Both the position numbers and the translations under genes were made by a program. Below the pieces are notes generated by a model that had not been told where the DNA came from, ran no database searches, and worked only from the letters and a program-made list of their open reading frames with translations. Shown here in pieces: positions 1-52,521 of a DNA stretch of 52,521 nucleotides. The first letter of the stretch is position 1. Every line of letters starts with the position of its first letter. This stretch comes from Clostridia bacterium (lineage in GTDB: Bacteria; Bacillota; Clostridia; Oscillospirales; RGIG577), in contig JAFQZS010000028.1 of NCBI GenBank assembly GCA_017405765.1, forward strand, positions 1 to 52,521, given 5' to 3'.

Positions 1-160
1 GATCCTGTAAGCTCTGCCAGCTCCCGTCGTATCGTTTCAACCAGCGATAGATGCTGTTGCGGCTAACATGGTATCGGTTTGCGGCTTTTGTTGCTCCGTT
101 CTTCTCTGAATACTTGATTACCTGTTGACGGAAATGCGCGCCAGATGCTAAACTGGTCAT
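1..160 (-). CDS. Transposase N-terminal part (IS481/IS3-like), cut by window start
   Basis: Reading leftward from an ATG at 158-160 gives about 53 residues that run off the window. They start MTSLASGAHFRQQVIKYSEK and contain the helix-turn-helix stretch AANRYHVSRNSIYRWLKRY, typical of the N-terminal DNA-binding domain of IS481/IS3-type integrase-like transposases. The DDE catalytic core would lie outside the window. A purine-rich GAAAGAG lies about 10 bases upstream of the start. Family assignment is by recognition of the domain; whether the rest of the transposase is intact cannot be judged. Confidence 0.75.
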   Translation of the reverse strand, partial: MTSLASGAHFRQQVIKYSEKNGATKAANRYHVSRNSIYRWLKRYDGSWQSLQD

Positions 161-262
161 GGAAATTCATCTCTTTCACGGTTGATTTGGTGTGGTAACT
201 TCATCATACCATGTTCGAGTTGAATTTCCATTCTCTTTTGTCACATATCATTTGTACCATAA
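161..262. mobile_element. Probable end of the insertion sequence
   Basis: The non-coding DNA between the transposase start and the ribosome-binding site of the next gene is most simply the outer end of the insertion sequence. The exact boundary, terminal inverted repeat and target duplication cannot be fixed because the other end is outside the window. The element therefore ends roughly 10-30 bases before the ribosome-binding site at 271-278, so the native promoter of the following gene has probably been displaced. Confidence 0.4.
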
Positions 263-289
263 CAACATTTTAAAGGAGTTTTCTTAAAA

Positions 290-727
290 ATGATGCTTTC
301 ACACGAACGCGTAAAAGAGCTGCTTTTTCAGCGCGATCCATTTCTTTGGGTAGATGAGGTAACACAATGCGAACCCGGCAAATATGCCGTTTCCGAAAAG
401 TATATGGATCCCGATCTTCCCATGTTCAAAGGGTACTGCCCGTCGGGCGCCGAGATACCTGCCGTAATACTCGTTGAGGCAATGTCTCAAACGGCAGGGA
501 TAGCAACTGCGCTTTTTTTCGAAAGCATGCAGACAAAAGCGGGTATCAGGCTTTTTGCCGGCATAGAGAACGCCCGTTTTTTTAAAAAAGCCTTCCCCGG
601 CTCTACTCTTACATTCAAATCGGTATTGCGCGACCCGCGCGCACGCTTCATATATGCCGACTGCGAGACGTATTGTGACGGCGAGCTTATTGCCCAGGCT
701 ACCGTGTCCTTTGCGTTCAAAAAATGA
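290..727 (+). CDS. FabZ-like hotdog protein with degraded active site
   Basis: This 145-residue protein aligns without gaps to the intact FabZ encoded just downstream over its first 70 residues and shares FLWVDEV, CEPGKYAV, FAGIENARF and RFIYADCE. FabZ (3-hydroxyacyl-ACP dehydratase) needs a His in GHFP and a Glu about 14 residues later. Here His49 is Tyr (GYCP), Phe50 is Cys, the following PG is PA, and His14 of the LPHRDP motif is Gln, while Glu63 in VEAM is kept. The fold is probably retained and dehydration lost. A good ribosome-binding site, AAAGGAG at 272-278, serves the ATG at 290. Possible roles are a non-catalytic partner of the neighbouring FabZ, a thioester-binding protein, or a decaying duplicate. 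The insertion sequence lies immediately upstream. Confidence 0.85.
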   Translation: MMLSHERVKELLFQRDPFLWVDEVTQCEPGKYAVSEKYMDPDLPMFKGYCPSGAEIPAVILVEAMSQTAGIATALFFESMQTKAGIRLFAGIENARFFKKAFPGSTLTFKSVLRDPRARFIYADCETYCDGELIAQATVSFAFKK

Positions 728-751
728 CGCCGAAAAAACGGCATTATTTGG

Positions 752-780
752 TTGACACACGTTCTATATTTTTATATAAT
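752..780 (+). promoter_or_regulatory. Sigma-A promoter for fabZ-acp
   Basis: A perfect TTGACA (752-757) and a perfect TATAAT (775-780) are separated by 17 bases. The promoter lies between the two FabZ-like genes, so the intact copy and the ACP gene can be transcribed independently of the degraded copy. Confidence 0.85.
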
Positions 781-820
781 GATACCAAATTGACGATTTA
801 TTAAAAGGAGATAGGATTTT

Positions 821-1261
821 ATGAAACTCGACAACGAACAAGTAAAAAAGCTGTTGCCTCACCGCGATCCTTTTCTCTGGGTCGATGAAGTGCTCGACTG
901 CGAGCCCGGCAAATATGCCGTTGCAACTAAATATATGTCTCCCGATCTTGCGCTCTACAAGGGGCATTTCCCCACCTTTCCGATAACGCCCGGCGTTATA
1001 ACGGTCGAAGCCATGGCACAGACCGCAGGAATCGCTACCGCGCTCTTAAACACGGGAGATGATCACGAGCCGCGCCTCGGTTTCTTCGCGGGCATCGAGA
1101 ACGCGCGCTTCAAAAGAAAGATAATGCCCGGAGATACCATGGTAATGAAATCAGTCGTGCGCGACCCGAACGCGCGCTTTGTTTACGCCGACTGCGAAGT
1201 GACAGTGAACGGAGAGCTTGCCGCAACGGCCACGATATCGTTCGTATTCGCAAAGCAATAA
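821..1261 (+). CDS. fabZ: 3-hydroxyacyl-[acyl-carrier-protein] dehydratase FabZ
   Basis: A 146-residue hotdog-fold dehydratase of type II fatty-acid synthesis, which removes water from 3-hydroxyacyl-ACP. The length is normal for the family. The LPHRDPFLWVDEV start, the catalytic His49 in GHFPTFPITPGV and Glu63 in VEAMAQTAG are all present. A ribosome-binding site AAAGGAGAT precedes the ATG, and a consensus promoter lies at 752-780. It sits between a degraded paralogue and an acyl carrier protein gene, with no other fab genes nearby. The trio may therefore serve a specialised acyl chain rather than being the main fab cluster, although a function in bulk lipid synthesis is equally possible. Confidence 0.9.
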   Translation: MKLDNEQVKKLLPHRDPFLWVDEVLDCEPGKYAVATKYMSPDLALYKGHFPTFPITPGVITVEAMAQTAGIATALLNTGDDHEPRLGFFAGIENARFKRKIMPGDTMVMKSVVRDPNARFVYADCEVTVNGELAATATISFVFAKQ

Positions 1262-1297
1262 GATAAAAAAATACATAAAGGAGATGATCTTTTTTTA

Positions 1298-1531
1298 ATG
1301 GACGACACGTATGACCGGCTATTGCCGCTTATAAGTATCGCGACAGGTATGGAATCCGATGAGATAACGCCTGCCTTAAGCTTTAAAAAAGACCTGCTTT
1401 TAGACTCGCTCGACGCCATTGAGTTTGCGATGGAGCTTGAATATGAAATGGGCGTAAAAATCGAGCGAGAGGATATGTCAAGCATTGTTACAGTAGGCGA
1501 TCTTATCAGGTATATCGACAATAAACAGTGA
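1298..1531 (+). CDS. acpP: Acyl carrier protein
   Basis: A 77-residue acidic helical protein with the phosphopantetheine attachment site in DLLLDSLDAIEF (Ser37), where the canonical form is LGxDSLDxVE. The family carries acyl intermediates as thioesters for fatty-acid or related synthases. It starts 36 bases after fabZ behind AAAGGAGATGATC and is followed by a terminator, so fabZ-acp form one short transcription unit. The motif departs slightly from housekeeping AcpP (Leu for Gly before Asp-Ser-Leu), so a dedicated carrier for the neighbouring FabZ proteins is possible. Confidence 0.9.
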   Translation: MDDTYDRLLPLISIATGMESDEITPALSFKKDLLLDSLDAIEFAMELEYEMGVKIEREDMSSIVTVGDLIRYIDNKQ

Positions 1532-1532
1532 A

Positions 1533-1570
1533 AATAACCTCTTCGGTACGACCGGAGAGGTTATTTTTTC
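1533..1570 (+). terminator. Intrinsic terminator after acp
   Basis: AATAACCTCTTCGGT pairs with ACCGGAGAGGTTATT (one G-U pair), followed by a T run. It lies directly after the acyl carrier protein stop codon. Confidence 0.85.
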
Positions 1571-1617
1571 GTTCGGTTTTATGATATGTCAAAAAATTCT
1601 CAAAACAGACCTTTATC

Positions 1618-2607
1618 TTACGGGAACATGCAGCGCATTATCTCGTCTTTCGTTATCGCGCCGAAGAAGGGGCGAAGATTCATCTGCGACAGTATCCCGT
1701 CCACGGTCTCTATGTCGTATTTTTGGCCCTCGAGTTTTTCTATCAGCGCGTCGAGGTCGTCCGTGGATAAAAAGTCGCCGTAGAAGCGTATTGATTGTAT
1801 CTTTCCGTCCTCGAGCATCATTCTTATGTCAACCTCGCCGCCTGCGAAGCGTTCGGCGTTCTTGAAATTCGACTCGGGCGACTCGCCGTAATTCCACGCC
1901 CAAGTTGCAAACTTTTCGTCTCTTATCTTTTTTATTGCGGCCTTGTCCTCGTCGGTAAGCTTATACTCCTTATATTCCTGACCTTCAAAAAGCTGCTTCT
2001 TCAATATCTCCTTAAAGCCCAGTACGTCAACGTCTTCTTTTATATATTCCTTTATGTTTGTAACGCGGCTTCTTACGGACTTATGCCCCTTGGACTGCAG
2101 CTTGCCCGGCTTCACGTTCAAGCATTTTGAAAGAATAGTCACGTCCACATCAAACATGAGCGTACCGTGGAACAAAAGCTTATCCTTATGGATGCGCTGT
2201 GCCAGTCCCGAAAATTTTCTGCCGTCTATCGTTATGTCGTTTCTTCCCTTAACTTCGGCGTTTATGCCGAGCTCGGAGAGCGCCTTTACAACGGGAAGCA
2301 CAAAGAAGTTAATGTCGTCAAGCTTTGAGCTGTCCTTTAAATCTATGAAAAGCGAAAAATTAAGGTTGTTAAGATCGTGGTAGACCGCGCCTCCGCCGGT
2401 AACTCTTCGGCACACCTTTATATCATGCTCGTCAACGTATGCGGCGTTTACCTCTTCAAATGCATTCTGGTTCTTGCCTATGATTATGGCGTTGTCGTTT
2501 CGCCACAGCGTAAGTATATCCTCTCCCAAATCGAGCTTTGTCAGGATATACTCGTCGCAGGCCATGTTATAATAAGGGTCTACAGAGGTGTTTTCAATAT
2601 AGATCAT
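1618..2607 (-). CDS. lplA: Lipoate-protein ligase A
   Basis: This 329-residue enzyme activates lipoate with ATP and attaches it to lipoyl domains of 2-oxoacid dehydrogenases or the glycine cleavage H protein. The N-terminal catalytic domain has the signature RRVTGGGAVYHD (about 67-78) and the conserved Lys131 in GRKFSGLAQR. A C-terminal accessory domain follows from about residue 250, so it is a full-length two-domain LplA. AAAGGAGG precedes the ATG at 2605-2607. It stands alone and convergent to the acp gene. No lipoyl-bearing protein is encoded in the window; the E2-like protein at 12.5 kb has no lipoyl domain. Confidence 0.92.
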   Translation of the reverse strand: MIYIENTSVDPYYNMACDEYILTKLDLGEDILTLWRNDNAIIIGKNQNAFEEVNAAYVDEHDIKVCRRVTGGGAVYHDLNNLNFSLFIDLKDSSKLDDINFFVLPVVKALSELGINAEVKGRNDITIDGRKFSGLAQRIHKDKLLFHGTLMFDVDVTILSKCLNVKPGKLQSKGHKSVRSRVTNIKEYIKEDVDVLGFKEILKKQLFEGQEYKEYKLTDEDKAAIKKIRDEKFATWAWNYGESPESNFKNAERFAGGEVDIRMMLEDGKIQSIRFYGDFLSTDDLDALIEKLEGQKYDIETVDGILSQMNLRPFFGAITKDEIMRCMFP

Positions 2608-2708
2608 CTTCTTTGCCTCCTTTAGATTATACTGTTTTTACTTTAAACTTTTAATGCCTACTATGTCAATAAGAAAAAACATAAATTCTAAAAAGAAGCG
2701 TTATTTTT

Positions 2709-3341
2709 TTATTCGCTGCCGATTTCGTTTATTATATCTACCACCTTTAACCTAAGCTCATACCTTACGCTCGATTGCGGATCGGTTATCATCATAAATG
2801 CGCCCTCGCTCAGATTATCCTTAAGATACTCCTTGCTTTCCTTCGCTTCGACTGCCCCGCCGCAAAGCGGCGGAAACATTACGCACCAGAAATTTTGTCC
2901 CTCTCCGCGTCCTATAACAACCTTAAGCGCATCATAACGTCCCGCAGGAAGCGTGACGCCGTTATACTCGCGCGTTGGAAAATCAGCGCGTTCAAAGCAT
3001 GCATGAGCCGTATAATCGTATCCGAGCGCGGATATGGTGTCGTTTGCCAAGCGCTCTATATCTGACAAATGTTCCTTGACAAGCGCCACAAACTCACCCT
3101 TATTCTTTGCGCTGCCCGCTATGCGCTGCGTCTCGGTCAATATCGTATCGCGCACCTTAAGCTTTACAAACTGGTCGTCTTCTCTGTCGCTTTCGGCAAC
3201 GACATGAAGCCGTAGGACAGTATCGGCAACCGAAGAAAGATCGCATGAAAGCGCAAATGCATCGAACGCCGCCGCGGCAGCAAGACCTATAATAAGCGCC
3301 GGGAGTATCAGCCTTTTATTTAACTTTGATCTGTTTTTCAT
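2709..3341 (-). CDS. spoIIR: Stage II sporulation protein R
   Basis: A 210-residue exported signalling protein. In Bacillus, SpoIIR is made in the forespore under sigma-F and triggers SpoIIGA to cleave pro-sigma-E in the mother cell. The sequence has an N-terminal membrane/signal segment (about 11-30) and the family stretch VLRLHVVAESD followed by DDQFVKLKVRD. Length is typical. GGAGGTCACT precedes the ATG. It lies downstream of ispE on the same strand but behind the terminator at 3365-3404, leaving only about 24 bases before its start codon. A separate, probably sigma-F, promoter must overlap the end of ispE or the hairpin; I could not identify it. Confidence 0.9.
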   Translation of the reverse strand: MKNRSKLNKRLILPALIIGLAAAAAFDAFALSCDLSSVADTVLRLHVVAESDREDDQFVKLKVRDTILTETQRIAGSAKNKGEFVALVKEHLSDIERLANDTISALGYDYTAHACFERADFPTREYNGVTLPAGRYDALKVVIGRGEGQNFWCVMFPPLCGGAVEAKESKEYLKDNLSEGAFMMITDPQSSVRYELRLKVVDIINEIGSE

Positions 3342-3364
3342 AGTGACCTCCGTATGTTGAAAAA

Positions 3365-3404
3365 TAAAAAAAGCGCGCCCACGGCTATTTTGGACACGCT
3401 TTTA
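3365..3404 (-). terminator. Terminator between ispE and spoIIR
   Basis: On the minus strand AAAAGCGTGTCC pairs imperfectly with GGGCGCGCTTTT and is followed by a T run. It ends just upstream of the spoIIR ribosome-binding site. Confidence 0.65.
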
Positions 3405-3418
3405 AAAAAATATTCAAT

Positions 3419-4288
3419 TTACGGTCGTTTTTTCTTGTGAGGTACTATGAATACGTCGTTTACAAGCTTTTTAAGTTCGGCGGCGCACTCTTCGGCTTTC
3501 TTTTCATTGTCGAATATCGAAAAAACGGATGGACCGCTTCCGCTCATAGCTGCGCCCATCGCTCCGCAGTCGAGCATTATGCTTTCCAATTCTCTTATTA
3601 TCTTGTGATTTGACGAGGTAATAGGCTCAAATACGTTAAGCATGCGCCTTGCCACGCCGCCCAAATCGCCTTTTTTAAGCGCTTCCTTCATTCCGGCTGT
3701 ATCGGGTCGGTATTTCACGCGGCTTAGATCAAGCTTTCCGAAAACGAATTTCGTCGATACGGCCACGTCAGGATGCGCTATAATAAACGTACAGTCCGGC
3801 AATTCGGGAAGCGGAGTCAATATCTCGCCTATGCCCTCTGCAAGCGCCGTGCCGCCCACGATGCAATACGGAACATCGGCTCCAAGCGTTTTTCCTATTC
3901 GGCAAAGCTCTTCTTTTGATATATTCGTTTCATACAGCGCATTCAGTGCCTTTAATACGCCTGCGGCGTCGGTCGAACCTCCGGCCAGGCCTGCCGCGAC
4001 CGGTATTCGCTTATGTATCTTTATATCAACGCCCTGAGGCTCGATACCTGAGAACTTATAAAAGGCGACGGCCGCGCGCACGGCAAGATTTCTCTCGTCC
4101 GTAGGCAAAAACTCGATAGACGTCGAAAGCTTTATTTTTCCTGTATCGGTTTTTTCCACGCTTATCGTATCATACAGATCAACATCCTGCATCACCATAA
4201 GCATATCATGGTAATTGTCTTCGCGCCGTCTTAAAACATCAAGCGACAGATTAAGCTTGGCCTTGGCGTCAATTACTATACGTTCCAT
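3419..4288 (-). CDS. ispE: 4-diphosphocytidyl-2-C-methyl-D-erythritol kinase
   Basis: A 289-residue GHMP-family kinase of the non-mevalonate isoprenoid pathway, phosphorylating CDP-methylerythritol. Visible motifs are the N-terminal AKAKLNLSLDV with catalytic Lys10, the ATP loop PVAAGLAGGSTDAAG (about 97-110), LGADVPY with the catalytic Asp137, and the C-terminal AMSGSGPSVF. Length and motif order match IspE. It is followed by a terminator and preceded closely by the aminotransferase gene, whose stop is 16 bases from its start, so co-transcription from that side is likely. Confidence 0.95.
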   Translation of the reverse strand: MERIVIDAKAKLNLSLDVLRRREDNYHDMLMVMQDVDLYDTISVEKTDTGKIKLSTSIEFLPTDERNLAVRAAVAFYKFSGIEPQGVDIKIHKRIPVAAGLAGGSTDAAGVLKALNALYETNISKEELCRIGKTLGADVPYCIVGGTALAEGIGEILTPLPELPDCTFIIAHPDVAVSTKFVFGKLDLSRVKYRPDTAGMKEALKKGDLGGVARRMLNVFEPITSSNHKIIRELESIMLDCGAMGAAMSGSGPSVFSIFDNEKKAEECAAELKKLVNDVFIVPHKKKRP

Positions 4289-4303
4289 AGTTCCTCCGGC
4301 TTT

Positions 4304-5470
4304 TTAAAGTTTCCCTAAAAAGTGTTCTATGCGATCAAGCGACTCCTTAATATGCTCAACGGAATAAGCATAGCAGCATCTTATATGGCCCTCTCCGCTC
4401 TCTCCGAACGCATTGCCCGGCACGACGGCCACCTTTTCTTCTCTGAGAAGTCGCTCGGCAAATTCTTCGCTTGAAAGTCCCGTAGATTTTATCGAAGGAA
4501 ATACGTAAAACGCACCTCTGGGTTCAAAGCATTTAAGACCCATCTTATTGAAGCGCTCATGCATGAGCTTTCTTCTCATATTGTACTGTCCGCACATGTA
4601 CTCTATATCCTTGTCGCCTTCCTTTAGCGCCTGTACTGCGGCATACTGGCTTACGGTCGGCGCGCTCATTATCGCGTACTGGTGTATCTTCGTCACCTGC
4701 TCAAGTATCGGCGCGGGGCCGCATACGAAGCCTATTCTCCAGCCTGTCATGGCGTGAGATTTTGAAAGGCCGTTTATAACTACCGTACGTTCCCACATGC
4801 CGTCTATCGAAGCAATGGACGTATGCTTCATGCCGTAAGTAAGCTCGGCGTATATCTCGTCGGAAAGTACCAGTATGTCGGTGCCTCTCAACACCTCGGC
4901 TATCTCCTCAAGGTCCTTCTTTTCCATTATGCCGCCCGTCGGATTGTTCGGAAACGGCAGTATGAGAAGCTTCGTCTTGGAAGTTATCTTCTCTTTAAGC
5001 TGGCTTGCCGTCAGCTTGAACTCGTCCTCTGCCTTCGTCTCTATCGGCACGGGAACGCCGCCCATCAAAAGCACGCAGGGCTGATAGCACACAAACGACG
5101 GCTCCGGAATGAGCACCTCGTCGCCCGGCTCAACGAGCGCGCGTATCGTATTGTCGATGCCCTCGCTTCCTCCTACGGTAACGAGCACCTCGCTTTCGGG
5201 CTTATAAGTAAGGCCGTATCTGCGGCTTAAATATGCCGCAGCCTCGGTGCGAAGCTCCAAGAGTCCCCAGTTCGACGTATAATACGTTTTGCCGTCCTGA
5301 AGCGACTGTATGCCCGCGTCTCTTATGTGCCACGGCGTTACGAAGTCGGGCTCGCCAACGCCGAGAGATATCGCGTCCTTCATAACGGCAACTATGTCGA
5401 AAAACTTGCGTATGCCAGAAGGCTTTATCTGCTTTACCTTTTGCGACAAAAGTCTGTCATAATCCATCAT
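4304..5470 (-). CDS. PLP-dependent class I/II aminotransferase
   Basis: A 388-residue fold-type I aminotransferase. It has GVGEPDF near the N-terminus, the NNPTGG loop, LSDEIYAELTY with the cofactor-binding Asp and Tyr, and the PLP Lys in SKSHAMTGWRIGF. It belongs to the AspC/PatA-like group acting on aspartate, aromatic or N-acetyl-diaminopimelate-type substrates; the substrate cannot be fixed from sequence. Its ATG overlaps the stop of the Lrp/AsnC regulator gene (ATGATGA), so the two are translationally coupled and the regulator probably responds to an amino acid linked to this enzyme. Confidence 0.9.
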   Translation of the reverse strand: MMDYDRLLSQKVKQIKPSGIRKFFDIVAVMKDAISLGVGEPDFVTPWHIRDAGIQSLQDGKTYYTSNWGLLELRTEAAAYLSRRYGLTYKPESEVLVTVGGSEGIDNTIRALVEPGDEVLIPEPSFVCYQPCVLLMGGVPVPIETKAEDEFKLTASQLKEKITSKTKLLILPFPNNPTGGIMEKKDLEEIAEVLRGTDILVLSDEIYAELTYGMKHTSIASIDGMWERTVVINGLSKSHAMTGWRIGFVCGPAPILEQVTKIHQYAIMSAPTVSQYAAVQALKEGDKDIEYMCGQYNMRRKLMHERFNKMGLKCFEPRGAFYVFPSIKSTGLSSEEFAERLLREEKVAVVPGNAFGESGEGHIRCCYAYSVEHIKESLDRIEHFLGKL

Positions 5471-5946
5471 AAACCTATTACCTCTCTTTCATCGTCGGAT
5501 TCTCTGCCGAAAATCACACCGTTCTCTTTATACTTCTTTAATACGAAGCTCGTCGAAGTGCTCACGACGGCTTCCATCGGGGCAAGCTTCGTTGAAACGA
5601 ACATCGCCACTTCCTTCATGGTCCTGCCGCGTATAAGCACCATAATGTCAAACGAACCCGACATAAGGTAAACGCTCTCCACTTCGGGATAAGCGTATAT
5701 GCGCTTTGCTATTTTATCAAATCCCTCGCCGTACTGCGGCGTAACTTTAAGCTCGATCATGGCGACGGTAGACTCGTTTTTTGTTTTATCCCAGTCGATG
5801 CACGCCTTATAACCTACGATCACGCCCGTTTTCTCGTATTCCTCACGGGCTCGCGCGACCTCGCTCTCGTTTAAAGAAAGCATTGTCGCTATCTCCTTAT
5901 CGGTCATGCGGCCGTCTTCTTCCAAAATCTTTAAAATTCGTTCCAT
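5467..5946 (-). CDS. Lrp/AsnC-family transcriptional regulator
   Basis: A 159-residue protein with an N-terminal winged helix-turn-helix (about 1-55; DGRMTDKEIATMLSLNESEV) and a C-terminal RAM/ACT-like ligand domain (about 65-145; MIELKVTPQYGEGFDKIA, VYLMSGSFDIMVLIRG). Such proteins sense amino acids and form octamers. The N-terminus is short, and the gene is the first of an operon with the aminotransferase. GGGAG lies 7 bases before the ATG. A GC-rich inverted segment (GCCGGCGGCG) is visible 40-70 bases upstream but no clear promoter. Confidence 0.9.
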   Translation of the reverse strand: MERILKILEEDGRMTDKEIATMLSLNESEVARAREEYEKTGVIVGYKACIDWDKTKNESTVAMIELKVTPQYGEGFDKIAKRIYAYPEVESVYLMSGSFDIMVLIRGRTMKEVAMFVSTKLAPMEAVVSTSTSFVLKKYKENGVIFGRESDDEREVIGL

Positions 5947-6068
5947 GATCTTACTCCCTGTCTCCGGCGGTATATATTTTACCCGTATAACGCTCGCCGC
6001 CGGCCGCGTTTGGGTTTTTAATAAATACTATCTTTTTATTTTACATTTTACGCACTTATTTGTAAATA

Positions 6069-6869
6069 CTATTCCTCTATTTTTACAAAAGAGGGCTTTC
6101 TTTGTTCAAATACAGTAACATACTCAAATCCGGCTTCAAGTATCATTCTTGCGGCGTCGTCTATACCTGACCCCACATGCGCTCTTTTATGCGCGTCGCT
6201 GCCGGTCGTTATTATCTCTCCGCCAAGCTCGCGGTAGCGCTTTATTATATCGAACGGAGGCATCGTATCTCCCAGAACGTTATTGAGTCCCGATGTGTTT
6301 ACCTCTATTCCGCGGCCTCTCTCAATTACTGTTTTAAGTATCGCGTCTATCTCTTCAGAATAGGCGTTTATATCTATCGTATATCCGTCGCGCTTTATAT
6401 AGCGAAGAGGATATGTTATATGTCCCAGCACGTCATAATCCGAAACAGCCGCAAGCGTGTGAAGCTCCTTTAAATATTCTTCAAAAAGGCTTTTGCTGTT
6501 TTTTTCATCATATTCCACGAAATAAAGATCAAGATCGTTTTTCAGATTATGCACCGAGCCTATTATAAAGTCGAGATTTGTACGCGCAGAGAAAAGCTTG
6601 CAAAGCTCAGGTTCAAAATGCATCTGTCCCAATTCAACGCCGTATAAGATCTTTATCTTGTCGCCGTATTTTTTCCTCGCTTCGATTATCTCGCCTTCGC
6701 TTTTTTCAAAATCATATGCCATGGGCGTTCTAAGGTCGGAGCATTCGTAATGATCCGTAACGGCAAGCTCCTTTATACCGCGCTCAACGGCGCGGCTCAC
6801 TATTTTATCGACCGAGATATATCCGTCAAAGCTGTTGTGCGAATGTGTATGGTAATCTATAAGATACAT
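6069..6869 (-). CDS. PHP-domain histidinol-phosphatase-type phosphoesterase
   Basis: A 266-residue metal-dependent phosphoesterase. The four PHP motifs are visible: HTHSHNSFDG at the N-terminus (His7, His9), TDHYE, GSVHN with GHITYP, and TGSDAH near the C-terminus. This matches the HisK/HisJ branch that dephosphorylates histidinol phosphate, but no his genes are near, so another phosphate ester substrate is possible. I start at the ATG at 6867-6869, which has GGAGG at 6877-6881 and begins directly with the PHP motif. An upstream GTG would add 15 residues without a binding site. Confidence 0.85.
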   Translation of the reverse strand: MYLIDYHTHSHNSFDGYISVDKIVSRAVERGIKELAVTDHYECSDLRTPMAYDFEKSEGEIIEARKKYGDKIKILYGVELGQMHFEPELCKLFSARTNLDFIIGSVHNLKNDLDLYFVEYDEKNSKSLFEEYLKELHTLAAVSDYDVLGHITYPLRYIKRDGYTIDINAYSEEIDAILKTVIERGRGIEVNTSGLNNVLGDTMPPFDIIKRYRELGGEIITTGSDAHKRAHVGSGIDDAARMILEAGFEYVTVFEQRKPSFVKIEE

Positions 6870-6986
6870 TCGTTTCCCTCCGAAATAATATATGCTGACA
6901 ATATTATAAATCACTTTGCATCAGATGTAAAATCATTTTGCCCGTGCATTATGTAAGCCAAAGCCGCCTGTAATATCTAACATAGA

Positions 6987-7508
6987 TCAGGTATCTTCGA
7001 TTATCACATACATCGTATCGGTATCACTGTCGTACAATGCCAGAGTAAAATTATATGACGAACGCGCAAGCAGATCCGTATCGTCGGATGCGTTTGTACT
7101 CTTTGAATGACGGTCCTCAAAATAATAATATCCGTTTTCAACATGCGGTACCGTTTGTGTAATACCCGCGCTTTCAAAGTCTATAAGCGGCATTATCATA
7201 TATTGACCGCTGCCGTCCGAAAAGCCGTAGAGCGCCGTTTTTAGAGTATCGGAAAGCGGCAGGGACTTCCATTTTTCGTTTTCCGCTATGCCGCTTTGCG
7301 GCTCGTCGAAGCGTATCACGGCCAAAAGCGTGCCGTCGCCGTGAAATCCGCCGTGGGTGTCCTCCTGTGAAATATTGCCGTTTGAAAGCTGTACTCCCGC
7401 TTCGTCAGCAAACGACTGAAGCGTGTTCTTCGCGGTGCATCCGTTCAAAAGAAACGCGGCCGCGCATATCACGGCCAAAAGCGCACATGTCAAAGCTTTA
7501 TTATTCAT
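6987..7508 (-). CDS. Putative lipoprotein of unknown function
   Basis: A 173-residue protein starting MNNKALTCALLAVICAAAFL with a lipobox LNGC, so it is probably lipidated and held at the outer face of the membrane. The mature part has no motif I recognise. Its start overlaps the end of the XRE regulator gene by 8 bases, with AGAAGGA just upstream of the ATG at 7506-7508. It is the third gene of a DUF2975/XRE/lipoprotein operon. The ATG at 7508 is preferred because it begins the signal peptide. Confidence 0.75.
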   Translation of the reverse strand: MNNKALTCALLAVICAAAFLLNGCTAKNTLQSFADEAGVQLSNGNISQEDTHGGFHGDGTLLAVIRFDEPQSGIAENEKWKSLPLSDTLKTALYGFSDGSGQYMIMPLIDFESAGITQTVPHVENGYYYFEDRHSKSTNASDDTDLLARSSYNFTLALYDSDTDTMYVIIEDT

Positions 7509-7725
7509 TTGTATCCTTCTTTCTGTATTCCAAAAGGTCCCCGGGCTGACAATCGAGCGCCTCGCATAGCTTGGCAAGCGTAGACACCTTTATTGCCTTC
7601 GCCTTCCCGTTTTTCAGTATGGAAATATTGGCTATCGTTATGCCCACCTTCTGCGAAAGCTCCGTCACGCTCATTTTTCGTTTTGCAAGCATTACGTCTA
7701 TATTGAAAATGATATCTTCTTCCAT
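7501..7725 (-). CDS. Small XRE-family regulator (YozG-like)
   Basis: A 74-residue helix-turn-helix protein: IFNIDVMLAKRKMSVTELS, then KVGITIANISILKNGKAKAI and LAKLCEALDCQPGDLLEY. This is the compact Cro/C1-type repressor commonly paired with a DUF2975 membrane protein (compare YoaS/YozG of Bacillus). It begins 10 bases after the DUF2975 gene behind AGGGAGA. It probably controls its own operon through the palindrome at 8253-8266, which overlaps the promoter -10. Confidence 0.88.
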   Translation of the reverse strand: MEEDIIFNIDVMLAKRKMSVTELSQKVGITIANISILKNGKAKAIKVSTLAKLCEALDCQPGDLLEYRKKDTNE

Positions 7726-7735
7726 TGCACTCTCC

Positions 7736-8215
7736 CTATATCGTAAGCTCGTTTTCTTCCTGCAAAAGCGCGGCCTTCATAACAAGATGCGACAGCGCGG
7801 CGCTTATCACGCAGACTGCCACGCCGAAGAACACCACGATAAGCGAAGCCAGCGCCACCCCCGGGTGACTTATGCCCGCCATTACGAATATTATATTTAC
7901 CGCAAAAAACACAAGCGAATCCGCCGCCGTTATAAAAGATATCCATTTAAGATACGCGGCGTTTTTTCTCGAAAAAGACTTGTCGCGCCCTATGTTGTCG
8001 GCGATCCTCCATACAAGGAACATATCTATATAGCACGGTATCGCCGTGAGCCAGATAAATATTATCCATGGCTGGTAGGCGCCCGCATATTCGGGGTACT
8101 TATCCACCAGCATGTTCCCGTACATTGGTATGACCGCCAGATATATGACAAGGCCGCACACGCCGATAAGGCATATTATCACTTTTAACAGCACCGAAAG
8201 CGTCCTCTGTCCCAT
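7736..8215 (-). CDS. DUF2975 membrane protein
   Basis: A 159-residue integral membrane protein with four predicted hydrophobic segments (about 10-30, 45-65, 90-112, 122-145). It has the pattern of DUF2975, including WRIADNIGRDKSFSRKNAAYLK between segments 2 and 3. Its function is not known; the family is almost always next to a small XRE regulator, as here. I start at ATG 8213-8215 because GGAGG at 8221-8225 is well placed. An upstream TTG start would overlap that site. Confidence 0.85.
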   Translation of the reverse strand: MGQRTLSVLLKVIICLIGVCGLVIYLAVIPMYGNMLVDKYPEYAGAYQPWIIFIWLTAIPCYIDMFLVWRIADNIGRDKSFSRKNAAYLKWISFITAADSLVFFAVNIIFVMAGISHPGVALASLIVVFFGVAVCVISAALSHLVMKAALLQEENELTI

Positions 8216-8252
8216 AACTGCCTCCAAACATGAATTGTTTTGTCCACATGTG

Positions 8253-8283
8253 CAAGTATATACTTGTTTTTTAATAATGTCAA
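8253..8283 (-). promoter_or_regulatory. Promoter and palindromic operator of the DUF2975/XRE operon
   Basis: On the minus strand TTGACA (8278-8283) and TATACT (8255-8260) are 17 bases apart. The -10 lies inside the perfect 14-base palindrome CAAGTATATACTTG (8253-8266). A repressor bound there would block RNA polymerase. The XRE protein of the same operon is the obvious candidate, by inference. Confidence 0.8.
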
Positions 8284-8329
8284 TAACTTTTTATCGTTTT
8301 ACAATAAATTTTTATTAAATCGCAACGGT

Positions 8330-8358
8330 TTGCATTTTTCATGGAATTATTATATAAT
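8330..8358 (+). promoter_or_regulatory. Promoter for ACT-domain/UPF0210 operon
   Basis: TTGCAT (8330-8335) and TATAAT (8353-8358) are separated by 17 bases, upstream of the AGGAGG (8376-8381) that serves the ATG at 8389. Confidence 0.75.
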
Positions 8359-8388
8359 GTAGCATCATATATCACAGGAGGCAGAAAA

Positions 8389-8658
8389 ATGAACGCAGTA
8401 ATAAGCGTTATAGGAAACGACGCGCGCGGCATAATCTACCGCGTGAGCAAAATCTTATACGAGCACGACGTAAATATACTCGATATCTCGCAAACGATAA
8501 TGCAGGAGCTTTTCACCATGGTCATGGTCGTCGATATAAGCACGTCAAAAGTCGATTTTATAAAGCTCGTCGAGGAGCTCGACGAACTGGGAAAAGAAAT
8601 AGGCGTTGAAATACATACGCAGCATTCGGACATCTTTAAATCCATGCACAGAATTTGA
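8389..8658 (+). CDS. ACT-domain protein, UPF0237 family
   Basis: An 89-residue single ACT domain: MNAVISVIGNDARGIIYRVS, then VNILDISQTIMQELFTMVM and a C-terminal IHTQHSDIFKSMHRI. ACT domains bind small ligands such as amino acids. This family is nearly always followed by UPF0210, and the downstream gene starts 10 bases after this stop. The ATG at 8389 has AGGAGG eight bases before it. An upstream in-frame ATG at 8341 lies within the promoter and is rejected. Confidence 0.9.
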   Translation: MNAVISVIGNDARGIIYRVSKILYEHDVNILDISQTIMQELFTMVMVVDISTSKVDFIKLVEELDELGKEIGVEIHTQHSDIFKSMHRI

Positions 8659-8667
8659 GGTGACACC

Positions 8668-10023
8668 ATGCAGGTTTACGATATTATGCAGACTATCCGC
8701 ATGATACAGCAGGAGCACCTTGATATACGCACCATAACTATGGGCATATCGCTTCGCGACTGCGCACACGAGGATATAGACCGCGTCTGCGACAAAGTTT
8801 ACGACAAGATAACTACTTACGCCCGCGATCTTGTTTCAACGGGCGAATATATTGAAAAAAAGTATGGCATTCCGATAGTGAACAAACGTATATCGGTAAC
8901 GCCGATATCCATAGTGGCCGAAAGCTGCCGCTCAAAGGAATACGAAAAGCTTGCGCTCGCGCTTGACCGAGCGGCTGAAACAACGGGCGTAAACTTCATC
9001 GGCGGCTACGGTGCGCTCGTTCACAAGGGCTATACAAAGGGCGACGAACGCCTCATAGAATCCATACCCGCCGCGCTTTCCGAAACGAAGCGCGTATGCT
9101 CTTTTGTAAACGTGGCGACGACTAAGGCCGGCATAAATATGGACGCCGTGCTCCAGATGGGCGATATAATAAAGGACCTCGCATACAGAACCAAAGACGA
9201 GGGCTCGCTCGGCTGTGCGAAGCTCGTCGTTTTCTCAAACGTGCCGGAGGACAACCCGTTCATGGCAGGCGCGTTCCACGGTATCGGCGAGGGCGAATGC
9301 GTGATAAACGTCGGCGTTTCGGGGCCGGGCGTTGTACAGAAGGCGATAAAACGCGCGGGCGACTGCGATTTTTCCGAGCTTTCAAATACGATCAAGCGGA
9401 CTGCCTTCAAAATAACGCGCATGGGCCAGCTCGTGGCGCAAGAGGCGTCGAAAATGCTCGGCGTACCGTTCGGTATCGTCGATCTGTCTCTTGCCCCCAC
9501 TCCGGCGATAGGCGACTCCGTCGCGCATATTTTAGAGAGTATGGGGCTTGAAGTCACGGGCGCGCACGGCACTACGGCGGCTTTGGCGCTTCTTAACGAC
9601 GCCGTCAAGAAGGGCGGCACCATGGCTTCGTCGCACGTCGGCGGCCTTTCGGGCGCGTTCATCCCCGTAAGCGAGGACGCGGGCATGATAGACGCGGTGA
9701 GCCGCGGCGCGCTCTCTATTGAGAAGCTGGAGGCTATGACGGCGGTATGCTCCGTCGGCCTTGATATGATAGTGGTGCCCGGCGATACGCCCGCGTCGAC
9801 GATCTCGGGTATTATAGCCGATGAGATAGCGATAGGCGTAGTCAATACAAAGACGACCGCCGTGAGAATTATACCCGCCTACGGCAAAAAGGTCGGCGAC
9901 AGCGTTGAATTCGGCGGGCTCTTGGGCAGCGGCCCCTGCATGGCGGTAAGCCCGTATTCGTCAGAAGCTTTTGTTCGTCGCGGCGGCAGGATACCCGCGC
10001 CGCTTCAAAGTCTGAAGAATTAG
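8668..10023 (+). CDS. UPF0210 (DUF711/PFL) family protein
   Basis: A 451-residue protein matching UPF0210: [72 protein letters not shown] and a C-terminal [11 protein letters not shown]. Structures of the family resemble pyruvate formate-lyase, but no reaction is established. It is coupled to the ACT-domain gene (GAGGTGA before the ATG), so the pair probably act together. Its last codons and terminator are duplicated about 720 bases downstream. Confidence 0.92.
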
Positions 10024-10032
10024 GGAATTTAA

Positions 10033-10070
10033 AAAGACCGAAAGGAGCGATCCTCTCGGTCTTTGTTTGT
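10033..10070. terminator. Terminator after UPF0210
   Basis: AAAGACCGAAAGGA pairs with TCCTCTCGGTCTTT around a GCGA loop and is followed by GTTTGT. An A run lies on the other side, so it may work in both directions and end the DUF2442 transcript too. A near-identical copy occurs at 10756-10793. Confidence 0.8.
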
Positions 10071-10078
10071 GTGGGGGG

Positions 10079-10378
10079 CTAAACAAGGGCGGTTTTGTCC
10101 GTATAAGCGAAGCTCAACTTATACACAGCCTCGGGTGCGACGTCTATTTCGCCGTTGTTCCAGGTAATAACGCCGTGAAAAAGCGTGGGCGAGGAAAATA
10201 TCTTTTCGTCCGAAAGAGGCTCAAAGGCCGGACCCGTCAAAAGCGTTGTATCGAAAATTCTGCGTTCGCCCGTCGAAAAGGTCACAAGCATCATTTTGCC
10301 CCTCATCGGCTTTGCCTCGGTCACCTTTATACCTTCGCAAAGCTCTCCCGCATAGCATATGTCATTTTTGATATACAT
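10079..10378 (-). CDS. DUF2442 domain protein
   Basis: A 99-residue protein with the DUF2442 pattern: LVTFSTGERRIFDTTLLTG, PAFEPLSDEKIFSS, FHGVITWNNGEIDVAPEAVY. The function is unknown. In many genomes it is paired with a DUF4160 gene, as it is here, and the pair is suspected but not shown to be toxin-antitoxin-like. GAGGTG, overlapping the stop of the upstream DUF4160 gene, precedes the ATG. Its stop codon lies just after the UPF0210 terminator, so the two genes are convergent. Confidence 0.85.
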   Translation of the reverse strand: MYIKNDICYAGELCEGIKVTEAKPMRGKMMLVTFSTGERRIFDTTLLTGPAFEPLSDEKIFSSPTLFHGVITWNNGEIDVAPEAVYKLSFAYTDKTALV

Positions 10379-10387
10379 ACAGTCACC

Positions 10388-10653
10388 TCAATTCAACGGC
10401 GAAATTTTATCAAAATGTTCGCCTCTTACCGCATGATTCCATGCTTTGTACGCCTCTTCTTCATGAAAGGCAAGCCATCCAGTCACAATTCGAAGCTGTT
10501 TCCTCGGGAGCACCCTGCAAGCAGCTCGCCGTCTATAGCTATTACTGCCTCATATTCGCCGTAATAAACGTGTACGTGCGGTTTATTATGCTGCCCTACG
10601 TCGTAAAACAGCATATAAATGACCATACCGGCAAATCGGCTTAACTCGGGCAT
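10388..10653 (-). pseudogene. DUF4160 gene broken by a one-base frameshift
   Basis: From the ATG at 10651-10653 the frame reads MPELSRFAGMVIYMLFYDVG, then HNKPHVHVYYGEYEAVIAID and GELLAG, which is DUF4160. At about 10510-10515 the frame is lost. The next frame continues LPRKQLRIVTGWLAFHEEEA and ends at TGA 10388-10390 next to the DUF2442 start. Total length is 3n+2, so one base is missing near GCAGGGTG, perhaps from a G run. It could be a real lesion, a slippage-prone switch or a sequencing error. A second in-frame ATG lies at 10657-10659. Confidence 0.8.
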
Positions 10654-10713
10654 TTGCATTCACCACCAAACTTATATATGTATATATTATCACACACAGA
10701 GCAATTTATCAAT

Positions 10714-10810
10714 GTCCCCGCGCCGCCTCAGAGCCTTAAAAATTAGCGGAGTTAAAAAGACCGAAAGGAGCGATCCTCTCGGTCTTTGTTTGTGCGGGGG
10801 GGCTAAACAT
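10714..10810. repeat. Second copy of the UPF0210 gene end and terminator
   Basis: This stretch matches 9989-10085: CCCGCGCCG followed by codons for PAPPQSLKN and a stop, then a short divergent spacer and the AAAGACCGAAAGGA hairpin (10756-10793). It continues TTTGTTTGTG, a G run and GGCTAAACA. The identity is highest in the terminator. It looks like a segmental duplication, or the tail of a deleted paralogue, and is not translated as a gene here. Confidence 0.75.
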
Positions 10811-10819
10811 TTTATTGCT

Positions 10820-10996
10820 CTACGTTATCGCCTCGAAGGTGATGTTGTTCTTCTTCTCGTATTCTTCCGCATAGGAGCCCGCAGGCGCATGGATGGGGAG
10901 GCTTTCGCAACCGTAGAACGTATGCCAACCTATGTTTGTCACTACGTCCGATACGTTCACGTCGCCGCCGGAGCCTTCCCGCTTTCGTGCTTCGCG
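10820..10996 (-). pseudogene. C-terminal remnant of a BspA-like leucine-rich-repeat protein
   Basis: On the minus strand, ending at TAG 10820-10822, one frame encodes NIGWHTFYGCESLPIHAPAG, then SYAEEYEKKNNITFEAIT. That is the characteristic last repeat of BspA-type (LRR_5) surface proteins. No start or upstream repeats exist because the LuxR-type gene ends at 10997. It appears to be the stump of a deleted gene joined to the LuxR gene's 3' end. Confidence 0.65.
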
Positions 10997-12157
10997 TTAA
11001 TTTGTCGAATCCTTCAGCTTATGCATTAGCGACGTTCTGCTCGTAACGTCCGCTTTTTTAAAAATATTCATTATATGTGTCTTTACCGTATGGCTTGAAA
11101 TAAACAGCTGATTTGAAATGTCTTTGTTGGAGTATCCCTTGTCGATAAGGTTGATTATTTCAAGCTCGCGCTTCGTTAAGTCAAATTTGCGCGATATCTC
11201 GTTCGGGAAGTCGCTCGTATGAACGACCTGCTTTACGATATAAATGGAGTGCACCGTCTCTATATTATTCGAATTCATCGAGATCAAAAACGAATTCATC
11301 TTAAAGCTGTATTCCGTGCTGTCTATGTATATCTTGAAATCCTGATTTTGCGAATTGTTCATCAGTATACTGTTGCCAAGATGGGATATTACGCGCTGCA
11401 CGTTTTTAGAGGCTGCGTCAGATGAAACTATATTATCGAACTTATCTATCGGGTCGCTTCCCAGCTTGTTTTCAACTATCTCCTGACAATAATCGAACGC
11501 CACGCTGTTGCATTCGAGCACTGAGAGCTTTGAGTCCAATATGAGCATGCCTATGGGGAGCCGCTCATAAGAATTTTTCAGTATGCCGTGCTTATATGAT
11601 ATTGAAGAGATATCGAGCGCGATCTTATAGCTCTGAGTTATAAGCGGGCAGAGCGTTTCAAGGATCTTTACTTCCTTCTTTGTGAAATCGCCCTCCTCTT
11701 TGTCGCGGAATATGCCGATAGCGCCCAGCTTTACATTACCCGTCACGAAATACATCGTTGCCTGATAATTGGCGTTTATTTGCTTCATAAGCTGAAAATA
11801 TTCGGTCGTCTGAAATTTTTCTACCGGCATTATATCGCGGATCGTGAGCACAGGCTTGTTCAAAAGCTTTTTCGGCAGGTTGATCGGCTGAAAAATATCG
11901 GTCCTGTAATAGTAATCGCTGTAAAGCTTTAAAATACGGCTGTCTATATTGAGCGCAATAAAACTTGTGAAATATTTTTTGTCAACGTCGGGGGGCATAA
12001 GCGAGATCTTAGTGAACGAAGGAAAAAAGGTAAGATAATTGTATCCAAAGTATTTTGAAAGCATCAAAAGCATATGGTGCGGAAAATCATTATGCGGCTC
12101 TCTCAGCTCGTATAAAAAGTCCATCATTTTTTGATAATCCTTGTTATTCAGTATCAT
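10997..12157 (-). CDS. LuxR-type transcriptional regulator with sensory N-terminus
   Basis: A 386-residue regulator. The C-terminal 65 residues are a GerE/LuxR helix-turn-helix (FDLTKRELEIINLIDKGYSN, KDISNQLFISSHTVKTHIMN). The first 190 residues look GAF-like (YFVTGNVKLGAIGIFRDKEE), and about 200-310 resembles a PAS domain (YERLPIGMLILDSKLSVLEC). No receiver domain is present, so it is probably a one-component sensor. I start at ATG 12157; a GTG nine bases upstream touches the GGAG and is unlikely. It is transcribed divergently from the E2-like acyltransferase gene, which it may control, by inference from position. Confidence 0.85.
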   Translation of the reverse strand: MILNNKDYQKMMDFLYELREPHNDFPHHMLLMLSKYFGYNYLTFFPSFTKISLMPPDVDKKYFTSFIALNIDSRILKLYSDYYYRTDIFQPINLPKKLLNKPVLTIRDIMPVEKFQTTEYFQLMKQINANYQATMYFVTGNVKLGAIGIFRDKEEGDFTKKEVKILETLCPLITQSYKIALDISSISYKHGILKNSYERLPIGMLILDSKLSVLECNSVAFDYCQEIVENKLGSDPIDKFDNIVSSDAASKNVQRVISHLGNSILMNNSQNQDFKIYIDSTEYSFKMNSFLISMNSNNIETVHSIYIVKQVVHTSDFPNEISRKFDLTKRELEIINLIDKGYSNKDISNQLFISSHTVKTHIMNIFKKADVTSRTSLMHKLKDSTN

Positions 12158-12539
12158 AATTCGCACACTCCGATATGAATTGTTGCAATATATGAAATAT
12201 TATATCAAAAGTGCAAGCGTTTTTCAATACTTGATAAGAAAAAAGTATTATATATATAGTAAGAGCCTGCGCTGAGGCCGCATATTATATGAGAATAATC
12301 CTCAGGCATTAAGAAAAAAGCTGTATCAACGCATATGTTTGCGAAGAAAAATTGTGGCTTCAAGAACCGCGCTCACGCGCGTTTTAAGGTCTTTTAGTCA
12401 AAAAGTAGTAGAATATTTCATAAAATATAATAAAAAAAGCTGATTGGATATTAGAATATAATATGAGAAAATTATATTGATATATATTAAGGTATCTTTG
12501 TCTACTTTAAACAAAATAATTAAACGGAGGATTTGAATC
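12158..12539. other. Intergenic region between luxR-type gene and E2-like gene
   Basis: About 380 bases, very AT-rich, holding the start regions of two divergent genes. Visible items are an inverted pair CTGAGG ... CCTCAG around 12272-12306 with a 22-base loop and a GCGCTCACGCGCG patch near 12370. AACGGAGG lies 9-16 bases before the E2-like ATG. I could not assign a convincing -35/-10 pair for either gene. Confidence 0.5.
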
Positions 12540-13286
12540 ATGGCAGAAGAAAAAATGGTAACGAAAGACGGAAAAGTAATAAAAGAAACCATACAGATGA
12601 AGAGAGGTATGCGTAAGCTTATCGCCGACAACATGAAGGCTTCCAAGCTGAAGGCTCCTCACATGAGCGGTTTCGTACACATGGACGTTACCGGTATGGT
12701 TGAATTAAAGAAGAAGTTCAAGGAAAAGGGCTACAAGATCAGCTACACCGAGATACTTCTCAAGGTTGTTGCTATCGCTATCCAGGACGTTCCGATCGTA
12801 AACGCTTCCTACAACGTTGAAGCAGAGCAGATCGAAGTTTACGAGTCCGTAAACGTAGGTTTCGCAGTTGCTACTCCTTCCGGCGGCCTCGTTGTTCCGA
12901 ACATCAAGAACTGCCAGGATCTCAGCATTTTCGAGATCTCCGAAAAGATGAAGGAAATGGTAGAGAGGATCAGAAACAACAAGATGGACTTCAGCTGGTT
13001 CCAGGGCGGCACCATCACGGTATCCAGCATGGGTATGTTCGGCATGGACGGCGCATCCCCGATAATCAATATGCCTGAGGCTATGATCATAGGCGTTGGT
13101 AAGATCATAAAGATGCCGATGTACGACAAGGATATGAACATCGTTCCGAGAGATATGTGCTACATCTCCACCAGCGCAGACCACTGTGTAATGGACGGCG
13201 TTCCGGCTTCCAGATTCGTTCAGAGAATGTCCGAGATCATCGCTGACTGCGAGAGCTACCTCGTTCCCGAATGGCCGGCAAAATAA
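12540..13286 (+). CDS. Stand-alone 2-oxoacid dehydrogenase E2-type acyltransferase domain
   Basis: A 248-residue protein that is only the catalytic domain of dihydrolipoamide acyltransferases. It shows RGMRKLIADNMKASKLKAPH near the N-terminus, the central VNVGFAVATPSGGLVVPNIK, GTITVSSMGMFG, and the active-site ADHCVMDGVPASRF with His215 and Asp219 (family DHxxxDG). The usual N-terminal lipoyl and peripheral-subunit-binding domains are absent. The fold is that of chloramphenicol acetyltransferase, so it may move an acyl group from CoA to an unknown acceptor. Codon use is strongly biased (GTT, AAG, ATC), like the S-layer gene, suggesting high expression. No E1 or E3 gene is near. Confidence 0.88.
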   Translation: MAEEKMVTKDGKVIKETIQMKRGMRKLIADNMKASKLKAPHMSGFVHMDVTGMVELKKKFKEKGYKISYTEILLKVVAIAIQDVPIVNASYNVEAEQIEVYESVNVGFAVATPSGGLVVPNIKNCQDLSIFEISEKMKEMVERIRNNKMDFSWFQGGTITVSSMGMFGMDGASPIINMPEAMIIGVGKIIKMPMYDKDMNIVPRDMCYISTSADHCVMDGVPASRFVQRMSEIIADCESYLVPEWPAK

Positions 13287-13306
13287 TTTAAGACTTGATC
13301 AAATGC

Positions 13307-13338
13307 AAAAAAGGCGCAGTAGATACTGCGCCTTTTTT
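13307..13338 (+). terminator. Terminator after the E2-like gene
   Basis: AAAAAAGGCGCAGT, loop AGAT, ACTGCGCCTTTTTT: a perfect 14-base stem ending in a T run. Confidence 0.92.
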
Positions 13339-13470
13339 ATTTGAGCGTGAAAGCGTCCCGAGGTCTGTACTGTATATGCAAAGGCGGTTATTATACCTTC
13401 GGGGCACAGCGTCCGTTTCAACTTAACAAATCTTTAGCCGATCATCGGTTATCATAGATCCGCCTGACGC

Positions 13471-13500
13471 AAAAAGACCGCCCTTTCGAGCGGTCTTTTT
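13471..13500 (-). terminator. Terminator of the S-layer gene
   Basis: AAAAAGACCGC and GCGGTCTTTTT form an 11-base perfect stem with an 8-base loop, 42 bases beyond the S-layer stop codon. It is symmetrical and can act in both directions. Confidence 0.9.
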
Positions 13501-13541
13501 GTTTAAGGTTATATTAAGCGTTTAAGCCTTATAAGCTTTTA

Positions 13542-16517
13542 TTACTTAACAACTTCCTTGTTAGCGAAGATTGCGATGATCTCATCGTCGTCGCCATTGT
13601 AAGCGAGCGTTACAACCATACCTCTGGTGATGTTGCCAGCTGCATCGGTCGTTGCCTTCTGGAGGTCGCCGAGGCTGCCAAGCGTAGTACCAGCCTGGTT
13701 AGTCGTGTTCGGGTTGATTACGAATACGTTTGCGCCGCTTGCGAGCGAGAATACTTCGCCTACGCCTGCATCATATTCTGCGAATATGCCTGCAACTTCG
13801 CCTGCACTCCAGAGGTCTGCACCGCTGATCGGCTTAGCGGAAGCGTTTACGTTAGCGTTGGTGATCGGACGGAGGGTTACAGTCTTCTTAGCGCTGTCAA
13901 CCTTCTCTACAACGTATGCAGCGAGGTACTCGCTGTCAGCGTTGGTCTCGGTCGTCGTCATAGCTGCGGTGGTAAGAGCTCTCATGTTCTCGATGTTGCC
14001 GGAAGCGGTTACGTCGAACATGATCATGCCTGCCTTGCGGCCCATCTGAGTCGTCCAGTCGTCGGTCGTGAAGAGATCGTCGTCTGCTACGATGGTGTCG
14101 ATGTCACCTACACGGCTGGAAAGAACCGTTGCAGCGTCATTGCCGTAAGCGATAGTGTACTCATAGTGATCGCTGAATCTGTCAACGCTTCTGAGGTAAC
14201 CGATGATATCCTCAGTGTCGGAGGACGAGAAGTGACCCGTGGTGATAACGGTTACGAGTGCCTTAACGTCTTCGCCATCCTTCAGCTTGTAGCCTACTAC
14301 GTCAGCGCTGGTGCCGCTAACCTTCGGGAAGCTGCCGGTGAGAACTCTAACGGTTGCATTCGACGGAGTAGTACCGTTGATTGCAAATACGAGAGCGTTG
14401 TCCTGGATGTTGTACTTCTTGTTGAATACCTGAGTCTTCGTATTGAAGTAGGTCTTGTAATCGCCGGAAGTGTTAACGGTCTCACTGATGTTACCGTAAA
14501 CATTGAGCTCGGTGATCTGGTTTGCGCTGTTCATCTTGTACTCGCAAAGTGCATACGGCGTGCCGCTTGCTGCGGTAGCTGCTGCCAGCGATGCGGTCAG
14601 GTTAGCGTAGTTAAGCGGAACATTGTTAGCGGTTCTGGTCTCGCCATCGCCTGCAAAGTATTCCTTTAAGCCCTTCGTCTTGTTGCCCTTGATTACGAAG
14701 TCAACGTCGTTGCCCTTCTCGTCGAAGCCGTAAACGGTGAAGTTTGCGTTCGGACGATCCGGAACGGAAGACTCGATACCATAGAGAACGATGAAGTTGC
14801 CGGTGGACATGTCAGCGGATTCTGCGGATGCGATGATGCCGCCGAACTGCTTCGTGTACCACAGATCGAACTCGTCGCCTATTTCAGCGTTGATGGTCGT
14901 ACCGGAAACGAGATCCTTGTAGTAGGAACCGTTTGCAGACCAAGTTCTGAAGGTAGTGCCGTCGAATACATATCTGTCATGGTCGGAGATCTTTTCAACT
15001 TCGAGAGTTGCAAAGTCCATCTTCTGGAAGGTTGCGTAATCGGTATCGCCATAGAGACCTGCTTCGTCAAACTGCGGACCTGCTGCCATTGCCAGGTAGG
15101 TTGCAACAGAGGAAGCTGCGCCCTTGGATACAGCGCCGTCGGAGTAGTAGATTACCCAATCGTCTTCGCCTACATCCTCAAGACCATCGTTCCAAGCGTA
15201 TACCTTGCCGTTATCCGAACGATCAACGGAACCGAAGTTTTCAAGAGTGATAACGTCGCTGTTGATGCTGGAAACTTTGTCAAAGCCGTATACCATTCTG
15301 TGGATGATATCATATTTGCCGTTGTTGTCGGTATCGATGAAGGTCCAGCTTACGGGGAGCCATGCACGAATACCTACATACGTTGCAAGGTCAGCCTCGC
15401 TCTGTGCTATAACGGCTGCCGTTGCGGTGCTTCTGAAGTCGAGGTTGCCCCAAGCTTCGTTGTTCTCAACGAGGATAACCTGATCGTCAAGCTTTGCCTT
15501 GTAGTCTACGTCGTTAAGAGCGTAGGTTATCTGGTGCTTGGTCTGGTCGTCGCCGATAAGACCTCTGATAACGATATGGGGAAGAGTTGCGCTGGTGTTC
15601 TGCTTCTCGATTACAGCGTAGATCTTCTGGCCGGAAGCCGTTACCGGATCTTCCTTGAACCAGATCTTAACTTCCTTACCGAGGTAAGAGTTGTCAAGAG
15701 AGTAGTCGCCTACCCAAGTGTCGCCGTAATTGCCGTTGTAGTTGGTCCAGTCATTGCTAAGGTCGTCTGCATAGTCAAGTCTGATCTTGCCGTCGCCTGC
15801 AGTGCCGCTGCCAGTCCAGTCATAGCTCTCGATAGAGGAGATTATACCTTCCATGGTCTGGAGCTTTAATACGTTCTCAGCGATGGTGGGCTTCTTCGTG
15901 GTGTAGATGTTGTTAGCTATTCTCTTGTAGGTTGCGTCGAAGATAGCGTTGTAGGTCAGCTTTGCAACGGAGCCTCTCGGAGCGGGATCGTTTGCGCCGA
16001 GGTCTACGCCGTAGTTGATGCCTTCAACAGTTGCTTCTGCGATGTAGCCGTAGGGATAGCTGAGGTCCTTGCCGATGTCAAGACCAAGTGCTCTTGCAAG
16101 CATCGTTACATACTCAGCGTAGGTAACGGTCTGATCGGGCTTAAAGGTACCGTCCGGATAACCGTTAATTATGCCCATCTCGGTGCAGAAATTAACGTAA
16201 CCGCATGCCCAATGCTCTGCCGATACGTCGGAGAACTGGGTGCTGCCCTGGTAGTTCTGTGCTGCGGATTCTTTACCTGCTAAGGTTCTGAAGATAACCG
16301 CTGCAGCCTCGCCTCTGGTGATCGTGTTCTCCGGCTTGAAGGTACCGTCCGGATAACCGGTGATAACTTCGATGTCGGAGAGGAACTGTACTTCAGACGA
16401 ATATGCGTAAGTTGCGGGAACGTCGGTATACTTTGCAGCGCCGGCGCCTACAACACACATAGTCAATGCTAAAGCAAGCACTAACACGAGAGACAATGCT
16501 CTTTTGACATTTCTCAT
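13542..16517 (-). CDS. Large SLH-domain S-layer protein
   Basis: A 991-residue exported protein. A signal peptide (MRNVKRALSLVLVLALALTM, cleavage near AGAAKY) is followed by three SLH domains (about 29-79, 93-143, 153-200). Two carry the motif YPDGTFKP and TRGEAAAV/TYAEYV. SLH domains bind secondary cell-wall polymers. The remaining 780 residues are acidic, rich in Thr, Asp and Ser, with no enzymatic motif, as in S-layer proteins. High expression is supported by strongly biased codons, a strong promoter (16581-16609), a 5' hairpin and a long leader. It stands alone between two terminators. It is probably the main surface-layer protein. Confidence 0.88.
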   Translation of the reverse strand: MRNVKRALSLVLVLALALTMCVVGAGAAKYTDVPATYAYSSEVQFLSDIEVITGYPDGTFKPENTITRGEAAAVIFRTLAGKESAAQNYQGSTQFSDVSAEHWACGYVNFCTEMGIINGYPDGTFKPDQTVTYAEYVTMLARALGLDIGKDLSYPYGYIAEATVEGINYGVDLGANDPAPRGSVAKLTYNAIFDATYKRIANNIYTTKKPTIAENVLKLQTMEGIISSIESYDWTGSGTAGDGKIRLDYADDLSNDWTNYNGNYGDTWVGDYSLDNSYLGKEVKIWFKEDPVTASGQKIYAVIEKQNTSATLPHIVIRGLIGDDQTKHQITYALNDVDYKAKLDDQVILVENNEAWGNLDFRSTATAAVIAQSEADLATYVGIRAWLPVSWTFIDTDNNGKYDIIHRMVYGFDKVSSINSDVITLENFGSVDRSDNGKVYAWNDGLEDVGEDDWVIYYSDGAVSKGAASSVATYLAMAAGPQFDEAGLYGDTDYATFQKMDFATLEVEKISDHDRYVFDGTTFRTWSANGSYYKDLVSGTTINAEIGDEFDLWYTKQFGGIIASAESADMSTGNFIVLYGIESSVPDRPNANFTVYGFDEKGNDVDFVIKGNKTKGLKEYFAGDGETRTANNVPLNYANLTASLAAATAASGTPYALCEYKMNSANQITELNVYGNISETVNTSGDYKTYFNTKTQVFNKKYNIQDNALVFAINGTTPSNATVRVLTGSFPKVSGTSADVVGYKLKDGEDVKALVTVITTGHFSSSDTEDIIGYLRSVDRFSDHYEYTIAYGNDAATVLSSRVGDIDTIVADDDLFTTDDWTTQMGRKAGMIMFDVTASGNIENMRALTTAAMTTTETNADSEYLAAYVVEKVDSAKKTVTLRPITNANVNASAKPISGADLWSAGEVAGIFAEYDAGVGEVFSLASGANVFVINPNTTNQAGTTLGSLGDLQKATTDAAGNITRGMVVTLAYNGDDDEIIAIFANKEVVK

Positions 16518-16547
16518 ATGTCTTTCCTCCTATAAAAAATATTTTTT

Positions 16548-16576
16548 ATATGCAAAGTCAGAGACACTTTGCATAT
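16548..16576 (-). promoter_or_regulatory. 5' hairpin of the S-layer mRNA
   Basis: ATATGCAAAGT and ACTTTGCATAT form an 11-base perfect stem with a 7-base loop. With the promoter at 16581-16609, transcription should start near 16574, so the hairpin sits at the very 5' end. Such hairpins stabilise mRNA. AGGAGG lies between it and the ATG. Confidence 0.7.
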
Positions 16577-16580
16577 TAGT

Positions 16581-16609
16581 ATTATAATTATCGGATTTTT
16601 TTAAGTCAA
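16581..16609 (-). promoter_or_regulatory. S-layer gene promoter
   Basis: On the minus strand TTGACT (16604-16609) and TATAAT (16581-16586) are spaced 17 bases apart, 64 bases upstream of the start codon. A second TTGACA further up (about 16699-16704) has no good -10. Confidence 0.8.
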
Positions 16610-16692
16610 GAGAAGTTTGCGAAGTGTAACAATACTGTAATATTCAAAATATAACGCTTTGCCGCTGTAAAAAAACTTATTTTTCGCATATA

Positions 16693-16722
16693 TATTATGT
16701 CAACAAGTAGGTAGACATAATA
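16693..16722. promoter_or_regulatory. Inverted repeat upstream of the S-layer promoter
   Basis: TATTATGTC (16693-16701) and GACATAATA (16714-16722) form a 9-base inverted repeat with a 12-base spacer, about 85-115 bases above the -35. It could be an activator or repressor site. A run of A/T tracts follows upstream (16747-16790). Confidence 0.45.
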
Positions 16723-16822
16723 TGTTGTAAGAGATTTGTGTGCGCATTTTTTTAAAATTTTTTTAAAAATTTTTAAAAAAATGTGTTTTTAAAGCGTTTT
16801 TCGCCTCAAAAAAGCCGTTTTT

Positions 16823-16945
16823 TTAGAACCAAGGTTCTAATATTCCCTTTTCAATTATCCTTTTTCTTGCTTTTCCCTTTTCCATGCCTTCCCCCTGGGG
16901 GGAAGGTGTCACCGCAGGTGACGGATGAGGGGTTATTTTAGCTTT
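16823..16945. repeat. Dispersed repeat: palindrome plus GGGGAAGG/GACGGATGAGG block
   Basis: It starts with the palindrome TTAGAACCAAGGTTCTAA (16823-16840), followed by a C/T-rich stretch that recurs at 26337. Then comes TTCCCCCTGGGGGGAA and TGTCACCGCAGGTGACG, two strong hairpins ending in GATGAGGGG. The last part resembles intergenic repeats I know from gut Clostridia. The rest of the 16.5-17.06 kb gap holds the S-layer promoter region and otherwise nothing I recognise. Confidence 0.65.
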
Positions 16946-17036
16946 TCTTGATTTGCAAGCAAGAACAACGTTTCAAAAGCGGCGCTTTTGTAAAAGAACC
17001 GCCCGCCTTGGCTGTGCGTTTCTGTAATATAATATA

Positions 17037-17066
17037 GAAGAAAACCGCCCCGAGGCGGTTTTCTTC
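17037..17066 (-). terminator. Terminator overlapping the isomerase stop
   Basis: GAAGAAAACCGCC, loop CCGA, GGCGGTTTTCTTC. On the minus strand it begins at the stop codon of the isomerase gene and is U-rich only within the stem. Confidence 0.65.
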
Positions 17067-17877
17067 AAAGCTGGCGCATCAGATACGTCATATAATTCAT
17101 AAAATGCGCAAACACTATGCCCGGCTCGCTTAAGTCCGGCTGCCAGCGCTTGAGCCACTCGAACGAAATATACGAATCGTAGCCTGCGTTGTTCAGAATT
17201 CGCAGGCAGTCGAGTATCGGCACGTCGCCGTAGCCCATCATGCGGTATTTTACCTCGCCGTTCTCTATTGCCGAATCCTTCACATGAACGTATTTCACGA
17301 GGCCGCGCAGATTCTCTGCCGTATAGGCCGCGTTTTCCGAAAAAACGCGGAACGGATGATGTATGTCCCACAAGACAAAGGCGTTATCGCGGTCGATTTC
17401 ATTTATAAAATCGCGCATTACCCTTGAATCCGCAAGCGGACCGTTCGTCTCCATGAGCGGATACACGTTCTTGCCGCGCGCGTAATCCAACACCTCGCGG
17501 TACTGACGTATTAGAAGCTCCCGGTCCAACTCGCCCGATGGGAATATCGCATTTTCGCACAGAACGCGCACATATTCACAACCCACGCGCTCGGCAAAAT
17601 CTATATATGCCTTCGCCTCTTTCACAGACGCATAAGCTTTCTTTTTAAGCCCCAACTCCGCCTCGCTTGTAAGCATGGCTATGCTTATATGCGATCTTTT
17701 CAGCTTTTCAAGCGTTTCCTCAATATTTTTCGGCTTGAATGGTATAGCCTTCGGCGCGTACATCTCACGCTTTATGCCGCGTATCTCAATGCCGTCCATG
17801 CCGAGATCCTTCGCTGTTGCATAAATCTCGTCGAACGACCAGCCCGGACAGCCGAGTGTTGAAAACGATATTTTCAC
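17065..17877 (-). CDS. Sugar phosphate isomerase/epimerase (xylose-isomerase-like TIM barrel)
   Basis: A 270-residue TIM-barrel protein of the AP-endonuclease-2/xylose-isomerase-like family: ISFSTLGCPGWSFDEIYATA, DGIEIRG, VRVLCEN, LMETNGPLADS, VLWDIHHPFR, VKYVHVKDS, YISFEWLKRW. The metal-binding Glu, Asp, His and Glu positions of these barrels look present. Members isomerise or epimerise sugars or inositols; the substrate is not clear. I use a GTG start at 17877 with AAAGGAG upstream; an upstream in-frame ATG would overlap the preceding gene. It lies 19 bases after the acyl-CoA ligase stop and is probably co-transcribed with it. Confidence 0.8.
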   Translation of the reverse strand: MKISFSTLGCPGWSFDEIYATAKDLGMDGIEIRGIKREMYAPKAIPFKPKNIEETLEKLKRSHISIAMLTSEAELGLKKKAYASVKEAKAYIDFAERVGCEYVRVLCENAIFPSGELDRELLIRQYREVLDYARGKNVYPLMETNGPLADSRVMRDFINEIDRDNAFVLWDIHHPFRVFSENAAYTAENLRGLVKYVHVKDSAIENGEVKYRMMGYGDVPILDCLRILNNAGYDSYISFEWLKRWQPDLSEPGIVFAHFMNYMTYLMRQL

Positions 17878-17896
17878 GCTAATTATCTCCTTTCCT

Positions 17897-19582
17897 CTAT
17901 GCCGTATGATCATCGGCGCTTCCCGCAAGACCGAGCTGCTCCGCCGCCCAATCGCGCAGCTTGAATTTTTGTATCTTGCCGCTTGCAGTCATCGGAAAAT
18001 CATCCATGAACAGCACATGGCTCGGCGTTTTATGCTTCGCCATCGAACGCTTTACGAAATCCTTGACCTCGTCCTCGGTAAGCGTTTCGTCCTGCTTTAA
18101 GATTATGCAGGCGCATATCTCCTCGCCGTACTGCTCAGACGGCACTCCCACGACCTGAACGTCGCTTATTTTGGGATTTGTATAGAGAAAGTCCTCTATC
18201 TCCTTCGGATATATGTTCTCGCCTCCGCGTATTATCATATCTCGCAGGCGTCCCGTGATCCTATAATAGCCGTTTTCATCGACCGTTGCAAGGTCTCCCG
18301 TGTGGAGCCAGCCGTCCTTGTCTATCGCCTGCGCCGTGGCCTCCGGCATTTTGTAGTAGCCCTTCATAACGTGATAGCCTCTCGTCAAAAACTCTCCTAC
18401 CTCGCCGGGGCCAAGCTCTCTGCCCGTCTCGGGATCGACTATCTTCGTCTCGACGTTGTCGTATCTTTTGCCCACAGTCGTCACTCTAAGCTCTATTGGA
18501 TCGTCTACCGTCGTTTGAGTACAGCCGGGCGACGACTCTGTCTGGCCGTACACGCTCGTTATATGGCGCATATGCATCTTCTCAACGACGTCCCTCATTA
18601 CCTTTGGGGGGCATACGGAGCCGGCCATTATACCCGTACGCATATATTTGAACGTGTATTTATCAAAGTCGGGATGCTCAAGCATACCGATGAACATAGT
18701 GGGTACGCCGTGAACGGCGGTGCAGTTCTCGCTTTCTATCGCGTCCATTACCTTCTTCGGGCGGTAATAATCGACCGGCACCATCGAGGTCGCGTGAGTT
18801 ATCGACGCCATGACCGCAAGCACGAGGCCGAAGCAGTGAAAGAACGGTACGCAGATGCAGAGTTTGTCGTTCATCGTAAACCTCATCGCGTCGCCTATGG
18901 AGCGGCCGTTGTTTAAAATATTGTAATGCGTAAGCATTACGCCCTTCGGAAATCCCGTCGTACCGGAGGTGTACTGCATATTCGTCACATCGTGCGGCGA
19001 CAGCGCGGCCTTTGCGGCGCGAAGCTCCGCGTTCGATATTTTTTTCGCCATTGCGCTCAAGTCTTTGAAGTTATACATACCGGCGGGCGTTTCGTCTCCC
19101 ACGTATATAACGTGCCTAAGATACGGCAGACGGCGGCTTTTAAGCTCTCCCGGCTTCGATGAGGCAAGCTCCGGACAGATCTCGTTTATTATCTCAACAT
19201 AGTTTGAATCCTTGTAGCCGTCTATCATAACGAGCGCCTTCGTGTCGGACTGCCTCAAAAGATACTCGGCCTCAAAGACCTTGTACGCCGTATTCACAGT
19301 GACGAGCACCGCGCCTATCTTCGCCGTCGAAAAGAGCGTAAGCAGCCATTCGGGGTAGTTCGTGGCCCATATCGCAACGTGGTCGCCCTTTTTTATGCCT
19401 ATCGCCAAAAGCGCCTTAGCTATCCTGTCGCAGTCCTCGTTGAACTGCTTATACGTTCTGTCGTAATCGCGGTCGGTATATTTTACGGCCGGATGATCGG
19501 GATACTGCCTTGCCACCTCTGCCAAGTATTCGCCTACCGTCATATAGATCATTCCGTTTTTGTCATATCTGAAATGACTCAT
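17897..19582 (-). CDS. AMP-forming acyl-CoA synthetase
   Basis: A 561-residue adenylate-forming ligase that activates a carboxylic acid with ATP and loads it on CoA. Motifs: YTSGTTGFPKG (about 204-214), VYGQTESSPG, GWLHTGDLATVDENGYYRIT, GRLRDMIIRGGENIYPKEIE, and the C-terminal catalytic Lys in TASGKIQKFKLRD. It resembles the FadD/acetyl-CoA-synthetase-like group for medium or branched acids; the substrate is unknown. The ATG at 19580-19582 has GAGGAGGTG upstream. A perfect terminator hairpin lies only about 10 bases before that binding site, so expression probably depends on read-through or antitermination. Confidence 0.9.
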   Translation of the reverse strand: MSHFRYDKNGMIYMTVGEYLAEVARQYPDHPAVKYTDRDYDRTYKQFNEDCDRIAKALLAIGIKKGDHVAIWATNYPEWLLTLFSTAKIGAVLVTVNTAYKVFEAEYLLRQSDTKALVMIDGYKDSNYVEIINEICPELASSKPGELKSRRLPYLRHVIYVGDETPAGMYNFKDLSAMAKKISNAELRAAKAALSPHDVTNMQYTSGTTGFPKGVMLTHYNILNNGRSIGDAMRFTMNDKLCICVPFFHCFGLVLAVMASITHATSMVPVDYYRPKKVMDAIESENCTAVHGVPTMFIGMLEHPDFDKYTFKYMRTGIMAGSVCPPKVMRDVVEKMHMRHITSVYGQTESSPGCTQTTVDDPIELRVTTVGKRYDNVETKIVDPETGRELGPGEVGEFLTRGYHVMKGYYKMPEATAQAIDKDGWLHTGDLATVDENGYYRITGRLRDMIIRGGENIYPKEIEDFLYTNPKISDVQVVGVPSEQYGEEICACIILKQDETLTEDEVKDFVKRSMAKHKTPSHVLFMDDFPMTASGKIQKFKLRDWAAEQLGLAGSADDHTA

Positions 19583-19807
19583 AAAACACCTCCTCATATT
19601 TCGATAAAAAAGCTTTCGCCCAAAGGAGGCGAAAGCTTTTTTGACGCATTTCGATGACCGCCTGCCTTTGGCGCGACGCCGCGTCAAGCTGCGTCAGCGC
19701 AGCGGGCCGCACTTTGGGCTGCCCGAAACTCAAAGGTCAGACGTAAAAAAGTCTGTTTTCAGAGCGTTTATGCTCACCTTGTCATCGTCTTTCCTATTTT
19801 TAGTTCT
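19583..19807 (-). promoter_or_regulatory. Leader RNA with terminator ahead of the acyl-CoA synthetase
   Basis: The likely transcript starts near 19807. It contains a CAGAC/GTCTG hairpin, a GC-rich block with several GACGC/GCGTC complements, and then a 15-base perfect stem ending in a U run (19606-19642). Next come the ribosome-binding site and the ATG. On the minus strand the sequence CGCCAAAGG (19665-19673) is complementary to the CCTTTGG(G)CG of the terminator loop and arm, so a competing antiterminator can be drawn. It matches no riboswitch class I know. Attenuator or riboswitch function is inference. Confidence 0.5.
19606..19642 (-). terminator. Terminator hairpin directly before the acyl-CoA synthetase
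   Basis: AAAAAAGCTTTCGCC (19606-19620) and GGCGAAAGCTTTTTT (19628-19642) pair perfectly with a 7-base loop. The U run on the minus strand ends about 10 bases before the ribosome-binding site at 19587-19595. Confidence 0.88.
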
Positions 19808-19813
19808 GTATCT

Positions 19814-19841
19814 ATTTTATTTCAGTTCTCATTAAAGTCAA
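19814..19841 (-). promoter_or_regulatory. Promoter of the acyl-CoA synthetase leader
   Basis: On the minus strand TTGACT (19836-19841) and TAAAAT (19814-19819) are 16 bases apart, just after the trpB stop codon. Confidence 0.6.
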
Positions 19842-19863
19842 TCGACAAATTTTGCTTTTTGTC

Positions 19864-21237
19864 TTATTCTACCTTCGGCAGCTTTGCAACTGCGGCCGCG
19901 ATCTCCTCGTCGGTGGGGATATAGTCGCCCATTTCGCCGTCGTTGAACTTCTGATATGCAACGAGATCGAAGTAGCCCGTGCCGGTAAGACCGAACACGA
20001 TGGTCTTTTCCTCGCCCGTTTCCTTGCATCTTAAAGCCTCGTCCATAGCCGCCTTTATAGCGTGGCTGCTCTCCGGAGCAGGGAGTATGCCCTCGATGCG
20101 CGCGAACTTTTCCGCCGCTTCGAATACGGACGTCTGCTCAACCGAAACAGCCTCCATATAGCCGTCGTGATAAAGCTGGCTTAAAGTCGTGCTCATGCCG
20201 TGGAATCTCAGGCCGCCCGCATGGTTAGCCGACGGGATAAAGCTCGAACCGAGCGTGTACATCTTTGCGAGCGGGCAGATCATGCCGGTATCGCAGAAGT
20301 CGTAAGCGAACGTGCCGCGCGTGAAGCTGGGGCAGGACGCGGGCTCGACCGCTATGATGCGGTAATCGGCCTCGCCGCGGAGCTTCTCTCCCATGAACGG
20401 AGCGATAAGGCCGCCTAAGTTTGAGCCGCCGCCGGCACAGCCTATTATTATATCGGGCTTTATGTCGTATTTGTCAAGCGCCGCCTTCGTCTCAAGGCCT
20501 ATAACGGACTGATGGAGGAGCACCTGATTGAGTACGCTGCCGAGAACGTAGCGGTAGCCGGGGTTCTTTACTGCGACCTCAACGGCCTCGGATATGGCGC
20601 AGCCAAGGCTTCCGGTCGTGCCGGGATGCTCGGCAAGTATCTTTTTCCCGACCTCGGTCGTCTCCGACGGGGACGGCGTTACGCTTGCGCCGTAGGTACG
20701 CATTACCTCGCGTCTGAACGGCTTCTGCTCGTAGGATACCTTTACCATAAACACCTTGCAGTCAAGGTCAAAATATGCGCACGCCATAGAGAGAGCCGTG
20801 CCCCATTGACCTGCGCCCGTCTCGGTCGTCACGCCTTTTAAGCCCTGCTTTTTAGCGTAGTAAGCCTGAGCTATCGCAGAGTTGAGCTTATGGCTGCCGC
20901 TCGTGTTGTTGCCCTCGAACTTATAGTATATCTTCGCGGGCGTGCCGAGCTTTTCTTCAAGGCAGTAAGCGCGCACCAGCGGCGAGGGGCGGTACATCTT
21001 ATAGAAGTTTCTGATCTCTTCGGGGATCTTTATATACGGCGTCGTATCGTCAAGCTCCTGAGCCACGAGCTCCTCACAGAATATACCGCTCATTTCCTCT
21101 GCGGTAAGCGGCTTTAATGTTCCGGGGTTTAAAAGCGGCGCGGGCTTATTTTTCATATCGGCGCGCATATTGTACCACGAAGTCGGCATCTCCGATTCTT
21201 CAAGATAGATCTTATAAGGGATAGTTTTTTCCGACAT
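19864..21237 (-). CDS. trpB: Tryptophan synthase beta chain, TrpB2 type
   Basis: A 457-residue PLP enzyme making tryptophan from indole and serine. The PLP Lys is in NNTSGSHKLNSA (Lys117). ETGAGQWGTA, the phosphate loop CAGGGSNLGG and the C-terminal GLTGTGYFD are present. The long N-terminal extension (MPTSWYNMRADMKNKPAPLL) and length identify the TrpB2 branch, which often works without TrpA. No other trp gene is near, so it may rescue indole from the environment. A tryptophan T-box controls it. AAAGGAGACATG gives the start. Confidence 0.93.
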   Translation of the reverse strand: MSEKTIPYKIYLEESEMPTSWYNMRADMKNKPAPLLNPGTLKPLTAEEMSGIFCEELVAQELDDTTPYIKIPEEIRNFYKMYRPSPLVRAYCLEEKLGTPAKIYYKFEGNNTSGSHKLNSAIAQAYYAKKQGLKGVTTETGAGQWGTALSMACAYFDLDCKVFMVKVSYEQKPFRREVMRTYGASVTPSPSETTEVGKKILAEHPGTTGSLGCAISEAVEVAVKNPGYRYVLGSVLNQVLLHQSVIGLETKAALDKYDIKPDIIIGCAGGGSNLGGLIAPFMGEKLRGEADYRIIAVEPASCPSFTRGTFAYDFCDTGMICPLAKMYTLGSSFIPSANHAGGLRFHGMSTTLSQLYHDGYMEAVSVEQTSVFEAAEKFARIEGILPAPESSHAIKAAMDEALRCKETGEEKTIVFGLTGTGYFDLVAYQKFNDGEMGDYIPTDEEIAAAVAKLPKVE

Positions 21238-21279
21238 TTTTCATGTCTCCTTTCTATGAATAAATTATTTAATATATGC

Positions 21280-21557
21280 AAAAACAAAAAACCACATCAT
21301 CCCATTCATTGGGACGATGTGGTCGTGGTGCCACCCAATTTCAAGCCTAAAAAGGCTCCTCTAACAGATACGCGGACAAGCCGGTGATATCCTGCCCCTG
21401 TAACGCGAGGCGCGCGGCGCAGGCTACTTTAAAAAATTTCGCCTTTGCTTCTTCGGAAGTCCATTCACTTAGCTCCACGTACCCGCATCCCACCGCCGCA
21501 GGCTCTCTTGACCGCTTATACAAAGCTACTTCTCTTCGTCAACGAATTTCTGATATT
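21280..21557 (-). promoter_or_regulatory. Tryptophan-type T-box leader
   Basis: The leader of trpB carries the T-box sequence GGGTGGCACCACGAC (21324-21336 region), a following terminator (stem ACCACATCGTCCCA/TGGGATGATGTGGT, 21291-21322, then a U run), and an upstream AGAGAG/GGGATGCGGGTACG stem I region. The specifier loop reads AAGTGAATGGACTTCC, placing a TGG (Trp) codon at 21461-21463. Uncharged tRNA-Trp would bind and favour antitermination. This fits a Trp biosynthetic gene. The specifier call is by pattern, not by folding. Confidence 0.88.
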
Positions 21558-21563
21558 GAGGAT

Positions 21564-21592
21564 ATCATACGCCCGTGATCTTGATTTGTCAA
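21564..21592 (-). promoter_or_regulatory. Promoter of the T-box/trpB unit
   Basis: On the minus strand TTGACA (21587-21592), 17 bases, TATGAT (21564-21569). The TGA inside the -35 is the stop codon of the upstream patatin gene, so the two units abut exactly. Confidence 0.85.
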
Positions 21593-22455
21593 GTGGTTTT
21601 TAAAATTATTTTTTCATCTTTTATAAATCCCCGAATAGCCTCGGCGTCTCGCATCCCGCGCTCGTAAAGCCTGTCGAGCTTTGCCCTCTCCTTTGTAAGG
21701 GCCAGCATGCCCTCCGTATCCTCGGGCGCGACTATGAGCACGCGGCCTTCCCTTTCGTACTGCTCACATAGCTTCACCTGCGTATTGTAAACGTATGCGC
21801 GCTTTGCCATGCTCACGGCCGACAGCGGCCTTTGCGGTATGAGAAAGGCCATCAGCGCGTCCTGAAGGTAATTTCTTCTGTACGTGCGCTTCTTCGTAAG
21901 TATTACGACGACCTTATCGCAGCCAAGCTCAAACGCTCTCTTTATCGGTATGGGATCGGAGAGCCCGCCGTCGAAATAATACTTCCCCTTATATTTGTAC
22001 GCTCCGTTCACTATGGGAAGATTGCACGTGCATTTTAATACGCCGTAATCGTCCTGAGCCATATCGTCCACTGAAAAATAGACGGGCTTCCCCGTATTCG
22101 CGTTGGTGGATACTATCTCAAATATGCGCCCGCTCGTGCCTCGCTTTAAGGCGTCGAAGTCTATTTCGTCCTCCCCGCCCTTATTTGCCATAGTGGAATA
22201 TATGTAATCGAGATCAAGATAATTTCGCGTTCTCACAAAATTGTTCCAGCTCATATATTCCTTGCGGTGCGCGTATTCAGTATAATATTTATAATTTCTG
22301 CCCCTTTGGCGCGAAATGAAGGACACCTGATTGGCAGCCCCCGCGGAAACGCCTATATAGCAGTCGAATTCGATACCCATATCAAGGCATCTGTCGAAAA
22401 CGCCTGCGCCGTATATGGCTCGCTCCCCGCCTCCGACGTCAATAATGCCTATCAT
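21589..22455 (-). CDS. Patatin-like phospholipase
   Basis: A 288-residue patatin-family lipid acyl hydrolase with a Ser-Asp dyad. The oxyanion loop (DVGGGERAIYGAG) is at the N-terminus, the nucleophile in GVSAG (Ser37), and the catalytic Asp in FDGGLSDP (Asp162). It resembles the bacterial YjjU/RssA-like group. It is cytoplasmic, with no signal peptide. AAAAGGAGAAAA precedes the ATG. It is the third gene of an operon with an ABC-F protein and an SLH/RCC1 protein (37-base gap). Its stop codon lies inside the -35 of the trpB promoter. Confidence 0.88.
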   Translation of the reverse strand: MIGIIDVGGGERAIYGAGVFDRCLDMGIEFDCYIGVSAGAANQVSFISRQRGRNYKYYTEYAHRKEYMSWNNFVRTRNYLDLDYIYSTMANKGGEDEIDFDALKRGTSGRIFEIVSTNANTGKPVYFSVDDMAQDDYGVLKCTCNLPIVNGAYKYKGKYYFDGGLSDPIPIKRAFELGCDKVVVILTKKRTYRRNYLQDALMAFLIPQRPLSAVSMAKRAYVYNTQVKLCEQYEREGRVLIVAPEDTEGMLALTKERAKLDRLYERGMRDAEAIRGFIKDEKIILKTT

Positions 22456-22491
22456 TGGCAGTTTTCTCCTTTTGGCCGTTAATGTCTTGTA

Positions 22492-24303
22492 TCATTTGAA
22501 TATATAAAGCGACGGAACATTGAATCTGTTTAATGTCTCGCTTGTCGGGCCGCATTGATTCTCTTCGTTGAGTCCCCACGTATAGAGACGTTCGCCCGAC
22601 GTCGTAAGCAGCAAAGTATGGTCGAATCCGAAGGCAAGCTCTCCCGTGTCCGACATGAGCTGTCTTGCGTCGCGCACGTCGTTTTCCGTGTCGCGTCCCA
22701 GACGGTAGTTAAAATTCTGTCCCCACGACCATACTCCGCCGTTCGATTTTATCGCAAACACGGAATTGTCGTTTATATAAAGCTTTTCTACTTTGTAAGT
22801 AATATATGTGGGCTCGCTTACGGTCTCGTCTACCTTCACCTTGCTCATGCCTATGCGGCCGCCCCAGTTTCTGCCCATCGCGTAAAGGTCCTGATCCGTA
22901 TCGGTATAGAACGTTATCTCGTTTCCGGCCCACGCGCCCTGTACGCCCACAGATATAAGCTTAGGCTCGTCAAAGCGTCCGCCCTGATGCGCGGGGTCTA
23001 TCTGTCCCGAAAAATTGCCGCCCCAGCCGTAAAGCTCGTTTTTGTTCGTTATCATAAGAATGTGCGACGTTCCCGCCGATATGTCGCGCACACCGCTCAT
23101 AATAAGCGCGGGCGTCTTGTTCTTTATATCATCGGTGCCGTAAAGCGCGCTGACCATGCGCGTATCGCCCCACTGATATACATCTCCTCCGTAAGTTAGC
23201 GCTGCGGCAAATCCTCCGCTTACAGACACCTTCGCCACGTTATCTAAAATTTTCACGGGCGTGTATACGTCTGCCTCGCTGCCAGTGCCGAGCGTATAAA
23301 GGCTGCCCTCGCCCCAAGCGTAAAGCGCCGCGGAGTTTGTTATGGCATATGTTCTGTTTCTCTGCGCAAGCACATACCGCACGTTTTCAAGCATAACATG
23401 CGGCGTTTCGCCGTCGCCGAATCCATACAGCTTGCCTTCGCTTATATAATAGCCGTGAGACCCCGCCGCAGCCACGGACGAGACGCCTGTAGCCACACGG
23501 CGCGCCCCCGTTATGTGATCGCTTGTCTCAAGGCCGAGCTGATACTTGTCGTTTCTGCCCCAGGCGTAAAGTGCGCCCTTGTCGTCAATGTAAAACGAGG
23601 TGTAGTCTCCCGCGGCAATGCGCGAAGTCTCACTCTGCGAAACGCCGGTTTTCACGGGGGAGACGGTCTGTCCGCCCGATCCGGGGGCTATAAATCCCGT
23701 ATAAAGGCGCCATACCATTGCTATGGCCTGCTCTCTCGTCGCTCCCGAAAGCGGAGCTATGACTGCCGTTTTCGCATTGTCGCTTACGCCCTTTACTATG
23801 CCGAGCTTATACATGAGCTGTACCGATGAATCGGCCCAATCAGATATATCATCCTCGTCGTCGAATATTACATACTGCATCGTTACCGGCGCATTTACGC
23901 CGAGCGCGTCGACAAGCCGTGACATCATAGTGCACATCTCCTGGCGCGTTATGCCGCGCTCTGGCATGAACTGCACTGCAGACACGCCGTTCACGACGCC
24001 TATTTTATAAGCCTTGAGCACATTTATATCGTTCGTGTCGTCAAACACACGGCTGCCCGTATCGGCCGATATAGCGCCCGCCTGTTTTTCGTAGACCGCT
24101 ACGGCTATCGCCGCAAATTCGGCGCGATTTACCGATACTGTAAGATCTTCGGGAAACTCTTTGGGCATAAGCCCCGCATCTTTAAATCCCGACACCTCCG
24201 CATCGGCCCATTCGCTCGTTTTATACTCTGCTCCCGCAAAGCAGAACAGCGATATTAAGAGAGCGAAAACGAGTAAAGTTGAAACTGCCTTTGCTTTTTT
24301 CAT
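22492..24303 (-). CDS. Surface protein with SLH domains and an RCC1-type beta-propeller
   Basis: A 603-residue exported protein. After a signal peptide (cleavage near CFAGA, about 20-25) come three SLH-like domains (about 28-205, with FMPERGITRQEMCTMMSRLV and SGATREQAIAMVWRLY), a Gly/Ser linker, then RCC1 repeats from about 225 to the end. Repeats show GALYAWGRNDKYQLGLETSD, LYAWGEGSLYTLGTGSEAD, ELYGWGGNFSGQID, GVWSWGQNFNYRLGRDTEND and RLYTWGLNEENQCG. SLH anchors it to the wall; RCC1 propellers usually bind other proteins or ligands. Its ATG overlaps the ABC-F stop (ATGA). Function unknown. Confidence 0.88.
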   Translation of the reverse strand: MKKAKAVSTLLVFALLISLFCFAGAEYKTSEWADAEVSGFKDAGLMPKEFPEDLTVSVNRAEFAAIAVAVYEKQAGAISADTGSRVFDDTNDINVLKAYKIGVVNGVSAVQFMPERGITRQEMCTMMSRLVDALGVNAPVTMQYVIFDDEDDISDWADSSVQLMYKLGIVKGVSDNAKTAVIAPLSGATREQAIAMVWRLYTGFIAPGSGGQTVSPVKTGVSQSETSRIAAGDYTSFYIDDKGALYAWGRNDKYQLGLETSDHITGARRVATGVSSVAAAGSHGYYISEGKLYGFGDGETPHVMLENVRYVLAQRNRTYAITNSAALYAWGEGSLYTLGTGSEADVYTPVKILDNVAKVSVSGGFAAALTYGGDVYQWGDTRMVSALYGTDDIKNKTPALIMSGVRDISAGTSHILMITNKNELYGWGGNFSGQIDPAHQGGRFDEPKLISVGVQGAWAGNEITFYTDTDQDLYAMGRNWGGRIGMSKVKVDETVSEPTYITYKVEKLYINDNSVFAIKSNGGVWSWGQNFNYRLGRDTENDVRDARQLMSDTGELAFGFDHTLLLTTSGERLYTWGLNEENQCGPTSETLNRFNVPSLYIFK

Positions 24304-26243
24304 TTTTCTGCCTCCTGATGCTTATTGACTTCCACGGCTGCAAGCTCCTCGCTCAAAGCCTCCCATTTTTCATACGCCTCCGAAAGGCGGCCGTTCGCTT
24401 CGGCCTGCAAATTCGTAAGCTCTATCATTTTTTTATAATCGGACGCCGTCTCGCCGTCCGAAAGCTGCCGCTCGATCTCTTTAAGCTCGTCCTCGAGCGC
24501 CGCTATCTCTTCCTCCGTCCGGCTTATCTTCATATTGAGCGAACGGATGAGCGACTGAGTCTGCTTCTTTTTGAGAAATTCCGCCTTCGTGTCCGACTTT
24601 TTCTCCGTCTGCAGCACCGTCTTCTGCGCTTCGCGTCTGTGCGCCGAAAATTCGTCGTAGCTGCCCGAAAAATCGCCGGCCTCGCCGCCGCTTAAATATA
24701 TTATCCTGTCGCACAGCTTGTTTATAAAGTATCTGTCGTGCGATATAACGAGCATCGTGCCGCCGTAATCTATCAGCGCGTCCTCAAGCGCTTCCTTTGA
24801 ATATATGTCGAGATGGTTTGTCGGCTCGTCAAGTATGAGAAAGTTTGCGCCCTTTAACATAACTTTTAAAAGCGCAATGCGTGCGCGCTCCCCTCCCGAA
24901 AGCTCCGAAACGCTTTTATATACCTCCTCGCCCGAAAAAAGGAACGCCGCAAGCGCGCTTCTTACTTCGGTCTGTGAAAGTGCGGGAAAGTCGTTCCACA
25001 CCTCGCTTATAACGTCGGAGTCGCCGCGAATGTTGCCGCCGAGCTGGTCATAATACGCGACCTCGCACGACGCGCCCGTGCGTATGCTGCCCGTGTAAGG
25101 TATCTGCCCCATAACGGCGCGGAGCAGCGTCGTTTTTCCGGAGCCGTTACGCCCCAAAAGAAAGACTCTCTCTTTATCGGTTATGTCAAACGATACGTTC
25201 CTGAGTATCGGTTCGCCGTCGTAAGAAATGCTTACGTCCTCGCATAAGAGCGCATCGAAGCTGCCTTTTTTTGCAGGCGCAAAAGAAAAATCCAGCCGTT
25301 TTTCATGCCCCTTCGGCTCAACAAGCGTCTTTTTTATGCGCTCGATCTGTTTTAGCTTGCTTTCGGCCGTCCTAATGTTCCTCTCACGGTTCCATTGGCG
25401 TTGTTTTTTTACTATGCCCTCTATTCTTTTTATCTCGCGCATAGTGTTTTCGTAGCGGCGTCTTACGTATTCTTCCTCGCCCTCTTTTCTCTCAAGGTAT
25501 TCGCTGTAAGCGCAGGAGAAAACGGCAAGAGCGCCCCTGTCTATCTCTATCGTTTTACTTGTCACGCGGTCAAGAAAGTATCTGTCGTGAGATATAACTA
25601 TGAACGCGCCCGAAAAGTTTCTTAAAAAATCCTCGAGCCACTCAATGGCCTCTATGTCGAGGTGATTTGTCGGCTCGTCAAGCAATAGAAGATTCGAGTC
25701 GGACAAAAGCAGCTTTGAAAGCGCAAGCTTCGAAAGCTGGCCGCCGCTCAAAGAGGAAAGCGGGCGCGAAAAGTCATCCTCCGAAAAGCCCAGTCCCTTA
25801 AGCGTTGCCGCAACGCGGCTCTTATAATAAAGTCCCCCGTCTGCAGTGAACTCGTCGTGCAGGCGGGCGTGGCGCGAGATAAGGCGTTCGCGTTCGCTCT
25901 CGTTCAAATCGGCGCAGCTCATTTTTTTCGTCATGCTCTCAAGCTCGTTCTCTTTTTCGATAAACGCTGAAAACGTACTCATAAGCTCTTCCCACAGCGT
26001 CTTGTCCCTGTTTTCAGTCACAAATTGCGAAAGATATGACATCTTAGCGTCGCGTCCGAAAGTTATGACGCCGCCGTCGCTTTTTTCCTCCCCCGTAAGC
26101 AGGCGAAAAAGCGTAGTCTTGCCTGCGCCGTTCTTTCCGACAAGGGCCGCCTTCTCCCCGGGCTCCAAGGAAAAGGAGACGCTTTTAAGTATCTCTCTGT
26201 CGCCGAAATATTTACTTAAATCGGAAACATGTAATATGCCCAT
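24300..26243 (-). CDS. ABC-F family ATPase (ribosome-associated type)
   Basis: A 647-residue protein with two ABC domains and no membrane segments. The first has Walker A GKNGAGKTT (about 37-45), LSGGQLSKLALSKLLL and LLDEPTNHLD. The second has GRNGSGKTTLLRAV, LSGGERARIALLKVML and LDEPTNHLD. A linker rich in Arg/Lys/Glu joins them and a coiled-coil tail follows (about 540-640), as in YdiF/Uup. Such proteins act on ribosomes; some give antibiotic resistance, but the linker does not let me claim that. I start at ATG 26241-26243 with GGAG six bases upstream. It is the first gene of the operon with the SLH/RCC1 and patatin genes. Confidence 0.9.
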   Translation of the reverse strand: MGILHVSDLSKYFGDREILKSVSFSLEPGEKAALVGKNGAGKTTLFRLLTGEEKSDGGVITFGRDAKMSYLSQFVTENRDKTLWEELMSTFSAFIEKENELESMTKKMSCADLNESERERLISRHARLHDEFTADGGLYYKSRVAATLKGLGFSEDDFSRPLSSLSGGQLSKLALSKLLLSDSNLLLLDEPTNHLDIEAIEWLEDFLRNFSGAFIVISHDRYFLDRVTSKTIEIDRGALAVFSCAYSEYLERKEGEEEYVRRRYENTMREIKRIEGIVKKQRQWNRERNIRTAESKLKQIERIKKTLVEPKGHEKRLDFSFAPAKKGSFDALLCEDVSISYDGEPILRNVSFDITDKERVFLLGRNGSGKTTLLRAVMGQIPYTGSIRTGASCEVAYYDQLGGNIRGDSDVISEVWNDFPALSQTEVRSALAAFLFSGEEVYKSVSELSGGERARIALLKVMLKGANFLILDEPTNHLDIYSKEALEDALIDYGGTMLVISHDRYFINKLCDRIIYLSGGEAGDFSGSYDEFSAHRREAQKTVLQTEKKSDTKAEFLKKKQTQSLIRSLNMKISRTEEEIAALEDELKEIERQLSDGETASDYKKMIELTNLQAEANGRLSEAYEKWEALSEELAAVEVNKHQEAEK

Positions 26244-26273
26244 ATGAAGCTCCATTGTAAACAATTCTTTACT

Positions 26274-26302
26274 ATTCTATCATACCCCGATAACAATGTA
26301 AA
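26274..26302 (-). promoter_or_regulatory. Promoter of the ABC-F operon
   Basis: On the minus strand TTTACA (26297-26302), 17 bases, TAGAAT (26274-26279), about 30 bases before the start codon. Confidence 0.65.
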
Positions 26303-26336
26303 GACAAAAGTAAAAAAGAATGCCGTCTTCATCATT

Positions 26337-26400
26337 TTAGAACCAAGGTTCTAAGACTCCTTTTCAATATGCTTCTCTTGCTTTGAAAGCAAGAGAAAAC
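26337..26400. repeat. Second copy of the TTAGAACC palindrome repeat
   Basis: The palindrome TTAGAACCAAGGTTCTAA (26337-26354) and the following TCCTTTTCAAT plus CTTGCTTT match 16823-16875. It is followed by a CTTGCTTTGAAAGCAAG hairpin. It lies in the gap between the ABC-F gene and the structured segment. Confidence 0.7.
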
Positions 26401-26459
26401 CTTAAAACTCCGTTTTAAGAATTTGATCCCCCTGCCGGGGGGCGTACTTTTGTAACCTC

Positions 26460-27115
26460 AGACCACCCCAAAAAATCCGCTTCGCGTATTTTTAGGTGAC
26501 CCCGGCGTACCAAAAGTCCCGAGAGGCTGCCGCCTCTCCGTCTCTCCGCTCCCTCGCTCCAACGCCGCCTCTCGGCGGCGCCAGCCGCTCGGCGTTACTC
26601 AAATATGACTTATGTCTCGCCATCTACTGGCGATAAGCGCAATTTGCTTTATAGCTTGGAGCCTTTTCGCCATGAGGGCGCATTCTAGAAGCTTACAGCC
26701 ATCACTGGTGTTCCGCGGCCGAGCCGCTCCAAGTCCCCGATGCCCGTTAGAAGAAGGTAACATTAAACAAGCCGCTTTTTAGCAATAGCTTTCTTCTAGC
26801 GGAAACCGGAGTGTCGGGCGCGTGCGACGCGCCCGTCAAATTGGTGGAGAAGATATCTTGAATTGGCCCTCACATCGAGGAAGGCTGGAAGTATACTTTA
26901 GATCATGACCTTCTAGCCGAAGATCGGAGATGAATAATTTGCTGTAAGAGCCGCAGTATGGGCCTGTGGGTCTCCCCTCGTGTGGGGACGGGGGAGCAAA
27001 GCCCACGGAAATTTTGGTTCGCGCCTGGCCCCTAAAAATACGCGAAGCGGATCCCGGGGTCCCCAAAAAATGCTTTCATTTTTTGGGGTGGGTCCAAGGG
27101 GGAAGGCTTTTGGGG
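26460..27115. repeat. Gene-less GC-rich segment flanked by inverted repeats; candidate structured RNA or non-autonomous element
   Basis: No credible coding frame on either strand. The left flank (26464-26500: CACCCCAAAAAATCCGCTTC, CGCGTATTTTTAGG, TGACCCCGG) recurs inverted at 27028-27092 with an extra hairpin inserted. Between them are strong stems: GAGAGGC/GCCTCTC and CGCCGCC/GGCGGCG (26521-26581), CCGTTAGAAGAA/TTCTTCTAGCGG (26745-26802), GGGCGCGT/ACGCGCCC (26817-26834), GGCTGGAAG/CTTCTAGCC (26883-26919), and a GGGCC/GTGGG/CCCC group (26959-27006). It could be a non-autonomous mobile element or a large structured RNA. It matches no RNA family I can name; strand unknown. Confidence 0.55.
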
Positions 27116-27180
27116 GCGCCCGCGCCTCCCGCCCACGGCAGTTTATCAGAAATTTTGGCGCCGCAGTCCCAATATAAAAT

Positions 27181-27212
27181 GCAGACCGAAAGCGAACGAT
27201 CTTTCGGTCTGC
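27181..27212 (-). terminator. Terminator after the DUF1667 gene
   Basis: GCAGACCGAAAG and CTTTCGGTCTGC form a perfect 12-base stem with an 8-base loop, 15 bases beyond the stop codon. The minus-strand continuation is ATTTTATATT, only moderately U-rich. Confidence 0.7.
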
Positions 27213-27226
27213 AAAAAATCAATATG

Positions 27227-27601
27227 TTACTGCACGTATTTTTTTACGTTGGCTCTCGCTATTATATCAATGCCCGAATCCATGAAATTCTTTATTATTA
27301 CTTTGCCGAACTCTAAAGGGGCCTCGACCTCGGCTTTTTTCAGGGCCTTCTCAAAGGCCTCGACCATGGGGCCGGGCACAGGCTCCGCGCTTCTGACTTT
27401 GGCTATGGATACGGCTCCGTTCTTAACGTAAACGTCCGCTTCAACGAGCGAATCCGGCGGAGCGACCGTTTCGTATATGAATTTTTCGCCCTTCGGACAC
27501 GCAGCGCCCTTTATGGTGATAATCCTTCCCGCCTCCTCAAGATAAGTTATCATGCAGCCGTTCGTGCAGCGTGGACACGTTTTGAACCTTTGAACTACCA
27601 T
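27227..27601 (-). CDS. DUF1667 cysteine-cluster protein
   Basis: A 124-residue protein with four Cys at the N-terminus (CPRC-TNGC and a later AACPKG), as in DUF1667, which probably holds an iron-sulfur cluster or metal. The C-terminal part (PLEFGKVIIKNFMDSGIDII) also fits. The family is usually encoded next to an FAD-dependent glycerol-3-phosphate-dehydrogenase-like oxidoreductase, which is missing here. GGGAGGATATTTT precedes the ATG. It lies 17 bases after hemW on the same strand and is probably co-transcribed with lepA-hemW. Confidence 0.82.
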   Translation of the reverse strand: MVVQRFKTCPRCTNGCMITYLEEAGRIITIKGAACPKGEKFIYETVAPPDSLVEADVYVKNGAVSIAKVRSAEPVPGPMVEAFEKALKKAEVEAPLEFGKVIIKNFMDSGIDIIARANVKKYVQ

Positions 27602-27618
27602 AAAATATCCTCCCTTAT

Positions 27619-28755
27619 TTAGATTTGTGACAGAATATCGGCTATTATGCTGTTTGATATCAAAAAGCCCTTTGGCGTAAGTGCGGTGTGCGCCTCGTCC
27701 GAGAGCATATGCCCCAAAGCCGTATAAGCGCTTATCGAGCTTTTGAACCTTTCCCGGAAATCAAATCCGAACTCGCCGTAAAACTCGCCCGGGCGTATGC
27801 CGCGTGTCGTTCTGAGCCTAAGCATAATATACTCGAAAAGCCTGTCCTCCCGCGTAAGCGTTTCTCTTTCGCACACGGGCGAACGCGCCTTTTTTACGGC
27901 TTCTATATACTTCTTTACGTCCGGCTCGTTTGAAAAGCGCGCGCCGCCGAAAAACGAATGAGCCGCCGAGCCTATTCCGAGATATTCGCTTCCCAGCCAA
28001 TAGCGCATATTATGCCTCGAATGAAAGCCCTCCTTTGCGTAATTGGATATTTCATATTGAAGATATCCGCTCTCCTCCAGATGGCGCGTAAGAAAAAGAT
28101 ACATATCGGCGCACTCGTCGTCGTTTGGAAGCAAAAGCTCGTCGCGCATCTCAAAAAAGCGCGTCCCCTCCTCTATTTTAAGGCCGTAGGCTGAAATATG
28201 CTCTGCTGACATGGAAACGGCGTAATCTATGGAGCGTGAAAGCGAAGCGAGCGTCTGGCCGGGCAGCCCCGTCATAAGATCAAGGCTTATATTCTTAAAT
28301 CCGCAGCCGCGCGCCAAAAGAAAGCTCTGCTCGAACCGCTTCGCGGTATGAATGCGGCCGAGCGTTCTAAGCTCGGAGTCGAGCGCGCTTTGAAGCCCCA
28401 TTGATATGCGGTTCGCACCGATCCTTCGCGCCGCCGAAAAAAACTCCTTTGTGCCCGTGTCGGGATTTGCCTCAAACGTAAATTCGGCATTGTCGGCTAT
28501 GCGCACGTTTTTTCGTATATGCGCTCCCAATGAAAGTATCTGCTCGGGCAAAAGCACAGACGGCGTGCCGCCGCCTACATATATCGTGTCTACAATATAA
28601 TCCGCAAGCGCCTCGCGGTACGACGAAAGCTCGCGTCCCACGGCTTCTATATAAGCGTCGCGATAACGCTCCATATTCTCATATGAACGAAAATCACAAT
28701 AGGCGCACTTTTTCACACAAAACGGCACATGGATGTAAAGGCCTATGCTTTTCAT
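27619..28755 (-). CDS. hemW: HemW-type radical SAM protein
   Basis: A 378-residue radical SAM protein. The cluster motif is CVKKCAYCDF (Cys13, Cys17, Cys20). YVGGGTPS, FEANPD, NRISMGLQS, DLMTGLPGQT and the C-terminal winged-helix-like HemN domain (about 300-378) are visible. HemW proteins bind heme and were long annotated as oxygen-independent coproporphyrinogen oxidase. Its ATG at 28753-28755 overlaps the lepA stop (TAATG), the conserved lepA-hemW arrangement of Bacillota. A longer upstream frame lies inside lepA and is rejected. Confidence 0.92.
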   Translation of the reverse strand: MKSIGLYIHVPFCVKKCAYCDFRSYENMERYRDAYIEAVGRELSSYREALADYIVDTIYVGGGTPSVLLPEQILSLGAHIRKNVRIADNAEFTFEANPDTGTKEFFSAARRIGANRISMGLQSALDSELRTLGRIHTAKRFEQSFLLARGCGFKNISLDLMTGLPGQTLASLSRSIDYAVSMSAEHISAYGLKIEEGTRFFEMRDELLLPNDDECADMYLFLTRHLEESGYLQYEISNYAKEGFHSRHNMRYWLGSEYLGIGSAAHSFFGGARFSNEPDVKKYIEAVKKARSPVCERETLTREDRLFEYIMLRLRTTRGIRPGEFYGEFGFDFRERFKSSISAYTALGHMLSDEAHTALTPKGFLISNSIIADILSQI

Positions 28756-30560
28756 TATGAATCGAGCTTTAAAACAGACATGAACGCCTCCTGCGGCACC
28801 TCGACCGTGCCAAGCCGCCTCATGCGCTTTTTGCCTTCCTTCTGTTTCTCCAAAAGCTTCTTCTTTCGCGTGATATCGCCGCCGGAACACTTGGCTAGCA
28901 CGTCTTTTCTCAGCGCCTTTACCGTCTCGCGCGCGATTATCTTATTGCCTATGGCCGCTTGGACAGGTATCTCGAACATCTGACGCGGTATGTTGTCTTT
29001 AAGCTTTTCCGCGATCCTTCGCGCGCGCGCATACGCCTTATCCGTATGCACGATGAATGAGAGCGCGTCAACGACTTCGCCGTTCAAAAGTATGTCGAGC
29101 TTTACGAGATCCGACTGAACATATCCCAAAAATTCGTAGTCGAGCGAGGCGTAGCCGCGTGTGCGCGATTTCAAATTGTCAAAAAAGTCGTAGATTATCT
29201 CGTTTAACGGAAGCTCGTATTTTAACGACACGCGGTTCGTGTCTATATACTCCATCGTCTTGAACGTGCCGCGCCGCTCCTGGCAGAGGTCCATGATATT
29301 GCCCACGAACTCCGACGGCGAGATTATGTCGGCCTTAACTACGGGCTCGTAAACGCGGTCTATCTCCGTCGGCGGAGGATAATTTGTGGGATTGTCTATG
29401 AATATCGTCTCGCCGTTCGTTTTTTCCACTTTATATATAACGCTGGGCGCAGTCGTGATAAGGTCAAGATTATATTCGCGCTCAAGGCGCTCCTGTATTA
29501 TCTCCATATGAAGAAGCCCCAAAAAGCCGCATCTGAAGCCAAAGCCCAAAGCTATGGAACTCTCCGCCTCGAACGAAAGCGACGCGTCGTTGAGCTGAAG
29601 CTTTTCGAGAGCGTCTCTAAGATCGGGGTACTTTGTCGTGTCGGCGGGATATATGCCCGAGAACACCATGGGATTTACCGCCTTGTAGCCGGGAAGCGGC
29701 TCTGCGGCTCCGCCCGGCTCGCACGTCACCGTATCGCCTACGCGCGTGTCGGACACGTTCTTCATGCTGGCCGCGATGTAGCCGACTTCTCCCGCCGCAA
29801 GCTCCGGCGAGGGCGCAAAGCCGTCGGCCTTGAAATATCCTGTTTCCACGACGTCGAAAACGGCGCCGGTCGACATGATCTTTATCTTCGTGCCGGGGCG
29901 CACCGAGCCGTCCATAAGGCGCACGTAAATGATGATGCCCTTGTACAGATCGTAATACGAGTCGAAAATAAGCGCTTTTAAGGGCTTATTTTCGTCTCCC
30001 TTCGGGGGAGGCACGTCCTTAACGATCTTTTCAAGCACGCTTTCTATATTTATGCCCATTTTGGCCGATATCTGGGGCGCGTCGCTCGCGTCAAGGCCTA
30101 TTATGTCCTCTATCTCATGGATAACGCGCTCGGGGTCCGCGCTCGGCAGATCTATCTTATTTATAACGGGCACTATCTCAAGGTCGTTTTCCAAGGCGAG
30201 ATACGTATTTGCAAGCGTCTGCGCCTCGATGCCTTGGGCCGCGTCAACAACGAGCACCGCGCCCTCGCACGCAGCAAGCGAACGCGACACCTCATAATTG
30301 AAATCGACGTGTCCGGGAGTGTCGATGAGGTTAAGCACATACTCGCGTCCGTCCTTCGCCGTATAGAGAAGCTTTACTGCGCGCGCCTTTATCGTTATGC
30401 CGCGCTCGCGCTCTATATCCATATTATCGAGAAGCTGCTCCTCCATATCGCGCTCGGCTACCGTATTCGTGTTTTCCAAAAGCCTGTCGGCAAGCGTTGA
30501 TTTTCCGTGGTCGATGTGGGCTATTATAGAGAAATTGCGTATCAGCTCTTTATTGGCCAT
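28755..30560 (-). CDS. lepA: Elongation factor 4 (LepA), ribosome back-translocase GTPase
   Basis: A 601-residue translational GTPase. The G1 motif AHIDHGKST (about 14-22), [15 protein letters not shown] and NKIDLP are present. The EF-G-like domains follow, and the LepA-specific C-terminal domain ([39 protein letters not shown]) is at the end. Length is normal. GGAG lies a few bases before the ATG. It is the first gene of a lepA-hemW-DUF1667 unit. In many Bacillota spoIIP lies directly before lepA; here it is 3.4 kb away, separated by the ABC transporter and the carboxypeptidase. Confidence 0.97.
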
Positions 30561-30677
30561 ATATTTTTACTCCTGTGAGATGCAGATTGCTTTTTATTAT
30601 TAAATTATACCAAACAAAAGGGAGCATATACAAGTATAAAAAGACTGATTTTTAATATGAAAAGCTTATGTCTGTAA

Positions 30678-30706
30678 TTGACATATTATTTACGCCGTGG
30701 TATACT
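30678..30706 (+). promoter_or_regulatory. Promoter of the metal ABC transporter
   Basis: TTGACA (30678-30683), 17 bases, TATACT (30701-30706); start of transcription expected near 30713. Confidence 0.85.
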
Positions 30707-30729
30707 GATTTGCGAAATAATCGCAAATC
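30707..30729 (+). promoter_or_regulatory. Palindromic operator over the transcription start
   Basis: GATTTGCGA, five bases AATAA, TCGCAAATC: a perfect 9-base inverted repeat directly after the -10. A repressor here would block initiation. Size and position fit a Fur/Zur- or DtxR/MntR-type metal repressor site for the transporter genes, by inference; no such regulator is encoded in the window. Confidence 0.7.
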
Positions 30730-30776
30730 TTTGCGGCGAAGTTTTGTAAAGGAAGCCCTGAATCAAGGAGATCAAA

Positions 30777-31490
30777 ATGGCACAGCTCATATGCGAAAAC
30801 CTGTCGCTCGGCTATGACGGCAAGGAAATAGTAAGTGATTTGAACTTTCATATAGACGAAGGTGACTACCTCTGCATCGTAGGCGAGAACGGTTCCGGCA
30901 AGAGCACGCTTATGAAGACGATACTGGGGCTTATGTCTCCGCTGCACGGTAAAATAGTTTTAGGCGGCTCTCTCAGAACTACGGATATAGGCTACCTTCC
31001 TCAGCAAACACTGGTGCAGCGCGACTTTCCCGCCTCAGTTTGGGAGATAGTTCTGTCGGGCTGTCAGAACCGTTCGGGCATGCGCCCCTTTTATTCGCGC
31101 GGGCAGAAGCGTCTGGCGCGCGATAGCATAGAAAAAATGGGGCTCTCCCCGCTTTCAAAGCGGTGCTACCGCGAGCTTTCGGGTGGTCAGCAGCAGCGCG
31201 TTCTGCTTGCCCGCGCAATGTGCGCGGCAGGAAAGGTGCTGCTTTTGGACGAACCTGTATCAGGTCTTGACCCCAAGGTGACCGAGGAGATGTATCACAT
31301 AATCAACGATCTGAACAAAAAGGACAATATGACGATAATCATGATCTCGCATGATGTGGCGGCCGCCGTAAAATACGCCGACAAAATTCTTCATATAGGA
31401 AAAAGCATATTCTTCGGCAGCACCGAAGAATATTTAAAGAGCGATATAAGCCGCGGCTTTACCGACATGAGAGGAAGTGACGCCGTATGA
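30777..31490 (+). CDS. Zinc/manganese-type ABC transporter ATP-binding protein
   Basis: A 237-residue ABC ATPase. Walker A GENGSGKST (36-44), the signature LSGGQQQRVLLARAM, Walker B LLLDEPVSGLD and HD switch SHDVAAAV are all present. The sequence clusters with ZnuC/MntB/TroB ATPases, and the neighbouring permease is of the same class. The gene overlaps the permease gene by 4 bases. It has a consensus promoter and a palindromic operator just upstream, in keeping with metal-responsive control. No substrate-binding protein gene is adjacent. Confidence 0.9.
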   Translation: MAQLICENLSLGYDGKEIVSDLNFHIDEGDYLCIVGENGSGKSTLMKTILGLMSPLHGKIVLGGSLRTTDIGYLPQQTLVQRDFPASVWEIVLSGCQNRSGMRPFYSRGQKRLARDSIEKMGLSPLSKRCYRELSGGQQQRVLLARAMCAAGKVLLLDEPVSGLDPKVTEEMYHIINDLNKKDNMTIIMISHDVAAAVKYADKILHIGKSIFFGSTEEYLKSDISRGFTDMRGSDAV

Positions 31491-32341
31491 CGGAGCTTAT
31501 CTCAAAGCTTGCGCTTTATTTTGAGTATCCCTTTGTAAGATACGCGCTTATAGTGGGCATACTTATCGCGCTTTGCTCGTCGCTTTTGGGAGTCACCCTG
31601 GTGCTCAAGCGTTTTTCATTCATAGGCGACGGTCTTTCGCACGTTGCGTTCGGCGCGCTTGCAATAGCTACTGCTCTGAAGCTTTCAAACAATATGCCTC
31701 TCATGCTGATAATCACGACATTGTGCGCCGTGCTGCTTTTACGCACGGGCCAGAACACAAAGATAAAGGGCGACGCCGCAATAGCGATGATCTCCGTGGG
31801 AGCTCTTGCCGTGGGATATCTTATAATGAACGTGTTCTCCGCATCGTCAAACCTTACAGGCGACGTTTGTTCCACGCTGTTCGGCTCCACCTCGATACTT
31901 ACGCTAAATCAGACTCATGTGTGGATGTGCGCCGTTTTGTCGGTGATAGTCGTTATAATATTCATACTTTTCTACAATAAGATATTCGCCGTGACTTTCG
32001 ATGAGGATTTTGCTAAGGCGACAGGCATAAAAGCCGATCTTTACAACCTTATCATAGCCATAGTCATAGCGGTAATAATAGTAGTTGCGATGAATCTGGT
32101 CGGATCGCTTCTTATCTCCGCGCTCGTTATTTTTCCCGCGCTTTCGGCCATGCGAATATTCAAAAGCTTTAAGTCTGTCACCGTTTGCTCGGCCGTACTG
32201 TCGGTCGTGTGCGCGCTCGTCGGCATACTCGTTTCGATCGTCGCAAGCACGCCTGTGGGAGCCACGATAGTAGTCGTTGATATCGCTGCCTTTTTCGTAT
32301 TTTTAGTTCTGGACAAATGTAAAAAGGGCGCAAGAGCGTAA
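31487..32341 (+). CDS. Zinc/manganese-type ABC transporter permease (ABC-3 family)
   Basis: A 284-residue membrane protein with eight or nine hydrophobic segments. Features of the ABC-3 family are visible: LLGVTLVLKRFSFIGDGLSH and VAFGALAIA near the N-terminus, and LVGSLLISALVIFPALSAM later. It imports Zn or Mn with the ATPase encoded upstream (ATGA overlap). The extracellular binding lipoprotein (ZnuA-like) that the family needs is not in the window: the next gene is on the other strand, so the partner must be elsewhere. Confidence 0.9.
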   Translation: MTELISKLALYFEYPFVRYALIVGILIALCSSLLGVTLVLKRFSFIGDGLSHVAFGALAIATALKLSNNMPLMLIITTLCAVLLLRTGQNTKIKGDAAIAMISVGALAVGYLIMNVFSASSNLTGDVCSTLFGSTSILTLNQTHVWMCAVLSVIVVIIFILFYNKIFAVTFDEDFAKATGIKADLYNLIIAIVIAVIIVVAMNLVGSLLISALVIFPALSAMRIFKSFKSVTVCSAVLSVVCALVGILVSIVASTPVGATIVVVDIAAFFVFLVLDKCKKGARA

Positions 32342-32349
32342 AAATCATA

Positions 32350-33780
32350 TCATGAATGTTTAAAAGCCTCAAACGCGCGGTATATTATAACTGCGGCCTG
32401 CTCTGTTGTAAGCTTCGCATCGGGGGCGAATCTGTCTTCGCTTATACCCTTTATTATTCCGGCATTCACGGCAAAGCCGAGTTCTGAATTTACCCAGTGA
32501 TCCCCCGCGTCTTTAAAGCCGTGAGTAAAGCCTCCCGTTTCAATGCCTAAAATGCGCGCCGTTCTGTTTATCATAGCGGCTGCCTGCGCTCTGGTGAGCG
32601 TGCCGTTTGGGTCAAATTTGCCTTGTCCCACTCCGTTTATTATTCCCAGCGCGTTCAAAAAAAGCACTTCGTTGTCCGAAGTATCGGAAAATGCGCCGCT
32701 TTGCGCCGAAACGCCTCTTTGTGCCATAAGCTCCTCTGCCGACATACCGCTTGAACGCTCTAAAAGCTTAATAAACAGGTGCACGGCGTCAAAGCGCGAA
32801 ACGGGAACGGTATAATCGCTGCCAAGTCCATCCGTTAAAAGTCCCGCTTCCTTTGCCGCGGCTACCTCTTTTTCTGCCCATCCCGATACGATCGTTTTTG
32901 GGGCTTTTTCGCCCGCGCTGCCCGATGATGCGCACTCGAAAGCGTATTCCAAGAGCTTTTTACAGTCGTTCGCGCGGCTCTGACTGCCTGAGGAGTTCAT
33001 TACAACGGCTATCATACGCCTGCCGCTTTGCTTTGCCGTTGCCGCAAAACAATAGCCTGCGGCGCTCGTAGTGCCCGTTTTCAGACCGTCGACGCCGGAG
33101 AGCGATCCGTTTACAAGCAAAAGATTCGTTGAAGTGAAGGTGCGCCCTCCGAAATCATAGCTTTTCAGCGAAGAATACTTGAGCACACGGGGATAATCCT
33201 TGATTATCTGCTGTGAAAGGAGCGCCATGTCGCGCGGGGTCACGCTGTTTCCCTCGTCTTTTATGCCGCAGCTGTCGGCAAATCGTGCGTTAAGACCAAT
33301 GGCTGCAGCCCTTTTGTTCATACGCTTTACAAATTCGTCCTCGCTTCCCGATATATGCTCCGCAAGGGCTATCATAGAGGCGTTTCCCGAAGCCGTGAAA
33401 ACAAGTTTTAAAAGAGTATCGACCTTATACTTGTCCCCCTCCTTAAAAAGCTCGTATCCCGAATACGTAGTATCGTTTGAAACGGCTGCCGCGTGCGCGC
33501 TTATCTTAATATATGTATCGTAAGAAAGCCTGCCCGAGACTATCTCTTCAAAAACGATATAAGCGCTCATTATTTTTGTCATGCTCGCCGCAGGACGCGC
33601 CGTGTCGGCATTTTTTTCATAATATGCGCCGCCCGTATCAAAGTCAATGACAATAGCCCCCGACGCCGTAACTTCGGGAGGCTGGGGTGCGGCCAACGCA
33701 GGTGCTCCCGCCGAAACAAGAACTGTAATTATCAGAATAAAACATAACGCCCAAAAAAGACGCGGCTTTGTCGTTTTCAC
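32350..33780 (-). CDS. D-alanyl-D-alanine carboxypeptidase fused to SLH domains
   Basis: A 476-residue exported protein. After a signal peptide (about 1-31) comes an S11 (DacA/DacF-like) penicillin-binding domain with SMTK (Ser66-Lys69), SGN (131-133) and KTG (234-236). Three SLH domains fill about 290-476 (GVGQGKFDPNGTLTRAQAAA, GISEDRFAPDAKLTTEQAAV). The usual C-terminal beta-domain and amphipathic anchor of PBP5 appear replaced by SLH, so the enzyme should be held on the wall polymer rather than the membrane. It trims pentapeptide stems of peptidoglycan. Its neighbour spoIIP suggests, but does not prove, a sporulation role. Confidence 0.92.
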   Translation of the reverse strand: MKTTKPRLFWALCFILIITVLVSAGAPALAAPQPPEVTASGAIVIDFDTGGAYYEKNADTARPAASMTKIMSAYIVFEEIVSGRLSYDTYIKISAHAAAVSNDTTYSGYELFKEGDKYKVDTLLKLVFTASGNASMIALAEHISGSEDEFVKRMNKRAAAIGLNARFADSCGIKDEGNSVTPRDMALLSQQIIKDYPRVLKYSSLKSYDFGGRTFTSTNLLLVNGSLSGVDGLKTGTTSAAGYCFAATAKQSGRRMIAVVMNSSGSQSRANDCKKLLEYAFECASSGSAGEKAPKTIVSGWAEKEVAAAKEAGLLTDGLGSDYTVPVSRFDAVHLFIKLLERSSGMSAEELMAQRGVSAQSGAFSDTSDNEVLFLNALGIINGVGQGKFDPNGTLTRAQAAAMINRTARILGIETGGFTHGFKDAGDHWVNSELGFAVNAGIIKGISEDRFAPDAKLTTEQAAVIIYRAFEAFKHS

Positions 33781-33932
33781 GCTTGTATCACCCTTTAGAT
33801 ATGCGCGCTTTTTTGGGCGCGCTTAGTTTTCAAAAAACGTCTTTTTAAAGAATGTAAAAATGACGCGTTTTCCGAAAACAAGTATATCACAAGGGATTTT
33901 TCAATGCAACACGGCTTTCATATCGCTTTGTT

Positions 33933-35174
33933 TTACTCCCCTTTTAATACGTCCGCAAGCGCCTGCGCGAACACTCTCGATGAGGCAAGCGCTTCTTCAA
34001 TGCTGTTGCCGTCGCTTCCCACTTCGATAAGAAGGCTGCCCGGCGTTGCGTGCTGATTGTAGCGCTCCTTTTTAAGCGCGAGGGGACGCATGAGATCGGG
34101 CACGGCGTCGCAGAGCTTTTTTTGCAGCTTTATCGCAAAAGAAAGGTTCGTCTGCCAATCCTTATGCTCAAGACCTCCCTCGCTTGATCCCATACATAAA
34201 AGCATCTGCGCAAATCTGACGCCGTCGTATTCGACAACGGGACGGTATTTCGTATTGTCCGCATCTATTATCGCGTCGCGGTGGACGTCGATAACTATTT
34301 TTATTGAAGGATACTCGCTCAGTCGAGCGTTTATCGTTTCAAGCGCGCGCGTGTACGAGCCGTTGTACGAGGGGTAGTCGTGTACCGTCATGTCATGATA
34401 TACGTTTATACCTCGGCTTTCAAGCACACGGCGCATCTCTTCGCCTACTCGCACTACGTTCTGTTCGTTATCAAGAGTACGTGTCTTATCGTTCTCGCCG
34501 TAATACTTTGCGCCGTTCGGCGAATAGCTCTCCGTGGAATGCGTATGTATTATAAGCACCTGCATCTCATTTTCGTTATATGAAAAAGGAAGCGGTTCCG
34601 AAATGAGCGACTGCGGGTCTATACCGAATTTTGTATTGTTTATTATGTATATATTATCAAACCTGACATAGCCCGAGTCACTTTTCGGGGAAAGCGTAAC
34701 GTCTTCTATTTTGTATGTATTTTCCGGCTGCTCCTCATGCGACAGCGCAAGCGAGGGCGATGCGCCTTCATCAGAGGAAAGCTGCATTATTTTGCCTTCG
34801 CCGCCGCTGTTCTCATTTGTTCCTCCCTGCGCGCTTTGTGTGGTCTCTGCCGAGGCTAAAGCCTCGTCGGAAACATTCTCCCCCGCGTTCTCATATGCGC
34901 CTGACGCGTGTTTTCCTGCCCCGTAGGCGCTAAGCGCTCTTTGATGCGCGCAAAAAACAGGCGTTACCGAAAGAGTTTGATCTATTGCCGTGTTTAAAAG
35001 CGCGGCCTTTTTTTCGCCTCCGTCTGTTATAATAAAGTCGCTCTCGGCGCTCGCTCCGATGAATAAAATCAGAGCCAAAGCAGCGCACAGAACCAAAACA
35101 GCTTTTGCGGCGCCGTACACGGGCTTACGTCTTCGTCCGCTAAAGGCGCGTTTATCCGTATATCTTCTTCTCAT
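33933..35174 (-). CDS. spoIIP: Stage II sporulation protein P
   Basis: A 413-residue peptidoglycan hydrolase of engulfment. It has an N-terminal membrane segment (about 23-43), a low-complexity linker to about 150, and the conserved catalytic domain: VLIIHTHSTESYSP, NVVRVGEEMRRVLESRGINV, DVHRDAI, and LLIEVGSDGNSIEEA near the end. With SpoIID and SpoIIM it degrades septal wall so that the mother cell can engulf the forespore. GGGAGG precedes the ATG. It supports endospore formation together with spoIIR. Confidence 0.93.
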   Translation of the reverse strand: MRRRYTDKRAFSGRRRKPVYGAAKAVLVLCAALALILFIGASAESDFIITDGGEKKAALLNTAIDQTLSVTPVFCAHQRALSAYGAGKHASGAYENAGENVSDEALASAETTQSAQGGTNENSGGEGKIMQLSSDEGASPSLALSHEEQPENTYKIEDVTLSPKSDSGYVRFDNIYIINNTKFGIDPQSLISEPLPFSYNENEMQVLIIHTHSTESYSPNGAKYYGENDKTRTLDNEQNVVRVGEEMRRVLESRGINVYHDMTVHDYPSYNGSYTRALETINARLSEYPSIKIVIDVHRDAIIDADNTKYRPVVEYDGVRFAQMLLCMGSSEGGLEHKDWQTNLSFAIKLQKKLCDAVPDLMRPLALKKERYNQHATPGSLLIEVGSDGNSIEEALASSRVFAQALADVLKGE

Positions 35175-35316
35175 TTTAATATCCTCCCTTTAAAGGTATT
35201 TATAATTATTATTCAAAGGGCGTGTAGAAAATGAGAGAATCGTGAGGCCTTTGGAGTATGTTTTTTAAGGCCCTTTCATCCTTACGTACTTATGCACATC
35301 GACAAGTATTTCCCTC

Positions 35317-36249
35317 TCAATCTCCAAATCTCTCTTCTATCACTTTCTTTGTATGATCCTTCGGGGTATACCGCCAATGATCAATATGGTCGAGCACATA
35401 GTAATCAATAGGATGCGGCGCATCCTTCTGCATAAAAAGCTCCACTATTGAAAGCTTTATCTTCATTTTTTCGGGGATTATGCTTTTTATATATACTGCC
35501 GCAAGCTGATTTATAACGGCGTCTGGGCGGTATTCGCAGAGGCCAACGAGATTAGGCGCAAGCTCTACAAAGACTCCGTAAGCCTCTATGCTTCGTATAA
35601 CGCCTATGACCGTCTGCCCTGCGCTGAAATTGGCGGCGTTTTGTTCCCAGGTGCCCAAAAGCTCCTTATGCGTAATGAAAAAGCGGCCGCTTTTGGCTTC
35701 TATGCCCTTTACGGCGACAAGTATATTCTGCCCGCGTTCAAAGCGGTCGCTTGGATGCGATATGCGCGACACCGAAATGCTCTCCGTAGGTATAAGCGAA
35801 ACGACGCCGCAGCCAATATCCACGAACGCGCCGAACGGCTCAAGGTGCGTCACCTTTGCGCCTATTACGTCGCCCGGACTTATATGCTCTTTTGCATATT
35901 CGATAAAGCGTTTTTGCGCTTCGCGCCTCGATATGCTTATTCTCGGCTCGGGACCGCTGAGATCTATATCCGTAACGATAAAACACGTCGGCTTATTCAC
36001 TCTCGAGATCACGGCTATATCCTTTATTATTCGTCCCTCGGGAACGTACTCGCATTCTTCTCTCGCCATCACCGCAACCGTCTTTCCGAAGCTGAACACA
36101 AGCTCATGCGCACTTGTTGACATTACCGGCTTCTGCTCAACTACCGTCCCCGTGCGAAAAGCCTCCATAAGTCCCGAAAGCTTAGATATATAAGACGTAT
36201 TTTCCTGAGTCTCATACAATACTCCCTCAGGGTAAAAATCCATTTTCAT
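35317..36249 (-). CDS. S1-domain RNA-binding protein
   Basis: A 310-residue protein with two S1 domains in the centre and C-terminal half. The first (about 130-200) is GDVIGAKVTHLEPFGAFVDI followed by GCGVVSLIPTESIS. The second (about 210-270) is GQTVIGVIRSIEAYGVFVEL followed by APNLVGLCEY. The N-terminal 120 residues have no motif I recognise, and the C-terminus has an unusual HPIDYYVLDHIDHWRYTPKD. It resembles the small RpsA-like proteins of Clostridia, whose function is not known. It is divergent from the DUF951-prfA operon. Confidence 0.85.
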   Translation of the reverse strand: MKMDFYPEGVLYETQENTSYISKLSGLMEAFRTGTVVEQKPVMSTSAHELVFSFGKTVAVMAREECEYVPEGRIIKDIAVISRVNKPTCFIVTDIDLSGPEPRISISRREAQKRFIEYAKEHISPGDVIGAKVTHLEPFGAFVDIGCGVVSLIPTESISVSRISHPSDRFERGQNILVAVKGIEAKSGRFFITHKELLGTWEQNAANFSAGQTVIGVIRSIEAYGVFVELAPNLVGLCEYRPDAVINQLAAVYIKSIIPEKMKIKLSIVELFMQKDAPHPIDYYVLDHIDHWRYTPKDHTKKVIEERFGD

Positions 36250-36344
36250 CCCTACACCTGCCCTTTAACATATATTTTTCCTGTGCGTATAAATATATGT
36301 AAGGACAAGTTTCCAATATAACAACAAATTTGACCCGTTTTTCC

Positions 36345-36373
36345 TTGAAAAAGACCTGGTTTGACGGTATAAT
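36345..36373 (+). promoter_or_regulatory. Promoter of the DUF951-prfA operon
   Basis: TTGAAA (36345-36350), 17 bases, TATAAT (36368-36373), followed by AAGGAG before the ATG at 36421. Confidence 0.75.
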
Positions 36374-36420
36374 AATATGATAGTGAATTTTATCCGCTGC
36401 TATGGAAGGAGAAACTGAAT

Positions 36421-36606
36421 ATGGACATACGTCCGGGAGATATCCTTGAGCTAAAAAAGCCTCATCCCTGCGGCGAAAGACGCTGGGTCGTTTTAAGATG
36501 CGGCATAGAGCTGCGCTTAAAATGCGCGGGGTGCGGCCATATCGTTCTTGTTCCCCGTTCAAAAGCGGAAAAGAATATACGTTCCGTAATTCGGCCCAAC
36601 GCCTAA
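36421..36606 (+). CDS. DUF951 family small protein
   Basis: A 61-residue protein with the DUF951 pattern: GDILELKKPHPCGERRW, VLRCGIELRLKCAGCGHIVL, PRSKAEKNIRSV. Three conserved Cys (in HPCGE and KCAGCG) suggest metal binding; other members are linked to chromosome and translation genes, but no function is established. It starts the operon that continues with prfA and sua5. Confidence 0.9.
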   Translation: MDIRPGDILELKKPHPCGERRWVVLRCGIELRLKCAGCGHIVLVPRSKAEKNIRSVIRPNA

Positions 36607-36645
36607 ATCTTACGGACCAAATAACAAACAAAGAGGTGCATAAGT

Positions 36646-37719
36646 ATGCTTGATAAACTTTATCCCATACTCGAGCATTACAATGAAATATCGGAAAAAC
36701 TGAACGATATAGAGATAGTTTCCGACCAAAACAAGTTGAAAGCGCTTATGAAGGAGCAAAAGAGCCTTACGCCGCTCGTTGAAAAGATAAACGAATACAA
36801 ATCCGCGCTTGACGGCGCCGAGGAGGCGCGCGAGCTGCTTTCGGGAAAGCTTGACCGCGATTTCAAAGAGATGGTTCAAGAAGAGCTTGGCGAGCTTTCC
36901 GAACGCATACCGAAAATCGAGGAAGAGCTTAAAATACTGCTTCTGCCCAAGGACCCTAACGACGACAAGGGCGTTATCATAGAGATACGCGGCGGCGCGG
37001 GCGGCGAGGAGGCGGCGCTTTTTGCCTACAATCTTTACCGCATGTACACGATGTACGCCGAAACGAAGCATTGGAAAACGGAAATAATCAACATAAACGA
37101 AACGGAGCTCGGCGGCATAAAGGAGGTCTCCTTTATGATAGACGGCGCGGGCGCGTATTCGCGCCTCAAATTCGAAAGCGGCGTTCACCGCGTTCAGCGC
37201 GTACCTGAAACGGAATCTAGCGGCCGCATACACACCTCCACCGTGACCGTGGCAGTATTGCCGGAGGTCGAGGACGTCGAGGTCGAGATAAACCCTTCTG
37301 ACCTTCAGATAGACACGTTCCGCGCGTCGGGCGCGGGCGGCCAGCACGTAAACAAAACGGAATCGGCAATACGCATAACGCACCTGCCGACGGGCATAGT
37401 AGTTGAATGCCAGGACGAAAGAAGCCAGCACAAGAACCGCGACAAGGCCATGAAGGTGCTGCGCTCAAAGCTCTACGAGGCAAGCCTTGCGGAGCAGACC
37501 GACGCGATAGCTAAGGAGCGAAAGAGCCAGGTCGGCACGGGCGACAGAAGCGAACGCATACGCACGTACAACTATCCCCAGGGACGCATAAGCGACCACC
37601 GCATCGGCCTTACGCTCTACAAGCTTGAGGCCTTCTTAAACGGCGCGCTCGACGAAATGATAGACGCGCTCATTACGAACGACCAGGCCGAAAAGCTCAA
37701 TCAGAGCACACAGGCCTGA
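36646..37719 (+). CDS. prfA: Peptide chain release factor 1
   Basis: A 357-residue class I release factor reading UAA and UAG. The codon-recognition tripeptide is PET at 187-189 within [14 protein letters not shown], and the peptidyl-hydrolysis GGQ is at 231-233 in [12 protein letters not shown]. The N-terminal coiled region and the C-terminal domain are full length. AAAGAGGTG precedes the ATG. Many Bacillota have prmC, which methylates the GGQ glutamine, next to prfA; here the next gene is sua5. Confidence 0.97.
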
Positions 37720-37738
37720 AGCTAAAAAGGAAACCGTT

Positions 37739-38773
37739 ATGAAAACGCTCAGGCTTGACCCAAATAAAGACGAGAACGCCGTCTTAAAGGCGGCCGACAT
37801 AATAAAGCGCGGCGGCCTCGTCGCCATGCCCACCGAAACGGTCTACGGTCTTGCGGCGAACGCATTCGACACAGCGGCGGTAAAAAAGATATTTGAGGCG
37901 AAGGGTCGTCCGCAGGACAATCCGCTCATCGTACACATTGCGGATATATCAATGCTCGACGAGCTTTGCAAAGACATATCCGATACGGCGCGAAAGATAG
38001 CAAGCGCTTTCTGGCCGGGTCCGCTTACGGTAATTCTCAAAAAGCGCGCCGTCATACCCGATATAGTAACGTGCGGTCTTGACAGCGTGGGCGTACGATT
38101 CCCTTCGCATAAGACGGCCCAGGCGCTCATACGCGCGACGGGGCTTCCGCTTGCCGCTCCTTCGGCGAATACGTCGGGGCGTCCCAGCCCCACGGCGGCC
38201 TCGCACGTCCTTATGGATATGGACGGGCGCATCGACGCCGTTTTAGACGGCGGCGAATGCGAGATAGGCGTTGAATCGACGGTGCTTGATCTTACTGGCA
38301 GCGTGCCCGTGATACTTCGTCCCGGCGGCGTGACGCTCGAGATGATACGCACCGTTTCGCCCGACGCGAAAGCGGGCGATTTTAACCGCGTTCCCTCTGC
38401 GGACGAACGTGTGCTCTCCCCCGGCATGAAATACCGCCACTACGCGCCGAAAGCGCCCGTAACGCTCATAACCGGCAGTGCGGATGATGTTTTTCGATAT
38501 ATCGAGGCGCATACAGAAAACAAGACTCTCGGCATAATGTGCTTCGAGGAATACGAGCCGCTCTTTCGTGCGCTCACACCGTTCATACACACCTACGGAC
38601 GGCGCGGCGATATGCTTTCTCAAAGCTCGCATATATTTGCGGCGCTCCGCGCGTTTGACGCGGAGCCTGCCCGGAAAATATTCGTATATGCCGACGCCGA
38701 TACGAGCGGGCTTGGCATGGCTATAAACAACAGGCTGTCAAAGGCGGCGGGGTTCGATATCGTTACCCTTTAA
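37739..38773 (+). CDS. L-threonylcarbamoyladenylate synthase (Sua5/TsaC)
   Basis: A 344-residue enzyme making threonylcarbamoyl-AMP for the t6A modification of tRNAs. The YrdC domain (about 10-205) includes GGLVAMPTETVYGLAANA, KGRPQDNPLIVHI, FWPGPLTVIL, VGVRFPSH and PLAAPSANTSGRPSPT. A linker SPGMKYRHYAPKAPV leads to the smaller Sua5 domain (about 235-344). It is therefore the two-domain form. It starts 20 bases after prfA. Confidence 0.94.
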   Translation: MKTLRLDPNKDENAVLKAADIIKRGGLVAMPTETVYGLAANAFDTAAVKKIFEAKGRPQDNPLIVHIADISMLDELCKDISDTARKIASAFWPGPLTVILKKRAVIPDIVTCGLDSVGVRFPSHKTAQALIRATGLPLAAPSANTSGRPSPTAASHVLMDMDGRIDAVLDGGECEIGVESTVLDLTGSVPVILRPGGVTLEMIRTVSPDAKAGDFNRVPSADERVLSPGMKYRHYAPKAPVTLITGSADDVFRYIEAHTENKTLGIMCFEEYEPLFRALTPFIHTYGRRGDMLSQSSHIFAALRAFDAEPARKIFVYADADTSGLGMAINNRLSKAAGFDIVTL

Positions 38774-38801
38774 GCTGTCTGCGGCATAAGGAGGCAGAAA
38801 C

Positions 38802-39428
38802 ATGAATTACAGCGACGACGTGTATCTTATCGGACTTACGGGAGGCTCCGGCAGCGGAAAGACTCTCATTTCCGACGTGTTCGCCCGGCGCGGCATACCC
38901 GTGATAGACGCGGATAAGCTGGCGCGGGAGATCGTTGAGCCGGGTAAGCCGTGCCTTAAGGAGCTTGCCGATCATTTCGGAAGCTCGATACTCGACGAAA
39001 ACGGCGCGTTAAAGCGGCGCGAGCTTGCAAGGATCGCGTTTTCCGATCCCGAAAAGCTTGACGCTCTGAACCGCATAACGCATTATTACATTGACATTCT
39101 CATGCGTGAGAACATTGAGCGTTACCGCTCGGAGGGCAAAAGATTTATAGTGTTCGACGCGCCCGTGCTCATCGAGGGCGGCTTCAACAAGCTGTGCGAC
39201 GCCGTCGTCTGCGTACTTGCCGATAAGAACACGCGCATAGAGCGCATAATGAACCGCGACTCTATTACGCATGAGGAGGCCGAGCGCCGCATCGGCGTTC
39301 AGCACGACGACGAGTTCTATATATCCAACTCCGATCACGTCATACGCAACGACCTGGGCCCCGACGAGGCGCGCATCGAAACGAACGCCGTAATAAACGA
39401 GATCATGAGAAAAGGCGGTGCAAATTGA
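38802..39428 (+). CDS. coaE: Dephospho-CoA kinase
   Basis: A 208-residue P-loop kinase for the last step of CoA synthesis. The P-loop GGSGSGKT (14-21), DADKLAREIVEPG, the lid-region FDAPVLIEGGFNKLCD and the RIMNRDSITHEEAERRI region fit CoaE. AAGGAGGCAGAAAC precedes the ATG. It overlaps the lytic transglycosylase start by 4 bases (TTGA). Confidence 0.94.
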   Translation: MNYSDDVYLIGLTGGSGSGKTLISDVFARRGIPVIDADKLAREIVEPGKPCLKELADHFGSSILDENGALKRRELARIAFSDPEKLDALNRITHYYIDILMRENIERYRSEGKRFIVFDAPVLIEGGFNKLCDAVVCVLADKNTRIERIMNRDSITHEEAERRIGVQHDDEFYISNSDHVIRNDLGPDEARIETNAVINEIMRKGGAN

Positions 39429-40048
39429 GCAGTACCGTAAAACAAAAGAAGAGACATCGAAAAAAGAAGCAGGCGCAGCGAAAATTTATCGCCATTGTCG
39501 CAGTTGTAATAATTATTGCCGTGCTTATATTCGCGTTTCGTGAGCAGAATATAATAGAGAAAATAGAGGAGCAGTCGTATCCGCTCGAATATCAGGAATA
39601 CGTCATGGCTGCGGCCGAAAAATACGACCTCGACCCGGCTTTGATATTTGCGATAATACATACGGAAAGCCGCTTCGACCCCGAAGCCGTCTCCCCCGCG
39701 AACGCGATGGGGCTTATGCAGATAACGAAAGATACGTACTTTTTCGTAAACGAGAAGGACGGCCGCGGCGATTTAGCCGTCGAGCTGCTTTTCGACCCTG
39801 AGGTAAACATCGACACGGGCTCGTATTTCATTAAGTGGCTCATAGACGATTTCGGCGACGTCGATACGGCGATAGCCGCCTACAACGCCGGACGCGGCAA
39901 CGTAAAAAAGTGGCTCGGCGATTCGCGCTATTCCGAGAACGGCGCGACGCTCTCCGATATCCCGTTTACGGAGACTAAGAATTACGTAAAAAAGGTCAAT
40001 TCGGCATATGAGTTTTACAAGAAGCATTATTTTTCGGATCAGGAATGA
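39425..40048 (+). CDS. Membrane-anchored lytic transglycosylase (SLT family)
   Basis: A 207-residue protein: a very basic N-terminus (about 8-20), one membrane segment (about 21-38), and an SLT domain with the catalytic Glu81 in IIHTESRFDPEAVS, AMGLMQITKDTYFFV, and AIAAYNAGRGNVKKWL. It cleaves peptidoglycan glycan chains on the outer face of the membrane. It starts at a TTG overlapping the coaE stop codon (TTGA), with GGCGGTG upstream. An ATG start would remove the membrane segment. Length is that of short, YjbJ-like transglycosylases. Confidence 0.9.
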   Translation: MSSTVKQKKRHRKKKQAQRKFIAIVAVVIIIAVLIFAFREQNIIEKIEEQSYPLEYQEYVMAAAEKYDLDPALIFAIIHTESRFDPEAVSPANAMGLMQITKDTYFFVNEKDGRGDLAVELLFDPEVNIDTGSYFIKWLIDDFGDVDTAIAAYNAGRGNVKKWLGDSRYSENGATLSDIPFTETKNYVKKVNSAYEFYKKHYFSDQE

Positions 40049-40078
40049 AAATAACATATATTTTTGGAGGTTAAGTGC

Positions 40079-41476
40079 ATGGACGACAAGAAAAAATATT
40101 CAGACGAGCTGTTTTTCAAGAAAAAGAACGCCTATGAGATCATGGACGAACGCGAATGCGTTCGCGCAAACGAATTCTGCGACGGATATATAGACTTTCT
40201 TTCCACGGCTAAAACGGAACGCGAATGCGTGCGCTACGCCGTTGAGGTGGCGACTAACAACGGCTTTGTAAAATACGACGGCAATTTAAGCCTTAAGGCG
40301 GGCGATAAGTTCTATAAGGTACAAAGGAACAAGGCCGTGGTCTTAGGCGTTATCGGAAAGAGCGATATCTCAAACGGTGTGAATATCGTTATGGCCCATA
40401 TCGATGCGCCGCGCGTCGATCTTAAGCAGAATCCGCTCTACGAAGATTCCGGCGTCGCTTTATTTAAAACCCACTACTACGGCGGCATAAAGAAGTATCA
40501 GTGGACGGCAATACCGCTCTCGCTGCACGGCGTAGTTATCAAAAAAGGCGGCGAATGCGTAGAGATAAACATAGGCGAAAGCGAGGGCGACCCCGTATTT
40601 ACGATAACCGACCTTCTGCCGCATCTTGCAGGCGACCAGATGATGAAAAAGGCGACCGAAGTCGTAGCAGGCGAAAGCCTCAATATATTAGTCGGCAGCC
40701 GCCCGTTCAAAGACGACGACGAAAGCCAGAAGATAAAGCTTTCTGTCATGGATATCTTAAATAAAAAATACGGCATAACAGAGAGCGACTTCATGCGCGC
40801 CGACCTTGAGGCAGTACCCGCGTTCCCCGCAAAAAGCGTGGGCTTCGACCAAAGCTTAGTCGGCGCTTACGGTCAGGACGACCGCGTATGCGCGTACAGC
40901 GCGCTTATGGCCGCGCTCTCGCTCGAGGCTCCGCAGAAAACGGCGCTGTGTGTGCTCGTTGACCGCGAGGAGATAGGCTCTATGGGCAATACGGGCGCGC
41001 AGAGCCGTTTCATCGAGTATCTTTTGGCCGATCTCGGCGATACTTTAGGCGGCGTTCCTGTGAGAAAAATAATCCAAAACAGCGCGTGCTTAAGCGCCGA
41101 CGTGAACCTTGCGTGCGATCCCAATTATCCCGAAGTGACCGAGAAGATGAACACTGCCTTCATTAACGGCGGCGTTGCCCTCTCGAAGTACACCGGCGCG
41201 CGCGGTAAGAGCGGCACGAGCGAGGCGAGCGCCGAGCTTGTTGCGCGCATCTGCGATATATTCGACTCTAACGGCGTATGCTATCAGATGGGGGAACTCG
41301 GCAAGGTAGACCAGGGCGGCGGCGGCACCGTGGCTCAGTTCATCGCCAATCTCGACATGGAAGTGCTCGATGCGGGCGTACCGATACTTTCGATGCACTC
41401 CCCGTTCGAGGTGTCCGCCAAGGCCGACGTTTATATGGCATATAAGGCGTACACTACGTTCATGGAGAAGTATTGA
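40079..41476 (+). CDS. M18-family aminopeptidase
   Basis: A 465-residue metallo-aminopeptidase of the M18 family. The metal-binding stretches are IVMAHIDAPRVDLKQNPLYE, YGQDDRVCAYSAL, VLVDREEIGSMGNTGAQS and SMHSPFEVSAKADVY. Such enzymes are cytosolic, dodecameric and remove acidic or neutral N-terminal residues. I start at ATG 40079, eight bases after GGAGG. It is followed by a terminator, closing the plus-strand block that begins with DUF951. Confidence 0.92.
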   Translation: MDDKKKYSDELFFKKKNAYEIMDERECVRANEFCDGYIDFLSTAKTERECVRYAVEVATNNGFVKYDGNLSLKAGDKFYKVQRNKAVVLGVIGKSDISNGVNIVMAHIDAPRVDLKQNPLYEDSGVALFKTHYYGGIKKYQWTAIPLSLHGVVIKKGGECVEINIGESEGDPVFTITDLLPHLAGDQMMKKATEVVAGESLNILVGSRPFKDDDESQKIKLSVMDILNKKYGITESDFMRADLEAVPAFPAKSVGFDQSLVGAYGQDDRVCAYSALMAALSLEAPQKTALCVLVDREEIGSMGNTGAQSRFIEYLLADLGDTLGGVPVRKIIQNSACLSADVNLACDPNYPEVTEKMNTAFINGGVALSKYTGARGKSGTSEASAELVARICDIFDSNGVCYQMGELGKVDQGGGGTVAQFIANLDMEVLDAGVPILSMHSPFEVSAKADVYMAYKAYTTFMEKY

Positions 41477-41490
41477 GACAGGATATTTCA

Positions 41491-41525
41491 GAGCCGTGCA
41501 GGAAGCTGTGCGGCTCTTTTTTATT
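41491..41525 (+). terminator. Terminator after the aminopeptidase
   Basis: GAGCCGTGCAG, loop GAAG, CTGTGCGGCTC (one G-U), followed by a T run that overlaps the stop codon of the small minus-strand gene. Confidence 0.88.
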
Positions 41526-41676
41526 CTTTCTCCGCCTCAATATAGATATCCTCCGCGTCCCGCTGCGCTTTTATAAGTATATCCCGCGCACGTCCGAAGT
41601 TCTGCGCGTCAATTTCTTTTATGGCCTCCTCCGAAGCGTCAAGCAGTATATGATAAAGCGGCCTGTAATCGAACAT
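41521..41676 (-). CDS. 51-residue acidic helical protein of unknown function
   Basis: A short gene from ATG 41674-41676 to TAA 41521-41523, coding for 51 residues: MFDYRPLYHILLDASEEAIK, EIDAQNFGRARDILIKAQRD and AEDIYIEAEKE. GGGAGGG lies seven bases upstream. It is predicted to be all helix. I recognise similar small proteins from accessory regions of Clostridia but no function. It is divergent from the XRE regulator gene at 41771, and their shared start region carries two ATAGGTCA repeats, so the two genes may be regulated together. Confidence 0.72.
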   Translation of the reverse strand: MFDYRPLYHILLDASEEAIKEIDAQNFGRARDILIKAQRDAEDIYIEAEKE

Positions 41677-41704
41677 GATATTCCCTCCCGTTGTGTTCGT
41701 CTTT

Positions 41705-41744
41705 GATTATAGGTCAATTTCACCCTGATTTTAATAGGTCATTT
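41705..41744. promoter_or_regulatory. Direct-repeat operator between the small gene and XRE gene
   Basis: ATAGGTCAATTT (41708-41719) and ATAGGTCATTTT (41733-41744) are direct repeats 25 bases apart. The first overlaps a TATAAT on the minus strand (41705-41710), a likely -10 for the 51-residue gene. The XRE protein at 41771 is the likely binder, by inference. Confidence 0.55.
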
Positions 41745-41770
41745 TGCCATAATTGTTTTGGGGTGACAAA

Positions 41771-41986
41771 ATGACGCGCTTAAAGGAGCTTCGCAAACAA
41801 CGCGGGTATTCACAAGTGAAAATGCAGATGCTAACGGGCATAGACCAAAGCGACTACTCGAAAATCGAAACGGGTAAGCGCAATATGACCTTCGAGCAGT
41901 GCCGCCGCATTGCGCTTGCGCTCGATACGAGCATGGATTATTTAGCGGGACTTACGGACGAGGCGAAGCCGTATAAGCGGAAGTGA
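41771..41986 (+). CDS. Small XRE-family regulator
   Basis: A 71-residue Cro/C1-type helix-turn-helix protein: MTRLKELRKQRGYSQVKMQM, LTGIDQSDYSKIETGKRNMT, CRRIALALDTSMDYLAGLTD. The ATG at 41771 has GGGGTGA upstream; an upstream in-frame TTG is rejected. It is followed by a terminator and is divergent from the 51-residue gene. Such repressors usually control their own promoter and often mark the edge of mobile or accessory DNA. Confidence 0.85.
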   Translation: MTRLKELRKQRGYSQVKMQMLTGIDQSDYSKIETGKRNMTFEQCRRIALALDTSMDYLAGLTDEAKPYKRK

Positions 41987-42024
41987 AAGGCCGGAATCAA
42001 AAATGACAACTTAACTTACAGTCT

Positions 42025-42060
42025 AAGCGGGGGCGCGAATGAAGCCCCCGCTTTCTAAAT
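42025..42060 (+). terminator. Terminator after the XRE gene
   Basis: AAGCGGGGGC and GCCCCCGCTT form a 10-base stem with a 9-base loop, followed by TCTAAATTTG. Confidence 0.8.
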
Positions 42061-42083
42061 TTGTTTCCAACACATTCTATTAG

Positions 42084-42554
42084 TTACATACCTAAAAGTT
42101 CTTTTTTCTTTTTGTCAAATTTTTCTTGTGTAATCACTCCGGAATCAAGTAATTGTTTAAATCTTATTATTTCATCAGCGACAGAGATTTGATTAACAAT
42201 TGTTGGCTTGCCGAAATTGTTCTTAATCTCATTTATACGTTTTCTGACATAATCAACAGCTTCAAAAGCTTTTTCCTCTAATGATCGTTCGAATGTCCAA
42301 CTGTTTTCACTTCCAAAATTACTGCCAATATGTATTTCGGGAACCTCAAACTGAATATACCATAAAATTAAGTCGGACGGCTTTTTAAACTGAAAAGAAT
42401 TTATATCGCGGATATATTTCCTTTTCGCCGTTGAATATATCATTTGTCAAAAGAGAACGGAAATTCTTAATATGGGTTAGTGTTATCTTGTCTTCATAAA
42501 CATTTAATACTTTTTGTGCCCCCTGAGATTTTCATAAACTATTTTATTACCCAC
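42084..42554 (-). pseudogene. SHOCT-domain gene broken by two frameshifts
   Basis: The 3' part is open from 42443 and encodes SFQFKKPSDLILWYIQFEVP, then SENSWTFERS and a C-terminal SHOCT domain (SVADEIIRFKQLLDSGVITQ, KKKKELLGM). Upstream, another frame encodes KVLNVYEDKITLTHIKNFRS and LLTNDIFNGEKEIY, and a third starts GTG (42552-42554) NKIVYENL behind AAGGAG. Joining them needs a one-base loss near the G run at about 42525 and a two-base loss in the ATATAT tract near 42417. So the gene is decayed, or both indels are sequencing errors at short repeats. The intact protein would be about 157 residues, function unknown. Confidence 0.7.
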
Positions 42555-42582
42555 GAATAATCAGCTCCTTAAAACAATTTTA

Positions 42583-42655
42583 ACATTCAGTGAATGTCAT
42601 TCTATGGGGAAGTATATCATATTATTTCAATAATGACAAGCACCGAATGTCAAAG
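42583..42655. promoter_or_regulatory. Palindromic site between SHOCT and XRE genes
   Basis: ACATTCAGTGAATGT (42583-42597) is a perfect 15-base palindrome. GAATGTC recurs near 42645-42652, just upstream of the XRE start. Both lie in the divergent promoter region, so autoregulation by the XRE protein is likely, by inference. Confidence 0.55.
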
Positions 42656-42669
42656 AGGGTGAAAATGAT

Positions 42670-42912
42670 ATGTTTATTAACAAATCCCCCGATAATAAAA
42701 ACAATATTTGCGGTAAAAATGTTGCATTTTATAGAAAAGCTATAAAAATCTCGCAAAGAGAGCTTGCCGACAGATTACAGCTGATAGGTTTGGACATTGA
42801 TAAAAACGCAATACAAAGAATCGAAGCGGGTAAGCGTTTTGTAACCGACATTGAGCTTATTGCGATCAGCCGGGTATTAAACAAATCATTTGATGAATTG
42901 TTGAAAGGGTAA
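42670..42912 (+). CDS. XRE-family regulator
   Basis: An 80-residue helix-turn-helix protein: NICGKNVAFYRKAIKISQRE, LADRLQLIGLDIDKNAIQRI, EAGKRFVTDIELIAISRVLN, KSFDELLKG. This is a SinR/Cro-type repressor. GAGGGTGAAA precedes the ATG. It is divergent from the decayed SHOCT gene and has a palindromic site in its promoter region. No companion gene follows; about 800 bases of repeats do. Confidence 0.85.
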   Translation: MFINKSPDNKNNICGKNVAFYRKAIKISQRELADRLQLIGLDIDKNAIQRIEAGKRFVTDIELIAISRVLNKSFDELLKG

Positions 42913-42934
42913 ATATTTTGCAAACGTTATAGTA

Positions 42935-43236
42935 TATCGAACCAACGACCCGCACGCCTTGCGGTACCGAAAACGGTTCCGTGTATAAGTTCGACTTGCC
43001 AATCAGACTTCGCCTTACGGCTCGTCTTCTTGGAGTCTCACTTATCGAACCAACGACCCGCACGCCTTGCGGTACCCAAAATCGACGGACGCTCCTGAAC
43101 GTCGCTGTCGATTTTGACCGCTGCGGCGGCTCCTGCTCGCTCCTCCCGCCTTCGAACACCCCAAAAATCATAGATTTTCGGGGACCCCATGGCGGCGCTC
43201 GCATCCGCCGCAGTTAACAGCCGTGCGGCTGTTAAC
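42935..43236. repeat. Dispersed repeats: two 34-base direct repeats and GC-rich hairpins
   Basis: A 34-base sequence (TATCGAACCAACGACCCGCA and CGCCTTGCGGTACC) occurs at 42935-42968 and 43043-43076. It is followed by CACCCCAAAAATC/GATTTTCGGGGACCCC (43157-43188), which matches the hairpin family at 26464 and 27060-27092. GTTAACAGCC, loop GTGC, GGCTGTTAAC (43213-43236) is a perfect 10-base hairpin. The region to 43.35 kb has no gene. Confidence 0.7.
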
Positions 43237-43351
43237 CTTGGGCGTGACCGCATCTAATAAAAAAGCCAAAGAAAAACCACGGCGGGTGCTCATAAGAAAG
43301 TTTTGAATCAAAATCGATTTGGGCATCTGTCTGAGCGGGTTGGCAAACAAA

Positions 43352-43385
43352 AACGGATTGTTGTTTTTACAGCAGTCCGTTTTTT
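43352..43385. terminator. Isolated terminator-like hairpin
   Basis: AACGGATTGTTG and CAGCAGTCCGTT pair over 12 bases with two G-U pairs, followed by a T run on the plus strand. No intact gene ends here, so it is probably left from a deleted gene. Confidence 0.6.
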
Positions 43386-43429
43386 GTTGCCATTTTATCA
43401 GGTTTATTGACTGACACAGCAGTGATGAC

Positions 43430-43487
43430 ACTTCTTGAAGTGTAAAAACGAGACTTCTTGAAGTGTGAAAAATAAACTTCTTGAAGT
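43430..43487. repeat. Three 23-base iterons with a palindromic core
   Basis: ACTTCTTGAAGT occurs at 43430-43441, 43453-43464 and 43476-43487, exactly 23 bases apart, each followed by GTGAAAA or GTAAAAA. The core is an ACTTC/GAAGT inverted repeat. The array lies about 220 bases upstream of the XRE gene that begins the restriction-modification locus, so it may be its operator or a regulatory array. The sequence between it and the XRE gene (43500-43695) shows nothing else I recognise. Confidence 0.75.
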
Positions 43488-43709
43488 GTGAAAATCACAC
43501 TCAATTAAGACTAATAGTATTATTACTGATATGCGAAAGACTTATCTTTCCTTCCTTCCGGAAAGCGAACCGAAGAAAACCGCATAAGTATAAAACATAC
43601 CTTTCTGCGATTCTGAAACCAGCGATTCAAGCCCATAATGTATCCATTGAATTATTCACAGAAATGTGATATATTATCTTCATTAGGTCGAGATAAGGAG
43701 GTTGGTGAT

Positions 43710-43940
43710 ATGGCCGTTAGTTATAAACCATTGATGCATATGATGATCGAACGTGATATTTCCAATGCTGAGCTTATGCGACGTGCGAAAATATCCGCAA
43801 ACATTATTACGAAGATTAAGAGCGGGCAATACATTGCCCTGGATAAGGTAGAGAGCATTTGCTTTGCAATGGACTGCTCTCCTAATGATATGATGAAATT
43901 TATACCCGAAAACCCGGAAGGAGAAGATAAAGATGATTAA
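43710..43940 (+). CDS. XRE-family regulator of the restriction-modification locus
   Basis: A 76-residue helix-turn-helix protein: SYKPLMHMMIERDISNAELM, RRAKISANIITKIKSGQYIA, LDKVESICFAMDCSPNDMMK. The ATG at 43710 has AAGGAGG eight bases upstream; a longer upstream frame is rejected. Its stop overlaps the hsdM start by 8 bases (ATGATTAA), so it is co-translated with the methylase. Small XRE proteins at this position can delay restriction until DNA is methylated, a controller role that is inferred here. Confidence 0.88.
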   Translation: MAVSYKPLMHMMIERDISNAELMRRAKISANIITKIKSGQYIALDKVESICFAMDCSPNDMMKFIPENPEGEDKDD

Positions 43941-45798
43941 CATACGCAAATTGGAGGCGGAGCTGTGGGAATCCGCCGATCTCCTGAGAGCCGGGTCCAA
44001 GCTGACCTCGAATCAATACTGTATGCCCGTGCTGGGACTTATCTTCCTACGCTATGCGTACAGCCGATTCAAAAAGGTAGAGGCGGAAATTCTGAAGGAC
44101 CGTCCATCTCGCGGCGGTCGGGTGCTGCCCGTTGAGGCCAGTGACTTTTCCGCAAAGAGCGCTCTGTTTCTTCCGAAAGAAGCACAGTACGAATATCTCG
44201 TCAATCTGCCGGAGAACATCGCCTCCGCCGGTCTTGTCAACAAAGACGGTAATCCGATGAACAGCCTCGGTGAAGTGGTCAACAATGCCATGCGGCTCAT
44301 CGAGGTGCAGAGCGAGCAGCTCACTGGTGTCCTGCCGAAAAGCTATACGGACTTCTCCGATGAGCTTCTCGCAGAGCTTCTCCGTATTTTCAATAACAGT
44401 GCCCTTGATGACGTCGGCGGCGATATCATAGGCCGCATTTACGAATATTTCCTGAATAAGTTCGCCAAAAACATCGCATCTGATGACGGTGTTTTCTTCA
44501 CGCCGAAGTCACTGGTAAAAATGATTGTTAATATCATTGAGCCGAAACAGGGTGTTCTTCTCGATTGCGCGTGCGGCAGCGGCGGTATGTTCGTGCAAAG
44601 CGGTGATTTTGTGAACGCTGCCGGTATGAACGCCAACAGCACCATGACCTTCTATGGGCAGGAAAAGGTGGAATACAACGCGCAGCTCTGCCTGATGAAC
44701 ATGGCTGTCCACGGTCTCACTGGCGTTATCAAATCCGGTGACGAAGCGAACACTTTCTACCATGACGCGCATAATCTTAACGGCTGTTGCGATTACATCA
44801 TGGCGAATCCGCCTTTCAACGTCGATAAGGTCAAAGCCGAATCCTGCGAGAGCGCCGGACGGCTTCCGTTCGGTCTGCCTTCCGTGAATAAAAACAAGGA
44901 AGTCAGCAACGGCAACTATCTCTGGATTTCCTATTTCTACTCTTATTTGAACGAACATGGCCGCGCCGGTTTTGTTATGGCGTCCTCCGCCACAGACAGT
45001 CAGGGCAAGGACAAGGATATCCGGGAAGCGCTGATCCGCACCGGTCACGTTGACGTGATGATCTCCGTCGGCAACAACTTCTTCTATACCAAGTCGCTGC
45101 CTTGCTCTCTGTGGTTCTTTGACAAGGCCAAGAGCGAATCCATCCGCGACAAGGTGCTGTTCATCGACGCCCGGAATTACTACACCATTGTTGACCGCAC
45201 GCTGAATGAGTGGAACGAATGGCAGCTCAAAAATCTTAGCGCTATCGTATGGCTCTATCGAGGCGAAACCGAAAAGTATACTGCGCTACTGCAGGAGTAT
45301 CACGATTATCTGCACGCAGAAGCCGAAGCTGCCGAAAATGACGATCTTAAAGATGCCGTCTCTCAGGATTCCTTTGCCGATATCGTATCCGCGCTGAAAG
45401 AGAAACTCTCCGCTCTCCGCAAGGCCGCGAAAGCCGAAGTGGAGGACGCCGGAAAGCGTGACAAAAAGAGTGTTCAGCAGCAGTACGATGACAGGATCGC
45501 TTATATCGAGAATATGCTGACCGTTGCCAAAGAGGCGCACTGGCTTTATGAAAAGTTCGGTGACGGCGTTTATGCCGACGTGCTCGGCCTGTGCAAGCTG
45601 GCAAGTATTGAAGAAATTGAAGAAAAAGGCTGGTCCCTCACACCCGGCGCATACGTCGGTGTGGCTCCTGTGGAGGATGACGGTGTGGATTTTGCCGAGC
45701 GCATGGCTGAAATCCATCGGGATCTCCTGTCTCTGCAGGCTGAATCCAATGATCTGATGGATACCATCTCGCAGAACATGAAGGAGATGGGAATATGA
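43933..45798 (+). CDS. hsdM: Type I restriction-modification methylase subunit HsdM
   Basis: A 621-residue N6-adenine methyltransferase. The N-terminal HsdM domain (ELWESADLLRAGSKLTSNQY) precedes FTPKSLVKMIV, the SAM motif DCACGSGGMF (211-220) and the catalytic NPPF (292-295 in IMANPPFNVDK). A long C-terminal part (about 460-621) is rich in coiled-coil-like Glu/Lys. It modifies the host genome together with HsdS. It overlaps hsdS by 4 bases. Ile codons here are mostly ATC/ATT, unlike the ATA-rich genes to the left, consistent with horizontal transfer. Confidence 0.96.
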   Translation: MINIRKLEAELWESADLLRAGSKLTSNQYCMPVLGLIFLRYAYSRFKKVEAEILKDRPSRGGRVLPVEASDFSAKSALFLPKEAQYEYLVNLPENIASAGLVNKDGNPMNSLGEVVNNAMRLIEVQSEQLTGVLPKSYTDFSDELLAELLRIFNNSALDDVGGDIIGRIYEYFLNKFAKNIASDDGVFFTPKSLVKMIVNIIEPKQGVLLDCACGSGGMFVQSGDFVNAAGMNANSTMTFYGQEKVEYNAQLCLMNMAVHGLTGVIKSGDEANTFYHDAHNLNGCCDYIMANPPFNVDKVKAESCESAGRLPFGLPSVNKNKEVSNGNYLWISYFYSYLNEHGRAGFVMASSATDSQGKDKDIREALIRTGHVDVMISVGNNFFYTKSLPCSLWFFDKAKSESIRDKVLFIDARNYYTIVDRTLNEWNEWQLKNLSAIVWLYRGETEKYTALLQEYHDYLHAEAEAAENDDLKDAVSQDSFADIVSALKEKLSALRKAAKAEVEDAGKRDKKSVQQQYDDRIAYIENMLTVAKEAHWLYEKFGDGVYADVLGLCKLASIEEIEEKGWSLTPGAYVGVAPVEDDGVDFAERMAEIHRDLLSLQAESNDLMDTISQNMKEMGI

Positions 45799-46904
45799 GA
45801 TTTTTAGAGTGTGTTGATCTAAATCCTAAAATAACTATGACAAAGGGACATATCTATCCTTTCGTTGAAATGGCTAATGTGAGCACTTGTTATCGTTCTC
45901 CGGATAATGTTGAAACGAAGCCATTTGATTCAGGTGTGAAATTTCAAGATGGCGACACGGTGATAGCAAGAATAACACCTTGCCTCCAAAACGGAAAACG
46001 TTTTTATTGCCAGAATATTGGAACAGGTTTTGGGTCAACTGAATATCTTGTATTTCGGCCTAAAGATGACTCTGTTGATAATAAGTATCTTTACTACTTC
46101 ATGATGACTGATTTTGTTAAGCAGAGCATGATAAACTCCATGACCGGTGCAACAGGACGGCAACGCGTAAATAATGATGTATTTAATGATATAGAAGTTT
46201 GTTTTCCTGATATTGATATTCAACGAAAAATTGGTGAGATTCTCTCTGCCTACGACAACCTTATCGAAAACAACCAAAAACAAATCAAACTGCTTGAAGA
46301 AGCGGCGCAGCGGCTGTATAAGGAGTGGTTTGTCAATCTCCGCTTCCCCGGATATGAGGACACACCGATTGTTGACGGTGTTCCGGAGGGGTGGAAAAAA
46401 GTTGGGCTTGCTTCTATTGCCCCTATCGTGACAGGAAAAAAAGACGCTAATTTCGGAGCACCCGATGGTAAGTATCTGTTTTTCACCTGCGCACAAGAGC
46501 CGATTAAGGCTCCGTCATATTCCTTTGATTGTGATGCGGTTATCCTTGCCGGTAATGGTGATTTTAACGTGAAATTATACCGAGGGCAGTTTGAGGCATA
46601 TCAGCGGACATATGTTTTTTCTCCGTATGATAAGAATCATTTGTATCTTCTGTATCACGCTGTCAGAGAAAGTATGCGGCAATTATTCCAAGGTGCCAGC
46701 GGCTCAACAATAAAGTTTTTAACAAAACATATGTTAGAGGATATCTTGGTGTATATACCAGAAGATTCGATTCTTCAGGCATACAATTCCAATTGTGAGG
46801 CAATTCAGAAGAAAATCGAGCGTTTGAAAGAACAGATTATTTGTTCACAAGAGGCCCGTGATCGTTTGCTTCCAAAGCTGATGAGCGGTGAAATCGAGGT
46901 GTGA
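45795..46904 (+). CDS. hsdS: Type I restriction-modification specificity subunit HsdS
   Basis: A 369-residue protein with two target-recognition domains. The first runs from residue 1 to about 135. The central conserved segment GEILSAYDNLIENNQKQIKL and RLYKEWFVNLRFPGYE follows, then a second domain from about 195 to 330 (GWKKVGLASIAPIVTGKKDA) and a C-terminal conserved segment ending SQEARDRLLPKLMSGEIEV. The first domain starts with no N-terminal conserved region, so it is slightly short. The two domains read the two halves of a split DNA site. It overlaps hsdM and is followed by an accessory gene. Confidence 0.94.
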   Translation: MRFLECVDLNPKITMTKGHIYPFVEMANVSTCYRSPDNVETKPFDSGVKFQDGDTVIARITPCLQNGKRFYCQNIGTGFGSTEYLVFRPKDDSVDNKYLYYFMMTDFVKQSMINSMTGATGRQRVNNDVFNDIEVCFPDIDIQRKIGEILSAYDNLIENNQKQIKLLEEAAQRLYKEWFVNLRFPGYEDTPIVDGVPEGWKKVGLASIAPIVTGKKDANFGAPDGKYLFFTCAQEPIKAPSYSFDCDAVILAGNGDFNVKLYRGQFEAYQRTYVFSPYDKNHLYLLYHAVRESMRQLFQGASGSTIKFLTKHMLEDILVYIPEDSILQAYNSNCEAIQKKIERLKEQIICSQEARDRLLPKLMSGEIEV

Positions 46905-46905
46905 T

Positions 46906-47751
46906 ATGAGGAAGTCTTTTGCACAAGTGTTGAGAGAAGGCAATGTAGATATTCGACAAGAATATAGTAAGTTGTTTTCAATATTACATCAAAAAGCCTT
47001 TGATCATAGAACAAAATCATTATATGAAGTTTTTGGAGAGAATTTTGCACATTTCTATTTTCGTGGTACATGCCTTAGCATAGAAGAATTCGATCAAAAA
47101 TATGGGTTCAAATTCGAAGCCGATCCGGACGATTTCGATATTGATTATCTGGTTTCATTTTGCGAATATCTACAAAATATGCTCTTTGGCCTCCAAGCGG
47201 CGGACTTCTCTGGAGGATATGGTGGCTTTGCATCTATGGAAGTGAATATTCCATTTATTCTCGAACAAATCCGACTTGTGATTGAAGCCATTGGATACAC
47301 ATCTGCAAATGATGATGGAAAAACCATCTTCATTGAAAAATCTCCTGCAGCTATTGCTGTATCAGAAAACAATCTGATTCCGACAGAACTATCATACAAA
47401 GTGTTGGAATATGATCATTATGCCCTTAAAGGTGACATTGAAAAGAAAAAGCATATTATTCTGCAACTCGCCCAGATACTTGAAGCAAGATCTAACGAAT
47501 TGCAGAAAATCTCATCTTCTTTGAAAGACGATCTGTTTTTCCTCTTCAATAATTTGAACTTGCGACATAACAATGTTGATCCCTCAAATAAAGGGAAATA
47601 TAAGCGATTCGTATCTGAACTTAACAAGGGGCAATTGGAGCATTGGTATGATGAAACTTATCAAATGTGTCTTCTTGCATTTATGGAATTAGAGCAGGCA
47701 GAACGCAAAAAAGCATTCGATGAATTAAAGAAGCAAATTGTTGAAGGATAG
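46906..47751 (+). CDS. Restriction-locus accessory protein, abortive-infection-like
   Basis: A 281-residue protein between hsdS and hsdR. It starts at ATG 46906 with GAGGTG upstream. The C-terminal stretch LFFLFNNLNLRHNNVDPSN, KGKYKRFVSELNKGQLEHWY and DETYQMCLLAFMELEQAERK resembles the C-terminal end of abortive-infection or HEPN-like proteins seen in type I loci, with Arg-His-Asn-Asn as a possible active motif. The N-terminal 190 residues (QEYSKLFSILHQKAFDHRTK, YFRGTCLSIEEFDQKYG) match nothing I know. It is codirectional with close spacing, so it is part of the operon. An anti-phage role is inferred from location. Confidence 0.6.
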   Translation: MRKSFAQVLREGNVDIRQEYSKLFSILHQKAFDHRTKSLYEVFGENFAHFYFRGTCLSIEEFDQKYGFKFEADPDDFDIDYLVSFCEYLQNMLFGLQAADFSGGYGGFASMEVNIPFILEQIRLVIEAIGYTSANDDGKTIFIEKSPAAIAVSENNLIPTELSYKVLEYDHYALKGDIEKKKHIILQLAQILEARSNELQKISSSLKDDLFFLFNNLNLRHNNVDPSNKGKYKRFVSELNKGQLEHWYDETYQMCLLAFMELEQAERKKAFDELKKQIVEG

Positions 47752-47762
47752 GGGGTGGCGGC

Positions 47763-50700
47763 ATGAGCTACGATTATTCTGAAAACATTCTTGTGCAGGA
47801 AAGTGCCGGAAACCTTCTCCGGGACGAACTTGGCTGGGATGTGAAATTTGCATATAACACGGAGGTGCTGGGCGAAAACGGCACTTTCGGCAGGAAGTCG
47901 TACAAGGAGATTCTGCTTGTGCGTTATTTCCGTGCTGCCCTGAAAAAGCTCAATCCGTGGATCACTGCCGATCAGATGCTTGAAGCACCGGCTGTTTTGG
48001 AGAAGCGTCTTTCCACCTCGTCGCTGCTTCAGATCAACGAAGAGAAATATTTTCTGATCCGCGACGGCATCCCCGTGACGGTCAAGCGCCCAGACGGCAA
48101 AACGGAAACGAAAAAAGCCGCTGTGATTGATTTCCTGCACCCGGAGAACAACTACTTCCTTGCAGTCAAAGAACTGAAGATACACGGTGATCTCTACCGC
48201 CGCCGCACGGACATCGTCGGCTTTGTAAACGGTCTGCCGCTCCTTTTCGTGGAATTAAAGAAAAACACCGTAGACGTGCAGAACGCCTACGATGACAACT
48301 ATACCGATTATCAGGATACGATACCGCATCTGTTCTATTACAACGCATTTCTCATGCTCTCCAACGGCACCGAGGCCAAGGTTGGCACGCTGGGCAGCAA
48401 ATATGAATTTTTCCATGAATGGAAGCGCCTTGATGAAAAAGAACAAGGCAGCGTGGCATTGGAGACCATGCTGCGCGGCATCTGCAAAAAAGAGAATTTC
48501 CTCGATCTACTGGAGAACTTCATTCTTTACGACCACTCCGGCGGCAACACGGTGAAAATTCTTGCCCGTAACCACCAGTATCTCGGTGTCAACGAAGCGG
48601 TCAAGGCATATGAGGCGAGAAAGCTCAACGACGGCAAGCTGGGCGTGTTCTGGCATACCCAAGGCTCCGGTAAGAGCTATTCCATGGTATTCCTCGCGCA
48701 GAAGGTCCGCCGCAAGTTTGCCGGGTCTCCCACCATCGTAGTGCTGACCGACCGCGATGAACTGAACAAGCAGATTAGCGATACCTTTGAAAACTGCGGT
48801 CTGCTCGGCAAAACGAAGGCTTCACAGTTTATCGCCACAAGCGGCGGCGACCTTGTTACAAAGCTGAAAGGCAATCCGAGCTTCATATTCACGCTGATAC
48901 AGAAATTCAACAGACCGGACGAGCAGCCGATTTACCCGGACCACGATATCATCATCATGTCCGATGAAGCGCACCGCAGTCAGTACGGCATCTTTGCCGA
49001 CAATATGATGAAGCTGCTCCCGACGGCGGCTCGTATCGGCTTTACCGGAACGCCGCTTCTGTCCAGCGACAATATCACAGCCCGTACTTTTGGCGGCTAC
49101 ATTTCCGTGTATGATTTCAAACGCGCCGTGGAGGACGGTGCTACCGTTCCGCTCTATTATGAGAATCGCGGCGAAAAGATACTCGATCTTCACAATCCTG
49201 AGATCACCGACCGTATCCTTGACGCTATCGAGAATGCCGATATCGACGTCGACCAACAGGACAAGCTGGAAGCGGAATTTGCAAAAGAAATCCATCTGAT
49301 GACGGCAGAGCCGCGTCTGAGATCCATCGCAAAGGATTTTGTCGGTCACTATTCCGATCTGTGGACCAGTGGCAAGACAATGTTCGTTTGCCTGAACAAG
49401 GTTACCTGCGTCCGTATGTACAACTTCGTTCAGGAATACTGGAAGGAAGAAATCAAAGCCCTGAAAGCGAAGATCAAAATGGCCACACAGCAGGAGGCGC
49501 AGGAACTGGAGCGCAAGCTGAAGTGGATGCAAGAAACTGAGATGGCAGTTGTCATCAGTCAGGAGCAGAACGAGATTCAGACCTTCAAAAAATGGGATCT
49601 GGATATCAAATATCACCGGGCGAAGATGGAAAAGCGCGAACTGGACAAGGAATTCAAAGATTCGTCCAACCCTCTCCGCGTTGTGTTCGTCTGCGCCATG
49701 TGGCTCACCGGCTTTGATGTGAAGTGCCTGTCCTGCCTCTATCTGGACAAGCCTTTGAAAGCGCACACGCTGATGCAGACCATCGCCCGTGCCAACCGTG
49801 TAAACGAGGGAAAGAGCAACGGCCTGATCATTGATTATATCGGTATCGTGAAAGCGCTCCGCAAGGCGCTGGCAGATTACACAGCAAACATCAACACACC
49901 CGGCGGCGATCCGACTGTTGATAAAGATGAGCTGATTGCCCGTGTTCTCGATACCATCGAAAAAGCAAAGGCTTTCCTACGAGAGCGCGACTTTGAGCTT
50001 GCTGATCTGATAGCCGCAGTCGATTTTATGAAACTGTCGCTTCTTCAGACCGCCGCCAATGCCGTGTGCGGCACCATCGAGGATAAAAAGTCATTCTCCA
50101 CATACGCCACGGAACTGATCCGCCTGATGAAATACACGGACCGTGACGATATTACCGGGCAGACCCGGAAAGAGTATGAAGCCATCGCTGCAATTTATGC
50201 GGAATTGCAGAAAAAGCGCCGTCACGTTGATACGACCGATCTGATGGTGGAAATCAATTCCATTATCAGCGAGTATGTTGAAATAGACGATGTGCCGCTT
50301 ATGGTCAAAGAAGAGCCACGCCGGTTTGATATCAGCGCTATCGACTTTGATTTGCTGCGCCGGGAATTTGCAAAGGTCAAGAAAAAGAACCTTGTAATGA
50401 AAGATTTGGAGGAGCTGATTCAGCAGAAGCTGGACCGCCTGCTTTTCAACAATCCCGACCGTATCAATTATTATGAACGGTATCAGCAGATCATTACGGA
50501 TTATAACAGTGAGCAGGATCGCGCCACCATTGAAAAAACCTTTATGGATCTGATGGATCTGGCCAATAGCCTGGATAAGGAGGAGCAGCGGTATGTCCGC
50601 GAGGGCTTCGAGAATGACGAAGAATTGTCCCTCTACGATATGCTTTTCCGGGACGATCTCTCCAAAACGGACATCAAGAAGATCAAGGAAGTTGCCGCAA

Positions 50701-50900
50701 GCCTTCTGAAGAAGATCAAGGCTAAGATTGCTGAGCTGGATCATTGGACAGACAAACAGGAAACAAAGGCTGCAGTCGATAATCTGATCCGTGATACGCT
50801 CTGGGCTGAGCTGCCGGAGTGCTATGATGAGATCAGCATTTCCGAATACCGTCAGCGTATTTACGAATATGTGTACACGCGGTATAGAGTAGCTGCGTAA
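47763..50900 (+). CDS. hsdR: Type I restriction endonuclease subunit HsdR
   Basis: A 1045-residue motor-nuclease. The N-terminal PD-(D/E)xK nuclease shows D150, E164 and K166 in RRTDIVGFVNGLPLLFVELK. Two RecA-like helicase domains follow, with Walker A HTQGSGKS (about 298-305), DEAH (401-404), GFTGTPLL and the C-terminal AMWLTGFDVKCLSCLYLDKP and QTIARANRVNEGK. The last 300 residues are helical and probably bind HsdM/HsdS. It translocates DNA and cuts unmethylated targets. AGGGGGTGG precedes the ATG. It is intact, so the system is probably active. Confidence 0.96.
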   Translation: MSYDYSENILVQESAGNLLRDELGWDVKFAYNTEVLGENGTFGRKSYKEILLVRYFRAALKKLNPWITADQMLEAPAVLEKRLSTSSLLQINEEKYFLIRDGIPVTVKRPDGKTETKKAAVIDFLHPENNYFLAVKELKIHGDLYRRRTDIVGFVNGLPLLFVELKKNTVDVQNAYDDNYTDYQDTIPHLFYYNAFLMLSNGTEAKVGTLGSKYEFFHEWKRLDEKEQGSVALETMLRGICKKENFLDLLENFILYDHSGGNTVKILARNHQYLGVNEAVKAYEARKLNDGKLGVFWHTQGSGKSYSMVFLAQKVRRKFAGSPTIVVLTDRDELNKQISDTFENCGLLGKTKASQFIATSGGDLVTKLKGNPSFIFTLIQKFNRPDEQPIYPDHDIIIMSDEAHRSQYGIFADNMMKLLPTAARIGFTGTPLLSSDNITARTFGGYISVYDFKRAVEDGATVPLYYENRGEKILDLHNPEITDRILDAIENADIDVDQQDKLEAEFAKEIHLMTAEPRLRSIAKDFVGHYSDLWTSGKTMFVCLNKVTCVRMYNFVQEYWKEEIKALKAKIKMATQQEAQELERKLKWMQETEMAVVISQEQNEIQTFKKWDLDIKYHRAKMEKRELDKEFKDSSNPLRVVFVCAMWLTGFDVKCLSCLYLDKPLKAHTLMQTIARANRVNEGKSNGLIIDYIGIVKALRKALADYTANINTPGGDPTVDKDELIARVLDTIEKAKAFLRERDFELADLIAAVDFMKLSLLQTAANAVCGTIEDKKSFSTYATELIRLMKYTDRDDITGQTRKEYEAIAAIYAELQKKRRHVDTTDLMVEINSIISEYVEIDDVPLMVKEEPRRFDISAIDFDLLRREFAKVKKKNLVMKDLEELIQQKLDRLLFNNPDRINYYERYQQIITDYNSEQDRATIEKTFMDLMDLANSLDKEEQRYVREGFENDEELSLYDMLFRDDLSKTDIKKIKEVAASLLKKIKAKIAELDHWTDKQETKAAVDNLIRDTLWAELPECYDEISISEYRQRIYEYVYTRYRVAA

Positions 50901-50926
50901 GAAGAGAATAATTAAATGAGGATTAT

Positions 50927-51718
50927 GTGCTAAGTATGGATTTGAAGGCTTTTTATTTTTCTAATATAGCGAAAGCAGAGTATCATTACAGGTTTTATGA
51001 CTCAATTAAAAATGTCAATCAAATATTTAATCTGTTTGATGGACCACAAGAAGTGAATGACTACGAGTTTGAAGTCTTTGATGTAGAAGAAGCTATTACC
51101 AAATTCAAAGAGTTATGCCAACCGGAAATATCGTATTATGATAACGAAAAGAAATGTTGGTTTTATCTTGTAACTTATTATCTGTATAAAATGGGTTTTG
51201 AAATCAGGGAGTTCCCTCGATTGTTGGCACGCCCTCCGATGGAGCCAAGTGAATTCACTTACGGACAGATTAGAAACAGGATTATTGCTGAAGGCAATGA
51301 TGATCGCGGTACTGTACGTTATGCGACAAGAAGAGTATATATCGCAAATCTTACCTTTGAGCAAAAAACAGATCATATTGAATTGGCAGATGCGATTGAA
51401 CAAAAGTTTATTGAGATTTCTAATCGGAATGCCTCTTTTGATAATATGAGTACAGATGAAAAACTTGCAGAGATAGCAAATCTTATCGAGAATATGTTAA
51501 AAAAGGATGGGAAGTTTGTCACTATAGATTATTCATCGATTTGTTGCGATTTCATTTCAAATGAAACAGTGACAGGCTATCGGAAAAAGATGCAATGCTT
51601 CAGACATTCCACGAATGAATCAATTACGGAAAGAAGTACATTCTCAGAAAAACAAAAAAGCTTTCTCGTAGACTATGGTTTAACTATTGTCAAGGCAATT
51701 CATTCATTGCAATCTTAA
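50927..51718 (+). CDS. Unknown protein at the end of the restriction operon
   Basis: A 263-residue protein 26 bases after hsdR. I recognise no family with certainty. The C-terminal YRKKMQCFRHSTNESITERS followed by FSEKQKSFLVDYGLTIVKAI recalls the C-terminal helical part of abortive-infection or HEPN-type proteins, with a possible Arg-His pair. The N-terminal half (LKAFYFSNIAKAEYHYRFYD) is rich in aromatic residues. The start could be GTG 50927 (GAGG five bases upstream) or ATG 50936. Position suggests a defence accessory, by inference only. Confidence 0.55.
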   Translation: MLSMDLKAFYFSNIAKAEYHYRFYDSIKNVNQIFNLFDGPQEVNDYEFEVFDVEEAITKFKELCQPEISYYDNEKKCWFYLVTYYLYKMGFEIREFPRLLARPPMEPSEFTYGQIRNRIIAEGNDDRGTVRYATRRVYIANLTFEQKTDHIELADAIEQKFIEISNRNASFDNMSTDEKLAEIANLIENMLKKDGKFVTIDYSSICCDFISNETVTGYRKKMQCFRHSTNESITERSTFSEKQKSFLVDYGLTIVKAIHSLQS

Positions 51719-51822
51719 GCGTAAAAAGTTGCAAAACGGATGATATGATAGCGTGAAAACGCGTAGCTCATACGAAGTGCGATTTCTGGGTTTGGGATGT
51801 GTTCCCAACGAGCCAGTGCAGA

Positions 51823-52020
51823 AATTGGCGCAGGTCCGGATCTGTACACTGCTTGCCAGGTACTGATCATCCATCCGGACACTGCTCGCCAATTTGCAAA
51901 ACCTGTATGTGCAGGCCCTGCTTGCCAAGTACCGAATCATACAGGTATGCATTGCTTGCCAAGTAGTAAATGTGGACGCCAATGCCCTGCTCGCCAAGTA
52001 GTGAAAGATTGGCCAAGCAG
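51823..52020. repeat. Five-copy ~34-base periodic repeat with inverted ends
   Basis: CTGCTTGCCA or its close variants CTGCTCGCCA and TTGCTTGCCA, usually followed by AGTA, begin at 51849, 51882, 51918, 51952 and 51987, spacing 33-36 bases. The intervening sequences differ. Partial copies in the opposite direction occur at both ends (ATTGGCGCAG near 51824-51833, TTGGCCAAGCAG near 52009-52020), and some spacers pair with each other (GTCCGGAT/ATCCGGAC, CCTGTATG/CATACAGG). It may be a recombinase or relaxase site, or a structured transcript. Nothing in this gap (51.72-52.10 kb) is coding. Confidence 0.7.
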
Positions 52021-52099
52021 GACGTTGACGTCTTAAACCGTCAACCGCTTTCAGGTATATTGACAGTGCAAAAACGTATTGGTATATTTATATCGGTCC

Positions 52100-52330
52100 T
52101 GAAAAGGATCTTGGGGGGATCGGGTTCATCCCGATTCGTTGCCGGTTCTCTTCCCGAAAGGGCGTGAGTTCTCGGCTCATATAAAGTATCTGTCGGATAG
52201 GATAGATACAGTGAGCTGCATTAGGGCAGCTGCCGGCTGTTTGACTGCCGGGTTACATAGACACATATCGATTTTGGCGGACTCTCCGGGTTCGTCTATC
52301 GGTGCGTTTCTATGTGACCCGGCTCTTTTT
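52100..52330 (+). promoter_or_regulatory. Structured leader ending in a terminator ahead of the TnpW-like gene
   Basis: The leader holds GATCGGG/CCCGATT (52118-52137), AGCTGC/GCAGCT (52215-52231), and a long hairpin GCCGGGTTACATAGA (52247-52261) with TCTATGTGACCCGGC (52309-52323), one G-U pair, then a T run (52324-52330). The start codon is 35 bases further on. The arrangement looks like transcription attenuation of a mobile-element gene. No antiterminator was worked out. Confidence 0.65.
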
Positions 52331-52364
52331 GTCCGGAGAAATAGAAAAAGGAGAACAGCCAAAA

Positions 52365-52521
52365 ATGAGAGAAACAAGAATTGACGATGCCGGTCACATT
52401 ACAGTAAAGAATCTTTCGGCATACTGGATTCCCGAGATCAAAGTCGAACGTGAGATCCATGGAACAGTCTACACCGTCACCGGTAGCTTTGAAGGAAATG
52501 AGTTTCTGGAAAAGAAGCTTA
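52365..52521 (+). CDS. TnpW-like transposon protein, cut by window end
   Basis: The first 52 residues of a protein starting MRETRIDDAGHITVKNLSAY, continuing WIPEIKVEREIHGTVYTVTG and SFEGNEFLEKKL. The IHGTVYTVTGSFEG pattern resembles the small TnpW-type proteins carried by Clostridia transposons and integrative elements. AAAAGGAG lies 11 bases before the ATG. The gene and presumably the rest of the element continue outside the window. The family call rests on a short motif. Confidence 0.55.
   Translation, partial: MRETRIDDAGHITVKNLSAYWIPEIKVEREIHGTVYTVTGSFEGNEFLEKKL

Follow-up and report, generated by a model that had tools for sequence, protein, structure and literature searches.

A mosaic of palindromic modules in an intergenic spacer of ruminant-gut Clostridia, probably a non-autonomous mobile DNA element

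A gene-free spacer in a 52,521-nucleotide stretch of a Clostridia genome (contig JAFQZS010000028.1 of assembly GCA_017405765.1; hereafter the window) probably holds one copy of a non-autonomous, dispersed palindromic element of the foldback, MITE- or REP-like kind, whose internal stems are palindromes of the DNA itself. The element is a mosaic of modules. Dispersed copies, inverted ends, a lack of coding capacity, a vacant site in a congener and nested insertions together support a non-autonomous element, one of two readings offered by an earlier note on this DNA. The other, a large structured RNA, is not supported: a GC-rich nested palindrome can pass by eye for a large RNA. The repeat family has no description in Rfam or in the literature searched.

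Extent, copies and genomic setting

The repeat unit occupies a spacer between one gene's terminator and the next gene's promoter. It starts at about 26335 and ends at about 27092, a copy of some 760 bases that begins earlier than the 26460 given in the earlier note. The gene-free stretch between inverted repeats which that note described was confirmed: 26335-27092 holds no genes and has inverted repeats at both sides, and the short frames of the region matched no Pfam family. On either side lie an ABC-F gene (24300-26264, minus strand) and a second gene (27227-27601, minus strand). The clearest promoter-like and terminator-like sites are those of these flanking genes, and none stands out inside the element:

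26274-26302, minus strand: promoter-like site TTTACA-17-TAGAAT, its second hexamer preceded by TG, upstream of the ABC-F gene; outside the element
27180-27213, minus strand: intrinsic-terminator-like site after gene 27227-27601; outside the element

No preference in neighbour-gene orientation is visible across copies, the stop-to-stop frames being too noisy for one.

The element is dispersed in its own genome (G000) and in two congeners (G001 and G002). The whole region has 38 matches within G000 and the left outer arm (query 26330-26462) has 45; core matches number 21 in G000, 33 in G001 and 12 in G002. Querying 59 relatives with the whole region returned matches only from genomes of the genus, plus one weak match, and a genome scan identifies the two congeners with RGIG5637 and RGIG577, both MAGs of ruminant-duodenum Clostridia. 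Many copies in these MAGs are located at a contig end or close to one, so complete elements are hidden. Elsewhere in the window lie a solo piece of the left outer arm (16821-16873, plus strand, 87% identity) and a T-box leader (21307-21551, minus strand, 104.8 bits), the sole Rfam gathering match in the window.

One congener lacks the element at the syntenic site. Gene order there is the same: window 25601-26327 aligns to G002 870-1594 and window 27227-28200 to G002 1770-2744, which leaves 175 bp in G002 where the window has 899. The G002 site could in principle have lost the element instead of never having been occupied. In G001 the neighbourhood differs on one side. No target-site duplication, for which the earlier note suggested a check, is evident in 26300-27300, where the only direct repeat reported is 14 nt long with an 86% match, and the G002 site is too diverged to give an exact join.

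Modules, inverted ends and inserted hairpins

The copy is a composite of an outer arm, a hairpin end (H0 and P1), a core in two halves, and a 43-nt hairpin at both ends. Its parts are:

26335-26443, unstranded: left outer arm with AGAACC..GGTTCT-type palindromes; elsewhere in the genome also alone and inverted
26444-26452, unstranded: 5' arm of H0, GTACTTTTG, with partner CAAAAGTAC; H0 covaries across genera
26458-26505, unstranded: inserted 43-nt REP-like hairpin, left copy, CCACCCCAAAAAATCCGC..GCGTATTTTT..GACCCCGG; missing there in L052, L053 and L055
26506-26809, plus strand: core unit A (5' half), CAAAAGTCC, with hairpins P1, P2 and P3 and a palindromic tail; matches of covariance model R1
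26521-26538, plus strand: hairpin P1, GAGAGGC/GCCTCTC; covariation
26563-26580, plus strand: hairpin P2, CGCCGCC/GGCGGCG; species-specific sequence, register kept at three pairs
26715-26727, plus strand: hairpin P3, GCGGC CGA GCCGC; GC to TA double change in L076 and L091
26744-26802, plus strand: 12-bp stem of the earlier note at the A/B junction, 26744-26755 with 26791-26802; arms assort independently in nine copies
26810-27020, plus strand: core unit B (3' half), with hairpin P4 (26816-26834) and stem 26883-26918; this half also occurs solo
27024-27053, unstranded: inserted REP-like hairpin, right copy, inverse of the left; inverted repeat I1, same in L051
27054-27092, unstranded: second small hairpin CCCCAAAAAATG/CATTTTTTGGGG, nested in the right copy; inverted repeat I5

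The nested strong stems of the earlier note are real features of the sequence. All three that it named are present: CCGTTAGAAGAA (26744-26755) with TTCTTCTAGCGG (26791-26802), comprising 11 Watson-Crick pairs and one G-T; GGGCGCGT (26816-26823) with ACGCGCCC (26827-26834); and GGCTGGAAG (26883-26891) with CTTCTAGCC (26910-26918).

The two halves of the core occur apart. Unit A stands without the 3' half at L054, L055, L058, L078 and L080, and solo 5' halves were found in both G000 and G002. In G001, loci L156-L167 contain some 15 solo homologues of unit B, accompanied by the right arm. In G000 the same P3 region also follows an alternative 5' module. At the 3' flank of P1 (alignment A1, columns 37-45), two alleles, CCGTCTCTCCGC and CGGACTCTTCGC, are each shared by G000 and G001, which implies that sublineages of the element either predate the species split or were exchanged.

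The inverted ends are likewise layered. Two inverted repeats bracket the core, 26475-26521/27006-27052 (47 nt, 81% complementary) and 26463-26476/27078-27091 (14 nt, 100% complementary), and part of what the earlier note took for the element's ends belongs to a distinct 43-nt hairpin, inserted on both sides. In the window copy this hairpin sits in the H0 loop, splitting the partner CAAAAGTAC, and its inverse lies at the right end. The partner is intact in L052, L053 and L055, which preserve the state without the insertion, GGGGGGCGTACTTTTG-loop-CAAAAGTACCAAAAGTCCCGAGAG. Among G001 copies the 43-nt hairpin occupies several different places, and both ends in L088; its varying position marks it as a separate element. 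The symmetry of its insertions suggests copying between inverted arms. Sequence similar to the second small hairpin occurs elsewhere in the genome (query 615-684).

In complete G001 copies the inverted arms align over 128-165 positions at 78-93% identity; another copy gave just 29 aligned positions, and two were not parseable. The window copy keeps the left arm and the core ends, and L051 has an inverted copy of the left outer arm downstream of its core. Beyond the arms, the outer flanks contain further dispersed palindromes. Those at L077, L073 and L054 include CCTTCCCC..GGGGAAGG with GCCGTGACGGATGAGG, and TGTCATCCTGAGCGAAGCGAAGGATCTT. Because other palindromes crowd the same spacers, the intergenic regions of the genus are nested repeat mosaics.

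Folding, covariation and the RNA reading

It is unlikely that the element carries a large structured noncoding RNA, that is, a transcribed and functional core that folds into P1-P4 and was spread by its inverted ends. Stability speaks for such an RNA. The core (26507-27020) folds at -206.8 kcal/mol, and on either strand none of 100 dinucleotide shuffles is as stable (z = -6.0 on the plus strand and -4.8 on the minus strand). The same excess over shuffles, together with the many homologous copies, leaves almost no probability that this is a plain spacer with chance stems, although high GC yields many stems by chance.

The strand on which folding is favoured flips by species: G001 copies fold better as minus, whereas G000 copies fold slightly better as plus. 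Over the inner core of 20 long copies, mean fold energy is -158.4 (plus) versus -162.4 (minus), and no consistent strand bias emerges. Around the junction stem the plus strand does fold better in some G000 copies, which keeps an RNA role unlikely rather than at zero. The strand test on this stem gave 27 G-U against 19 A-C cells, not a significant difference; in the inverted arms the counts are 73 and 56.

Covariation is confined to the small hairpins. P1 and P2 covary between species, and double changes that separate species or copies leave P1, P2 and P3 intact, which counts in favour of an RNA. Across 35 core sequences, however, no pair was significant when tested against a tree-based null: the best E was 0.175, and the highest-scoring pairs of positions are not base pairs. 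The long 12-bp stem shows no covariation and pairs at shuffle level in nine own-genome copies, with 78.7% of cells paired versus 78.4% in shuffled arms. At the hairpin end, H0 and P1 show double changes across genera in 7 of 16 pairs (32 cells), whereas slid controls reach at most one pair and 8 cells. This covariation would also fit an RNA, but G-U occupies just 1 of 320 H0/P1 cells, a near-absence that, as a pattern in aligned sequences, fits DNA palindromes better than RNA without amounting to proof.

The comparison with known large RNAs points the same way. ROOL, GOLLD, OLE and HEARO are of similar length and likewise have strong stems and intergenic locations, but neither the region nor twelve further loci gave an Rfam family match at gathering score, these four included, and a permissive scan of 26300-27300 gave only chance-level matches far below family cut-offs. 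Also at odds with an RNA are the want of a conspicuous internal promoter or terminator and the completely different interiors found in genera with common ends.

Known repeat families, the putative mover and the hairpin end

As a non-autonomous DNA element, the repeat resembles several known families and coincides with none. It is MITE-like in being short, non-coding, intergenic and present in tens of copies with inverted ends; the G001 arms are terminal inverted repeats, and the copies are both non-coding and numerous. It differs from MITEs in its onion-like composite structure and interchangeable halves; no target-site duplication is evident in 26300-27300, and the fetched loci show no parent transposase. 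In the Bacillus cereus group, bcr1 is an intergenic repeat with a 167-nt model and a predicted common structure (PMC2267715, Tables 3 and 4), and the title of reference B24 in that paper ascribes mobile element characteristics to it. As far as those tables and that title describe them, bcr1 and other stem-loop repeat families are, like the present element, group-specific, intergenic and dispersed, with a conserved predicted fold; the present element differs in its greater size and in being a mosaic with long inverted arms, a separation from bcr1 by description only.

The small dispersed and nested hairpins, the 43-nt one included, also invite comparison with a REP cluster, a BIME-like block of REPs mobilised by a RAYT (Y1) transposase. 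REPs measure 20-40 bp (PMC3733652). The core, a conserved block of about 500 nt, is much longer, and only the inserted 43-nt hairpin comes near that size. The transposase family (PF01797, Y1_Tnp) is represented by a single gene in one of the three species (143 bits, G001:C31:21178-21534, minus strand, L155); G000 and G002 carry the same elements and have no Y1_Tnp gene. We regard a RAYT-driven REP cluster as very unlikely.

A non-autonomous element of this kind would owe its spread to a transposase provided in trans and recognising the H0-P1 hairpin end. Nested insertion, unequal recombination and copying between inverted arms would then have built the onion-like composite, which most likely is now largely a fossil mosaic. 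Its internal stems would mirror palindromes at the DNA level, with no folded RNA product. Since its own genome has no Y1/RAYT gene, and neither a parent nor a target duplication was found, we can only infer the mover. None of the copies in the fetched loci encloses a transposase within such ends. Fetched loci bearing the G001 arm, considered as a possible autonomous parent, are solo 3' halves and not transposons.

The hairpin end reaches beyond the genus. The earlier note had supposed that the region is widespread in gut Clostridia, which holds for the H0-P1 ends, multi-copy in four other Clostridia genera with different interiors, and not for the core. Searches of 394 genomes of the order, by a core pattern and by a covariance model built on the 5' end, placed the core in one genus of ruminant-gut Clostridia only. 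Elsewhere in the class, weak multi-copy matches to the covariance model turned up in other genera; their likeness to the element is limited to the end, where TGTWCTTTTGTRACCAAAAGWACCAAAAGTYCC is followed by a hairpin. With one mismatch allowed, a 22-nt end motif occurs in 6 of 361 class genomes at 2 to 11 copies per genome, against 0 for the reversed control, and this hairpin end is nearly identical across different Clostridia families. A 30-nt version of the end is absent from 377 other genomes in a phylum-wide sample, and the end motif had no match in viral contigs. Judged from these sequence searches, the core appears genus-restricted as far as tested, and the end module appears spread more widely but sparsely.

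A near-identical end on unrelated interiors points to a common, putative mover. The hairpin ends that recur in unrelated Clostridia seem undescribed; searches for AAAAGTACCAAAAG and related wording found nothing relevant in a literature largely without subscription papers. A bolder proposal takes the H0-P1 end as the hallmark of an undescribed Clostridia mobile-element superfamily whose interior would be a genus-specific structured RNA needed for mobility or host fitness; we hold this to be distinctly unlikely.

The same H0-P1 end flanks wholly different interiors at L197 and L198 (G704), at L185-L193 (G520) and at L194-L196 and L216 (G670). The sequence of a G520 copy had no match in plasmid records. 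The form in that genome is a compact unit of about 92 nt with three hairpins. In G670, L216 (1500-2140) has inverted ends, and its interior is inverted relative to L205 and L211 of the same genome.
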